Shown: in pieces, positions 1 to 46,844 of the stretch
How the letters are laid out: each line of letters begins with the position of its first letter
How positions within the stretch are numbered: position 1 is the first letter of the stretch
Assembly (NCBI GenBank): GCA_027019785.1
Contig: JALUWF010000144.1
Location: 1 to 46,844, forward strand
DNA from: Mariprofundus sp.
GTDB taxonomy: Bacteria > Pseudomonadota > Zetaproteobacteria > Mariprofundales > Mariprofundaceae
Direction of reading: 5' to 3'
Length of the DNA: 46,844 nt
Notes under the pieces: generated by a model
Told to the model about the DNA's origin: nothing
Seen by the model: the letters and a program-made list of their open reading frames with translations, nothing else
Databases searched by the model: none
Made by a program: the position numbers and the translations under genes

Positions 1-93
1 ACCTTTATCTATTCACTGATCCTGATCGTGCTGATCGGCTACAATAAAGACATCTTCGCCGCAGAGCTAAAACAGGAAGGCGATCATCACTAA
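1..93 (+). CDS. C-terminal end of an unidentified membrane protein (partial)
   Basis: The window opens inside a reading frame that runs 30 codons to a TAA at 91-93. The visible residues begin with a hydrophobic stretch (TFIYSLILIVLIGY) that looks like the last membrane helix. A short charged tail ending in EGDHH follows. Nothing diagnostic remains, so no family is assigned. It is read on the plus strand, converging on the phoR end of the phosphate regulator operon, with about 270 bases of repeats in between. Confidence 0.55.
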   Translation, partial: TFIYSLILIVLIGYNKDIFAAELKQEGDHH

Positions 94-303
94 AATCAAA
101 AGATTCTCACCACAGAGGACACAGAGGCCGTTCCTGCGCATCCATGCGCCCACGGCATTTGTATATCCTATACGTCAAGCACAGAGGAAAAGCAGAGGAA
201 AAGATAAACAGGGATTACTTGGCGTTCTTTGCGTCTTGGCGAGAGTCGGCTTTGAAGCGTTAAAAGACTTGATCTCGCAAAGCCGCAAAGATCGCAAAGA
301 AAG
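94..303. repeat. Dispersed intergenic repeats between the partial CDS and phoR
   Basis: Positions 94-127 carry the motif ATTCTCACCACAGAGG plus ACACAGAGG, the reverse complement of copies near 13.4, 13.8 and 42.3 kb. Positions 175-205 carry further AGCAGAGGAAAAG units of the same family. Positions 218-303 form a different element: the left arm (225-244) contains CTTTGCGTCTTGGCGAGA and the right arm (273-301) contains TCTCGCAAAGCCGCAAAG, so the two can fold back on each other. A second copy of this palindromic element lies at about 34931-35030. No gene is visible here. Confidence 0.8.
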
Positions 304-361
304 TCAAAATCTCTTTCAAATTGAAACGCTCACATGAAAGCATGATGTTTCCTGCATGGTT

Positions 362-1564
362 TTACTTTGCGGGACTCTGCGTACTCTGCGGTGAAACACT
401 TTGGTTTTTTCCCTGAAGCGGTAAGGTAAATTCGGCGTGCAGGCCGTTGGGGTCGCGGTTGGAGAGCGTCAACTCGCCACCGTTAAATTCCAGCAACTCC
501 TTGACTATGGCCAGACCCAGCCCGTGACTTTTGTGCGTTCTGCTACGTGCCTTGTCAACGCGATAAAAACGCTCGGTCACATGGGGCAGATGTTTCTCCG
601 CAATGCCCGGCCCTTCATCCTCAATAACAACACGGCATTGATCCTGCCGACGACTGATAACCACGCGGATACGACCCTGCTGCGGGGAGTAGTTGATCGC
701 ATTGACCAACAGATTGGTCACAATCCTGTCCACATCTTCAAAAGATGCCGCAACAGCCACCTTTTTCTTATCCCCTGATAATTTTAATTTCACATGCTTG
801 TCACTGCATTGCGGCGTCAACATACCACATACACGCCGAACGACGATATTCATATCACAGGTGACATCATCGTCCCGCTGTCCGAACTCAGCCTGATCCA
901 GCGTCAGCAACGCATTGAGCAGGTGATTGACATGTTTGGCTTCATCAGCAATCACCACCGCCGCCTCTTTTCTGAAATCTGCCTGGTCGCCAAAACATTC
1001 CATACTGCGGGCATAACCGAGCAGCGAAGTCAGCGGCGTTTTCAGATCGTGCATCAGATTGGACAGGAAGGTGCGCTGCTGCTGCTCCAGCTTGTGCCTC
1101 CGTGTCACATCGAGACAGAGTAACATGGCCTCGCCATGATCAAGCTGCGCCAGCCTCGGAGTCAGCACCCACTTGTCCATCTGCATGCGTGGCAGTTTTG
1201 TCTTTTCCGGCAGCGCCGTCACCGCCAGCAACAGCAACGCATTCCAGTCAGCATCCCGGTAGAGTTGCCGCATCGGCAGCGGCAGTTCATGGTCGCCCAT
1301 CTCGAAAACAATACGGGCGCAGGGGTTAGCTGCAACCACCGTCGCACCGCCGCTACCTATCCGCAACACGGGCTCATTGACATCACTCAGCAGCGCATCC
1401 AGCCGTACATTGCTGCGCAACTGCTGTTCAAGTTGCAGGATGGTCTCCTTCAATTGCCGATTCTTGCGCTGATAAGCGCTCATCTGCTGACGCATACGCA
1501 TCATGGTCATCAGACAGCCAAGGGCAACCGCGCCAGCAGCAGCCGTCAACCAGAGACGGATCAT
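362..1564 (-). CDS. phoR: Phosphate regulon sensor histidine kinase PhoR
   Basis: Inner-membrane sensor kinase that phosphorylates PhoB when phosphate is scarce. One N-terminal membrane helix (about residues 3-22) is followed by a helical linker and a PAS-like region (about 52-155). The HisKA H-box is MHDLKTPLTS with the phospho-accepting His172. The HATPase domain has G1 DEGPGIAEKHL, an F-box ERFYRVDKARS and G2 HGLGLAIVKELL, so the catalytic parts look intact. The 400-residue length is normal for PhoR. The start ATG overlaps the phoB stop as ATGA, implying coupled translation. The last ~15 codons (after LPLQGK) read through a dispersed repeat (359-413), so the C-terminal tail is probably not ancestral. 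The PhoR assignment rests on the PhoB and pst neighbours. Confidence 0.93.
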   Translation of the reverse strand: MIRLWLTAAAGAVALGCLMTMMRMRQQMSAYQRKNRQLKETILQLEQQLRSNVRLDALLSDVNEPVLRIGSGGATVVAANPCARIVFEMGDHELPLPMRQLYRDADWNALLLLAVTALPEKTKLPRMQMDKWVLTPRLAQLDHGEAMLLCLDVTRRHKLEQQQRTFLSNLMHDLKTPLTSLLGYARSMECFGDQADFRKEAAVVIADEAKHVNHLLNALLTLDQAEFGQRDDDVTCDMNIVVRRVCGMLTPQCSDKHVKLKLSGDKKKVAVAASFEDVDRIVTNLLVNAINYSPQQGRIRVVISRRQDQCRVVIEDEGPGIAEKHLPHVTERFYRVDKARSRTHKSHGLGLAIVKELLEFNGGELTLSNRDPNGLHAEFTLPLQGKNQSVSPQSTQSPAK

Positions 1565-2313
1565 AAACCCGGTTTCACAAAGCGATACCCCATACCGCGA
1601 ACGGTTTCAATGCAATTTTTACGCCCCAACGGCTTTAATGCCTTGCGTAATCGTTTGATGGTCACATCCACCGTGCGTGGCTCAACATAGACATCGTGAC
1701 CCCATACATGATCAAGCAGGTAATCGCGGCTGCGGGTTTTGCCCGGTTTGTCCATCAGGATTTTCAACAGTTTATATTCCAGCGGTCGCACCTCAACACG
1801 CTGATCTCCCTCAATCACCACAGGCACATCAGGATCAAGCTGCAGGATATTCACGCCCGTAGTTCCGCTTTCGACAACCCGGCTACGGCGCAACAGTGCC
1901 TTGGCGCGTGCCACCAGCTCATCCGGCTCAAAAGGCTTGGGCAGATAGTCATCCGCCCCTTCATTGAGCCCATGCACCCGCTCGGCAGCCATACCCAGCG
2001 CCGTCACCATCAGTACCGGCGTATGGCCCTGACTGTTCGAGGCCTTGATCCAGCGCAGGATTTTCATGCCGCTGGCACCTGGCAACATGCGATCGAGCAC
2101 CACCAGTCGCCAGTCACCATCGCGCAGTGCCGCCAGTGCCGAATCGCCATCGCTGCAAATCGAGGTGGAAAAACCTGCCTTGCGCAGATGCATTTCCATC
2201 AGTCGGGCAATCGGCATTTCATCTTCGACAATCAAAATATCGGCGCTGGCCTGTTCGTTGGACTGAGTCATCAGGTCGCGATACTGTGGGCTGGACTGAT
2301 GCATCTCAAGCAT
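1561..2313 (-). CDS. phoB: Phosphate regulon response regulator PhoB
   Basis: OmpR-family transcription factor that binds Pho boxes when phosphorylated by PhoR. The receiver domain (residues ~24-140) has the acidic pair in VEDE, the phosphorylated Asp74 in VVLDRMLPG, Thr in MVTALG and Lys in LPKPFEP. The C-terminal winged helix ends with the recognition helix and wing DVTIKRLRKAL ... GMGYRF. Two starts are possible: ATG 2313, which overlaps the stop of the upstream gene as TGATG, or ATG 2271 (MTQSNEQ), which gives the more usual short N-terminus. The stop overlaps phoR by 4 bases. Candidate targets are the porin promoter region and the chemoreceptor promoter in this window. Confidence 0.94.
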   Translation of the reverse strand: MLEMHQSSPQYRDLMTQSNEQASADILIVEDEMPIARLMEMHLRKAGFSTSICSDGDSALAALRDGDWRLVVLDRMLPGASGMKILRWIKASNSQGHTPVLMVTALGMAAERVHGLNEGADDYLPKPFEPDELVARAKALLRRSRVVESGTTGVNILQLDPDVPVVIEGDQRVEVRPLEYKLLKILMDKPGKTRSRDYLLDHVWGHDVYVEPRTVDVTIKRLRKALKPLGRKNCIETVRGMGYRFVKPGL

Positions 2314-2843
2314 CAGATTCGCCTGCCGCTGACATAGTAATGCATGGCAGCATATTCGCTCTCCATCTTCAGCGACATCTGCGACAGCAGACGAAACATA
2401 AAACGAAGCAACAGGTTGCCAAGCCCGGCATCCTCAACAGTAATCAGATTAAAATATTCACGCTGGATGCACAGCATCGTACTATCCTGTTCCGCTGTCA
2501 CTGTGGCTGAATGCAGACGTGATTCGTCCAGAAAGGAGAACAGGCTGAACACATCGCCCGGCCCGAGATGACTATAGATGCCGTATGACGGGCTCGATAC
2601 TGTCACCGAGCCGCTGACAATCAGGCGCATGGTTTTGTCTGTGTCACTGCCGGACGCATAGATAATCTCACCGCTTTTGCCCTGCACCACATCAAAACAG
2701 CTGAATAGCTGCAGGCTCTCTTCAAGTTGCATATGCCGACATATCGGCAACTCGCAAAACTGGTGAAACAGCGGGTTGGCCATTCGCGTGGCCGCATAGG
2801 CTTCTGTCAGTCCCGCCTGTGTCGCGTGATCAATATAGTTCAT
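2313..2843 (-). CDS. Cyclic-nucleotide-binding-domain protein without DNA-binding domain
   Basis: A 176-residue protein with a CAP_ED (cNMP-binding-like) beta-roll, about residues 40-145. The turn-rich segment GKSGEIIYASGSDTD matches the family, and GPGDVFSLFSFLDESRLHSA sits where the phosphate-binding cassette should be. That cassette is only partly conserved: Arg and Ser-Ala are present, but the usual GE(L)G core reads GDVFS, so nucleotide binding is uncertain. The C-terminal ~30 residues look like a single helix, and there is no room for the Crp/Fnr helix-turn-helix. It is the first gene of the operon with phoB and phoR; its TGA overlaps the phoB ATG. This suggests a signalling input to the Pho system, but that role is inferred only from position. 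Confidence 0.75.
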   Translation of the reverse strand: MNYIDHATQAGLTEAYAATRMANPLFHQFCELPICRHMQLEESLQLFSCFDVVQGKSGEIIYASGSDTDKTMRLIVSGSVTVSSPSYGIYSHLGPGDVFSLFSFLDESRLHSATVTAEQDSTMLCIQREYFNLITVEDAGLGNLLLRFMFRLLSQMSLKMESEYAAMHYYVSGRRI

Positions 2844-2899
2844 GATTTCTTCCTCTTTCTTCTCTCATCGTATGAATAGCGGAAATCAATCACCCGCAT

Positions 2900-2917
2900 G
2901 TGTCACTGTTGTGACAA
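2900..2917 (-). promoter_or_regulatory. TGTCAC-N4-GTGACA palindrome, candidate Pho box for the phoBR operon
   Basis: Positions 2901-2916 form a perfect inverted repeat, TGTCAC TGTT GTGACA. Read on the minus strand, it also gives two 7-base half-sites 11 bases apart (TTGTCAC at 2917-2911 and GTGACAC at 2906-2900), the spacing of a Pho box. A weak -10-like TATTCA lies at 2878-2873 ahead of the cNMP-domain gene. PhoB autoregulation is plausible, but the palindromic form could equally suit another dimeric regulator. Confidence 0.45.
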
Positions 2918-2936
2918 CAGGGGTTTTGGCCGGTTG

Positions 2937-3107
2937 TTGTCTTGATGGTGTCACAAACGGAATAAGCACATTCCCACCACAGTGAGTGGTTTTGACTTTC
3001 ATCTTTTTGAACCAGCGGTCACATACGAAAACCCTCTGTTATGCCAACTGAATCAAAATGCCACATGCAAATAACCACACTGTTCCAGTATGTCACATTA
3101 GTGACAC
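2937..3107 (+). promoter_or_regulatory. Regulatory region of the porin gene: Pho-like half-sites and second TGTCAC palindrome
   Basis: TTGTCTT (2937-2943) and GTGTCAC (2948-2954) are spaced by 11 bases, as in a Pho box. A second perfect palindrome, TGTCAC ATTA GTGACA, lies at 3091-3106; it also reads as ATGTCAC/GTGACAC in 11-base register (3090-3107). I could not fix a convincing -10 element. The repeated TGTCAC/GTGACA vocabulary between divergent phosphate genes supports regulation here, probably by PhoB. Confidence 0.45.
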
Positions 3108-3166
3108 AAATCACACCTAGCGTCCGCCGCGACCCGAGATGGGATTTACAAATGAGGAGAAAAAAA

Positions 3167-4222
3167 TTGAAAAAAACAATTAAAACAATTGCTGCGCTTG
3201 CCATGTTTGCTGTAAGTGCGCCTGCCTTTGCCGGCGGCGTGCTGGTAGCTCAAAATGGTGACAGTAAATTGAAATTTGAAACTGAAGTGTTTTCCGACCT
3301 GACTCAGGTGAAAACCACGCATGTGCCTGCTACAGCAGACACGAAGAAACTTGGTCTGTCTGTGAGCCGCGCTTACTTTACCGGTAAGTACAGCTTCAAT
3401 AACGACTGGATGATGCGCGTCACCACCGACGTGAATCTGGATAACAAGCTGACCAAGAAGAACAACAACATCTTCCTGAAATACGCTTATCTGCAAGGCA
3501 AGCTGTATGGTGATGCTCTGGTCTTGCGTCTGGGTCAGTCGCACACACCGTGGATCGATCACGAAGAGCACCTTTGGGCGCACCGCTATATCTCCCCTGT
3601 CTTAATTGATTCCAATCACTACGATGCATCCTCCGATCTAGGTATCGGCTTCAAGGGTAATGTGCTGGACGGGCTGGCCAACTACTGGTTCACCTACACC
3701 AACGGCAATGGCTATGATCATCCGGCCATTAAAGGCAGCAGCATGGATTTCGACTCCCGCATTGGCCTGAACCTGTTACCTGGTCTGACGCTGGATTTCC
3801 AGTATCGTAACGGTTACAGAGCCACCAAGACTACGCCTCAGGTCGGGCTTGCCACCAAGTCAACCCTGATTCAGGGCATGGTCACCTACGGCATGGGTCA
3901 TGACTTCCGCATCGGCGCCAACTATGCGCAGAACAAAAAAACCGGTGGTACCAATGTGAAAGAGAACGCCTATGATCTATGGGCTTGGGGTAAAGTAACC
4001 GATCAGTTCGGTCTGTTGGGTCGCTATGAGTATGTGAAAGACAACAAAGTCGCTGCCAGTCAGAAGAAGAAGACCCGCTACGTGGCTGGTGTTGAATACT
4101 TCCCGACCAAGAATGTCGCCATGTCGCTGGTGTATGATGTGACCGACAATAAGGTTGGCGGCGTATACCGCGCCAAGGGCAAGGTCACCAAGATCGGTCT
4201 GTACACGAACTTTAAGTACTAA
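3167..4222 (+). CDS. Outer-membrane porin, probably phosphate-related
   Basis: A 351-residue outer-membrane beta-barrel. The chosen start is TTG 3167, preceded by AGGAGA (3155-3160). It yields a classic signal peptide of the form (M)KKTIKTIAALAMF...APAFA, with cleavage before GGVLVAQ. ATG 3152 is an alternative. An upstream in-frame ATG at 3041 is rejected because that stretch holds operator-like sites and no ribosome site. The mature part has many alternating beta-strand segments (for example YSFNNDWMMRVTTDVNL, FGLLGRYEYVKDN) and ends in an aromatic residue (NFKY), as barrels do. A location between phoBR and pstS, with Pho-like sites upstream, suggests phosphate or anion uptake, similar in role to OprP/PhoE. 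Specificity is inferred from context only. Confidence 0.8.
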   Translation: MKKTIKTIAALAMFAVSAPAFAGGVLVAQNGDSKLKFETEVFSDLTQVKTTHVPATADTKKLGLSVSRAYFTGKYSFNNDWMMRVTTDVNLDNKLTKKNNNIFLKYAYLQGKLYGDALVLRLGQSHTPWIDHEEHLWAHRYISPVLIDSNHYDASSDLGIGFKGNVLDGLANYWFTYTNGNGYDHPAIKGSSMDFDSRIGLNLLPGLTLDFQYRNGYRATKTTPQVGLATKSTLIQGMVTYGMGHDFRIGANYAQNKKTGGTNVKENAYDLWAWGKVTDQFGLLGRYEYVKDNKVAASQKKKTRYVAGVEYFPTKNVAMSLVYDVTDNKVGGVYRAKGKVTKIGLYTNFKY

Positions 4223-4230
4223 AAAATATC

Positions 4231-4253
4231 AGGCCGGAGTTTTACTCCGGCCT
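4231..4253 (+). terminator. Terminator hairpin after the porin gene
   Basis: A perfect 10-bp stem, AGGCCGGAGT / ACTCCGGCCT, with a TTT loop begins 9 bases after the porin stop. It is followed by GTTATGTTT, a weak T-rich tail. It probably reduces read-through into pstS rather than giving full termination. Confidence 0.7.
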
Positions 4254-4289
4254 GTTATGTTTCAACCTAAATAAAACAAGGAGATTAGC

Positions 4290-5336
4290 ATGAAAAAAAT
4301 GATTTTTGCAGCAGCAATGATTGTAACCGGCGCTATCAGTGCAGTATCTGTCGCGCAGGCGGCACCTACGATCAACGGTGCGGGCGCAACCTTCCCATTC
4401 CCGGTCTATTCACAGTGGGCGCATGACTATAACAAGGAAACCGGCGTTAAACTGAACTATCAGGCCATCGGTTCCGGCGGCGGCATCAAACAGATCAAGG
4501 CCAGAACTGTGGACTTCGGCGCATCCGATGCACCATTGAAAGCAGCAGAGCTGGATAAATTCGGTCTGATGCAGTTCCCGATGATCATGGGCGGTGTGGT
4601 GCCGGTTGTGCATATTAAAGGCATCAAGGCTGGGCAGTTGAAACTGACGTCACGCAACATTGCCAACATCTACCTGGGCAACATCAAAAAATGGAATGAC
4701 CCGCGTATCACTTCCAACAACCCTGGCCTGAGACTGCCGAACATGGATATCACCGTGGTTCACCGCGCTGACGGTTCCGGCACCACCTGGATTTTCACCA
4801 ACTACCTGACCAAGGTAAGCGGTGAATGGGCTGAAAAGCTGGGCAATGCCAAAGCTGTTGAATGGCCTGTCGGTCTCGGCGGCAAGGGCAACCAGGGCGT
4901 TGCTGCATTCGTGGGCAAGGTGAAGGGCTCCATCGGTTATGTTGAATATGCCTATGCATTACAGAACCACATGGCTTCTGTGCTATTGCAGAACTTCTAC
5001 GGCAACTTCGTCGCACCGACCTCCGCCAACTTCCAGGCTGCCGCTGCTGGTGCTGACTGGAAACATGCCAAGGGTTACTACATGGTGCTGACCAATCAGC
5101 CTGGCGCCAAATCATGGCCGATCACCGGCGCTTCTTTCATCCTGCTGTATAAGACTCAGGCTCATCCTGCGCAGGCCAGAGAAGTGTTGAAGTTCTACAA
5201 CTGGAGCTATAACAACGGCGCCAGGGCCGCTGAAAAATTGGATTATGTGCCGATGCCGAAGAAAGTCGCCAACATGGTTCGCGCCACCTGGAGTAAAGTG
5301 CTGAAAGACAAGCGCGGCCACGCCATCTGGAAGTAA
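4290..5336 (+). CDS. pstS: Phosphate ABC transporter substrate-binding protein PstS
   Basis: Periplasmic phosphate-binding protein that feeds PstCAB. A 24-residue signal peptide ends AVSVAQA before APTINGAG. The diagnostic phosphate-binding loop segments are present: GAGATFPFPVYSQW, IGSGGGIKQIKARTVDFGASDAPL and HRADGSGTTWIFTNYL. Length (348 residues) matches the family. AAGGAG lies 7 bases before the ATG. It follows the porin by 67 bases with a hairpin between, and is itself followed by a strong terminator, so pstS mRNA is likely made apart from pstCAB, which fits the usual need for excess binding protein. Confidence 0.96.
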   Translation: MKKMIFAAAMIVTGAISAVSVAQAAPTINGAGATFPFPVYSQWAHDYNKETGVKLNYQAIGSGGGIKQIKARTVDFGASDAPLKAAELDKFGLMQFPMIMGGVVPVVHIKGIKAGQLKLTSRNIANIYLGNIKKWNDPRITSNNPGLRLPNMDITVVHRADGSGTTWIFTNYLTKVSGEWAEKLGNAKAVEWPVGLGGKGNQGVAAFVGKVKGSIGYVEYAYALQNHMASVLLQNFYGNFVAPTSANFQAAAAGADWKHAKGYYMVLTNQPGAKSWPITGASFILLYKTQAHPAQAREVLKFYNWSYNNGARAAEKLDYVPMPKKVANMVRATWSKVLKDKRGHAIWK

Positions 5337-5388
5337 GCGAGCTTAACGCATGATGCTGTATCTACCATAGAAACAGCCGCAGTAAACG

Positions 5389-5419
5389 GAAGAGCCGGGT
5401 TGATCCCGGCTCTTCTTTT
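5389..5419 (+). terminator. Rho-independent terminator after pstS
   Basis: An 11-bp perfect stem, GAAGAGCCGGG / CCCGGCTCTTC, with a 5-base loop is followed directly by TTTT. It lies 52 bases beyond the pstS stop and separates pstS from pstC. Confidence 0.9.
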
Positions 5420-5437
5420 CCAGACTCGATAGGTTTT

Positions 5438-5533
5438 AGACACAGATGAACGCAGATTACCGCAGATAAAACAAAAACAGTTTTTGATTGATACATGATG
5501 CCCTTTGCGAAACTTTGCGTACTTTGCGGTGGA
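5438..5533. repeat. Dispersed repeats between pstS and pstC
   Basis: Positions 5438-5468 carry ACACAGATGAACGCAGATTA and a following CCGCAGAT, the reverse complement of the family seen at 42873-42909. Positions 5499-5533 carry CTTTGCGAAACTTTGCG plus TACTTTGCGGTGGA, related to the repeat at the end of phoR. The remaining ~125 bases before pstC show no gene and no convincing Pho box. Confidence 0.75.
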
Positions 5534-5661
5534 TGCTTTTTAAGAAGTTTTCACGGGACGTTTTTCGTAAAGACAAGATCATATTGCGCGACAGGCCTGT
5601 TACCGTAAGAATCGCGGATTTCTGGCCGGGTTAGACTATCACAGGGGAGCACTGCCACAGC

Positions 5662-6588
5662 ATGAGTACAGAAACAAAAAAACCATGGGGCGATAGCATT
5701 TTTCGCGGTCTGACCCTTAGCTTCGCCATTGGCATTCTGCTGCTGTTCACGGCCATCGTCGTCAGCCTCTGGCATGAATCGCTTCCCTCCATTCATAAAT
5801 TCGGCTTCTCCTTTTTAACCAGCAGCGCCTGGAATCCGGTTAAGGATGACTTCGGCGCCCTGATCGCCATAGTCGGAACCTTGATATCCACTCTGCTGGC
5901 TATGCTAATCGCCGTACCGATATCCATTGGCGTCGCCCTGTTTCTGGCTGAACTGGCACCGGAATGGATGAAAGCGCCGTTCGGCACCGCCATCGAACTG
6001 CTGGCCGCCATTCCCAGTATTGTTTATGGCATGTGGGGACTGTTTGTACTCTCGCCTATCATGGCGGATCATCTGCAACCGTGGCTGGCCGATCATTTCG
6101 ATTTTCTGCCCTTCTTTACGGGGCCTGCCATGGGCATCGGTATGCTCACCGCAGGGCTGGTGCTGGCGCTGATGATTCTGCCCTTTATCGCCTCAGTGAC
6201 GCGTGACGTGTTCCTGATGGTACCGCAGAACCTCAAGGAAGCCGCCTACGGTATGGGCTGCACCACCTGGGAAGTGGTACGCGACATTATGATTCCTTAC
6301 GGCAAAAAAGGCATCGCCGGCGCTGTATTTCTCGGCATGGGCCGGGCCCTGGGCGAGACCATGGCCATCACCTTTGTGATCGGCAACGCCTACCACCTGT
6401 CGTGGTCGCTGTTTGCACCGGGAACCTCGATCGCCTCGACGCTGGCCAACGAATTTACCGAAGCCGATAGTGATATCTATCTCTCCTCGCTGGTCGAACT
6501 CGGGCTGGTGCTGTTCCTGATCACCTTCATTGTCCTGGGCATAGCGCAAATGTGGCTCCGTCGCGGCAATCAGGGAGGCGGTTTATGA
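5662..6588 (+). CDS. pstC: Phosphate ABC transporter permease PstC
   Basis: Inner-membrane permease subunit of the high-affinity phosphate transporter. The 308 residues contain six predicted membrane helices, beginning with LTLSFAIGILLLFTAIVVSL. The cytoplasmic coupling loop EAAYGMGCTTWEVVRDIMIP is typical of this transporter class and contacts PstB. GRALGETMAITFVIGN is a PstC hallmark. The last bases overlap pstA as ATGA, and pstA and pstB follow, so these genes form one operon. Confidence 0.96.
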   Translation: MSTETKKPWGDSIFRGLTLSFAIGILLLFTAIVVSLWHESLPSIHKFGFSFLTSSAWNPVKDDFGALIAIVGTLISTLLAMLIAVPISIGVALFLAELAPEWMKAPFGTAIELLAAIPSIVYGMWGLFVLSPIMADHLQPWLADHFDFLPFFTGPAMGIGMLTAGLVLALMILPFIASVTRDVFLMVPQNLKEAAYGMGCTTWEVVRDIMIPYGKKGIAGAVFLGMGRALGETMAITFVIGNAYHLSWSLFAPGTSIASTLANEFTEADSDIYLSSLVELGLVLFLITFIVLGIAQMWLRRGNQGGGL

Positions 6589-7423
6589 TCCGGCGTCAAC
6601 GTCGTATTCTCACCAACCGCATTGTCCTCGGGCTCTCCGGTGCCGCCGCCACGCTCGGCCTGGTGATGCTGGCATGGATTCTGGGCGATGTGGCGCTGCG
6701 CGGTATGCAGGCCATCAACTGGGATTTCTTCACCGAACTACCCACCCCACCCGGCATGGTAGGTGGCGGTGTGGCCAACGATATCGTCGGCACGCTACTG
6801 ATGACGGTGGCTGCTACCTGCATGTCGGTGCCGTTTGGCGTACTGGCCGGCACCTGGCTGTCTGAATTTGGCCGTGATTCCAGGCTGGGCAGCGTTATTC
6901 GTTATTTTTCAGATATTCTGGTTTCGGCACCCTCCATTGTCATTGGCGTATTTGTGTACCTGATTATCGTTCGCCCTTCAGGCCATTTTTCCGGCTGGGC
7001 GGGCGCTGTCTCTCTGGCTATTATCATGCTGCCAGTGGTATCACGCACCACCGAAGAGATGCTGAAACTGGTGCCGCATGAATTGCGCGAAGCGGCATTG
7101 GCGCTGGGCGCACCCTACTGGAAAATCATGCCGCAAGTGATTTACAGAGCTGCCGCCGCAGGCATGGCGACCGGCATTATGCTGGCTGTGGCACGCGTCG
7201 CCGGTGAAACCGCACCACTGTTATTCACCGCCATGAACAGCCCCTACTGGATGGAGAGCATGAACGAACCGATGGCCAATCTCACTGTCACCCTGTTCAA
7301 TTATGCCATGAGTCCCTATGATGACTGGCAAACCAAAGCATGGGGCGCGGCCTTCCTGATTACCATGGCTGTATTGATCACCACCATTACCACGCGCCTG
7401 ATACTGCGCAAAAGGAGCAAGCA

Positions 7424-7427
<4 letters not shown>
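6585..7427 (+). CDS. pstA: Phosphate ABC transporter permease PstA
   Basis: Second permease subunit, 280 residues with about six membrane helices. The EAA loop [20 protein letters not shown] and the following [14 protein letters not shown] are PstA signatures. The start is ATG 6585, whose ATGA overlaps the pstC stop and has GGGAGG 6 bases upstream; an earlier in-frame ATG at 6552 lies inside pstC and is not needed. Its stop overlaps the TTG start of pstB. Together with PstC it forms the membrane channel. Confidence 0.95.
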
Positions 7428-8296
<869 letters not shown>

Positions 8297-8308
8297 GGAA
8301 CCTATATC

Positions 8309-9037
8309 ATGAATGAACACACCATCACGCGCTATGAAGACGAGCTCATTGAACTGAAGGAAAAAGCCCTTGAAATGGGTGGAATGGTTGAAAAAGCAGT
8401 CAACCGCTCTATGAATTCATTATTCAAACATGATACCAGCCGCGCCCATAAAGTGATTGAACGTGAAAAATCCATCAATGACATGGAACTCGAAATTGAT
8501 GAAATGACGCGCAACATTCTGGCCTTGCGCCAACCCGCCGCCAGCGACCTTCGCTTTGTCATCACATCGATCAAGGTGGTGACGGATATGGAACGCATGG
8601 GCGACCTGGCTGAGGGCATTGCTGAGATGATGCTGGAAACCAGAGAGCATCCCTTGATTCAGGTGTCATCACTTGAATCCTTATCCGAACTGGTGTTGAC
8701 GCACCTTAAACTAGCCTTCGACGCCTTCGCTAACAATAATATTGATGCTGCCATGCAGTGCATCGCTGGCGATAAAAAAGTCAACCAGATGTATAAATCC
8801 ATGATGCGCGAATATCTGACCTATATGGCCGAAGATCCGCACCAGATCACATCCGAGTTGATTGCTTCAAATATTGCCAAAAACCTTGAACGCATTGGCG
8901 ATCATAGCGTCAATATTGCGCAAATGGTGGTCTATATGGTCAAAGGCGTCGATGTCCGTCATACGGGACGCAAAGCCACAATCAGGATGATTAATGATGA
9001 GCTGAATAAAGAGGATCATCCGGTCACTGCCGACTAA
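8309..9037 (+). CDS. phoU: Phosphate signalling protein PhoU
   Basis: A 242-residue all-helical protein with the two PhoU three-helix repeats. Each carries the conserved metal-binding pattern: EIDEMTRNILALRQPAASDL with VVTDMERMGDLAEGI in the first, and SNIAKNLERIGDHSVNIAQM in the second. It links PstSCAB activity to PhoR, keeping the kinase quiet when phosphate is plentiful. AAGGAA precedes the ATG, and it closes the pstCAB-phoU operon. Confidence 0.95.
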   Translation: MNEHTITRYEDELIELKEKALEMGGMVEKAVNRSMNSLFKHDTSRAHKVIEREKSINDMELEIDEMTRNILALRQPAASDLRFVITSIKVVTDMERMGDLAEGIAEMMLETREHPLIQVSSLESLSELVLTHLKLAFDAFANNNIDAAMQCIAGDKKVNQMYKSMMREYLTYMAEDPHQITSELIASNIAKNLERIGDHSVNIAQMVVYMVKGVDVRHTGRKATIRMINDELNKEDHPVTAD

Positions 9038-9091
9038 ATCTGTTACGCGCTTTAAACTACTTGCCCTAATAATTACGTGAATCTTTGCGGA

Positions 9092-9116
9092 GAAGCACTG
9101 ATTGATTCAGTGCTTC
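9092..9116 (+). terminator. Hairpin after phoU, possible terminator
   Basis: A 10-bp perfect stem, GAAGCACTGA / TCAGTGCTTC, with loop TTGAT starts 54 bases after the phoU stop. There is no T-run behind it (CTTAC follows), so it may act as an mRNA-end stabiliser or a weak terminator. Confidence 0.5.
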
Positions 9117-9140
9117 CTTACAAGCCACGAGTTTTTCTGC

Positions 9141-9196
9141 CTGTCACACAGATGCCACTTGTGTGACACTCCTTTGTCACAATCCCATCCGATAAT
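9141..9196 (+). promoter_or_regulatory. Pho-box promoter of the chemoreceptor gene
   Basis: Four 7-base half-sites lie at exact 11-base steps: CTGTCAC (9141), ATGCCAC (9152), GTGACAC (9163) and TTGTCAC (9174). They match the Pho consensus CTGTCAY at 6, 5, 5 and 6 positions or so. The last ends at 9180, and a -10-like GATAAT sits at 9191-9196, exactly 10 bases on. This is the arrangement known for PhoB-activated promoters, where the box replaces the -35. The region also contains an inverted TGTCACACA / TGTGTGACA (9142-9168). Confidence 0.7.
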
Positions 9197-9385
9197 TTAA
9201 TCATATGAACGCTGATGCGTAACTACCCTGCACACATCGTCTGCCCCCCTCAAACTCATGGGCACTTTTCTGATCAAGGCGATAGGGCATGGAATCTTTG
9301 CCATATTGCCAATTCCAGCCTTGTAGTGAACGGGTCGAACAGGTTTACAAACGTATTATTAAAACAGAACTACTGGAGAAATAGT

Positions 9386-11788
9386 ATGCGGCACAACCAC
9401 CCGATCACCAATCAGGAAGTAGCGATGGACGATGATTCCATTCTGGTTTCTACCACGGATTTGAAGGGTATCATCACGGAAGTAAACCCGGACTTTGTCA
9501 AAATCAGTGGCTTTACCGAACAGGAACTGATTGGCAAGAGCCATAATCTTGTGCGTCATCCTGACATGCCTGAAGCGGCATTTAAGGACTTGTGGAAAAC
9601 CATCCAATCGGGGCGGCCCTGGATTGGGCAGGTGAAAAACCGCTGCAAGAATGGTGATCATTATTGGGTGACTGCCAATATAGCTCCGGTAACAGAGCAG
9701 GGGCGCGTTACTGGCTATATTTCAGTACGCCACAAGCCCAGCCGTCAGGATATTGATGCGGCCACGAAATTATACAGTCAAATCAATATGGGAAAAGCCA
9801 GTTTGAAGCCTGGCCTGCTGGGTCGCATGGTCGCTGTCTGTTGGCGCAACCGCAGCGTGACGCAGCGTTTGTGCATCATCATGGCGCTGCTCGGGGCTGC
9901 CATGACGACCATGACATTCGCCTTTGCGCAAATGATTATGGCGGGGGAAAGTGCCGCACAGTTGATCAGTCAATTAAGCTATGGTGTTGGTGCCTGCTTT
10001 ACCACTGTGCTGGCAATATCTGTATGGTTTATGCGTTCGAGTGTCTTATCAGGTCTGCGGGCAAGCACCCATGTACTGCAAGATATTACCGAAGGAAATT
10101 TCAATAAGCATATTGATATCCAGCGTGGTGATGAATTGGGTGACCTATTGCGGGCAACTAAAGTGTTACAGGTTCGGCAAGGTTATATGCTGAGCGATGC
10201 ACGTCAGCAGCTGAATCGTGCCGCACGCATTCAATCGGCTCTGGATAGCACGACTGCGCATGTCATGATGGCGGATCAGAATCATCATATCATTTATATC
10301 AATGATACCTTGCAACAAATGCTGGAACGCAATGAATCCAATTTCAAACAAAAACTGCCCAATTTTAATGCCAGGCAGTTAATCGGCACCTGCATCGATG
10401 TATTTCATAAAGATCCATCACATCAGCGCGGCATCCTGGATAAATTAACCACCACCTTCACTTCTCCCGATATGAATCTTGGTGGCACCTGGGTGAAGAT
10501 TATTGTCAATCCAGTCTTTGATACACAAGGCAAACGTATTGCCACCGTAACCGAATGGCTGGATCGCACCCGGGACGTGGCACTGGAACACATGGTCGAA
10601 CATGACGTGAAGGGATTGGTGGAAGCCGCCAAGCGGGGTGAATTATCAAGCCGCATTGAAATAGGTGAAGCTACGGGTCAGATCAGCGAATTGAGCCAGT
10701 CGTTGAATGAATTACTGGCCGTTACCGAGCGTGGCATTGAGGATATGATCCAGGGTTTAAAAGCCTTGGAAGAAGGCGACCTGACCTATCGCATTAGCAA
10801 TGCATATCAGGGCATGTTTGATGCCGCCAAGCAGGCCAATAATAATACTGCTGAAAAAATGGCAGCCGTGATGGGGCATGTGCAGATAACGGCTGAAGAG
10901 GTGAGTACCGGGGCTGACGAAATCGCCGAAGGCAACAATACCCTTAGTGCCCGCACTCAGGAGCAGGCCGCAGCACTGGAGGAAACAGCCGCCAGTATTG
11001 AAGAGATCACCGGTACCGTGCAACAAACGGCAGATAATTCGCGCCAGGCCAATCAACTGGCTTCCACGGCACGCGAACAGGCGGAGATAGGTGGCAAGAT
11101 TGTCAGCCAGACTGTGGAAGCGATGGCTGAAATCAACGCCAATAGTAAAAATATTGCCGATATTATCGGTGTGATTGATGAAATTGCCTTCCAGACCAAT
11201 TTGCTGGCACTCAATGCAGCAGTGGAAGCCGCTCGGGCTGGCGAACAAGGGCGTGGATTTGCGGTGGTGGCGAGTGAAGTGCGTACACTGGCGCAGCGTT
11301 CGGCAAGTGCAGCCAAAGAAATAAAAATATTGATCAATCAAAGCGTGGATAGTGTGGAATCCGGCACCCACCTGGTCGATGAATCGGGCGAGGCATTGCA
11401 GAGCATTATCAAGGCGGTTTCACAGGTGGGTGATATTATCTCTGAAATTGCATCAGCCAGCACCGAGCAAACTATGGGCGTGGAACAAATCAATCTGGCC
11501 ATTGCCCAGCTGGATACCAACACTCAGCAAAACACCGCCATGGTGGAAGAGTCTGCAGCCGCCAGCCAGCGGTTGAATGATCAGGCTGGTGAATTGCGCC
11601 AGCAGATTGCCCTGTTTCAGCTGGATGATACGCTAGCAAGCTCGGTTTCATCCCAACCTGCGCCTAAACAACTGAAGAAAAAAGCCAAAAAGGTTGCCCG
11701 GAAAAGGGCCAGGCAGCAGGTAAAAGAAATCATTGCATCACGTTCCGGTCTGGAATCCGAACAGAAAAAAATATGGGATGAGTTTTAG
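9386..11788 (+). CDS. PAS-domain methyl-accepting chemotaxis protein (Aer-like chemoreceptor)
   Basis: An 800-residue chemoreceptor. The N-terminal PAS (about 14-115; [35 protein letters not shown]) is of the Aer type that binds a flavin. Two membrane helices (about 165-187 and 198-218) are followed by HAMP-like sequence, a second PAS-like region (about 285-400), another HAMP-like segment and the signalling domain. The latter has the near-invariant hairpin tip [20 protein letters not shown] ... [13 protein letters not shown] lysine/arginine-rich linker then leads to a final IWDEF, which fits the xWxxF tether for CheR/CheB. The start is ATG 9386 with GGAG at 9375; ATG 9215 is rejected because it lies at the predicted transcript start. 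The Pho-box promoter suggests phosphate-linked taxis; the ligand is unknown. Confidence 0.88.
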
Positions 11789-11814
11789 CGCAGAAATATC
11801 GGAGGATGGATATT

Positions 11815-13145
11815 ATGACTCGTTACGCATTGCCTTCGGCCATGTTTTCCAGGCAGCTTGATCAACTGTTGCTCAGAATGGCGATCATGTTGTTGCTGAT
11901 TGTCAGTGCTTCTGAAGGCATCGTAATATTGCTGTTTTCCTGGCTGAATGTGGCGCCTACGTTATCGCCTGTTACTGTGGCGGGTCTGGACGTGTTGATG
12001 TTGTTCAGTTTTGCAGCCATACCGCTGAATATCTGGGTTCTTAGGCCGGTTAAGGAGGCTATCGACGCCTCATCACATCGGCACGATCTTTTATCCAGTG
12101 CGGTGAGGAATGCTGGCGATGGTATCATGATCAGCAATCGCGACGGCGTGATAGAATATGTTAATCAGGCCTTTCGCGATATACTGCACTGTGAGAATGA
12201 AGATGTGGTGGGCCAGCCTGTGGGTGCGGTCGATCCTTCAATGGCTTCATCATCGTGGAAACGGCGTTTTATGCACGCCATACAGCGTGATCATATATGG
12301 CAGGATGAACAGTGGGGCGTGCGTAAAAATGGCGAGAAATATCTGGCCAAAGTGACCGTGACGCCGATTATGGTGCATAATCAAATTTCCAACTTTGTGA
12401 CCATTCTTCGCGATCAAACCAGTCACCACACATTGGAATTAAAATATCATCAGGCTCAGAAAATGGAGGCGGTCGGTACGCTGGTGGGTGGCATCGCCCA
12501 TGATTTTAATAATATGCTCTCCTCATTGGTCGGCCAAATATACATGACCAAAGCCTGCCTGAAGAAACAGCCGGATACTGCTATGTGGAAAGTCATCATG
12601 GCTATATTGATATCAGCAGCGAGCTGAACGTGGGTACGTCCATCCATCTGTTCCTGCCGTTAACAGAGCAGAGCAACTGCTGTTTGCCACCCACCGAGAC
12701 GATTTTTCGCGGTAACGGTGAAACGATTCTGCTGGTCGATGATCAGCAGGAAGTGCGTGAAACCTGCCGTGAGGTGTTGGAGACACTGGGCTATACTGTG
12801 TTGGAAGCCGTTGATGGCGTTGAGGCGCTGGATGCATACGCCAGCCATGCGACATGCATATCGGCTGTACTCAGCGATGTAGTGATGCCGCACATGCAGG
12901 GCATTGAACTTGCCTGCCGTATCAAGCAACACAACCCTGTCATGCCTGTCATTTTGATATCGGGTTATGACAAAGATGATGTCTTGGATCAACATACGCT
13001 ATTGCTGGTTGACAAGGTGTTGGCCAAGCCCTTTTCGATTGCATCCATTAGCAAGGTGTTACATCAGTTACTTCTTACCTCGCATGTACCTGAGCAGATG
13101 GCGCGGAAACAGCTGAAATTGAATTGGCATCCGTCACCGGATTGA
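11815..13145 (+). pseudogene. Hybrid sensor histidine kinase broken by an internal deletion
   Basis: The 5' part (11815-~12580) encodes two membrane helices, a PAS domain (NAGDGIMISNRDGVIEYVN) and a HisKA box with the phospho-accepting His (GGIAHDFNNMLSSL). It then runs out of frame and stops at 12625-12627. From about 12585, in another frame, the sequence resumes with HHGYIDISSELNVGTSIHLF, the very end of a HATPase domain, followed by a complete receiver (VDDQQ, phospho-Asp in LSDVVMP, ISGYD, LAKPF). The N, G1, F and G2 boxes are missing, so roughly 130-150 codons were deleted and the frame shifted. Start is ATG 11815, 9 bases after GGAGG (11801). It follows the chemoreceptor by 26 bases, so it was probably co-transcribed. 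A free receiver might still be made from GTG 12585. Confidence 0.85.
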
Positions 13146-13230
13146 TGTATCCATATATAAATCGTTGGTTGGACAAGCCCGGATCTGTGTCTGACACAGC
13201 CCATGAAAATATCTTTTTTTTGGTTCAAGG

Positions 13231-13397
13231 TGTTGATTTTATTTGCGTGTATTCGCGTCCACAAGGTGAATGCCGCTTGCGGCAGAGAGAGTGCCCTGGG
13301 GTATTCGCGGTTCGCTTAAAGGTTTTGGATTGTATGAGAAAGAACAGAGCAAGATCAAGGGCGAACCACGAATACACACGAATGAACGCGAATAAGG
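13231..13397. repeat. ATTCGCG/GTGTATTCG dispersed repeats
   Basis: TTTTATTTGCGTGTATTCGCG (about 13237-13257), GGTATTCGCGGTTCGC (about 13300) and the inverted CGAATACACACGAATGAACG (about 13369-13388) belong to one repeat family with copies in both orientations. No coding potential is supported. Confidence 0.65.
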
Positions 13398-13423
13398 TCA
13401 AGGGCTTATCCTCCTATGAGGGA

Positions 13424-13541
13424 TGTTTTGGTTTTCTCTGCTTTTCCTCTGTGCTCTCTGTGTTCTCTGTGGTGAGAATCTTTTGATTTTATGATTTTTA
13501 TTTTTTGTACATTTGCACGAGATATTTTTCGTAAGGGGCTA
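13424..13541. repeat. Long dispersed repeat, copy 1
   Basis: About 118 bases running from TGTTTTGGTTTTCTCTGC through CTCTGTGGTGAGAATCTTTT to ATATTTTTCGTAAGGGGC. It is nearly identical to 42311-42420, differing mainly by an extra 8-base TGTTCTCT unit and a few substitutions. The part around CTCTGTGGTGAGAATC also matches 13797-13863 and, inverted, 94-127. Confidence 0.85.
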
Positions 13542-13620
13542 CAGCCATCAGCCAGGAGGTGAATGTGCTTGCGCAGAGAGGCTCTCCTGGAGGTCTGAAT
13601 TGAAAGTCTTACAACCGTTA

Positions 13621-13710
13621 GCCACTGATTACACGAATGAGCACGAATGAGACCAAAGTCAAGATATGCTTGAGGGTTTTAATCAGTGTTCATTCGTGAA
13701 ATCAGTGGCC
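13621..13710. repeat. Palindromic repeat with ~30-bp arms
   Basis: The left arm (13621-13650) begins GCCACTGATTACACGAATGA. The right arm (13681-13710) contains TTCATTCGTGAAATCAGTGG, its near-perfect reverse complement. About 30 bases lie between them. The whole could fold as a long imperfect hairpin. It sits in a gene-free stretch (13146-13817). Confidence 0.75.
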
Positions 13711-13796
13711 AAAGTTTTGACTTTACAGGCTTGCAGTCAGTAATCTTGCCTGTATGCGGTTTTTAGATAGCCGGAACCAAACAGAAAAATCTTGAC

Positions 13797-13863
13797 CCAC
13801 AGAGGAGGTCACAATCTTTATGTTTTGGTTTTCTCTGCTTCTGTGGTGAGAATCTTTTGATTT
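13797..13863. repeat. CACAGAGG-family repeat overlapping the end of the GGDEF gene
   Basis: Starts CCCACAGAGGAGGTCACAAT and ends GGTGAGAATCTTTTGATTT. It matches 42289-42368. It covers the stop codon and about the last 12 codons of the leftward GGDEF gene, so that gene's C-terminus (ILTTEAEKTKT) is repeat-derived. Confidence 0.8.
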
Positions 13864-14882
13864 GGTGCAGGCTCGGGTGTTCTGCGATTGACGACAATGC
13901 TGTTGCCCACTTTCTTTTTTGCCAGGTGTTTCACTTCACTGGCTACCTCGGCAACAGCAATATGGCTTTGATATGTCCCCGCTTCACAGGGGATCACCGC
14001 CATAGACAGACTCATCATGGCAAAATGCATGATTTCTCCCTGCCGATTTTCGGCTATGATAAAACCGCGCTGGCGATCATCGGCATGATATAATGGCGCG
14101 GATTCAATACTGAATTGACGCAATACCGACTCCACCTTTTGCCGCCACTCAAACGGCTCAAGCAGCATAACAAAATCGTCGCCGCCAACATGACCGACGA
14201 AGTCCTGCGCTGATGCGGCATCTTTCAGAAGCGCTGTTACCAACTGGATGACACGGTCGCCACGTTCATAGCCATAGTGGTCATTAAAGGCTTTAAAGCT
14301 GTCAATATCCACATAGACAAGCATAAAGGAGGCGCCTTGCCGCAATCGCGCATCCACCTCACGGTTGATGCTGTTATTGCCAGGCAAACGCGACAGCGGA
14401 TTGGAATCGAAGGCGAGTTCAATCCGGATATCGGTTAACTGTTTGAGCAGTGTAATCACTGACAGCAGACCGCAGTATTGCCCGTTTGTAGTCATAATAG
14501 CCGGATCGAAAGCGCACAGTTCATCGCGTTCGGTCATGGCGCGACTAATCGTGTCGATATCCGCATTCACGTCGAAAATGACCGGTTGTTTATCCATCAG
14601 AATTTCAACGCCTTTCCGGCTGTTGAGTTCATAGGAGAATTTGTATCCGAATACGGCCAGCGTCTGGCGCCGGGTCACCAATCCTTCCGGTTGCATCTGC
14701 GCATTCACCACGGGAATCGCCATAACCCTTGCATCACCACGAAACCGTTGCAGTACATCAATCGCCAGACAACCGAACTGCACAGCCTCCGGCGTCTCCA
14801 GCCCGAATCCCGCGCGACCAATTTCGCCATGCTCCGGCGCGGATATACTGCCCTCTTGTGGCTGCTGAGGTAGCGTGTTCAT
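13818..14882 (-). CDS. CBS-domain / GGDEF protein, putative diguanylate cyclase
   Basis: A cytoplasmic protein of about 354 residues. The N-terminal half (about 20-160) resembles a CBS pair (AIPVVNAQMQPEGLVTRRQ; AIMTTNGQYCGLLSVITLL). The C-terminal GGDEF domain begins NPLSRLPGNNSIN and has YVDIDSFKAFNDHYGYERGD and the active-site loop VGGDDF. The fourth signature residue is Asp instead of Glu, which may still allow activity. The usual RxxD inhibitory site upstream reads SAQD, so feedback by c-di-GMP is probably lost. ATG 14882 overlaps the stop of the upstream EAL-like gene as ATGA, so that start is preferred over ATG 14900. The last residues come from a dispersed repeat. The pair recalls single-chain EAL-CBS-GGDEF proteins. 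Confidence 0.8.
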   Translation of the reverse strand: MNTLPQQPQEGSISAPEHGEIGRAGFGLETPEAVQFGCLAIDVLQRFRGDARVMAIPVVNAQMQPEGLVTRRQTLAVFGYKFSYELNSRKGVEILMDKQPVIFDVNADIDTISRAMTERDELCAFDPAIMTTNGQYCGLLSVITLLKQLTDIRIELAFDSNPLSRLPGNNSINREVDARLRQGASFMLVYVDIDSFKAFNDHYGYERGDRVIQLVTALLKDAASAQDFVGHVGGDDFVMLLEPFEWRQKVESVLRQFSIESAPLYHADDRQRGFIIAENRQGEIMHFAMMSLSMAVIPCEAGTYQSHIAVAEVASEVKHLAKKKVGNSIVVNRRTPEPAPNQKILTTEAEKTKT

Positions 14883-15568
14883 GACATATGTCGCATCCAT
14901 TCAGGATGGCGGTAGTCCGCCAGCAGCGGCCAGCCGGCACTGCGGCAACGGCGTATGATTTTTGCCAGTGACTGCATCGCGCAGTGATCCTGCGTCAGCG
15001 TATCTGCATAACGAACAACGACACAGGGTGACAAACCATGGATGTCTGCACTGTTTATCCAGCCCGGATCATCCGCCTGTAGAACATGAACGCCAAACTG
15101 AACGCCGGCTATCGACAGCTCCCGACATGCCGGCTTCAGCGCCATTGTGCAGGCGCACGATGAACACAATTCGTCCGTCTGCAACAGTAATACCAAGCGA
15201 CCATACAAACGGGCATCCTGCTGGATAAACTGACTGAGCCTGAACCTGAAGGCCCTGTTCAGCAGGATACGCACCGGCATGCCGATAAACAGCGCACCCT
15301 GCTCATAGCAGGCGAGAAAGCGACGGGCTGCATTGCGAATGCATGCGATGTGGAAGTAAGCATGATCCACTTGCGCAGCACCTTTCTGCGCATGAAATTC
15401 AGCCAGGCAACCCTGTTGCTCGCAGGCAAACAGACCCTGAAGCGGATACAGATCAAACGCTGTTCCGCTGACCGTGGCAATCAATGCTTCCACACTGCGG
15501 CGGTGCGGCTGCATGGGTTGATCTGTGTCATGACTGCCATAACCAACAACGCCGGTATCAAGCATCAT
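14879..15568 (-). CDS. Degenerate EAL-domain-like protein
   Basis: A 229-residue protein that follows the EAL fold order at low identity: FDLYPLQGLFACEQQGCLAEF in place of the Q-P-I...E-A-L strand, ALFIGMPVRILLN for the sN-p-L strand, RLVLLLQTDEL for the lvlEitE strand, VQFGVHVLQADDPGW where iaiDDFGtG should be, and GWPLLADYRHPEWM for the vvAEGVE strand. All catalytic acidic residues appear replaced, so it should not hydrolyse c-di-GMP and may sense it or act as a partner. A GAGGAG sits before the double ATG at 15568/15565. It is coupled by ATGA to the CBS-GGDEF gene. Fold assignment is by eye. Confidence 0.55.
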   Translation of the reverse strand: MMLDTGVVGYGSHDTDQPMQPHRRSVEALIATVSGTAFDLYPLQGLFACEQQGCLAEFHAQKGAAQVDHAYFHIACIRNAARRFLACYEQGALFIGMPVRILLNRAFRFRLSQFIQQDARLYGRLVLLLQTDELCSSCACTMALKPACRELSIAGVQFGVHVLQADDPGWINSADIHGLSPCVVVRYADTLTQDHCAMQSLAKIIRRCRSAGWPLLADYRHPEWMRHMS

Positions 15569-15723
15569 ATCATCTCCTCTGGCCGACGCTTATGCCAATG
15601 TGATGATGTCGTTCCTATTACGGCTGCGGCGTCGGAGCTGCCACGAAGCATGGCGCTCTTTCGAGTCAAGAAGATGACAAAAAATCATTTGGTACGCTTC
15701 CACGCCATCAAAGCAAAACAGGC

Positions 15724-16623
15724 CTAGGCCGTTTTCGGCTGACCGACTCCGGCTGCAACGACAGCTTCCTCAGCCTGCAGCGTTTCAATGCGATGGCTGG
15801 ACGGATCAGCCAGCAGATTGGTCACCAGTTGATGATTCATATCATGGCCGGTCAATTCGCCCTCAAAGGCGCCGACAATAGGATAACCGGAGAGCGACAG
15901 ATCGCCCAGCGTATCGAGAATCTTGTGCCGTACGCACTCATCTTCGTAGCGCAGACCGCCCTCATTGACAACGCGATGGGAATCCAGCACAACGGCGTTT
16001 TCCAGCGAGCCGCCCAGTGCAAGGCCGGCTTTTTGCAAGGCTTCCACTTCATGCAGGAATCCGAATGTGCGCGCCCGCGATATTTCGCGCGTATAAGCCT
16101 GCCACGAGAAATCCACCGACACTTTGCGCTGACGCAGCAGCGGGTGATCATAATCGAGCAGGTAACTGATCTTGAAACCGGCGGCAGGATACAGTGCGCA
16201 GCGTTTATCGCCCTGACTGACTTCAACACGTTTAAGGATGCGCAGCACTTTCTTGGCAGCTGATTGTTCACGAATACCGGCGCACTGGATCAGAAACACA
16301 AACGGCGCGGATGAACCATCCATGATCGGCACTTCCGTGCCGTTCACCTCAATGCGCGCATTATCTACGCCGAGTCCGGCAAGGGCGGACAGCAGATGTT
16401 CAACGGTGGAGATGTGTGCATCGTCAACACCGATGGTCGTACATAAACGGGTGTCGGTGACTCGGTCCGCGCGGGCCGGGATCTCCACGCCCAGATCGGA
16501 ACGCACAAATGTGATGCCGCTGTTTTCGACAGCCGGGTGCAAAATCAGTTCGATCTTGCGTCCTGAATGCAAACCGATGCCACTACAGCGAATCGCATGT
16601 TCCAGTGTTCTCTGTGCTATCAT
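15724..16623 (-). CDS. lpxC: UDP-3-O-acyl-N-acetylglucosamine deacetylase LpxC
   Basis: Catalyses the committed step of lipid A synthesis, a zinc-dependent deacetylation in the cytoplasm. The family motifs are clear: STVEHLLSALAGLGVDNARI (zinc His), PIMDGSSAPFV, the substrate region SRARTFGFLHEVEAL, and RHKILDTLGDLSLSG with the catalytic His/Asp, then GHDMNHQLVTNLL. Length (299) is standard. GGGAGGT lies just ahead of ATG 16623. It follows ftsZ by 207 bases, the classical position at the end of the dcw cluster, and ends near a GGCCTAGGCC palindrome at its own stop. Confidence 0.96.
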   Translation of the reverse strand: MIAQRTLEHAIRCSGIGLHSGRKIELILHPAVENSGITFVRSDLGVEIPARADRVTDTRLCTTIGVDDAHISTVEHLLSALAGLGVDNARIEVNGTEVPIMDGSSAPFVFLIQCAGIREQSAAKKVLRILKRVEVSQGDKRCALYPAAGFKISYLLDYDHPLLRQRKVSVDFSWQAYTREISRARTFGFLHEVEALQKAGLALGGSLENAVVLDSHRVVNEGGLRYEDECVRHKILDTLGDLSLSGYPIVGAFEGELTGHDMNHQLVTNLLADPSSHRIETLQAEEAVVAAGVGQPKTA

Positions 16624-16634
16624 GCATACCTCCC

Positions 16635-16662
16635 TTCAGTATCCACTTTTCAGGATACAGAA
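16635..16662 (-). promoter_or_regulatory. Inverted repeat in the lpxC leader
   Basis: TTCAGTATCC (16635-16644) and GGATACAGAA (16653-16662) are inverted repeats with one mismatch and an 8-base spacer. They end directly at the lpxC ribosome-binding site, so the hairpin or operator could influence lpxC expression. No known regulator site is recognised. Confidence 0.4.
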
Positions 16663-16830
16663 GCGCAAAATGATCGCCATCGCTGACCCCCGCGCCACTA
16701 TACCACAACCAATACCAACACGATATTCAGGCTCTGCCACAGCAGCCAACAAACACAGTTTCAGTCTATCCGGGTAACGTCAAGCTGCGCAAATCTGACA
16801 TAATATTCAATAAAAACAATTTTTTTACTG

Positions 16831-17997
16831 CTAATCCGCCTGACGGCGCAGAAAAGTCGGCACAGCATACTCATCATCATTAAAACCGGGTTGTTCATAG
16901 GGCTGCGCCTGCGCCTGCTGACGACCGGCCGTAGCCTGGCTCGGCATCGCCGCTGCCGGCTGTATCATTGGCATACGTGGCGGCACGGCAGCCGCTTCTT
17001 TCTCGCTATGCACAATATTCAGCGGTGACTCGCCGGATAAGCCAGTCGCCACCACCGTGACGCGAATACTGTCATCGGCATCCTGATCATAAACCATGCC
17101 ACAGATAATGTTGGCATCCTCATCCGCCATATTATGGATAATCGACACAGCCTCATCATACTCAGCTAGCGTCATATCCTCATTGCCTGTGACATTGACC
17201 AGAATGCCCTGGGCGCCGTGAATATCGATATCCTCCAGTAGCGGAGAAGAGATGGCGCGTTCAGCCGCTTCAATGGCGCGACTTTCGCCGGAGGCGAAGC
17301 CGGATCCCATCATGGCGACGCCACAGGTCTCACTCATCACCGCTTTCACATCAGCGAAATCCACATTCATATAACCGGTATGGGTAATCAATTCTGCAAT
17401 ACCACGCACCGCTTGCAGTAATACGTCATCGGCCTTGCGGAAGGCTTCAAGCATGGTGGTGTTCTTGCCCACCGCGCCAATTAACTTCTGGTTTGGAATG
17501 GTGATCAGCGTATCGACAAATTTACGCAGTTCCGCGATACCGGCTTCGGCCTGACGCATGCGCCGTTTGCCTTCAAAACCAAATGGCTTGGTGACCACCG
17601 CGACTGTCAGCACGCCCATATCTCTGGCCACTTCAGCGATCACCGGCGCTGCACCCGTGCCTGTGCCGCCGCCCATGCCGGCGGTGATAAACACCATATC
17701 GGTATCCTGCATAAATTCGCGTAGTCCCTCTTTCTCGGCTTCAGCGGCTTCACGTCCAACCTGCGGATTGGCGCCGGCGCCGAGACCGCGCGTGACATCT
17801 GCGCCCAGTTGCAATTTGCTGTCAGCATGGTTGCGTTCAATCGCCTGCGCATCGGTATTGGCGACAATAAAATCCACCCCGCGCAGGTTTTGGTCGATCA
17901 TATTATTCAGGGCGTTGCCGCCGCCACCGCCCACCCCGATCACCTTGATGCTTGCCGACTGTGCGGATGTATCTTCAAATGTGAATAATGTTGCCAT
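16831..17997 (-). CDS. ftsZ: Cell division protein FtsZ
   Basis: Tubulin-like GTPase that forms the division ring. Key features are the N-terminal IKVIGVGGGGGNALNNMID, the nucleotide signature GGGTGTGAAPVIAEVAR, the synergy-loop region FADVKAVMSETG-like FADVKAVMSETCGVAMMG, a Gln/Ala/Pro-rich linker and the terminal peptide DEYAVPTFLRRQAD that binds FtsA and ZipA-type partners. The 388 residues are normal length. GAGGAGG lies before the ATG. It is 121 bases after ftsA, one of the few gaps in the cluster, so it may have its own promoter. Confidence 0.98.
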   Translation of the reverse strand: MATLFTFEDTSAQSASIKVIGVGGGGGNALNNMIDQNLRGVDFIVANTDAQAIERNHADSKLQLGADVTRGLGAGANPQVGREAAEAEKEGLREFMQDTDMVFITAGMGGGTGTGAAPVIAEVARDMGVLTVAVVTKPFGFEGKRRMRQAEAGIAELRKFVDTLITIPNQKLIGAVGKNTTMLEAFRKADDVLLQAVRGIAELITHTGYMNVDFADVKAVMSETCGVAMMGSGFASGESRAIEAAERAISSPLLEDIDIHGAQGILVNVTGNEDMTLAEYDEAVSIIHNMADEDANIICGMVYDQDADDSIRVTVVATGLSGESPLNIVHSEKEAAAVPPRMPMIQPAAAMPSQATAGRQQAQAQPYEQPGFNDDEYAVPTFLRRQAD

Positions 17998-18118
17998 GTT
18001 ATCCTCCTCGTTTGCTTTGTTTAAAGTGTGTTTTCAGTGCTGTGGTGTTGATGCTGTCCTGCTGTTTCTATGATCAGTTCCGATGATCAGTTTCGATAAC
18101 CTCGTTCCAGTCTCTGTT

Positions 18119-19351
18119 TTATCCGGTATCTCCAAACCAGCTTCGCATGCGCTTCCATACGCGCGAAAACAGATGGTGCTCTGTTGCCTTGATATGTTGT
18201 GGGTTCTGCCTGTAGCGCTGACCGTAGAGAATCAGGCCGACGCCGGTGGCATACATGGGACTGGAAACAACATCCACCAGTCCGCCCACGCCCTGCGGCC
18301 GACCCAGCCGCACCGGCATATCGAACACATCTTCAGCCAGATCCACCATGCCATCGAGCAGTGATGAGCCGCCGGTCAAGACCATGCCGGCCGCCGCCAG
18401 CTCCTGAAAACCGGAGCGCTGCAATTCATCCCTGATCATCTCAAACAGCTCCTCGACTCGTGGCTCGAGAATCTGGGCCATCACCTGACGTGGCATCGGA
18501 CGCGGAGCGCGCCCGCCAACACTGGGTATCTCAATCTGGTCTTCCGGTGGCACCATATTGGTCATACAGGCGCCATATTTGCGTTTGAGCTGATCGGCTT
18601 CGCGCGCCGATGTGCGCAAACCAATGACCAGATCGTTGGTCAGATGATCGCCGCCTATCGGAATAACATGGGTGTGGCGAATTGAGCCGTTCAGAAATAT
18701 AGCCATATCCGTGGTGCCGCCGCCAATATCAATCAGCACGACGCCGATGTCCTTTTCATCCTGCATCAGCACTGCTTCGCTGGATGCAACCTGCTCCAGC
18801 ACCATATCAGTGACATCCAGATCGCAGCGATTACAACATTTAACAATATTCTGGGCAGAGGAGACTGCGCCGGTGACCACATGCACTTTCGCCTCCAGAC
18901 GCACGCCGCTCATGCCGATCGGTTCGCGGATACCATCCTGATTATCAATAATGTATTCCTGCGGCAGAATATGCAGCACTTTCTGATCAGCCGGTATATT
19001 CATGGCGCGGGCCGCATCAATCACCCGATCCACATCCTCGCGAGTCACCTCATTATTCTTGGTAGCCACCACGCCGTGACTGTTATAGCCGCGAATATGT
19101 GAACCGGCGATGCCGGTAAAAACCGACTGAATATCCACACCGGCCATCAGCTCCGCCTCTTCCACCGCCAGACGAATGGACTCCACTGTACTCTCGATAT
19201 TGACCACGACACCCTTGCGCAGGCCGCGCGATGGATGCGTGCCGATTCCGATCACATCGACTTTACCGTCCGGCCCCGCCTCGGCGACCACACAGGCAAT
19301 TTTGCTTGTGCCAATATCGAGTCCTACCAATACCTGATCATGCTTGGCCAT
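18119..19351 (-). CDS. ftsA: Cell division protein FtsA
   Basis: Actin-like ATPase that anchors FtsZ to the membrane and recruits late division proteins. The start carries the phosphate-1 loop GLDIGTSKIACVVAE; the phosphate-2 segment is VVLIDIGGGTTDMAIFLNGS; the adenosine loop is GMVLTGGSSLLDGMVDLAE. The C-terminus SRVWKRMRSWFGDTG is the amphipathic membrane-targeting helix. Length 410. The ATG overlaps the ftsQ stop by one base (TGATG). Confidence 0.97.
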   Translation of the reverse strand: MAKHDQVLVGLDIGTSKIACVVAEAGPDGKVDVIGIGTHPSRGLRKGVVVNIESTVESIRLAVEEAELMAGVDIQSVFTGIAGSHIRGYNSHGVVATKNNEVTREDVDRVIDAARAMNIPADQKVLHILPQEYIIDNQDGIREPIGMSGVRLEAKVHVVTGAVSSAQNIVKCCNRCDLDVTDMVLEQVASSEAVLMQDEKDIGVVLIDIGGGTTDMAIFLNGSIRHTHVIPIGGDHLTNDLVIGLRTSAREADQLKRKYGACMTNMVPPEDQIEIPSVGGRAPRPMPRQVMAQILEPRVEELFEMIRDELQRSGFQELAAAGMVLTGGSSLLDGMVDLAEDVFDMPVRLGRPQGVGGLVDVVSSPMYATGVGLILYGQRYRQNPQHIKATEHHLFSRVWKRMRSWFGDTG

Positions 19352-20106
19352 CAGATCACCCCTCCATGCCCGGCCGGACGAAGAAACCAGCGCGACGTTA
19401 GTCTGGCGTCCACCCGCCAGTGACGGCCCGACCAGCGCGGCTGCTTCAACAACACTGTAATTCGATGAATCGCGAGGTCTTCATGCCCCACAGGAATCAG
19501 CCATGTCTCGCCGCGACTAAAGTAAAGCTGCCAATAGCGACTGCCGCCCCGAATTTCACTCAGCGCCGATAACTTCGCCGCATCGTGCTGCACCAGCGCC
19601 ATGATCATGTTCCGGGCGCCTGAGAGTTGCGCCTCCGGCATCCGCAACAACGGCAGATCGGGTGATTCGCCTTTTCTCAACAGCCGATAGGCATGACCCT
19701 GTGCATCGCACAGGTGCAGTTGGCCCTGTTCATCCTGCCACAAGGCCGTCGGCACGCGCGCCACGGCATGAATATGCAGTCTGTCAGGCAGAATGCGGGT
19801 GATCTGCACAGCAGCCAGATCGGGAATGCGCTGCAACCACTGCTGTCGCAGCAGTTCAGGACGGGTGCTGAGAAAATCCCGCTCGGGCATGCTTTGCAGC
19901 TGCGCCTCAATCGCCGCCTTGATCGGCGCTTCAGCTTTGATATCCCAGTGGCTGACGCTCCATTGCCGGTTAAGCCATGCAGCGCCGGCGATCATAGCAA
20001 CGACCATCATGGTAGAGAGCATGATCCGGCCAAGTCGTTTCAGGCTGCGATTACGCGCCTCTTTCTGCACAGCCGGATCAATTCGGCGCTGATTTACACG
20101 GCTCAT
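19351..20106 (-). CDS. ftsQ: Cell division protein FtsQ
   Basis: Bitopic inner-membrane protein linking early and late division proteins. A basic cytoplasmic tail (about 35 residues) is followed by one membrane helix (about IMLSTMMVVAMIAGAAWL). The periplasmic part has a POTRA domain (WSVSHWDIKAEAPIKAAIEA ... VQITRILPDRLHIHAVARVP) and a beta domain ending in RSWFLRP-like residues (LTSRWFLRP). Length 251. The ATG overlaps the ddl stop as ATGA, and the stop overlaps ftsA. Confidence 0.9.
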   Translation of the reverse strand: MSRVNQRRIDPAVQKEARNRSLKRLGRIMLSTMMVVAMIAGAAWLNRQWSVSHWDIKAEAPIKAAIEAQLQSMPERDFLSTRPELLRQQWLQRIPDLAAVQITRILPDRLHIHAVARVPTALWQDEQGQLHLCDAQGHAYRLLRKGESPDLPLLRMPEAQLSGARNMIMALVQHDAAKLSALSEIRGGSRYWQLYFSRGETWLIPVGHEDLAIHRITVLLKQPRWSGRHWRVDARLTSRWFLRPAGHGGVI

Positions 20107-21014
20107 ATCTCACCTCCGTGTTGCAACTGTGCCGAACTGAGAATACGCAGACACAATGTCTCAAAATTGACCCCTGCAGCAGCGGCGGCTTTCGGCAACA
20201 GACTGGTTTCGGTCATGCCCGGAATGGTGTTGATTTCCAGAATCACCGGCTCGCCACCATCCGACACGATCATATCCACGCGCGGCGCACCGGCACAGCC
20301 GGTTGCTGACACCGCCTGTTCGGCCCGACCCATGCAGTAACGCAGCGTTTCAGCCGGCAAACGGGCCGGACAGAAGTAGTCGGTCGCACCTGTGGTATAT
20401 TTGGATGCGTAATCATAAACACCCGACTTGGGTGCCACTTCAACCGGCATCAGCGCCTCGCCGTTCAATACCGACACGGCGATCTCCCGCCCTTTGACCG
20501 GCATCTCGGCCATCCAGCCATCCGAATCTGTGATCCCCAATGCCTGCCATTGGGCCGCTGACGCCACATGGTGCAGGCCGATACTGGAACCTTCCGCCAC
20601 CGGCTTGACAAACACCGGATAGCGCACCGGCCCGTCTGCGCCGATGTTGATATGCACAGGCGTTTGCAGACCGGCATGGTTGAGCACCTGTTTACTCAAT
20701 GCTTTATCCATGCACAGCGCCGAAGCCGTGACGCCGGAACCGGTATAGGGGATGCGCATGGTTTCCAGCAAGCCCTGCACAGAGCCGTCTTCACCCAGAG
20801 TGCCGTGCAAGGCGATAAAGGCGCGATCAATATGCGCTGCATCGATGCATGCGGCCCAGTCACAACTTAAATCCAGCCCCACAGCATCGATGCCCGCCAT
20901 CTGCAAGGCGCGCAATACGGCTGCGCCCGATTTCAGTGAAATCTCGCGTTCTGCCGAGGTGCCACCCATTAATACGCCGACATGGCCGAAACTATGGATA
21001 TCCAGCTCACGCAT
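20103..21014 (-). CDS. ddl: D-alanine--D-alanine ligase
   Basis: ATP-grasp ligase that makes the D-Ala-D-Ala dipeptide used by MurF. Motifs: HVGVLMGGTSAEREISLKSG at the N-terminus, ALHGTLGEDGSVQGLLE, PVFVKPVAEGSSIGLHHV for ATP binding, and the C-terminal EINTIPGMTETSLLPKAA with the metal ligands. The start is ATG 21014 because GGGAG sits 6 bases upstream; ATG 21020 is too close to it. This gives 303 residues, usual for DdlB. It overlaps the end of murB by 8 bases. Confidence 0.95.
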   Translation of the reverse strand: MRELDIHSFGHVGVLMGGTSAEREISLKSGAAVLRALQMAGIDAVGLDLSCDWAACIDAAHIDRAFIALHGTLGEDGSVQGLLETMRIPYTGSGVTASALCMDKALSKQVLNHAGLQTPVHINIGADGPVRYPVFVKPVAEGSSIGLHHVASAAQWQALGITDSDGWMAEMPVKGREIAVSVLNGEALMPVEVAPKSGVYDYASKYTTGATDYFCPARLPAETLRYCMGRAEQAVSATGCAGAPRVDMIVSDGGEPVILEINTIPGMTETSLLPKAAAAAGVNFETLCLRILSSAQLQHGGEI

Positions 21015-21960
21015 GGCCATCTCCCGCCAATATATATTCCCATTCACCGACCATGCACACTTCCGTCTCCAGTTCGATGCCGCTGTGCTGTTTGACTGCT
21101 GCCTGCGCATGTCGAATCAGCGCAACAATATCTGCACTGCTGGCATCACCCGTATTGACAATAAAATTCGCATGCTGATTCGAAATCCGTGCCCCGCCGA
21201 TCTGGAGCCCCTTCAACCCGGCCGCTTCAATCAGGCGCGCGGCATGATCGCCATGCGGATTTTTGAACACGGAGCCGCAGTTTGGTTGCGCCAGCGGTTG
21301 CGTTGAAGAGCGACGACTGCGCATGCTGCGCATGCGTTCGCGAATCTGTTCGGGAGAATCCGGTTGCAATCTGAATGTAGCCGACACAACCATGCTGCCG
21401 GTCGGCAGGTCAGTATGGCGATAGCCCATACTCAAATCAGACTTGAGCATGTCGATAACGCTGCCATCGCGCAACACCACTTCGATGCAGTACAACGAAT
21501 CGGATACCTGTTGTGAAAAACAGCCGGCATTCATGGCGACGCCGCCGCCGATATCGCCAGGCACCGTGGCCATAAATTCGCAGCCGGTCAGACCATGCTC
21601 GGCGCACTGGCGGGCAAAGCGGCTCATGCGAGCGCCAGCTCCGGCGCTCACGTTACAATGATCAAACGCCATCTCATCCAAGTCGCTCAAATCCACCACG
21701 AAACCGCCAAAGCCGGTATCCGGAACCAACATATTACTGCCGCGCCCAAGCGGCAGAATCGCCACATCGGCAGGGCACGCTTTGATAGCGGCAATCAGAG
21801 CATTGCGATCCGCCGGACGGAAAAACCAGCGCGCCGGGCCACCCACAGCCAGCGTGGTATGTGAGGCCATCGGCTCGTGCCGGCGCCATACACCCATGCC
21901 GTCCAGAGCTTGCATCCAGTTACGCTTAACGGCGCAGGTTTCCTGCATAGCCGCACTCAT
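21007..21960 (-). CDS. murB: UDP-N-acetylenolpyruvoylglucosamine reductase MurB
   Basis: FAD-dependent NADPH enzyme that completes UDP-MurNAc. FAD-binding region: HTTLAVGGPARWFFRPA, LPLGRGSNMLVPDTGF and TVPGDIGGGVAMNAG. The catalytic serine lies in NCGSVFKNPHGDHAARLIE, followed by GGARISNQHANFIVNTG. At about 317 residues it looks like the short type II form. The ATG overlaps the murC stop as ATGA. Its place between murC and ddl is common outside enteric bacteria; E. coli keeps murB elsewhere. Confidence 0.95.
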   Translation of the reverse strand: MSAAMQETCAVKRNWMQALDGMGVWRRHEPMASHTTLAVGGPARWFFRPADRNALIAAIKACPADVAILPLGRGSNMLVPDTGFGGFVVDLSDLDEMAFDHCNVSAGAGARMSRFARQCAEHGLTGCEFMATVPGDIGGGVAMNAGCFSQQVSDSLYCIEVVLRDGSVIDMLKSDLSMGYRHTDLPTGSMVVSATFRLQPDSPEQIRERMRSMRSRRSSTQPLAQPNCGSVFKNPHGDHAARLIEAAGLKGLQIGGARISNQHANFIVNTGDASSADIVALIRHAQAAVKQHSGIELETEVCMVGEWEYILAGDGHA

Positions 21961-23330
21961 AACGCTGCCGCCTCGCGCATCTGTTGCGCCAGCGCGCCGA
22001 TTGAACCGGCCCCCATCAGTACGACGATACGGCCTTCGGCCAGTTCGGCCTCTGCCAGCGTGCGGGCGGAAGCCAGATTTTCCAACAGCGCCACGCTGCG
22101 GTGGCCGCGCGCCCGCATTCCTTCGGCCATCTGGCCGCTGTTAGCCCCATCAATGGCTGCTTCGCCAGCGGCATAGACCGGCAGCAATGCCACTGCATTG
22201 GCGGCATCGAACGCCCCCATAAATTCGGCCATCAAATCATGTGTGCGGCTGTAGCGATGAGGCTGGAAAATGACCGATATGTCTCGCTCCGGCCAGCATT
22301 GACGGGCTGCCGCCAGTGTCGCCATGACCTCTTTCGGATGGTGACCGTAATCATCTACCAGCACGCCGGCTGCGATCTTCATGCGCTGAAAACGGCGTTG
22401 AATACCTTCAAATGAGGCCAACGCCCGACGAATAGTTTCAATATCGATACCGATATCCAGCAGTACGGCCATTGCTGCCAGTGCATTTTCCGCATTGTGA
22501 CGGCCCGGCATGGGCAATCGGAATGCCCCCAGTTCACCCAATGCCCGGCTGGCGGCAGTGAACACCTGGCCTTCAGCATTCGGCTGCAGGTCCAGCAGAT
22601 GCAGGTCGGCCTGCGGGCTGCTGCCGTAAGTGGTGATCGGCTTGTCTAATCGCCCTCGCAATGCCGCCACATTCGGATGCTCATGATGCAGCACCACCCG
22701 ACCGTAGAATGGTACCAGATCCACAAAGGTATGAAATGCCTCCATCAGCGTCTCGAAATCACCATAATGATCCAGATGTTCGGGGTCGATATTACTGACC
22801 ACGGCAATGGTCGGGGAGAGGCGCAGGAAGGAACCATCGGATTCGTCGGCTTCCGCCACCAACCACGGGCTAGCCCCCAGCCGTGCATTGCTGCCGCAGG
22901 CAATCAGGCGGCCACCAATCACATAAGTCGGATCCAGCCCTGCCACTTCCATGCCGTGTGCAATCAACGATGTCATGGTGGTTTTGCCATGACTGCCGGC
23001 TACCGCAATGCCCTGTTTCATGCGCATCAACTCCGCCAGCATATCGGCGCGCGGAATCACCGGCACGCCGCGGCTGTGTGCCTCGGCAATCTCCGGATTG
23101 CTGTGATCAATGGCCGATGACACCACCACCACCTGCGCATCGCCCAGATTTTCTGCCGCATGGCCGACCATCACATGCATGCCCAGACTACGCAGCCGAA
23201 CGACATTCGGACTTTCGGCCATATCACTGCCCTGCACGGAATAGCCCTGATTATTTAACACTTCGGCAATACCGCTCATGCCGATACCGCCGATGCCGAT
23301 CAGGTGAATGTGTTGCACTCGCGTCTTCAT
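21957..23330 (-). CDS. murC: UDP-N-acetylmuramate--L-alanine ligase MurC
   Basis: Cytoplasmic Mur ligase adding the first peptide residue, L-Ala. The N-terminal dinucleotide-like motif is IHLIGIGGIGMSGIAEVL, the ATP loop is AGSHGKTTMTSLIAH, then WLVAEADESDGSFLRL and NIDPEHLDHYGDFE, and the C-terminal domain starts FQPHRYSRTHDL. Length 457. ATGA overlaps join it to murG upstream and murB downstream. Confidence 0.97.
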   Translation of the reverse strand: MKTRVQHIHLIGIGGIGMSGIAEVLNNQGYSVQGSDMAESPNVVRLRSLGMHVMVGHAAENLGDAQVVVVSSAIDHSNPEIAEAHSRGVPVIPRADMLAELMRMKQGIAVAGSHGKTTMTSLIAHGMEVAGLDPTYVIGGRLIACGSNARLGASPWLVAEADESDGSFLRLSPTIAVVSNIDPEHLDHYGDFETLMEAFHTFVDLVPFYGRVVLHHEHPNVAALRGRLDKPITTYGSSPQADLHLLDLQPNAEGQVFTAASRALGELGAFRLPMPGRHNAENALAAMAVLLDIGIDIETIRRALASFEGIQRRFQRMKIAAGVLVDDYGHHPKEVMATLAAARQCWPERDISVIFQPHRYSRTHDLMAEFMGAFDAANAVALLPVYAAGEAAIDGANSGQMAEGMRARGHRSVALLENLASARTLAEAELAEGRIVVLMGAGSIGALAQQMREAAAL

Positions 23331-24454
23331 GCATTCACCTCCGCAGCATTGAGATCGTTGATGGTGGGTAGAAATTCAGCCAGTACGTTCAATTGTTTTT
23401 CCTGTGCATCATAAGGCGCGGCAGCACATGCGGCCTGACTCATCTCTGAGAGTTTGGACTGATGGAACAGATGGGCCTCGATCTGCGAGGCCAGTGATTC
23501 TACATCCAGCGAATACTGATCCAGCACGACAGCAGCACCAACAGCCGCCAGTGCTTCGGCGTTATGGCGTTGATGGTCGTCGGCAGCATGCGGCAGCGGC
23601 ACAAACAAGCTCGGCATACCCACACAGGCTGCTTCACAAACGCTCATCGCACCGGAGCGAGCCACCATCAGACTGCCATGGCTGTAGAAGTCGGGCATAT
23701 CATCACAAAAAGACAGAACTTCGGCCTTGATTTCGGCTTGAGCATATAGCTCGCGCACCTGTACAAGTGTGGCTTCATCCGCACCAACGATATGACTGAC
23801 GACAAATTCGCGACCTTCCCGAGCCAGCAGTCGGCAAGCCTCGGGCACGGTTTGATTGAGAATGCGCGCGCCTTGCGAACCACCCAACACCAGCAATCGC
23901 GGCGGTTCATGCGCTTGCCAGCGCGTCGCGGCGATATTGCTGCGCACCACATTGCCGGTGACCACGCGCCGCACACTGCCGGCCAGCCTGTCCGAAGCCG
24001 CTTCAAAGCCCAGCATGATACAGCGGCTGAAGCGGGCGAGGGTGCGATTCACCAGTCCCGGCATGGCGTTCTGTTCGTATAACACCACCGGAATGTGGCT
24101 GATCAAAGCTGCGGTGACGCCGGAAATGCTGGCATATCCGCCCACACCAACCAGAAGATCGGGGCGTTCGTATTGCCAGTTATGGCGGATTAATCTCACA
24201 GCCTGCGGCAGTTCCCACAGCAATACCCGAACACGCTGCAACAGGCCTGCGCCTTTGACTCCGTGCATCGCCAGCAGTTGCACCTGCTCGCCGCGTTCGG
24301 GCAGCAATGTCGCTTCAAGGCCGCGTTCCGCCCCGATAAACGAAACGCTCAACTGCGGCCAGCGCGCCCGCGCCGCATCAGCCAGCGCCAGCGCCGGCAT
24401 CACATGGCCGCCGGTACCTCCGCCGGCAATACAGAGTCGAGGCGTGCGACTCAA
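23327..24454 (-). CDS. murG: UDP-GlcNAc:lipid I N-acetylglucosaminyltransferase MurG
   Basis: GT-B glycosyltransferase that turns lipid I into lipid II on the cytoplasmic face of the membrane. The acceptor loop is AGGGTGGHVMPALALAD; LLVGVGGYASISGV and YEQNAMPGLVNR are typical; the donor site has LLVLGGSQGARILNQ and AARSGA-like VARSGAMSVCEAACVG. Length 375. The start is TTG 24454, which overlaps the ftsW stop as TTGA and has GGAG 8 bases upstream. Confidence 0.96.
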   Translation of the reverse strand: MSRTPRLCIAGGGTGGHVMPALALADAARARWPQLSVSFIGAERGLEATLLPERGEQVQLLAMHGVKGAGLLQRVRVLLWELPQAVRLIRHNWQYERPDLLVGVGGYASISGVTAALISHIPVVLYEQNAMPGLVNRTLARFSRCIMLGFEAASDRLAGSVRRVVTGNVVRSNIAATRWQAHEPPRLLVLGGSQGARILNQTVPEACRLLAREGREFVVSHIVGADEATLVQVRELYAQAEIKAEVLSFCDDMPDFYSHGSLMVARSGAMSVCEAACVGMPSLFVPLPHAADDHQRHNAEALAAVGAAVVLDQYSLDVESLASQIEAHLFHQSKLSEMSQAACAAAPYDAQEKQLNVLAEFLPTINDLNAAEVNA

Positions 24455-25692
24455 AACAGATGCTCCAGGCCCTGATCGGCAGCTGCCATGACAGCTGTTT
24501 TGTTGGCTCTCTTACGGCTTGTGGAACGCATCCTGGAACGAATCGTTTTTGATTTTGCCGCCCGCTTCTCAATACGTTTGTTGCCCGGCTGATGACGCTG
24601 CACAGATAATACCAGTCCGATCAGCACGCACTCGCCAAGCAGGGCGCTGCCACCATAGGAGATAAACGGCAGCGGCATGCCCTTGGTCGGCAACAGCCCC
24701 ATAGCGGCGCCCAGATTAATCATCAGCGCCGTGCCCAGCACAACCACGCAACCCATAATCAGCAGTTTTGAAAACATATCGCCGCATCGGATAGCCAGCC
24801 AGATACCACGGCCGAGTAGCACGGAAAACACCAGAATAATCGACAGGGTACCGATCAGCCCCAACTCTTCGCCGATACTGGCAGATATAAAATCGGTAAA
24901 CACTTCCGGTAGATAAAACAGCTTCTGCACGCCCTGTCCCAGCCCGGTTCCGAACAGGCCGCCGCTGCCAAAGGCGATCATCGACTGAATCAGCTGATAA
25001 TCACTGCCCAACGGATCGTTCCATGGATCCATGAAACTGGTCAGACGCTGAACGCGGTAGGGCGCTGCCATCATAGCCATAGCAGCCAGCGGCACAAAGC
25101 TCAGCACCAGCACGCTCAGGTGGCGAATCGGTACGCCGCCGACAAACCACAGCGCAAAACAGACCACCGATATCAGTATGGCGCTACCGAAATCCGGCTG
25201 TAACAGCAACAGCGCCAGCGCCACACCGAGCACCACCAGCATCGGTGCCAGTCCGGTCGAAAACCGCGTCAAGCGCTCCGGAAATGAGCCCATATAATAG
25301 GCCATATAGATAATCACGGCGGGTTTAAGCAGTTCCACCGGCTGCAGCGTCAACCCCAGCAGGGAGAACCAGCGCTGCGCGCCGTTGATCTCCTTGCCAA
25401 TACCCGGAATCAGCACGGCCAGCATCAGCGTCAATGCAATACCCAGCACCGGCACGGCAATGGCGCGCCACCATGTCACTTCAATACGTGATAGCCCCCA
25501 CATGATCACCATCCCGACCGGAATATAAAACAGCCAGTGGCGAATAATGCGCAGCGGATCGTGATAGCGTACCTCGGCCACGCTGACGCTGGCGCTATAG
25601 ACCATCAACACGCTGAAGCACATCAAGCCCAATACGCAACCGGTAATCACCGCATCCGGCGGTGACAGCAATTTCGTCGTAACCCTGCTCAT
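24451..25692 (-). CDS. ftsW: Lipid II polymerase FtsW (SEDS family)
   Basis: Septal peptidoglycan glycosyltransferase that works with FtsI. The 413 residues hold about ten membrane helices. The SEDS signature is in GLGQGVQKLFYLPEVFTDFI followed by IGEELGLIG, and near the end GLLPTKGMPLPFISYGGSAL. The C-terminal tail is rich in Lys and Arg and cytoplasmic. It overlaps murD by ATGA at the start and the TTG of murG at the stop. Confidence 0.95.
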   Translation of the reverse strand: MSRVTTKLLSPPDAVITGCVLGLMCFSVLMVYSASVSVAEVRYHDPLRIIRHWLFYIPVGMVIMWGLSRIEVTWWRAIAVPVLGIALTLMLAVLIPGIGKEINGAQRWFSLLGLTLQPVELLKPAVIIYMAYYMGSFPERLTRFSTGLAPMLVVLGVALALLLLQPDFGSAILISVVCFALWFVGGVPIRHLSVLVLSFVPLAAMAMMAAPYRVQRLTSFMDPWNDPLGSDYQLIQSMIAFGSGGLFGTGLGQGVQKLFYLPEVFTDFISASIGEELGLIGTLSIILVFSVLLGRGIWLAIRCGDMFSKLLIMGCVVVLGTALMINLGAAMGLLPTKGMPLPFISYGGSALLGECVLIGLVLSVQRHQPGNKRIEKRAAKSKTIRSRMRSTSRKRANKTAVMAAADQGLEHLF

Positions 25693-27056
25693 CCGGCCGT
25701 CTCCAGCGCTGCGACTGCTGCGGCGAAACTGTTGCCTCGCTCAATATAATCCCTGAACTGATCCTGACTGGCGGCAGCCGGCGACAGCAACACCGGCACG
25801 CCGCTCATGGCATGAGACGCTTGCTTCACGGCCTGCTCCACCGTTTTTGCAAAACGGCACGGCACGCCAGCCGTAGCCGCCAGATCCGTGAAGGGTTTTG
25901 CCTCTGCGCCGATCACAAACATCTGCTCGACATGGCCGGCTACAACATTCCTGATTACCGATACATCCAGCCCTTTACGCAGACCACCGCAAATCCAGAT
26001 CACCTGATGAAACGATTCCAGCGCCGCAGCGGCCGCATCGGGATTGGTCGCTTTGGAATCATTGTACCATTCGCGTCCGGCAACCACGCCGAGCGATTGC
26101 AATCGGTGCGGCAGACCGCGAAACGAGGTCAATGATTGCCGAATCACACCGGCGCTAACCCCGAAATCAGCCGCAGCCTGCGCCGCAACTGCCAGATTCA
26201 GATGCTGATGCATACCTTGTGCAGGCAGTTCGTCGGCAATCACCGTCTGTACCTCATCATAGTGATGCCAGAACACCTGCCATGAACCATTCGTCTGTTG
26301 CTGCACGCCGGCATCCAGGCCGCTGATCTCATCACAGACGCCGAAACGGCGTACAAACACGCCGCGACTACACAGTTTATCGGCCAGCCCGTTCCAGCAC
26401 GCATCCACCGGCAGCATCGCCTTGTCGCCTTCGCCCTGTCTGGCAAACAATCGCAGTTTGGCAGCCTCATAAGCCTGCATATCCGTATGCTTATCGGCAT
26501 GATCCGGTTGCACATTTAGCAATGCAGCCCAGTTTGGATGGATCGGATTGGCCCGCTCAAGCTGGAAACTGGAGAGTTCCAGCACAATACGTCGGGGATC
26601 GGGATGCTGCGCAGCATCATCTCCCAGCAACTCGAGCATCGGCACGCCGATATTGCCGCCGGCCTCAATACCGCCGGAGAGCGTATCCAGCATCGTACTG
26701 ATCAGAGATACCGTGGTGGTCTTGCCATTGGTGCCGGTAATGGCGATCAAATCACCATGGTACGCCTCGCCAAACAGCTCCAGATCCCCGAACATCGGGA
26801 TGCCGGCCTCACGTAACTCTGCCAGCGTCGGGTGTTGCCAGTTGACGCCGGGGCTGACCATCAGGCGGGAAAATCCTTTCAGTCGATCGACATGCAACGG
26901 GCCGGTATGCATCACCATATCCAGATCGTCCGGTAAACTGACGGCTGCCTCATCGAAGGCTTCGCATGCGATACCCCGCCGTAGCAGAAACCGCGCCGCC
27001 GCCTGCCCGGTTTTACCCATACCGATAATCGCCGTGCTGTTCATCCGCTCACTCAT
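25689..27056 (-). CDS. murD: UDP-N-acetylmuramoyl-L-alanine--D-glutamate ligase MurD
   Basis: Mur ligase adding D-Glu. N-terminal MGKTGQAAARFLLRRG, ATP loop AITGTNGKTTTVSLISTML, then VLELSSFQLE and LLNVQPDHADKHTD, and in the C-terminal domain YNDSKATNPDAAAAAL and SPAAASQDQF. Length 455. Start and stop each overlap a neighbour by 4 bases (mraY and ftsW). Confidence 0.97.
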   Translation of the reverse strand: MSERMNSTAIIGMGKTGQAAARFLLRRGIACEAFDEAAVSLPDDLDMVMHTGPLHVDRLKGFSRLMVSPGVNWQHPTLAELREAGIPMFGDLELFGEAYHGDLIAITGTNGKTTTVSLISTMLDTLSGGIEAGGNIGVPMLELLGDDAAQHPDPRRIVLELSSFQLERANPIHPNWAALLNVQPDHADKHTDMQAYEAAKLRLFARQGEGDKAMLPVDACWNGLADKLCSRGVFVRRFGVCDEISGLDAGVQQQTNGSWQVFWHHYDEVQTVIADELPAQGMHQHLNLAVAAQAAADFGVSAGVIRQSLTSFRGLPHRLQSLGVVAGREWYNDSKATNPDAAAAALESFHQVIWICGGLRKGLDVSVIRNVVAGHVEQMFVIGAEAKPFTDLAATAGVPCRFAKTVEQAVKQASHAMSGVPVLLSPAAASQDQFRDYIERGNSFAAAVAALETAG

Positions 27057-28123
27057 CGTATTTTCAGGGTGGAGAGCGCCACCAGCGCCAGTAAGATAGA
27101 AATAATCCAGAATCGGACAATCACTTTCGGTTCAGCCCACCCCTTCAATTCGTAGTGGTGGTGAATCGGCGCCATGCGAAACACCCGCTTACCGGTCAGC
27201 TTGAAGCTGACTACCTGCACCATCACCGATACCGCTTCGAGCACGAACAGGCCGCCGGCGATGGCCAGCAAAAACTGCTGATGCACGGCACAGGCCACAA
27301 AGCCGAGCGCGCCGCCCAGCGACAGAGCACCGACATCGCCCATAAACACCTGGGCCGGATAGGTGTTATACCAGAGAAAACCGAGACAACCGCCCACCAC
27401 TGCGCCGCAGAACACCGCCAGTTCACCTGCGCCGGGCACGAACGGAATCATCAGATAGGCCGAAAACTTGGCGTGCCCGGCCAGATAGACCACCACAGCC
27501 AGCGCACTGGCCACCATAAAGGTGGGCGCAACCGCCAGCCCATCCAGCCCGTCGGTCAGATTCACTGCATTGGATGCGCCGACCAGCACAAACAGCACGA
27601 ACAGAGGATAGAACCAGCCCATATTCCACTGCGTGTTAAAGAAGGGGATATCCACGATGGGATCGGTCATCGACATCAGGCCGAAAGCGGCAGCGCCGCC
27701 AATCAGGCATTGCAGTATCAGCTTCCAGCGTCCTGCCAAACCTTTCGGATTACGACGGATGATTTTCAGATAATCATCCAGCCAGCCGACCACACCATAA
27801 CCGAGTGTCACCAGCAGCGCCAGCCAGACAAAACCACTGGTCAGATCGGCCCACAACAGGGTAGCAACCGTCAGCGACAGCAAAATCAGCACCCCGCCCA
27901 TGGTCGGCGTTCCCTGTTTGACCAGATGCGTTTGCGGTCCGTCATTGCGAATGGGTTGTCCTTTGCCCTGATGGCCTTTCAGCCAGCCGATAAACAGCGG
28001 CCCCATCAGCCAGCACATCACCAGTGATGTGACCAGCGCATAGACGGTGCGGAAGGTGATATACTGGAACAGATTGAAAAATGAGTATTGATCGTGCAGC
28101 GGATAGAGGAGGTTATACAGCAT
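27053..28123 (-). CDS. mraY: Phospho-N-acetylmuramoyl-pentapeptide transferase MraY
   Basis: Integral membrane enzyme that makes lipid I from undecaprenyl phosphate. About ten helices; signatures are KQGTPTMGGVLIL near the start, GWLDDYLKII with the catalytic Asp pair, NAVNLTDGLDGLA, and MAPIHHHYELKGWAEPKV with the HHH motif. The start ATG 28123 has GGGGAGG 7 bases upstream and gives 356 residues; a longer reading frame upstream lies within murF. It overlaps the murF stop by 11 bases. Confidence 0.96.
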   Translation of the reverse strand: MLYNLLYPLHDQYSFFNLFQYITFRTVYALVTSLVMCWLMGPLFIGWLKGHQGKGQPIRNDGPQTHLVKQGTPTMGGVLILLSLTVATLLWADLTSGFVWLALLVTLGYGVVGWLDDYLKIIRRNPKGLAGRWKLILQCLIGGAAAFGLMSMTDPIVDIPFFNTQWNMGWFYPLFVLFVLVGASNAVNLTDGLDGLAVAPTFMVASALAVVVYLAGHAKFSAYLMIPFVPGAGELAVFCGAVVGGCLGFLWYNTYPAQVFMGDVGALSLGGALGFVACAVHQQFLLAIAGGLFVLEAVSVMVQVVSFKLTGKRVFRMAPIHHHYELKGWAEPKVIVRFWIISILLALVALSTLKIR

Positions 28124-29486
28124 TGGCAACCTCCCCTGCGCACAGCAGTTCGACCACAGATTCCAGATGCATCGAACGCGACGCCTTGACCAACACTGTA
28201 TCTCCGGCAGCAAATGCAATGCCCTTCAATGCGGCGATGGCATCGGCAGTCGTGGCAAACCAGTGCGCCTTCGGATGCTGAGTCGCCAGCGATTGCATCT
28301 GTGCGCCAATCAGATAGACGTCATCCAACCCTTCTATATCGAACCCGGCATGGGCGTTTTCAGACGCTTCGCCCAGTTCGGCCATATCACCCAGGATGGC
28401 GATCTGCCGGCCTGACAAAGCGCGCAAGGTATCAATAGCCGCCTGCATGGAAACCGGATTGGCATTGTAGCAATCATCCAACACAACCGCGCCGCTCTGA
28501 GCCGCTATGCGCTGCATGCGGCCGGCTACGGGCTGCCAGCCGGACAGCGCTGAAGCGATATCAGCCAGCGAATATGCTTTATCGCTGCGCTGTTGCAGGT
28601 GGCGCAACATAACTGAGGCTGCAAAGGCAAAGTTCTCGGCCCAGTGGCGAGCCGGCAATGCCAGTTGTATGGCGGCCTGTTCGCCTCTGTATGTCAGCGT
28701 CAATACGCAGCTGTTCAGTTGCCAGCTTACCACCGCCTGATCAGCCGCATCGATAGAAACAGGACATTTCGGCAGCACAATATGATTGGCTTGCATCAAC
28801 GCCGCCACATCCTTGCCAAGCGCGCACCAGCCATCTCTGTTGAGATGCGACAGCAACAGTGCTTTTTCCCGCACCACACCGGATAATCCACCTAAGCCTT
28901 GCGTGTGCGCTGCCGTTATACCGGTCAGCACAGCGATATCCGGCTGCACCATGGCGGCCAGTCGGGACATTTCACCCTGCTCGCTGATCCCACATTCAAT
29001 GATGGCGATTTCGGCATTTTCAGGCACCGCCAGCAGCGTTTGCGGAACTCCGACCAGATTATTAAGGTTGGCGCGGGTAGCTGCAACGCTAAACCCAAGC
29101 GCCGTAAAGCCTGTTTCCAGCATCGAACGCAGGCTGGTTTTGCCATATGAACCGCTAATGGCAATGATGCTTGTAGCGGTCAGTTGCATACGCCATGCAT
29201 GGGCGATATCGCCCAGTGCCTGCAGGGTATCCCCGACTTCCAGCTTGCTGTTTTCGAGCTCGCTCCAGTCGGCAACACCTTCAGCATCGCCAATCAATGC
29301 TACGGCCTGATCCGCAATGAATGCGGCAAATGCATGCCCGTCAAAATGGGGGCCGCGCAGCGCCAGAAAGGCATCGCCGTGTTTAAACTTACGCGTATCG
29401 GTGCATACCCCGCTGACGCTGGCCGGTGCATCACCATGCCAGATGCCGCCTGTGGCGCGTTGCATCTCGGCGCCATTCAACCGCAT
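28113..29486 (-). CDS. murF: UDP-N-acetylmuramoyl-tripeptide--D-alanyl-D-alanine ligase MurF
   Basis: Mur ligase that adds the D-Ala-D-Ala made by Ddl. The N-terminal uridine domain has VSGVCTDTRKFKHGDAFLAL; the ATP loop is AISGSYGKTSLRSMLETG; next come IIECGISEQGEMSRLA and VLTGITAAHTQGLGG; the C-terminal domain has VLDDCYNANPVSMQAAID and ILGDMAELGEAS. Start ATG 29486, with GAGGTG upstream, overlaps the murE end by 10 bases and gives 457 residues. Confidence 0.95.
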   Translation of the reverse strand: MRLNGAEMQRATGGIWHGDAPASVSGVCTDTRKFKHGDAFLALRGPHFDGHAFAAFIADQAVALIGDAEGVADWSELENSKLEVGDTLQALGDIAHAWRMQLTATSIIAISGSYGKTSLRSMLETGFTALGFSVAATRANLNNLVGVPQTLLAVPENAEIAIIECGISEQGEMSRLAAMVQPDIAVLTGITAAHTQGLGGLSGVVREKALLLSHLNRDGWCALGKDVAALMQANHIVLPKCPVSIDAADQAVVSWQLNSCVLTLTYRGEQAAIQLALPARHWAENFAFAASVMLRHLQQRSDKAYSLADIASALSGWQPVAGRMQRIAAQSGAVVLDDCYNANPVSMQAAIDTLRALSGRQIAILGDMAELGEASENAHAGFDIEGLDDVYLIGAQMQSLATQHPKAHWFATTADAIAALKGIAFAAGDTVLVKASRSMHLESVVELLCAGEVANAV

Positions 29487-31027
29487 GCTTTCACCTCTGT
29501 GATGCCGTGTTTGCGGTGCAGATATGTGGTTGCAATGTCGGCATCCAGCCATGGCAGACGCTTACCGCAAACTTCCATATACGCTTCATGCCCCTTGCCG
29601 GCAATGATCAGCATATCGCCGTCCTGTAAACAGGTAATAGCTTCTGCAATGGCCTGTTCCCTGTCCAGTTGCAGATGCACTTCAGCCCGGTAGGGCTGCG
29701 ACATGCCATGCTCGATTTCTGAAGCAATAACAGCCGGCATTTCACCGCGCGGATTATCGGATGTAATCCACACCACATCAGCCAGCTCGGCAGCAATTTC
29801 ACCCATATGCGGACGCTTCTCACGATCACGTTCGCCGCCACATCCGAACAGCATAATCAGGCGCTTCCGCGTCAGTTTACGCGCCGTTTCCAGACAGCGT
29901 TGCAAGGCCTCCGGCGTGTGGGCATAATCGATATAGACCTGTCCGTAACCGGCATCTACTTCTTGCATGCGTCCGGGCGGCGCACTGATTTGATCCAGCA
30001 GCATTGGCAACCCCGTCAGCGGCACAGCCATGGACACCATCAGCGTCAGCGCCGTACAGGCCACATTCTCGGCATGGAAGTCACCGAGAGGAATATCTTC
30101 AATCACAATCTCATCATCGCCGCTTTTCAGCCGCAACAGCCCCGGCAACTCCTGCTCCCAAGCCAGATCCACATCATCCCTAAACAGTCCGTGTCCATAC
30201 CAGCAGGTGTGATCAGGCGCATATTTGCGGATATCGGCGTGATCGGCATTGGCCACCACATTGCCGCCGTGTGCCGCAACCTGTTGCACAAAACCGGCCT
30301 TGGTCGCCAGGTAGGAAGCGTAACCGCCATGATCCTGCAGATGATCGTGTCCCATATTGGTCCAGATCGCTGTCTTAAAATCCAGACCGGCAATACGGCT
30401 CTGGGCGATACCGTGCGATGAAATTTCACAAACGACGGCATGCACACCTTCCAGGCAGGCGGAAGCAAACATGGCATGCAGAGTCAGCAGCGATGGCGTT
30501 GTGTTGCCGATATCACGGATATCATCCGGGCTTTTCATCCAGCCCAGGGTACCGCAACTCCAGACCGGCCTGTCCTGATAACGGCTCAATGCTTCACGCA
30601 GCATCCAGGCGATGCTGGTTTTACCATCGGTGCCGGTAATACCGTAAATATGACTGCCCGCCCCTTCGGTGCGAAACATCCGGCGCAGCAGCTGACCAGC
30701 CTGACGCATCTGCGCCAGATGCAGGTGCGGCAAATTCAGATCCGACGAACCGGCATCGAGATCAACGCCTACGCTGATAATAGCCGCTGCACCATTCTGA
30801 GCCGCATTCGCTGCATATTCGCCGGCATGTTTACCACTGCGCGGCAAGCAGAGCATGGCATAACCGGGACGGGCGAATCGGGAATCATCACAGATGCCGG
30901 TAATGCATATATCCTCGTCGTCGGGCAATTCCAGTGTACCCAACCGGTCACTCAATTCACGCAGCGAGAATCCCTTGTCTAATTCCGTGGCATGTGTTTG
31001 GTCTGTTATTTGAGCTGTATTACTCAC
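29477..31027 (-). CDS. murE: UDP-N-acetylmuramoyl-L-alanyl-D-glutamate--diaminopimelate ligase MurE
   Basis: Mur ligase adding the third residue. ICDDSRFARPGYAMLCLP matches the uridine domain, ITGTDGKTSIAWMLREAL is the ATP loop, CEISSHGIAQSRIAGLDF and YIDYAHTPEALQRCLETAR follow. The DNPR motif in ITSDNPRGEMP indicates meso-diaminopimelate rather than lysine as substrate. Length 516. The start is GTG 31027, overlapping the ftsI stop by 8 bases, with GGAGG 9 bases upstream. Confidence 0.96.
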   Translation of the reverse strand: MSNTAQITDQTHATELDKGFSLRELSDRLGTLELPDDEDICITGICDDSRFARPGYAMLCLPRSGKHAGEYAANAAQNGAAAIISVGVDLDAGSSDLNLPHLHLAQMRQAGQLLRRMFRTEGAGSHIYGITGTDGKTSIAWMLREALSRYQDRPVWSCGTLGWMKSPDDIRDIGNTTPSLLTLHAMFASACLEGVHAVVCEISSHGIAQSRIAGLDFKTAIWTNMGHDHLQDHGGYASYLATKAGFVQQVAAHGGNVVANADHADIRKYAPDHTCWYGHGLFRDDVDLAWEQELPGLLRLKSGDDEIVIEDIPLGDFHAENVACTALTLMVSMAVPLTGLPMLLDQISAPPGRMQEVDAGYGQVYIDYAHTPEALQRCLETARKLTRKRLIMLFGCGGERDREKRPHMGEIAAELADVVWITSDNPRGEMPAVIASEIEHGMSQPYRAEVHLQLDREQAIAEAITCLQDGDMLIIAGKGHEAYMEVCGKRLPWLDADIATTYLHRKHGITEVKACG

Positions 31028-32900
31028 CTAGCCACACCTCCAGCAGATCGCCCTGTTCCAGCCCGTTGATCGTGGCAGGCTGCTCTCTTCTGACCCAGCC
31101 GGAACCATGCACATTCAGTCTCAGGCCGCGCCCTGCAGCAAAACGCCTGACCTCCCGCATCGACATGCCTGTTACAGAATCGGTTGCGGTTTCAACGGGC
31201 GTATCATCAATCTGCATCGTGCGCCAGGCTGTCTCGTCTTCGATACGCGCTGAAATACCAAGGTAGGGCAACACGGATTCCGCAATATGCCGAAACACCG
31301 GTGCCGCTACCTGTCCTCCGTAAATGCTCTTTTTCGGTTCATCCACCATGACTACAATCACCAGCTGAGGATCATTGGCCGGGGCCATCCCGGCGAATAC
31401 GGCATTGTATTTTTTCCGGCTGTAGCCACCTCTGCCGTTGGTCTTCTGTGCAGTACCAGTCTTGCCGGCCACCCGGTAACCGACCGGCACCGCCTTCTTG
31501 CCTGTGCCATCCTCACCGGTGGCAAATTCCAGCATACGCACAACCTGACGCGCGATACCGGTCTTGATTACCTGCACTGGCTCCTTCACGCCCAGATGGT
31601 CTGCAAATAACACTGGCGCAACATATTTTCCATCATTGGCCAATACGGAAAATGCCGTTGCAAGTTGCAACGGCGTGACAGCGATACCCTGTCCAAATGC
31701 GATGTTAGCTGTTTCGACCGGCCCCCAGCGTTCGGGGGGCAATACAATGCCGGGTGATTCTCCACTTAATCCAGTGCCGCTCTTGCTGCCAAAACCGACC
31801 TCTTTCAATGTCTTGTAAAGCGCACCGGCGCCGATATCCAGTGCCAGTTTGGCCGCACCGATATTACTGGAATGCACGAGAATCCCGGTAATATCCAGCC
31901 AGCCGGCCTTGTGATCATCATGAATGGTATAGTCAGCTACCCGCATCGAACCATTTTCACAAAATACCCGCGAATCCGGTTGCCAGCGCCCGGAATTAAG
32001 GGCGGCGGCAATGGTAAACGGTTTCATGGTGGAACCGGGTTCAAAAACGTCGGTTATCGCCCGGTTGCGCCACTGACCCGGATGGAAATGACGATAATTA
32101 TTCGGGTTGTATCCCGGCCAGCTCGCCATCGCCAGAATAGCCCCGTCCTGTGGACGCATGACCACAACCGAACCGCCTTTAGCATGCTGCTGTCGCACCC
32201 CTTCGGCCAGCGCCGCATAGGCAATACTCTGGATGGTGGCGTCCAGCGTCAGCCGCATGGCCTTGCCGGGCACCGGTTTGCGAATCCAGCTGCTATTGGG
32301 CAGTGAGTGCCCCCTGGCATCACGCCTGACCTGTCGAAGACCGGGCTCACCGCTTAATTCAGCATTCCAGGTGCGCTCAATCCCCTCCAACCCACGCCCG
32401 TCAATACCCACAAAGCCGAGCAGATGACCAGTTTGAGGCCCCAGTGGCTGATAGCGTCGCCACTCCTGCTCCTGACGTACCCCCGGGATATGCAGCGCCA
32501 TCACCTTGTCCGCCACTGCCGGCGACAACTGACGGGCCAGCCAGACAAAACCTTTTCGCCGGCGCAGTTTACGCCTTACTTTTTTCACCGGCAGTCCCAG
32601 CGCCCCGGCCAACGCCCTGATACGCCTGGACGGCACTTCATCGGCCATGGCCGCGATAGACGGCACCTCGACGCTTTCTGCCAGCGTACGTCCTTTCTGA
32701 TCCAGAATCGGCCCGCGCGGCGCCATCATGGCATATTCGCGATAACGCTGCTTTTCCGCCTTGGCGCTTAGCGTATCGGCCTCCAACCATTGCAGATCCA
32801 CTGCCCGCACAGCCAGCATCAACAGCCCCAACACCAGTAGCCCGGCCAGTGCCTCGATGCGGCGGCGAACGAATATGTTATCATGATCGTCGTGCTTCAC
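31020..32900 (-). CDS. ftsI: Septal peptidoglycan transpeptidase FtsI (PBP3) with C-terminal PASTA-like domain
   Basis: Division-specific transpeptidase anchored by one membrane helix (about residues 17-34). The dimerisation region begins APRGPILDQKGRTLAESV. Catalytic motifs are S290-T-M-K293 in EPGSTMKPF, SSN at 344-346 and KTGT at 480-483. Residues ~565-626 (VTGMSMREVRRFAAGRGLRL ... GSGWVRREQP) look like one PASTA domain, as in some FtsI/SpoVD proteins and unlike E. coli FtsI; this makes the protein 626 residues. The start is GTG 32900, overlapping the ftsL stop as GTGA. Confidence 0.95.
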   Translation of the reverse strand: MKHDDHDNIFVRRRIEALAGLLVLGLLMLAVRAVDLQWLEADTLSAKAEKQRYREYAMMAPRGPILDQKGRTLAESVEVPSIAAMADEVPSRRIRALAGALGLPVKKVRRKLRRRKGFVWLARQLSPAVADKVMALHIPGVRQEQEWRRYQPLGPQTGHLLGFVGIDGRGLEGIERTWNAELSGEPGLRQVRRDARGHSLPNSSWIRKPVPGKAMRLTLDATIQSIAYAALAEGVRQQHAKGGSVVVMRPQDGAILAMASWPGYNPNNYRHFHPGQWRNRAITDVFEPGSTMKPFTIAAALNSGRWQPDSRVFCENGSMRVADYTIHDDHKAGWLDITGILVHSSNIGAAKLALDIGAGALYKTLKEVGFGSKSGTGLSGESPGIVLPPERWGPVETANIAFGQGIAVTPLQLATAFSVLANDGKYVAPVLFADHLGVKEPVQVIKTGIARQVVRMLEFATGEDGTGKKAVPVGYRVAGKTGTAQKTNGRGGYSRKKYNAVFAGMAPANDPQLVIVVMVDEPKKSIYGGQVAAPVFRHIAESVLPYLGISARIEDETAWRTMQIDDTPVETATDSVTGMSMREVRRFAAGRGLRLNVHGSGWVRREQPATINGLEQGDLLEVWLGE

Positions 32901-33160
32901 TGGTGAATCACCTGCATGGGATTTGGTGGCCCCATATGCAGTGTGTTGACCGCATATTGGCGCAGGCGTTCGGGGCGGCTCAAACTAGCCACTTCCAGAC
33001 GTAATTTACTGGACTCCTGCTGAAGAATCTGTTGTTCATCCTGCAAACGCTGCGTCTGCAGCGATAGATCATTGCGCACCTGAGCCAGATGGATTTGAGC
33101 ACCGGCCAGCACAGCCAGACATAACGGGATCAGCATCCACACCTTCAACCCACTGCGCAT
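32897..33160 (-). CDS. ftsL: Cell division protein FtsL
   Basis: Small bitopic protein of the FtsQLB complex: a short cytoplasmic tail, one membrane helix (VWMLIPLCLAVLAGAQIHLA) and a leucine-rich periplasmic coiled coil (LQTQRLQDEQQILQQESSKL). The start ATG 33160 overlaps the rsmH stop as TGATG and has GGAGA 9 bases upstream; an in-frame GTG at 33178 is less likely. 87 residues, normal for the family. Identification relies on topology and position between rsmH and ftsI. Confidence 0.85.
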   Translation of the reverse strand: MRSGLKVWMLIPLCLAVLAGAQIHLAQVRNDLSLQTQRLQDEQQILQQESSKLRLEVASLSRPERLRQYAVNTLHMGPPNPMQVIHQ

Positions 33161-34185
33161 CAGTGTAACTCTCCGCACATAAGCGGGTCTCCACTGTAAC
33201 CAGCCAGCTTTTTCGCTTCGGTATCGCTTAACCGTTGCGCTACCCGCAGCATGGATGAACGGCTACGTGGATTAGCCGCCAGTTCTTGCTCATCGGCGCG
33301 TAACGGCTTTTTCTGCAACCAGCGCATGGTAGGCCTGCGACCACAGACGCAGACCGGCATCTCGGGCGGGCATATACATGCATGCACCTGCGCTTCGATC
33401 AGATCACGTATACGGCGATCTTCGCCGGAATGAAACGATATCACCGCCAGCTTACCGCCCGGTTGCAGGTGCGACATGGCCGCAGCAATGCCGGCATCGA
33501 TCTGATCCATTTCGCCATTCACCCAGATACGCAAGGCCTGAAAGGAGCGCGTGGCCGGATGCGTTTTGCCATATCGCGCCTGCTTGGGCACAGCATGGAA
33601 ACAGATGTTTTCGAGATCAGATGTGGAATGCAGGGTACGGGCATGAAACGCTTTCAGGATTGCAGCCGCAATGCGCCGTGCGTAACGCTCATCGCCGAAA
33701 TTGCGTAGTACATCAATCAAATCACGCTCAGAAACATGCGCCAGCATGCTGCTCAGCGGCAGGCCACTGCCAGTGTCCATACGCATATCCAGCGGGCCGT
33801 CGTGCCTGAATGAAAACCCGCGTGCTGCATTGTCCACCTGCGGTGAAGAGACCCCGAGGTCGAAACCAATGCCGGTCACCTGCTCCCATCCCTCGTTCTC
33901 AAGCGTTTTTTCGAGCTGAGCAAAATCACTGTGCCGGATGATGAAGCGGCCATCTTCACTCGCCAGTTTTTCTCCCGCTGCAACAGCCTCAGAATCGCGG
34001 TCGATGGCAAGCAGTCGCCCCTTGTCCGAGAGACGGGCGAGCAGTGCCCTGCTGTGGCCGCCGCGTCCGAAGGTGCAGTCAACGTAATAGCCGTCCGGAT
34101 CAGAAAACAGGGCGTCAACAAAGGCGTCACGGAGCACCGGGATGTGTTCGGGGTAACGATCGGGTGATTGCTCATGGGCGGCCAC
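33160..34185 (-). CDS. rsmH: 16S rRNA (cytosine-1402-N4)-methyltransferase RsmH
   Basis: SAM-dependent methyltransferase acting on 16S rRNA in the 30S P-site. Motifs: HIPVLRDAFVDALF, YVDCTFGRGGHSRALLARL (SAM loop), GIGFDLGVSSPQVDNAARGF, FSFRHDGPLDMRMDT, and LAVISFHSGEDRRIRDLI. Near the C-terminus, NPRSRSSMLRVAQR is the standard family ending. Length 341. It starts with GTG 34185, one base after the mraZ stop. The second gene of the dcw operon, as expected. Confidence 0.95.
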   Translation of the reverse strand: MAAHEQSPDRYPEHIPVLRDAFVDALFSDPDGYYVDCTFGRGGHSRALLARLSDKGRLLAIDRDSEAVAAGEKLASEDGRFIIRHSDFAQLEKTLENEGWEQVTGIGFDLGVSSPQVDNAARGFSFRHDGPLDMRMDTGSGLPLSSMLAHVSERDLIDVLRNFGDERYARRIAAAILKAFHARTLHSTSDLENICFHAVPKQARYGKTHPATRSFQALRIWVNGEMDQIDAGIAAAMSHLQPGGKLAVISFHSGEDRRIRDLIEAQVHACICPPEMPVCVCGRRPTMRWLQKKPLRADEQELAANPRSRSSMLRVAQRLSDTEAKKLAGYSGDPLMCGELH

Positions 34186-34186
34186 A

Positions 34187-34618
34187 TCACAAACCCAGTT
34201 CGAAATTCTTGGCCAGCATCAGATCAGCTTCGAGCTGCTTGTCCCAACTGCTTTTATCCCATATCTCGAAGGTCTCACCGGCGCCGGCGAATTGAACGGT
34301 GCGACTGAGCGATGCGTAATCGCGCAGAGCCGGGGAGAGGAGGACCCGGCCCTGCCGATCGGGCGCATATTCCTGAGCGGAGCTGATCACAATACGCTTA
34401 AATGCACGCAACTGCTCGCTCGGCGGCGTTGCACTGATACGCTTTTGCAAGCGCTTCCACTCACGCCGGGGATAGGCTACCAGACAACGTGAATGCGGCG
34501 TGCGAGTGATAATCAACTGGGGCTCGGCATGGCAGGTTTTCAACACATCACGGAATGATGCAGGGATGCTGACGCGTCCCTTGTCATCCATATTATTGCT
34601 GAACTCACCCTGAAACAT
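34187..34618 (-). CDS. mraZ: Transcriptional regulator MraZ
   Basis: First gene of the dcw cluster. MraZ binds DNA through a SpoVT/AbrB-like fold and controls its own promoter. The two characteristic repeats are MDDKGRVSIPASFRDVL near the N-terminus and APDRQGRVLLSPALRDYA in the second half. ATG 34618 (MFQGEFSNNMDDKG) gives 143 residues, typical; an in-frame ATG at 34639 would add an unneeded 7. Its predicted operator lies 42-66 bases upstream. Confidence 0.94.
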   Translation of the reverse strand: MFQGEFSNNMDDKGRVSIPASFRDVLKTCHAEPQLIITRTPHSRCLVAYPRREWKRLQKRISATPPSEQLRAFKRIVISSAQEYAPDRQGRVLLSPALRDYASLSRTVQFAGAGETFEIWDKSSWDKQLEADLMLAKNFELGL

Positions 34619-34659
34619 CTTTCGCCAGCCCTCTCCCACATTCGTGGTGTGGCACTATT

Positions 34660-34684
34660 ACCCACTATTACCCACTAAACCCCA
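34660..34684 (-). promoter_or_regulatory. MraZ-binding repeats upstream of mraZ
   Basis: On the minus strand three TGGGN units occur at exact 10-base steps: TGGGG (34684-34680), TGGGT (34674-34670) and TGGGT (34664-34660), separated by TTTAG and AATAG. This matches the known MraZ operator, TGGGN repeats with 5-base spacers, and supports autoregulation of the dcw cluster. Confidence 0.88.
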
Positions 34685-34712
34685 ATAGTGGCCACCTGAC
34701 CACCCTTGTCAA
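34684..34712 (-). promoter_or_regulatory. Candidate mraZ/dcw promoter
   Basis: A consensus -35 TTGACA lies at 34712-34707 on the minus strand. With a 17-base spacer the -10 would be ACTATT (34689-34684), a poor match that runs into the first TGGGN repeat, so bound MraZ would block or touch RNA polymerase. The -10 assignment is tentative. Confidence 0.45.
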
Positions 34713-34930
34713 CCCAACTTTTCAACTATTTTGTTAAAATGGGACATTCAGACACGGAAACCCCCATAGATTACCTTGCCAATGACGAGTGGGAGAACGT
34801 GGGTGATATCGGCACAATATCACCCGAAATGATCAGAAATGCACTGATACTGATGCCGCGCCGAATAGCTCCCGTATTAAGATCAGGATAGCACCCGATT
34901 GATAAGAGCGTATCAGGAGCATGTATATTT

Positions 34931-35030
34931 TGATATCCTTTGCGCCTTTGCGTCTTGGCGAGAGCGCTTTTGATTGTGAACCTGAAAGGCATCTCTCGCA
35001 AAGCCGCAAAGAGAACAAACCAGGATATTT
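34931..35030. repeat. Palindromic CTTTGCG..CGAGAG repeat, copy 2
   Basis: Left arm CTTTGCGTCTTGGCGAGAG (34946-34964) and right arm CTCTCGCAAAGCCGCAAAG (34993-35011) are inverted, with a 28-base centre that differs from the copy at 218-303. GATATCCT at 34932-34939 and AGGATATT at 35023-35030 extend the pairing. It lies between the 3' end of the NirK-like gene and the divergent dcw promoter; the rest of the gap (34713-34930 and 35031-35065) shows no supported gene. Confidence 0.8.
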
Positions 35031-35065
35031 ATTGACTTTTCTTGGCTTACTTGGCGGAGATGTCT

Positions 35066-36028
35066 TTAGCGAATAATGATATTACTGCCTTTGCCGTATT
35101 TCGGATCGGCCTCCGGATCGCTAATCAGCAGCGTACTGGCGCCGCGCTGACCGGCATCTGCATTGGCATCTGTCAACAACATATTCGATGCATGGCCAGC
35201 CGGCGTAACAATATCCAGCGCTGCTGCTTCAGCGACGCCAACCTGCGCCGTCTGTATATCATAGCGCACATTGACCGGATTACCGTTGAGAAACACGCGA
35301 TCCCAGATGCCGCCGGCGACATGAAAAGCGACCGGCATGTTGATGTTGGCGTTGAGGAAATAGATGCGCACCCGTTCGCCCGGCTTGGCCATGAGCACGC
35401 GACGGGCGTCTGAATCGTGCAGGGGATCATATTTGAATGCACGCCCGTTGATCAGGCTGCGTCTCCAGCCAATGTTGCGAATCATGTTCTGATAATTTTT
35501 CGCATCAGGAAACAGCTGCGACTGCACCAGTACATATTCCCGGTCCGGCCTGGGGTACTCATCCGTATATGCTTTCGGCGCAACAATCATGATACCGAAC
35601 ATGCCTCGGGCAATATGCTGCACCATGGGCGTTGCGTCACAGTGATACATAAACACGCCGGGACGCCTGGCGACAAAGCTGAACCGTTTCACATGACCTG
35701 GCCTGATTGTTGCGAATTCATTGAACAGGTCAACCTCGGCGGCGCTGAAATCGACAGAGTGCGACTGCCTGTTCTTTTTGGGGTTGGTAAAGCTGACATG
35801 GATGGTATCGCCGACTGTGGCGCGCACAACCGGGCCGGGAATCGTGCCGTTATAGGTCCATGAAGGGTAGGATTCACCCTGATTGGAAACAACGCTATGC
35901 CCCTCAATCACCACGAACTGAACATGAACATCCCCCGCATAGGCGTACGGCATGCCAACGGACAGAAGCGCCACAAACAGCGGTAGCATCACCCTCCGCA
36001 ACAACCATGAAACTCCGAGCTTAGTCAT
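35066..36028 (-). CDS. NirK-like two-domain cupredoxin lacking part of the type-2 copper site
   Basis: Periplasmic two-domain copper protein, 320 residues, signal peptide ending MPYAYA before GDVHVQF. The NirK order is clear: YNGTIPGPVVRATVGDTIHV, HSVDFSAAEV, GVFMYHCDATPMVQHIARGM. The type-1 copper ligands are complete (His90, Cys130, His138, Met143). The NirK catalytic Asp has an equivalent (Asp93) and the catalytic His may be His236. Of the three type-2 ligands only His129 is clear: the HxVDFH second His is Ser95, and the third aligns with Asp287 (LLTDANA). A canonical nitrite reductase is therefore doubtful; electron transfer is an alternative. ATG 36028 overlaps the cytochrome stop by 8 bases and has AGGAGG upstream. 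Confidence 0.78.
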   Translation of the reverse strand: MTKLGVSWLLRRVMLPLFVALLSVGMPYAYAGDVHVQFVVIEGHSVVSNQGESYPSWTYNGTIPGPVVRATVGDTIHVSFTNPKKNRQSHSVDFSAAEVDLFNEFATIRPGHVKRFSFVARRPGVFMYHCDATPMVQHIARGMFGIMIVAPKAYTDEYPRPDREYVLVQSQLFPDAKNYQNMIRNIGWRRSLINGRAFKYDPLHDSDARRVLMAKPGERVRIYFLNANINMPVAFHVAGGIWDRVFLNGNPVNVRYDIQTAQVGVAEAAALDIVTPAGHASNMLLTDANADAGQRGASTLLISDPEADPKYGKGSNIIIR

Positions 36029-36779
36029 GATGCGCCTCCTGTGGCGACATAGAAAGCGCCGCAAGATAGGAGGCCAGCTTCTCGATATTCTCCTCGGAGA
36101 TATGTCTGCTCGGCATCCATATCTTCGGATCCCACAATTGCGGACTGCGGATATAACTGCGTATAAAGGCTTGCGTCAGCCGTCGCCCCGCTGAATAGAG
36201 CTCCGGAGCGGAGGTCCCGCCGACACCCGGCGCAATTTGATGACATATCTGACAGCTATAGACATGCTTGAATAGCATACCGCCACGCGGCAACACTTCT
36301 GAAATGCCCACCTTCGGCTGATGCAAAAACCGGTTGATTCTGAGCGTGCTTGCTTTGAGCTGCATCAGCGCTTCAGCTGCATCAGCTGCATCAGCTACAT
36401 TCAGAGCCGGATGCATTGGCAGCGCCGGCGCACCAGCGCTGCCAGCCTCTCCTTTGCTCTTGATGTAGGCACTGTACGCCATGCCTGCCGGACGGATACG
36501 CGTGGGGTGCTGCAACCATGTCTCCATCCACCTGCGACGATATTTGTCTCCGGCATAGAACAGGTCAGGCCCCTTGCGCGCTATCAGTGCGGCCAGAGTG
36601 CGCGGCGCCGGGCCGCTCAAATTATGACAGGTGACGCACTGCTGCTTGAGTAGCGCCATGCCGTCATGCCCTGCATACGCCGGCACCGCAGAAAAACAGG
36701 TTAACAGGCCCGCAAACAGAATCAGGAATCGGAAAAACAGTTGGCTACAGGACATGTACGGAAATCTGGCATTACTCAT
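36021..36779 (-). CDS. Periplasmic diheme cytochrome c
   Basis: A 252-residue exported protein. The hydrophobic leader (about 12-36, ending VPAYA) precedes two class I cytochrome domains with heme sites CVTCH (48-52) and CQICH (176-180); Met100 and the Met in IWMPS are likely axial ligands. The linker carries a 9-base tandem repeat (36373-36399) that encodes an Ala-Asp-rich ADAADAAEA stretch. Start ATG 36779 overlaps the stop of a possible small gene as TAATG; ATG 36755 is an alternative. It sits between the copper oxidase and the NirK-like gene and probably passes electrons between them. Confidence 0.85.
   Translation of the reverse strand: MSNARFPYMSCSQLFFRFLILFAGLLTCFSAVPAYAGHDGMALLKQQCVTCHNLSGPAPRTLAALIARKGPDLFYAGDKYRRRWMETWLQHPTRIRPAGMAYSAYIKSKGEAGSAGAPALPMHPALNVADAADAAEALMQLKASTLRINRFLHQPKVGISEVLPRGGMLFKHVYSCQICHQIAPGVGGTSAPELYSAGRRLTQAFIRSYIRSPQLWDPKIWMPSRHISEENIEKLASYLAALSMSPQEAHHD
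36373..36399. repeat. 9-bp tandem repeat inside the diheme cytochrome gene
   Basis: Three units, TCAGCTGCA, TCAGCTGCA and TCAGCTACA, in the inter-domain linker. The unit is a multiple of three, so copy changes would only lengthen or shorten the Ala-Asp linker. Confidence 0.85.
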
Positions 36780-36868
36780 TATGAAATGGCGTCAGCATGG
36801 CACCCGATACTAATGACGCACAGCATCATTGCAAACAGCGATAGCGCAGAAAAACCCATGCAACCCAC
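36779..36868 (-). CDS. Possible 29-residue membrane peptide
   Basis: A short frame starting GTG 36868, ten bases after GGGGAGG, and ending in TAA that overlaps the next ATG (TAATG). The product is mostly one hydrophobic helix (GFSALSLFAMMLCVISIG) with a short CHADAIS tail. Overlap and ribosome site make it plausible as a coupling leader or small membrane protein. There is no homology I can recall, so it may be chance. Confidence 0.3.
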   Translation of the reverse strand: MGCMGFSALSLFAMMLCVISIGCHADAIS

Positions 36869-36974
36869 ATGAATCCATCCTCCCCGGCGCTGGCCATCAG
36901 GGGAGAGGAGACAAAAAAGCGCCGGAGAGGACGGAGGTGGTGAACTATTGTCTATTCTAGTTCAATCTTTCAGT

Positions 36975-38054
36975 TTAATCTGCCTTGCGATGGTGACGGC
37001 GATGCTTGCGTTCAAGCGGCTGCCCCTTGAATACAGCCTGGTCAAACTTTCCATAGCCTTTCTTCAAGGACTCGGCATAGAAGAAGTCGGGCTGATATTT
37101 CACATCCTTCCATACATACCAGTCATCCTTGGGATTGCCTGCATATTCAATAATGGTCACAGCACCACCGGGAAACTTGCCGTTATTGGTGGACTGGTAA
37201 TCGATATGATCGTGGAAGATGAAGCGCCCGGAATTATCCATATTGATAAATACATCGTTATGGGAACCCGGAATAATCAACTGCGTATCCACATAATAGG
37301 GATCCTTGATCGGCAAACCGTCCTTGAATGCGACCAGCATATCATGACCATGACTGTGCATGGCATGCATGGTGTTGCCGGCCCCGATAAAGCGGACCCG
37401 CACGAAATCGCCGTGTTTGACCCGGAGCGGCTGATCCAGCGGGAATGACCGGGCGTTAATCGAGAAATAGTTGCGTTTGTCGTTCGGGCCGCCGCCGGTA
37501 CCGTATTTATCGGCCGCTGCGGATTCCCAGCTGCTCATCATCATGATGATATCTTTGGTCACCTTTTTCTCAAGTGCTGTCGGTTTCTTCGGATCAACGA
37601 CGATTGGGCCCCACATGCCTCGAATGCCCGTGTGCTCGTTGGCGTTGACGTGGCAGTGATACCACATGGTACCGGGTTTTTCGGCCACCCAGTGATAAGT
37701 GAATGTTTCACCAGGCTTGATACCGGGACCCGGCTGGGTAATGCCCGGCACGCCGTCATTATTCCAGTTCTTGTGCTGATAAAATCCGTGCCAGTGAATG
37801 GTGTGGGGCAGTGTGGTGTGGTTGGTGACATGTACGCTGACATCATCGCCTTGCCGCACATGAATCAACGGCCCGGGCACCTGGCCGTCAAAACCGAACA
37901 CCTTGTATTTCAAATCCGGAGCGACCTGAATGGTCACCTCATCAATACTCATACTGACATCATAATGTTTGGCCCATGCTGATGCAGTAGCCGTCAACAT
38001 CATACATGAAAAAAACAACAGAAACGCAGACCGTTTCATACTATTTACTATCAT
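36975..38054 (-). CDS. Two-domain multicopper oxidase (type C, Nitrosomonas BCO/NcgA-like)
   Basis: Exported copper oxidase of 359 residues, signal peptide ending TASAWA. All four His-x-His motifs of the trinuclear centre are present: HWH 87-89, HCH 133-135, HSH 233-235 and HDH 281-283. A type-1 copper site occurs only in domain 1 (His84, Cys134, His141, Met147), which defines the type C architecture known from the Nitrosomonas europaea blue copper oxidase. The end is basic and His-rich (KHRRHHRKAD). ATG 38054 is chosen for the GAGGAGGG just upstream. The gene order with a cytochrome c and a NirK-like gene matches ncgABC-nirK. The substrate is unknown; Cu(I), Fe(II) or phenolic compounds are all conceivable. 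Confidence 0.85.
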   Translation of the reverse strand: MIVNSMKRSAFLLFFSCMMLTATASAWAKHYDVSMSIDEVTIQVAPDLKYKVFGFDGQVPGPLIHVRQGDDVSVHVTNHTTLPHTIHWHGFYQHKNWNNDGVPGITQPGPGIKPGETFTYHWVAEKPGTMWYHCHVNANEHTGIRGMWGPIVVDPKKPTALEKKVTKDIIMMMSSWESAAADKYGTGGGPNDKRNYFSINARSFPLDQPLRVKHGDFVRVRFIGAGNTMHAMHSHGHDMLVAFKDGLPIKDPYYVDTQLIIPGSHNDVFINMDNSGRFIFHDHIDYQSTNNGKFPGGAVTIIEYAGNPKDDWYVWKDVKYQPDFFYAESLKKGYGKFDQAVFKGQPLERKHRRHHRKAD

Positions 38055-38131
38055 ACATACCCTCCTCTTTGACTGTGCGAGATACAGAAGCACGCAAGCT
38101 GCTTGCATGCGCCGCTTCACATCTCGCAATA

Positions 38132-38170
38132 AAGATATAAAACGTTTATATCTTATATAAGATGCATCTT
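38132..38170 (-). promoter_or_regulatory. NsrR-like inverted repeat upstream of the copper oxidase operon
   Basis: Arms AAGATATAAA (38132-38141) and TTTATATCTT (38145-38154) form a 23-base dyad, the length and AAGAT...ATCTT edges of NsrR-type (Rrf2 family) operators. Four bases on, AAGATGCATCTT (38159-38170) is a perfect 12-base palindrome with the AAGATGCAT half-site common in NsrR sites. Both lie 78-117 bases ahead of the oxidase start. The region is too AT-rich to choose a -10. Confidence 0.5.
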
Positions 38171-38280
38171 GAGAATATGTTTCATGCCTGTCAAGCGCCA
38201 ATTTCATGATGTAGATATAAGATACCGGACGGACAAGAATTGAGGCTTGGTTTCCACGCGCCAGTTCATAGAATGCGAGC

Positions 38281-41200
38281 ATGATCATACAATCCGGTTC
38301 ATCACGCACTTTCACCCTGGAAGGCACTGGCGCACTATCCCCGTTTCGCACCAAGAAACTGACTGAAGCCATGCAACGCCTCGATATCAATCCGGCGACA
38401 ATCCATGCGCACTATATCCATATCGTTGAAGTAACAAATAGATGGACAGAGGCGGATACCAGGCGGCTGGCCCGTTTGCTGAACCACGAGCCCACTCTGT
38501 TTGAGCAGCATGCGAACGATGCGTTATTTCTCGTTGTCCCTCGCATCGGCACCATCAGCCCGTGGTCCTCCAAGGCGACCGATATTGCCGCCCTGTGCGG
38601 CATCACGGCGTTAATTCGACTGGAACGCGGTATCGCCTATCATATTACTGGCCTGAATCACGACCAGCATGCCACTGTCTCCACACTGCTGCATGATCGC
38701 ATGACTGAAACCGTGCTCTCCGGTGTTGATGATCTGCCTCGCCTGTTCGACCACCATCAACCAGCGCCGCTCACCACGGTGGATATTCTCGGCGGAGGAC
38801 ACCAGGCGCTGGTGAGCGCAAACCGTGAAATGGGTCTGGCGCTGGCAGAGGATGAAATCGATTATCTGCTGGAGAATTTTCTGGCGCTCCGGCGTAACCC
38901 TTCCGATGCTGAACTGATGATGTTTGCGCAGGCCAATTCCGAACACTGCCGCCACAAGATTTTTAATGCCGAATGGGTCATTGATGGTGAAAAGCAGCCA
39001 CGTTCTCTGTTTTCGATGATCCGCAACACCCATGAGCTAAACCCGGAAGGCACGCTGGTGGCTTATAATGATAATTCATCTGTTATTGAGGGCCCCAAAA
39101 CAGAGCGCTTTTACCCCGATGCCGACGGCCATTATCGCACCCATGACGATGACGCCCATATCCTGATGAAGGTGGAGACACACAATCACCCCACTGCCAT
39201 CGCCCCATTTCCGGGAGCGGCGACCGGCTCGGGCGGAGAAATCCGTGATGAAGGTGCAACCGGCACTGGCTCCAAACCCAAGGCCGGGCTGTGTGGATTC
39301 TCGGTCTCCAACCTGCACATTCCCGGTTTTGAGCAGCCATGGGAAACCAATTACGGCAAGCCCGAGCGCATCGTGTCGGCACTGGATATTATGACCGAAG
39401 GCCCGATTGGCGCAGCTGCCTTTAACAACGAATTCGGACGCCCAAATCTGGCCGGCTATTTCCGCACCTATGAGCAGGACATCAGCCCGAACGCAGAACA
39501 CAGCGCGCTGCGCGGCTATCACAAGCCGATCATGATTGCCGGCGGCGTCGGCAATATCGATGTCCGCCATGTGCATAAAAAAGCCGTACCCGAAGGTAGC
39601 CTGATCATTCAGCTCGGCGGCCCCTCCATGCTGATCGGCCTTGGCGGTGGTGCGGCATCGAGCATGGACACTGGCGCCAATGCCGAATCGCTGGATTTCG
39701 ATTCGGTGCAACGCGGCAACCCCGAAATGGAGCACCGCTGTCAGGAAGTATTGGATCGCTGCTGGCAGATGGGCGATGCCAATCCAATCCTGTTTATCCA
39801 CGATATCGGCGCGGGCGGACTGTCCAATGCGGTGCCGGAATTGATTGATGATGCCGGACGCGGCGGCTGGGTGGATCTGCGCGCCGTACACAATATGGAG
39901 CCGGGCATGAGCCCGATGCAGATCTGGTGCAACGAGTCGCAGGAGCGTTATATGCTGGCCATCGCGCCACAATCACGCGCCCTGTTTACCGATATTTGCG
40001 AACGCGAACGCTGCCTGTTTGCCGTACTCGGTGAAGCGACCGAAAAACGCGATCTGATCGTCAATGACCCGGAGTTCGATAATCAGCCGGTCAATCTGTC
40101 GCTCAATATGCTACTCGGAAAACCGCCGAAAATGACCCGCAATGTGACACATGTACAATCGCATGGCGTTGTGCTGAATCTGACCTCGATTGACCTAAAC
40201 GAAGCGGCAGAACGCGTATTGCGTCTGCCCGCCGTGGCTGGCAAAGAGTTCCTGATCACCATTGGTGATCGCTCGGTGACCGGCCTGGTGGCGCGCGATC
40301 AGATGATCGGGCGCTGGCAGGTGCCTGTAGCCGATACGGCGGTAACGGCCAGTGATTATTGCGGCATCACAGGCGAAGCCATGAGCATGGGTGAACGCAC
40401 CCCGATTGCCGTGCTTGATGCAGCGGCTTCCGGTCGCATGGCGGTCGGCGAAGCGCTGACCAATGTCGCCGCAGCTTCGATTGCAAAACTCGGCGATGTG
40501 AAACTCTCGGCCAACTGGATGGCGGCTTGCGGTCACGATGGCGAAGATGCGCGATTGTACGACACCGTCAAAGCCGTCGGCATGGAACTGTGTCCGGCGC
40601 TCGGTATCTCGATTCCTGTCGGCAAAGATTCGCTGTCGATGAAATCGGTGTGGCAGCAGCATGGTCAAAACCGGGAAATGATTTCTCCCTTATCCCTGAT
40701 CGTATCCGCCTTTGCGCCGGTTCAAGATATTCGCAACACGTTGACGCCGGAATTAAAACTGGATCAGGGCGAAACCGAGCTGATGCTGATTGATCTGGGC
40801 GAAGGCAAAAACCGACTTGGCGGTTCTGCATTGGCGCAAGTCTATGGTGCGACCGGCGAAACGCCTCCCGATGTTAATAACGCCGCACTGCTCAAATCAT
40901 TCTTTGAAACCATCCAGCAATTGAACCGCGAAGGAAAACTGCTGGCCTATCATGACCGCTCCGATGGCGGCCTGTTCACCACCTTGGCCGAAATGGCCTT
41001 CGCCGCCCGCTGCGGCTTGCAGATCAATCTGGCCGGCACGGATGACATATTAGCGGCCCTGTTCAACGAAGAACTCGGCGCAGTCATCCAGGTGCGCGTG
41101 CAAGATTCTGAAGATGTTCTGGCCAAACTGGCCGATGCCGGGCTATCGCATATTGCACATATTATTGGCCATCCCACACATAATCGTCAGATCATTATTT

Positions 41201-42174
41201 CAAACAGGGGCATCTCCCTGTTTGAAACGCACGTACAAACATTGCAGCAACGCTGGGCGGAAACGAGCTTCCGCATGCAATCGCTGCGCGATAATCCCGA
41301 TTGCGCCCGTGAAGCCGTCGATACCATTGCCAATGGTAATGATAGCGGCCTGTTTGCTGATCTGTCCTTTGATCCAGGCGAAGATATTACCGCGCCATTC
41401 ATTCACAGCACGCGTCCGAACATGGCTGTACTGCGTGAACAGGGGGTCAACGGTCAGGTCGAAATGGCTGCCGCATTTGATCGCGCCGGTTTTGATTGCA
41501 GCGATGTGCATATGTCCGACATTATTGCCGGTCGTGTCGATCTGAGTAACTTTCAGGGTTTAGTGGCCTGTGGCGGCTTCTCCTTCGGCGATGTACTGGG
41601 AGCCGGTCGCGGCTGGGCATCTTCCATCATGTTCAATACCCGCGCCCGCGATCAGTTCGATACATTTTTCCACCGCGACGACAGTTTTGCCCTGGGTGTT
41701 TGCAACGGCTGCCAGATGATGAGCGCTTTGAAATCCATCATCCCCGGCGCCGCCCACTGGCCAAGCTTCGAGCGCAATCGTTCCGAACAATTTGAAGCGC
41801 GCCTGTTGCAACTGGAAGTATTGGATTCGCCATCAATCTTCCTCTCCGGCATGGCCGGCTCCAAGCTGCCGCTGGTGGTCGCCCACGGCGAAGGCCGCGC
41901 CGAATTCGCCTCGCCCGAACAACAGACCAACGCCATTGCCGCCCTGCGCTATCTCGGCCCGGACGGTGCCGCCGCCGCAACCTATCCGCACAACCCGAAC
42001 GGCTCTCCGGATGGCTTGACCGGCTTCACCACCGCCGATGGCCGCTTCACCATCATGATGCCGCACCCCGAGCGTCTGTTCCGCACAACGCAATATTCAT
42101 GGCACCCGGATGAGTGGGGCGAAGATGGCCCATGGCTGCGTATGTTCCGCAATGCTCGCGTGTATGTGGCCTGA
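38281..42174 (+). CDS. purL: Phosphoribosylformylglycinamidine synthase PurL (single-chain form)
   Basis: Fourth step of purine synthesis: makes FGAM from FGAR, glutamine and ATP. At 1297 residues it is the large form found in many beta- and gammaproteobacteria, combining the PurS-like N-terminus, the PurL synthase core ([55 protein letters not shown]) and a C-terminal glutaminase. The latter has the catalytic Cys in [14 protein letters not shown] and His in [13 protein letters not shown]. No frame disruption was seen. It starts at ATG 38281 and runs divergently from the copper oxidase operon. Confidence 0.97.
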
Positions 42175-42267
42175 AGCTGATCAGATAAGAACATCACCTG
42201 TCGCGCAGATACCTGTTCAGGAACGATCAATCGAATTTCCCAATCACCCCAAACAGAAAAATTCTGA

Positions 42268-42420
42268 ACCACAGAGTACACAGAGAGCACAGAGGAGGTC
42301 AAAATCTTTATGTTTTGGTTTTCTCTTCTTTTCCTCTGTGCTCTCTGTGGTGAGAATCTTTTGATTTTATAATTTTTATTTCTTGTACATTTTGCACGAG
42401 ATATTTTTCGTAAGGGACTA
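42268..42420. repeat. Long dispersed repeat, copy 2
   Basis: Left arm ACCACAGAGTACACAGAGAG... (42268-42295) and right arm CCTCTGTGCTCTCTGTGGTG (42333-42352) are inverted. The block 42311-42420 is nearly identical to 13424-13541, through ATATTTTTCGTAAGGG. It starts ~95 bases after purL and may supply its transcript end, but there is no clear standard terminator. Confidence 0.85.
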
Positions 42421-42422
42421 AT

Positions 42423-42461
42423 CCCCCCCCCAGCCCCTTTGAAAAAGGGGAATCGGGGGGA
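42423..42461. repeat. C-run / G-run inverted repeat
   Basis: CCCCCCCC AGCCCCTTT is followed by AAAAAGGGGAATCGGGGGG, so the two sides can pair with a short bulge. This could act as a bidirectional terminator between purL and pilU or be another dispersed element. Confidence 0.6.
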
Positions 42462-42492
42462 TTCGTGTTACGCGACAAGGGGAATTCATGAA

Positions 42493-42735
42493 TCACATCA
42501 TCCCCTGATAACGATAACGGGCCAGCATGGTTTCGTTTCCAATCAGGCCGCCGCTGTGGACATAGAGGACGGTTCCTTCAAAACGATCCATATGCTGCAG
42601 CAGCGTCTGCCACATCAGCGCGCCATAAATCAGATCGAATTCGATACCTGCGTCGATTAATTCCTCATAGATGGCAAGCAATTCCGGATACGGTTTGGCG
42701 AAATGATGCTTTTTGCTGTTTTTCAAAATCTTCAA
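42493..42735 (-). pseudogene. 3' remnant of a PLP-dependent D-cysteine desulfhydrase / ACC deaminase-like gene
   Basis: The translated sequence HFAKPYPELLAIYEELIDAG followed by IEFDLIYGALMWQTLLQHM and VLYVHSGGLIGNETMLARYR matches the C-terminal end of this ~300-residue PLP enzyme family. The catalytic Lys, the PLP phosphate loop and the whole large domain are absent. The frame is open up to an ATG at 42885, but residues before ~51 are unrelated to the family and the first come from a dispersed repeat at 42873-42909. It is almost certainly non-functional. Confidence 0.75.
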
Positions 42736-42872
42736 ATTGGATGGCACACTCCCAAGACTTCCCAATTGCGCCAGCAGATAGTCTTCATCGCCAACCTTTC
42801 TGGTGACAGAGGGCGGCAACCGAGAGCATGGCATTGGATTGCGTACCGCCGTAAGATACGAGTGTCTTATAT

Positions 42873-42909
42873 TGTCCGCATTCATCCGCGTTCATCTGCG
42901 TCTAAATTT
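42873..42909. repeat. Dispersed repeat GCATTCATCCGCGTTCATC
   Basis: Runs TTGTCCGCATTCATCCGCG, TTCATCTGCG, TCTAAATTT. It is the inverse of the ACACAGATGAACGCAGATTA copy at 5438-5468. It separates pilU from the decayed PLP-enzyme fragment and may mark where the latter was truncated. Confidence 0.7.
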
Positions 42910-42935
42910 GTTGGGCTCTGGCGATACCATTCAGA

Positions 42936-44105
42936 TCAAATCGACAATTCCAGCCCGCCCTCCGGATCGCTATCATCATGCTTGAGGATGTCATCCACGC
43001 TGGCAGCGCCATCATCGCCGTCGCTTGATCCGGCAATGGTCGCCATTTTTATTTTCAGTCGCAAATTATTGACCGAATCGGCATTCCTGAGTGCTTCGAT
43101 CTCGCTGATTTTTCCGCTTTGCCACAACAGGAAGAGGGCCTGATCGAAGGTGCGCATCCCGTGCTGTTCGCCGGCTTCCATCGTCTCCTTGATGGCGCTG
43201 ACATCACCTTTGAGAATCAGGTCGGCAATACGCGGCGTGTTGATCAGAATCTCGATAGCGGCAACGCGTTTACCGTCCACGGTTTTAACCAGCCGCTGCG
43301 ACAGGATGGCGCGCAGATTCATCGACAGATTCATATAAACCTGCTGATGCTGCTCCTCGGGAAAAAAGTTCAGGATACGATCCAGTGTCTGATTGGCGTT
43401 ATTGGCATGCAGGGTTGCCATGGCCAGATGACCGGTTTCGGCAAACGCGATGGCATGCTCCATCACCTCGCGATCCCGAATTTCGCCCAGCAGAATCACG
43501 TCGGGTGCCTGCCTGAGCGCATTTTTCAATGCGTTTCGAAATGATATGGTGTCCGATCCCACCTCTCGCTGGGTCACATAACATTTTTTGTGCGGATGCA
43601 TGAACTCGACCGGATCCTCGATGGTGATGATATGCCCGGCCTGATTGCTGTTGCGCCAGTCCACCATGGCCGCCAGCGATGTGGATTTGCCGGAACCGGT
43701 TGCGCCAACCATCAATACCAGTCCGCGCTTGCTCATGGCGATATCTTTAAAGATAGCGGGCAGATGCAGCTCATCCACGGTGGGGATTTTAGTCGTAATC
43801 TGGCGAATGACCATACCGACAGTGCCGCGCTGGCGATAAACATTGACGCGAAAACGCCCCAGCCCAGCCACGGCGGCGGAGAGATTCATCTCCATCTCGG
43901 TAGCAAAATCGGCTTTCTGCTGCTCATTCATCAGCTTATCGGCCAGTCGCTCTACTGTGGCCGGATTGATCTCGGTGTCTCCAAGCCGACGAATCACCCC
44001 GTTAATGCGGTAGCCGGGCGGCGCACCGGCCATCAGGTATAGATCGGAAGCATCCTGCTCTACCATCACCTGCAGTAACTGCCGTATTTTCAGTTCATCC
44101 GCCAT
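42936..44105 (-). CDS. pilU: Type IV pilus retraction ATPase PilU
   Basis: Hexameric cytoplasmic ATPase that helps retract type IV pili. The N-terminal ASDLYLMAGAPPGYRING is typical of PilT/PilU. The Walker A motif is GATGSGKST, the Asp box ITIEDPVEFMHP, Walker B DVILLGEIRDREVME and the His box HLAMATLHANNANQT. At 389 residues, with an acidic tail (SSDGDDGAASVDDIL), it fits PilU better than the shorter PilT. A TGGAG precedes the ATG. No pilT lies beside it in this window; the neighbours are repeats and toxin-antitoxin genes. Confidence 0.88.
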   Translation of the reverse strand: MADELKIRQLLQVMVEQDASDLYLMAGAPPGYRINGVIRRLGDTEINPATVERLADKLMNEQQKADFATEMEMNLSAAVAGLGRFRVNVYRQRGTVGMVIRQITTKIPTVDELHLPAIFKDIAMSKRGLVLMVGATGSGKSTSLAAMVDWRNSNQAGHIITIEDPVEFMHPHKKCYVTQREVGSDTISFRNALKNALRQAPDVILLGEIRDREVMEHAIAFAETGHLAMATLHANNANQTLDRILNFFPEEQHQQVYMNLSMNLRAILSQRLVKTVDGKRVAAIEILINTPRIADLILKGDVSAIKETMEAGEQHGMRTFDQALFLLWQSGKISEIEALRNADSVNNLRLKIKMATIAGSSDGDDGAASVDDILKHDDSDPEGGLELSI

Positions 44106-44245
44106 GTCTGACTCCAGTGTTGTTTACAGGAAACCGAAAGCAAATTATATACCATTTATTTCAAAACACTGATTTCCGGCAATCTGCCATCGCCTGCGAT
44201 CATTATCTCATAAGGGGTGGCCGATATGGGTGAACTCCCGATCAC

Positions 44246-44665
44246 TTATAATACCTGCATCCCCATAGCCCTGGCGGCCTGATTGAGGTGTTGATCAAAA
44301 CAGGCAAAAGTGAAGGTTGGCGACTGTTCAAACAGCAGTTCTGCGGCAGCCAGGTGAACGCTGTCATAACCGCGCAGCCCATACGTCTCTGCAAGCTCTC
44401 CGGCCTGTCTGATATGTACCATATTGAGTGAGATGACATCGAGATTTTTCCAATAGCCCTCAAGCGCCGCTTTATAGACAAGGTGGGTTTCATCTGTGAT
44501 GCGCTGCATGCGAACTGCCTTAGCCAAAGCAGCACGCGACTCGGCATAAGTGATCATATGCGTAAATACTGCGCTGGCACCTTGCAACAAATCCGCGACA
44601 ACCTTTGTGTCAGGCTCGTCAAGAAAGAGCTTTACCAGCGCGGAAGTATCCAGATAAACAATCAT
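44246..44665 (-). CDS. vapC: PIN-domain toxin, VapC-like ribonuclease
   Basis: A 139-residue PIN-domain protein, expected to cut RNA. The acidic active-site residues are in place: Asp in MIVYLDTSALVKLF, Glu in YAESRAALAKA, Asp in YGLRGYDSVHLAAA and Asp in FACFDQHLNQAA. It starts at ATG 44665, overlapping the antitoxin stop as ATGA, the classical coupling for this toxin class. It appears intact. Confidence 0.88.
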   Translation of the reverse strand: MIVYLDTSALVKLFLDEPDTKVVADLLQGASAVFTHMITYAESRAALAKAVRMQRITDETHLVYKAALEGYWKNLDVISLNMVHIRQAGELAETYGLRGYDSVHLAAAELLFEQSPTFTFACFDQHLNQAARAMGMQVL

Positions 44666-44940
44666 TCCCGATCTTCCAGCACCCAATCAGATAGTGAGGC
44701 TTCGCCGGGCGTGGATACCATTGGATTTGCAACCGGTTGCAATTGACCACCCTTGCCAGCATGAACCCAAGGCTGGGATCTGATCCGTGCAAGAACAGAT
44801 GCCTCGTCACCAGGCTCACGCAGCGGAGCCAGTAGTGCAACCGGCTTGCCATGCGAGGTGACCACAACCTCTTCGCCGGCAGCAGCACGATTGATATATT
44901 CAGACAGGTGATCCTTGAGTTCGCGCACGGCAACATTCAT
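44662..44940 (-). CDS. Phd/YefM-type antitoxin partner of the PIN toxin
   Basis: A 92-residue antitoxin. The N-terminal MNVAVRELKDHLSEYINRAA is the Phd/YefM DNA-binding fold, followed by GEEVVVTSHGKPVALLAPLR. The C-terminal half should wrap the toxin. Start ATG 44940 has AGGAGGG 6 bases upstream; an open frame further upstream crosses the operator and is rejected. It is first in the two-gene operon and probably represses it. Confidence 0.88.
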   Translation of the reverse strand: MNVAVRELKDHLSEYINRAAAGEEVVVTSHGKPVALLAPLREPGDEASVLARIRSQPWVHAGKGGQLQPVANPMVSTPGEASLSDWVLEDRE

Positions 44941-44949
44941 GAGAACCCT

Positions 44950-45000
44950 CCTATTATGGCTATATTTATGTATTATAGCCATAATAGGGCCAATCAGCAA
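44950..45000 (-). promoter_or_regulatory. Operator and promoter of the PIN toxin-antitoxin operon
   Basis: A 15-bp perfect inverted repeat flanks a 9-base spacer: left arm 44950-44964 (CCTATTATGGCTATA), right arm 44974-44988. On the minus strand a perfect -10 TATAAT lies at 44977-44972 within the right arm, with TTGCTG at 45000-44995 as -35 and a 17-base spacer. Antitoxin bound here would cover the promoter, consistent with autoregulation. Confidence 0.85.
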
Positions 45001-45161
45001 TGTTTGTCTTTTTATGAAATCCATTCCTCTTGAAGCGCGTATGCGATCTGAAATCATGAGCAACGATCCAGCAATATCAAATTATGAAAGCCTGGTACCG
45101 TAATGGCACCGTTACAGTATGTATTGGTGTGGTGATTTATACTCTCGCTGTATCTGCGGTA

Positions 45162-45659
45162 TCAGGTGTCGATTGCTTCACGCAGGGTTGCCAATGGTAA
45201 AAACATCTCCAGTAGTTCATGGCGAAATGAGATAAAACCAAACCGCTCATAGTAGGTTCTGGCCGCAGGGTGTTTTGCATCCACGAAAAATCCGATGATG
45301 CCGATATTTTCGGCAACCAGCAGAGCCTTCTTCATCGCTTCAACCATAAGGAGTTGCCCATAACCCTGCCCCTGAAATTTTCGACCCACTGCCAGACGAG
45401 CCAGTTTCGCGCCCGGAGCTTTTGAAGGGTATTTTCGTGCCAGTTCCGGAGGCAGATTTTCACTCACCACCTCGCAAGCAGCCAATGAAAAGAACCCCAT
45501 AATCGTTTTCGGCCTGGCTGAATCCACGAGCACAAATGTTTTGGATATCCCTTTCAACTGTTGTTGTCGGGCAAGCGTTTGCAAGAATCTGTTCAGCGCC
45601 TCTTCGCCACAGTCAAACCTGTTCCGATGGTGCTGCCCCAGCGCTTCAATCCGAAGCAT
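45162..45659 (-). CDS. GNAT acetyltransferase toxin (TacT/AtaT family)
   Basis: A 165-residue GNAT-fold protein. The N-terminal FDCGEEALNRFLQTLARQQQ and TFVLVDSARPKTIMGFFSLA are characteristic of the toxin branch that acetylates aminoacyl-tRNA. The acetyl-CoA loop is AVGRKFQGQGYGQLLM, and the region NIGIIGFFVDAKHPAARTYY followed by ERFGF carries the usual catalytic Tyr. It overlaps the DUF1778 antitoxin gene by 14 bases. It appears complete. Confidence 0.88.
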   Translation of the reverse strand: MLRIEALGQHHRNRFDCGEEALNRFLQTLARQQQLKGISKTFVLVDSARPKTIMGFFSLAACEVVSENLPPELARKYPSKAPGAKLARLAVGRKFQGQGYGQLLMVEAMKKALLVAENIGIIGFFVDAKHPAARTYYERFGFISFRHELLEMFLPLATLREAIDT

Positions 45660-45924
45660 TTAGTAATGTCTTGTGGGCGTGGGCTGCAGCGCGCAGCTTA
45701 TCGTTGGGAGCGGGCGGGTTCTCCAGCGACGCAAAAAACAGTCGGCTGGACTCACCACTCAATCGAATAATATAATCTTCCTCAACCACCTCCCTGGCGC
45801 GTTCAATAGCAGTTTGAAGTACAAACTGATTCATCGTTGAACCCAACGAGCCCGCAGCCCGACTCAGTAGTGCGTGAATATTTTCAGGCACGCGTACTGA
45901 AATTCTTTCCGTTTTAGCCACCAT
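45646..45924 (-). CDS. DUF1778 ribbon-helix-helix antitoxin (TacA/AtaR family)
   Basis: A 92-residue antitoxin with an N-terminal ribbon-helix-helix (ERISVRVPENIHALLSRAAG, STMNQFVLQTAIERARE) and a C-terminal toxin-binding arm (LSGESSRLFFASLENPPAP). A GAGGTG lies ahead of the ATG. It heads the operon with the GNAT toxin and probably represses its own promoter at the AGCAAC repeats upstream. Confidence 0.9.
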   Translation of the reverse strand: MVAKTERISVRVPENIHALLSRAAGSLGSTMNQFVLQTAIERAREVVEEDYIIRLSGESSRLFFASLENPPAPNDKLRAAAHAHKTLLNASD

Positions 45925-45937
45925 TTTTCACCTCACA

Positions 45938-46001
45938 GAGCAACCGATTGCTCCAGTCTAAAGCAACTTACCTGAAAAGCAACATTATGGTGCCATTATG
46001 G
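45938..46001 (-). promoter_or_regulatory. Repeated AGCAAC and CATTATGG sites upstream of the GNAT toxin-antitoxin operon
   Basis: AGCAAC occurs at 45939-45944 (inside GAGCAA CCGA TTGCTC, 45938-45953), 45962-45967 and 45978-45983. CATTATGG occurs twice 11 bases apart (45983-45990 and 45994-46001). Such repeats suit a ribbon-helix-helix repressor. On the minus strand CATAAT could serve as -10, but no convincing -35 was found. The rest of 46002-46108 shows no gene. Confidence 0.5.
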
Positions 46002-46108
46002 CTCCTTATTGGATTGATATTCGAATAATCATGGTGAATATTTTTTACATATTGTCCGAACAGACCAGACCGTCAGATGTCATTTTTCTCGCCAGATACT
46101 TTTCCTCT

Positions 46109-46137
46109 TTGACTAATTGTAGTTTATGGACTACCAT
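46109..46137 (+). promoter_or_regulatory. Promoter of the HigBA-like locus
   Basis: TTGACT (46109-46114) and TACCAT (46132-46137) are separated by exactly 17 bases and lie 7 bases before the ATG of the toxin remnant. The spacer holds an inverted repeat GTAGT/ACTAC that could be an operator. Confidence 0.65.
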
Positions 46138-46143
46138 TGTGTC

Positions 46144-46327
46144 ATGGTGATTGAACTTAGCCAGACCGAAACTTTCCATTCATTATGGTTCAGGCTACCG
46201 CATTTACTTTCAAAGGCGGGGAAATGCGATCATCGTCTTGCTATGTGGCGGGAGTAAAAGTACGCAGGCAAAAGATATCAAGACAGCTAAAATGCTTGTC
46301 GATGAATGGAGTAAAGAAAATGACTGA
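46144..46327 (+). pseudogene. HigB/RelE-like toxin with an internal deletion
   Basis: ATG 46144 begins MVIELSQTETF, the normal N-terminus of the 'addiction module killer' toxin family. From 46178, in a different frame, the sequence gives IHYGSGYRIYFQRRGNAIIV and then LLCGGSKSTQAKDIKTAKML and a short DEWSKEND tail to TGA at 46325-46327, the family's C-terminus. About 40 middle codons are gone and the frame is shifted, so no full toxin can be made. It overlaps the antitoxin start, as in intact loci. Confidence 0.82.
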
Positions 46328-46607
46328 AAAACTAACCACCTACGACCCATCTGAAGACCTGACTTCCGATGATGACATTGCGGCTTTTATGGCAGAAGCG
46401 TTCGAGTCAAACGATGCCAGCTATATCGCGCACGCTCTTGGTGTTGTAGCCCGTGCCAAAGGAATGACACAAATTGCGGGACAGACAGGTCTTTCGCGAG
46501 AACAGCTTTATCGATCATTCAGCGAACGCGGCAATCCAACGCTTAAAACAACTCTGGCAGTGATGAAAGCCTTGGGAATTGATCTCACAGCCAAGTTACA
46601 TGCCTAA
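46320..46607 (+). CDS. HigA-like helix-turn-helix antitoxin, orphaned
   Basis: A 95-residue XRE-type antitoxin of the 'putative addiction module antidote' family. The N-terminal YDPSEDLTSDDDIAAFMAEA is typical and the helix-turn-helix is MTQIAGQTGLSREQLYRSFS with GNPTLKTTLAVMKALGI. ATG 46320 with GGAG upstream is chosen; a longer frame from 46185 runs through the toxin remnant in another frame. The gene is intact while its toxin partner is deleted. Confidence 0.88.
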   Translation: MTEKLTTYDPSEDLTSDDDIAAFMAEAFESNDASYIAHALGVVARAKGMTQIAGQTGLSREQLYRSFSERGNPTLKTTLAVMKALGIDLTAKLHA

Positions 46608-46712
46608 ATCAAGAGACCTCATTTATTAAGCGCGATTTGATACAATTCATCCAGCATAGTTCATACCCGACCTAGCCAAACACCCAATTGTCAAGCTTGA
46701 CCCGATTTTGTC

Positions 46713-46844
46713 CTACTGGGATAGTCCCAACTTTTTTTGGGCGTAGCAATTCTGTGTGTTGTGTCCAATAGCACTCATGATATGTGTCTGGCGGCCATCC
46801 TCCCCGATAGCACCGCGCATCGTTTTGCCATCAATGGCAAGGCT
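46713..46844 (-). mobile_element. Fragment of an ISAs1-family transposase gene
   Basis: Read leftwards from the window edge, LAIDGKTMRGAIGEDGRQTH and IMSAIGHNTQNCYAQKK match the start of the DDE region of ISAs1-type transposases (conserved DGKTxRG and HxxSA). The match ends around CYAQKK and a TAG follows at 46715-46713, so at least the 3' part is lost. The interval 46608-46712 shows only a TCAAGCTTGA palindrome (46691-46700). Confidence 0.7.

Follow-up and report, generated by a model that had tools for sequence, protein, structure and literature searches.

In Escherichia coli, PhoB promoters carry TGTCA repeats at intervals of 11 bp, with about 10 bp between the repeats and the −10 element. 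In Pseudomonas aeruginosa, low phosphate raises the chemoreceptor CtpL and, strongly, the oxygen receptor McpB/Aer2 (PMC9864684; PMC4926252); of the receptors measured under phosphate limitation, the latter was the most abundant (PMC9864684), and the Che2 proteins are likewise raised (PMC9769906). The main text of the P. aeruginosa PhoB ChIP-seq paper mentions neither ctpL nor aer2 (PMC4513871). In P. protegens, removal of pstS altered swimming, whereas removal of phoB and phoR did not (PMC11004494). Closer to the organism treated here, the genome account of M. ferrooxydans PV-1 reports aerotaxis genes, few MCP genes and polyphosphate bodies (PMC3179512); we found nothing on the zetaproteobacterial Pho regulon in the literature that we searched. 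An earlier note on our DNA had called a link between the Pho regulon and taxis not standard, which the Pseudomonas precedents of CtpL and McpB/Aer2 show to be too strong (PMC9864684; PMC4926252).

The DNA analysed, here called the window, is a 46,844-nucleotide stretch from Mariprofundus sp. It carries a phoB-pst locus whose minus strand has phoR, phoB and the gene of a cNMP-domain protein, and whose plus strand has a porin gene, pstS, pstC, pstA, pstB and phoU. The first gene past the end of phoU, at 9037, encodes a chemoreceptor, as the earlier note had said. We consider it very probable that positions 9142-9196 form a PhoB-activated sigma-70 promoter of that chemoreceptor gene (9386-11788), which would retune oxygen/redox swimming under phosphate starvation. 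The features of the locus are:

362-1564, minus strand: phoR-type histidine kinase
1561-2313, minus strand: phoB, receiver plus winged helix
2901-2917, minus strand: Pho box facing the cNMP-phoB-phoR genes
3091-3123, plus strand: Pho box of the porin-pst promoter, TGTCAC-N5-TGACAC-N10-TAGCGT, an internal positive control
8309-9037, plus strand: phoU
9092-9116, plus strand: 10-bp perfect hairpin after phoU, where the pst-phoU transcript may end (weak T tract)
9386-11788, plus strand: chemoreceptor, 800 aa
11806-12627, plus strand: N-terminal remnant of a PAS-histidine kinase
12585-13145, plus strand: C-terminal remnant of the broken PAS-histidine kinase, with receiver domain

The structures in the PDB nearest to the DNA-binding domain of the window's PhoB are those of E. 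coli PhoB (recognition helix RTVDVTIKRLRKAL versus RTVDVHIRRLRKAL), and the Pho box at 2901-2917 probably serves PhoB autoregulation. In the genus at large, TGTCAY-N5-TGTCAY-type repeats are found at the congeners' porin promoters, and a TA lies 10 bp after the last half-site in 20/20 porin/pst promoters, mostly as TANNNT, a count that includes the window's own porin promoter. Arrays of three half-sites are present in 21/23 congeneric genomes, against a single match for the reversed control pattern across all 23, the forward count being partly double since TGTCA and TGACA are reverse complements.

Several other observations were made on the phosphate genes of the genus. A cNMP-binding-domain protein (2313-2843), encoded between phoB and the porin gene and kept in most of the genus, is a possible new part of phosphate signalling; no DNA-binding domain was recognised in it. 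The pst operon comes in two kinds that replace each other at one position in the genus (window 4290-8296 versus L102, L104-L118): likeness to the window's PstC and PstA is >90% in L103 and L258, about 72% in L115 and only about 25-35% elsewhere, and PhoU and PhoB remain orthologous across both kinds. Directly past the −10 of most genus porin promoters, in the 5' leader, stands a conserved stretch (about CGCCGCAACCC ... GGGA; window 3119-3150; L102-L117) that may be an initial-transcript or RNA element and that is missing from the receptor leader. Finally, the Pho-box-like three-half-site array TGTCAC-N5-TGTCAC-N5-TGTAAY occurs repeatedly, in several congeners, upstream of the ubiquinone hydroxylase gene coq7 (G000:C338:6851-6878 (L126), L212, L222, L231, L236); PhoB control of coq7 would be unexpected.

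The region between phoU and the chemoreceptor reads C TGTCAC ACAGA TGCCAC TTGTG TGACAC TCCTT TGTCAC AATCCCATCC GATAAT, and contains:

9142-9147, plus strand: Pho half-site 1, TGTCAC
9153-9158, plus strand: Pho half-site 2, TGCCAC
9164-9169, plus strand: Pho half-site 3, TGACAC
9175-9180, plus strand: Pho half-site 4, promoter-proximal, TGTCAC
9191-9196, plus strand: predicted −10 hexamer GATAAT, 10 bp past the last half-site (congener porin promoters: TA at +10)
9203-9385, plus strand: predicted leader of about 183 nt, its start inferred from the −10
9375-9379, plus strand: ribosome-binding site GGAGA for the start at 9386

The half-site period is exactly 11 bp across all four. The earlier note had described this geometry, attributed it to PhoB, and proposed a weight-matrix scan and a comparison of the promoter in relatives; the geometry is borne out at 9142-9196, and both comparisons, given below, speak for PhoB. 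The receptor site obeys the local PhoB grammar, given that TGTCAY-type repeats followed by 10 bp and TA are genus-wide at porin/pst promoters. A search of 9000-9420 for a sigma-70 consensus pair found none.

Pattern searches with reversed controls were run over the whole genome. The E. coli-consensus dimer CTGTCATNNNNCTGTCAT, allowing 2 mismatches, gave 20 matches versus 12 for its reversed control, a weak contrast, and we therefore relied on a matrix and on multi-half-site searches instead. The pattern TGNCAC-N5 x4 has a single match with 0 mismatches in the 2,868,333-bp genome, the site at 9142-9180; as the sole perfect four-half-site match in the whole genome, the array is not a product of chance. 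The weight matrix was trained on the pst/porin promoters of congeners, with the window left out of training, and was scored over the window. Over its four half-sites the receptor Pho box scored 24.3 bits (p = 3.5e-10 per position; at that score about 0.002 matches are expected per genome, both strands), about 20 bits more than any other four-site match in the window.

Relaxing the four-half-site pattern to <=3 mismatches adds only one site in the genome, on C260 in the ppk intergenic region; ppk encodes polyphosphate kinase and is a typical Pho target, usually tied to phosphate control. Four-half-site Pho boxes lie between the divergent ppk and xseA-side genes here (G000:C260:4660-4699) and in the same region of congeners (L181, L185, L188, L190, L193, L208, L210, L215, L217, L221, L233). 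The side that they drive differs or is ambiguous; in G000 a small ORF stands between the box and xseA.

A feature absent from the earlier note is a 9-bp inverted repeat (9142-9150/9160-9168) formed by half-sites 1 and 3. A possible objection to the PhoB interpretation is thus that the 27-bp element TGTCACACA-N9-TGTGTGACA (9142-9168) is the operator of some other dimeric regulator, or an RNA hairpin or terminator. The direct repeats could then be a by-product, because TGTCA and TGACA reverse-complement each other; the nine base pairs are perfect, and a terminator-like match was reported at 9142-9168. We regard this as quite improbable. The inverted repeat leaves half-site 4, the 10-bp spacing and the −10 unexplained, the T tract is weak (CTCCTTTGTC), and the porin/pst promoters of the genus show the same direct-repeat grammar as the receptor box. 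Moreover, a related box described below retains the 11-bp direct repeats but lacks the inverted repeat.

Downstream of the proposed PhoB promoter, ATG 9386 is the most likely start of the receptor, in preference to the longest-ORF start, 9215, since GGAGA lies 6 nt upstream of 9386 and homologues begin there. The leader, at about 183 nt, is a long one that could hide another promoter or control. An Rfam scan of 2850-9500 for riboswitch or leader RNAs gave sub-threshold matches only, and the leader folds no better than shuffled versions of itself (z −0.61).

The earlier note had recognised an Aer-like PAS chemoreceptor and not a periplasmic phosphate sensor, and both points hold, the first in extended form. 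The protein comprises an Aer-type PAS domain (about 8-134), two TM helices (about 161-181 and 193-221), HAMP, an Aer2-type haem PAS (about 279-396), HAMP_2 and an MCP signalling domain. The best PDB matches of the N-terminal PAS are to E. coli Aer (31cj, full-length, and 8dik; E 2e-44), and the residues of the pocket region of Aer (N34, R57, H58, D60, W70, W79, N85 and Y93) are identical in the receptor's alignment to Aer. The second PAS and the HAMP region that follows it match P. aeruginosa Aer2 (3vol, E 8e-49): FHKDPSHQR and EWLDRT of the receptor align with FHKNPAHQR and QWTDRT of 3vol/4hi4, motifs that include the proximal haem His (H234) and the haem-PAS Trp (W283) of Aer2. FAD in the first PAS and haem in the second are the predicted cofactors. 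The C-terminal end, IWDEF, resembles the xWxxF tether of methylation enzymes, and proteins with CheW domains, including long frames of CheA size, are encoded elsewhere in the genome.

By its domains, then, the receptor resembles an oxygen/redox receptor and not a phosphate receptor. This bears on a further reading of the locus, in which the protein is a CtpL-type phosphate chemoreceptor that reads Pi via PstS and is sited near pst for that reason. The receptor does neighbour pstS-phoU, and CtpL does work through PstS (PMC4926252). The TM helices, however, are about a dozen residues apart with no periplasmic ligand domain between them, and sensing falls to two cytoplasmic PAS domains, one of the Aer and one of the Aer2 type; the protein sequence already disfavours the CtpL-type reading, and we hold it to be highly unlikely.

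Among the genomes compared, only one, the draft genome G015, has a true orthologue of the receptor, which is 76.4% identical over 805 aa and stands as its sister with 100/100 support. The orthologue's gene lies across two contigs, C17 and C101, that we joined by an exact 141-bp shared end. The order in G015 is a receptor-like gene, a Pho box, cheW, the receptor, an intact PAS-kinase-receiver gene and a convergent GGDEF gene, so that the gene order downstream of the receptor is the same as in the window. The G015 box reads TGTCAT-CAAGC-TGACAC-GAGGA-AGTCAT-CATGC-TGACAT, then GATAGTTTTG, then TATTTT: four half-sites in 11-bp register with 10-bp spacing to a −10-like hexamer, as in the window. By the matrix its p is 2.7e-8 per position, which over the 450 bp preceding cheW comes to about 1e-5. 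G015 also carries phoB (78-79%), near which stands a Pho box of the same form. The contrast with paralogues is marked: 11 promoters of paralogous receptors or cheW genes in the genus, one of which (L171) had only 142 bp upstream, have no Pho box and score far lower by the matrix.

The G015 box is in our view the strongest of the new lines of evidence, since the gene upstream is a different one and yet box and receptor are again found together, although this promoter comparison has a single orthologue. Shared descent of the two boxes is not proven, since no alignment of them could be made beyond the half-sites. A deletion of cheW from the stretch that separates the window's box from its receptor might be expected to leave a remnant in the 183-nt leader; a search there found no similarity to cheW. 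Taken together, the genus grammar, the presence of phoB and phoR at the locus, the box at the G015 orthologue and the paralogous receptors without a box strongly support PhoB regulation of the receptor, as judged from sequence comparison.

The history of the locus raises a different objection, namely that the PhoB site is real but that the receptor, recently inserted behind phoU, is transcribed from it only by chance and plays no part related to phosphate. In the nearest syntenic relative, L063/L120 (PhoU 84%), phoU is followed directly by the GGDEF gene, the receptor block being absent; L063 is a Mariprofundus MAG with the same phoU-to-lpxC order as the window. Furthermore, the kinase behind the receptor is broken: an internal deletion has cost the window's copy (11806-13145) about 200 residues, most of the ATPase domain among them, whereas the kinase-REC protein of G015 (L162) is intact. 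The receptor locus is thus decaying in part, and the receptor could be drifting too, though its 800-aa frame is intact. Against an accident, the box faces the receptor and has its own −10 downstream of phoU, and the G015 orthologue has its own four-half-site box, before cheW and after another receptor gene. We judge such accidental transcription quite improbable.

The box goes with the receptor operon and not with phoU, since in G015 it sits before cheW and not after phoU. In no other genus member with a phoU downstream region to examine was a receptor found beside phoU, and the siting is specific to the window genome; the receptor block appears variable at the phoU-GGDEF position, and a gain here or a loss in L063/L120 would both fit. 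Because those members lack a receptor there and the G015 box sits before cheW, after another receptor gene, the adjacency to phoU is probably incidental.

The proposed PhoB promoter would act as follows. When phosphate is scarce, PhoR would phosphorylate PhoB, and two PhoB~P dimers, arranged head-to-tail, would occupy the four half-sites. Half-site 4 would substitute for the missing −35, and PhoB~P would recruit RNA polymerase to GATAAT, with the transcript starting near 9203. The receptor, a predicted membrane protein with no periplasmic ligand domain, would sense intracellular redox or energy state by its Aer-type FAD-PAS and probably oxygen by its Aer2-type haem-PAS, and would give its output through CheW/CheA. 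Induced by phosphate starvation, it would take a larger share of the receptor array, and oxygen/redox-guided swimming would be re-weighted.

Such a promoter on an oxygen/redox receptor would, if the interpretation is true, be a direct genetic wire between energy and phosphate supply. Mariprofundus-type bacteria, which are marine, microaerophilic iron oxidisers, live at steep oxygen/iron boundaries and produce phosphate-binding iron oxides, so that energy and phosphate supply may draw cells to different positions. We tentatively propose, as a possibility that goes well beyond the promoter itself, an ancestral operon of box, cheW, receptor and kinase, its dual FAD/haem PAS receptor being under the direct control of PhoB, so that starved cells might reset their preferred position in the oxygen/iron gradient, iron oxides trapping phosphate; this would amount to a regulated trade-off of energy taxis against phosphate supply.

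Among known systems, CtpL and CtpH of P. aeruginosa are alike in that chemoreceptor genes go up in low phosphate (PMC4926252; PMC9864684), but they sense phosphate in the periplasm (CtpL via PstS, CtpH directly), whereas the window receptor has PAS domains of redox/oxygen type. McpB/Aer2 has a haem-PAS homologous to the second PAS and following HAMP of the window receptor, but serves the separate Che2 pathway; the receptor box would offer a sequence-level case for its rise in low phosphate in Pseudomonas. We know of no Aer-type FAD-PAS in McpB/Aer2. E. coli Aer shares the N-terminal PAS, with HN.VRHPDMP and KNGDHYWV, the close TM pair, HAMP and the MCP domain, but lacks the second, haem-type PAS, and to our knowledge no PhoB control of Aer has been described. 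The E. coli phoA and pstS promoters are alike in their 11-bp TGTCA repeats, which replace the −35 about 10 bp before the −10, but they serve phosphate uptake and scavenging, whereas the window box would drive a redox/oxygen receptor. What appears to be new here is a dual Aer/Aer2-type receptor with a predicted PhoB promoter, a combination seen in two species.

Follow-up and report, generated by a model that had tools for sequence, protein, structure and literature searches.

A stretch of 46,844 nucleotides from an assembly of the iron-oxidizing marine bacterium Mariprofundus sp. (GCA_027019785.1, contig JALUWF010000144.1; hereafter the window) carries a cluster encoding, in order, a two-domain multicopper oxidase similar to NcgA, a diheme cytochrome c, and a NirK-like protein (Table 1). 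These are followed by genes that we take, from their sequences, to be mraZ, rsmH, and ftsL, while a presumed purL lies divergently upstream. The top PDB matches of the oxidase were 2zwn (E 2.9e-149) and 3g5w, the blue copper oxidase of Nitrosomonas europaea (E 3.6e-114), and an NcgA-like oxidase and a c-type cytochrome thus neighbor a nirK-type gene, as in the ncgABC-nirK cluster of N. europaea. Unlike that cluster, the window has a single diheme cytochrome between the oxidase and the NirK-like gene, and a nirK with complete copper sites is absent from it. In a sister Mariprofundus MAG (G007), the order is purL, oxidase, cytochrome c, intact NirK, NirK-like remnant, mraZ, rsmH, and ftsL, and this matching gene order indicates one inherited locus. 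The intact cytochrome–NirK pair, located at the purL–mraZ locus in the sister species and on a separate contig (C372) in the window genome, may have moved.

Table 1 Features of the NirK-like locus and related loci (window coordinates unless a locus is named).
Feature	Location	Strand	Basis or remark
NirK-like protein without type-2 copper site	35066..36028, stop included	-	ORF, PDB match, predicted fold
Asp299-Ala300; Ala300 (GCC) in place of the third type-2 His	35165..35170	-	alignment
His248, catalytic His position, kept	35321..35323	-	alignment
His141 (type-2, kept), Cys142, His150, Met155 (type-1, kept)	35600..35644	-	alignment
Ser107 codon AGC, first type-2 His lost	35744..35746	-	alignment
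Asp105, catalytic Asp position, kept	35750-35752	-	alignment
His102 codon, type-1 ligand, kept	35759..35761	-	alignment
Direct repeat GCAGTCGCA, 9 bp	copy 1 35760-35768; copy 2 35517-35525	-	
Diheme cytochrome c (CVTCH, CQICH)	36021..36779	-	Pfam Cytochrome_CBB3/Cytochrom_C
Two-domain multicopper oxidase, NcgA-like	36975..38054	-	PDB matches
NsrR-like operator AAACATATTCTCAAGATGCATCTT with TTGACA	38159-38182; TTGACA 38189-38194 (span 38159..38194)	-	upstream of oxidase/operon
Promoter-plus-operator element	window 38159-38194; L037 9093-9140; L040 3242; L041 5515; L042 8835-8884; L043 4687-4734; L044 5549; L048 8155-8202; L049 8799-8847		
Promoter-plus-operator element	L032, L034		also before oxidase genes
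Sister MAG orthologue of the NirK-like gene	L038 7123-7914 (G007:C14)		243-bp in-frame deletion, frame open

The longer open reading frame of the NirK-like gene (35066-36064, reverse strand, 332 aa) uses an alternative TTG start; translation likely begins at the ATG at 36028, which is preceded by an AGGAGG motif (36035-36040) and overlaps the stop of the cytochrome c gene by 8 nt. At canonical loci, the cytochrome and NirK frames lie ~330–440 bp apart. The window cytochrome c is related to the genes preceding canonical NirK, relative to which it is fast-evolving, and it retains both CxxCH motifs. Its long branch in the tree and its departures at 15 of 73 invariant sites (0–12 for 12 others) indicate that it diverged along with its NirK-like neighbor.

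Residues are numbered here from the 332-aa frame, i.e., 12 higher than in an initial sequence-only reading, whose interval 35160-35760 spans residues ~102–302. The protein is probably a secreted two-domain cupredoxin. Its top PDB sequence match was the N. europaea NirK (4kns, E 9e-83, 44% identity), which was also nearest to the predicted monomer (mean pLDDT 73.2, pTM 0.78), with the same two-domain fold at a TM score of 0.87 (Z 32.1, rmsd 2.8, 282 residues aligned). The NCBIfam profile TIGR02376 scored the protein at 130.4 bits, under the 296.3-bit curated cut-off; this score does not discriminate, since the two intact NirK paralogues of the window genome, on contigs C116 and C372, also fall short (170.6 and 157.5 bits). 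As a control, the monomer of the C372 paralogue was modeled with a pLDDT of 74.4; its confidence was somewhat higher near the third-ligand region, to which we give no weight. The cytochrome–NirK pair on C372 (L037, 6858-11843) is flanked by potassium- and sulfate-type transporter genes, and an IS200-like transposase lies ~2.3 kb from it.

Ligand positions were read from an alignment of N. europaea NirK and related genes. As the sequence-only reading had proposed, the type-1 copper site has all four of its ligands (H102, C142, H150, M155; His90, Cys130, His138, and Met143 in its numbering), whereas the type-2 site is dismantled, with one of three ligands retained (H141, its His129). The second His of the HxVDFH motif is replaced by Ser107 (its Ser95). 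His fills this column in N. europaea NirK as well as in each of the 19 canonical rows covering it. The third ligand position needed correcting: it had been assigned to Asp299 (Asp287), but the alignment places the third type-2 His at Ala300, the motif being DH in relatives and DA in both the window protein and the sister MAG orthologue. Asp299 aligns with the Asp in "VDH" of N. europaea NirK, a residue shared by every relative covering the column; being conserved before the third His, it is no substitute ligand. His291 (His279), named beforehand as a type-2 candidate that could overturn the observation, was likewise rejected as a replacement, as three canonical proteins combine a His at that position with a complete set of type-2 His. 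The catalytic Asp and His are both retained (D105, H248). Sequencing error or chance is an unlikely source of the ligand losses, because a His codon could become AGC or GCC only through two or more base changes, Ala300 recurs in a separate sister MAG, and all 17 full-length canonical relatives in the class are HHH. With an intact type-1 and a dismantled type-2 site, the protein is unlikely to be a nitrite reductase of known mechanism.

This combination was rare among the genomes surveyed. Across 78 genomes of the class, NirK matches (E <= 1e-25) were found in 15, yielding 23 rows that represent 22 genes, one of them appearing twice. All 17 full-length canonical genes are HHH, in three partial ones every type-2 position that is covered is His, and the third type-2 His is missing only in the window gene and its sister MAG orthologue, so that the NirK-like gene occurs in 2 of the 78 genomes. 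Among 398 Pseudomonadota genomes drawn, 34 had a match, including the 15 within the class; 16 of the 19 outside it were read and all 16 were HHH, a count that excludes weaker matches, among them oxidases and archaeal proteins with an unalignable third position. A scan of viral contigs returned no relative, and a scan of genome contigs returned three loci, namely two archaeal NirK-like loci and one on contig JALUYG010000014.1 of a Mariprofundus sp. MAG, which we infer to be the G007 locus. In a Nitrososphaera sp. MAG (L065), a NirK-like protein reads HSLNFHAA in the profile alignment, with Asn at the catalytic Asp position. The suggestion of a subfamily sharing a Ser/Asp pair found no support in any broad form, as the homologue survey gave a single orthologue; this one has Ala300 too, but the stretch containing residue 107 and the type-1 site is missing from it. 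We found no description of natural type-2 His loss in a bacterial NirK in the literature searched, which is not proof of absence. The NirK sequences of PMC4770552 were, according to the excerpt consulted, screened for copper sites, and copies without type-2 ligands may therefore not have been retained in that set.

The sister MAG orthologue lacks 243 bp exactly between the two copies of GCAGTCGCA, both of which are intact in the window. With this in-frame deletion the type-1 site is lost entirely, along with position 107, and His248 remains in place. The deletion looks recent, since the orthologue has changed at just one more invariant site; it could be an assembly artefact, although the sequence contains no N. 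No obvious ribosome-binding site was seen by eye before this orthologue, and the best match to the window's cytochrome c in the sister MAG, at 51%, is not a close copy. Having lost the type-1 site, and without the same kind of coupled cytochrome gene, the sister copy suggests that the function is dispensable there, and the deletion counts against a universal role of the NirK-like protein.

Divergence between the two orthologues is constrained. Over the 207 codons common to both, dS was 0.51, dN 0.070, and dN/dS 0.138 (bootstrap range 0.077–0.223), an estimate that covers the sequence outside the type-1 half, the latter being retained in the window gene only. By comparison, dN/dS was 0.032 for a canonical NirK pair (~4x lower), 0.117 for the C116-type NirK, 0.121 for purL, and 0.142 for rsmH. 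The 17 canonical NirKs share 120 invariant sites, 19 of which are altered in the window protein; in a leave-one-out count, each canonical sequence has at most 6 deviations. The region shared with the sister orthologue holds 84 of these sites and 17 departures, 16 at the same site in both orthologues (15 with the identical residue, including A300) and the 17th in the sister MAG alone. This pattern points to a burst of change followed by constraint, and the loss of the type-2 site thus appears to be old, with the gene kept by purifying selection afterwards.

Change was unevenly spread along the protein. Identity to four canonical proteins is 68% over residues 102–182, where five canonical pairs share 62–78% among themselves, but only 47–50% over residues 44–101, against 66–81% between canonical pairs. 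Residues 263–332 show an excess of changes (nominal p 0.026); residues 138–160 retain 11 of 11 invariant sites, a difference from the rest that is not significant (p 0.21). Gene conversion was considered as the cause of the conserved middle and rejected, codon identity at identical residues being flat along the gene. In the NirK tree, the window gene pairs with its sister orthologue (support 100/100) on a long stem, and the nearest canonical clade of this degenerate pair is weakly supported (48/96). The closest sequence relatives are canonical NirKs of the Mariprofundus family (51–61% identity).

Several cytochrome–NirK and oxidase operons of relatives in this bacterial family have in common a TTGACA followed by a box similar to AAAGATATATTTAAAATGCGCCTT, which is reminiscent of the NsrR consensus, and a similar element precedes the window operon (Table 1). 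Several of the upstream regions compared lack the box (e.g., G010, G042, and C116-type genes). In a scan with a matrix built from nine other operons, the window's top score (15.6 bits) fell on this element, the next being 11.4, and 1 of 30 simulated sequences exceeded it (best scores 8.5–16.7 bits). Because the box was initially spotted by eye and the training sites were hand-chosen, we treat this match as supporting evidence only. Against the NsrR consensus gATGyAT-N5-ATrCATc given in the excerpt of PMC1274295, which also reports NsrR control of N. europaea nirK, the right half of the window box (ATGCATC) is perfect and the left half poor. The window genome encodes three Rrf2 proteins, the nearest of which matches NsrR at 132.6 bits, below the cut-off of 182. 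An NsrR-like Rrf2 gene (L092 1423-2357, G000:C4) lies divergent to a small ORF that resembles a truncated haemoglobin by eye and has no NCBIfam match.

Taken together, the best reading of these sequences is a NirK paralogue that may have turned into an electron carrier or an accessory subunit for nitrite/NO stress. We give an even chance to its more specific form, in which a Nitrosomonas-type NirK paralogue lost its catalytic type-2 site and was kept in the role of a one-electron carrier or buffer rather than that of a nitrite reductase. Such a protein would fold as a NirK-like trimer, bind one blue copper per subunit, receive electrons from the cytochrome c of the adjacent gene, and act in a periplasmic nitrite/NO-stress system without performing nitrite chemistry. 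The complete type-1 and incomplete type-2 sites, a dN/dS like those of rsmH and purL, the departures common to both orthologues, the conserved type-1 half, the coupled cytochrome, the NsrR-like operator, and the stability of a type-2-depleted R. pickettii NirK (see below) all argue for this electron carrier; the type-1 deletion in the sister MAG and a dN/dS well above that of the canonical pair argue against it. The sequence-only reading had offered an electron carrier or another metal geometry, of which the carrier remains a reasonable lead, whereas the Asp ligand does not stand. A decaying duplicate heading towards a pseudogene has an outside chance. Two ligands are gone, the gene was seen in few genomes of the class, and the sister copy combines a deletion with the lack of an obvious ribosome-binding site; yet the frame is open in both species, the window gene has a strong Shine-Dalgarno sequence and a gene overlap, the dN/dS after the loss of the third His is low, and a single invariant site has newly changed since the split.

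In CuNiR trimers, type-2 sites lie between subunits, with the third ligand at the interface. As the site is built from two adjacent subunits, mixed trimers of the NirK-like protein and intact NirK would contain an incomplete site at each mixed interface, and the protein could in this way be an accessory pseudo-subunit tuning or stabilizing NirK. The remnant encoded directly behind intact NirK in the sister MAG and the retention of 101 of 120 canonical invariant sites fit this arrangement, which we nonetheless consider unlikely: the intact NirK genes of the window genome are on other contigs, and divergence is concentrated in residues 44–101 and 263–332, the latter holding the third ligand. It is quite improbable that His141, Asp105, and His248, all present in the window protein, with His248 shared by the sister, hold another metal such as non-heme iron in the old pocket, because with so many invariant sites kept anyway the retention of two catalytic residues is unremarkable, and the model is a monomer with a mean pLDDT of 73. 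A long shot is the fuller version of this idea, in which the emptied pocket would bind a different metal between subunits through these two His and one carboxylate, so that an iron oxidizer would have gained a new periplasmic redox enzyme from a nitrite reductase scaffold. Least plausible is a protein that is still a nitrite reductase with other residues standing in for the lost ligands; His291 and Asp299 are near the third-ligand position in sequence, but His291 has His counterparts in three canonical HHH proteins and Asp299 is invariant there.

Several known systems resemble the electron carrier proposed here in part. N. europaea NirK differs in having His at the first and third type-2 positions, which are Ser and Ala in the window protein. 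Zetaproteobacterial nirK with ncg genes, i.e., the same kinds of genes as in the window, has already been published as a nitrite reductase (PMC3603346), the excerpted text of which makes no mention of a copy without the type-2 site. In the excerpt of PMC9038741, Ca. Angelarchaeales encode two-domain blue copper proteins that resemble NirK but have no type II/III centers, some near electron-transport genes. Like the window protein, these are two-domain cupredoxins related to NirK and apparently without type II copper; unlike it, they have two type I centers and are called ancestral, whereas the window protein has only one type-1 site and descends from canonical NirK. A type-2-depleted Ralstonia pickettii NirK (PDB 6fja) keeps its structure without type-2 copper, as described in the excerpted part of PMC6038957, but was made in the laboratory by omitting copper, with the ligands still in place.

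Environmental surveys use nirK as a marker of nitrite reduction, and a copy that appears to be under selection without its catalytic ligands means that nirK counts can overstate the capacity for nitrite reduction. The NirK-like protein would also be a case in which nature has set the electron-transfer copper apart from the catalytic one, and its operon includes a likely partner cytochrome together with an NcgA-like oxidase.
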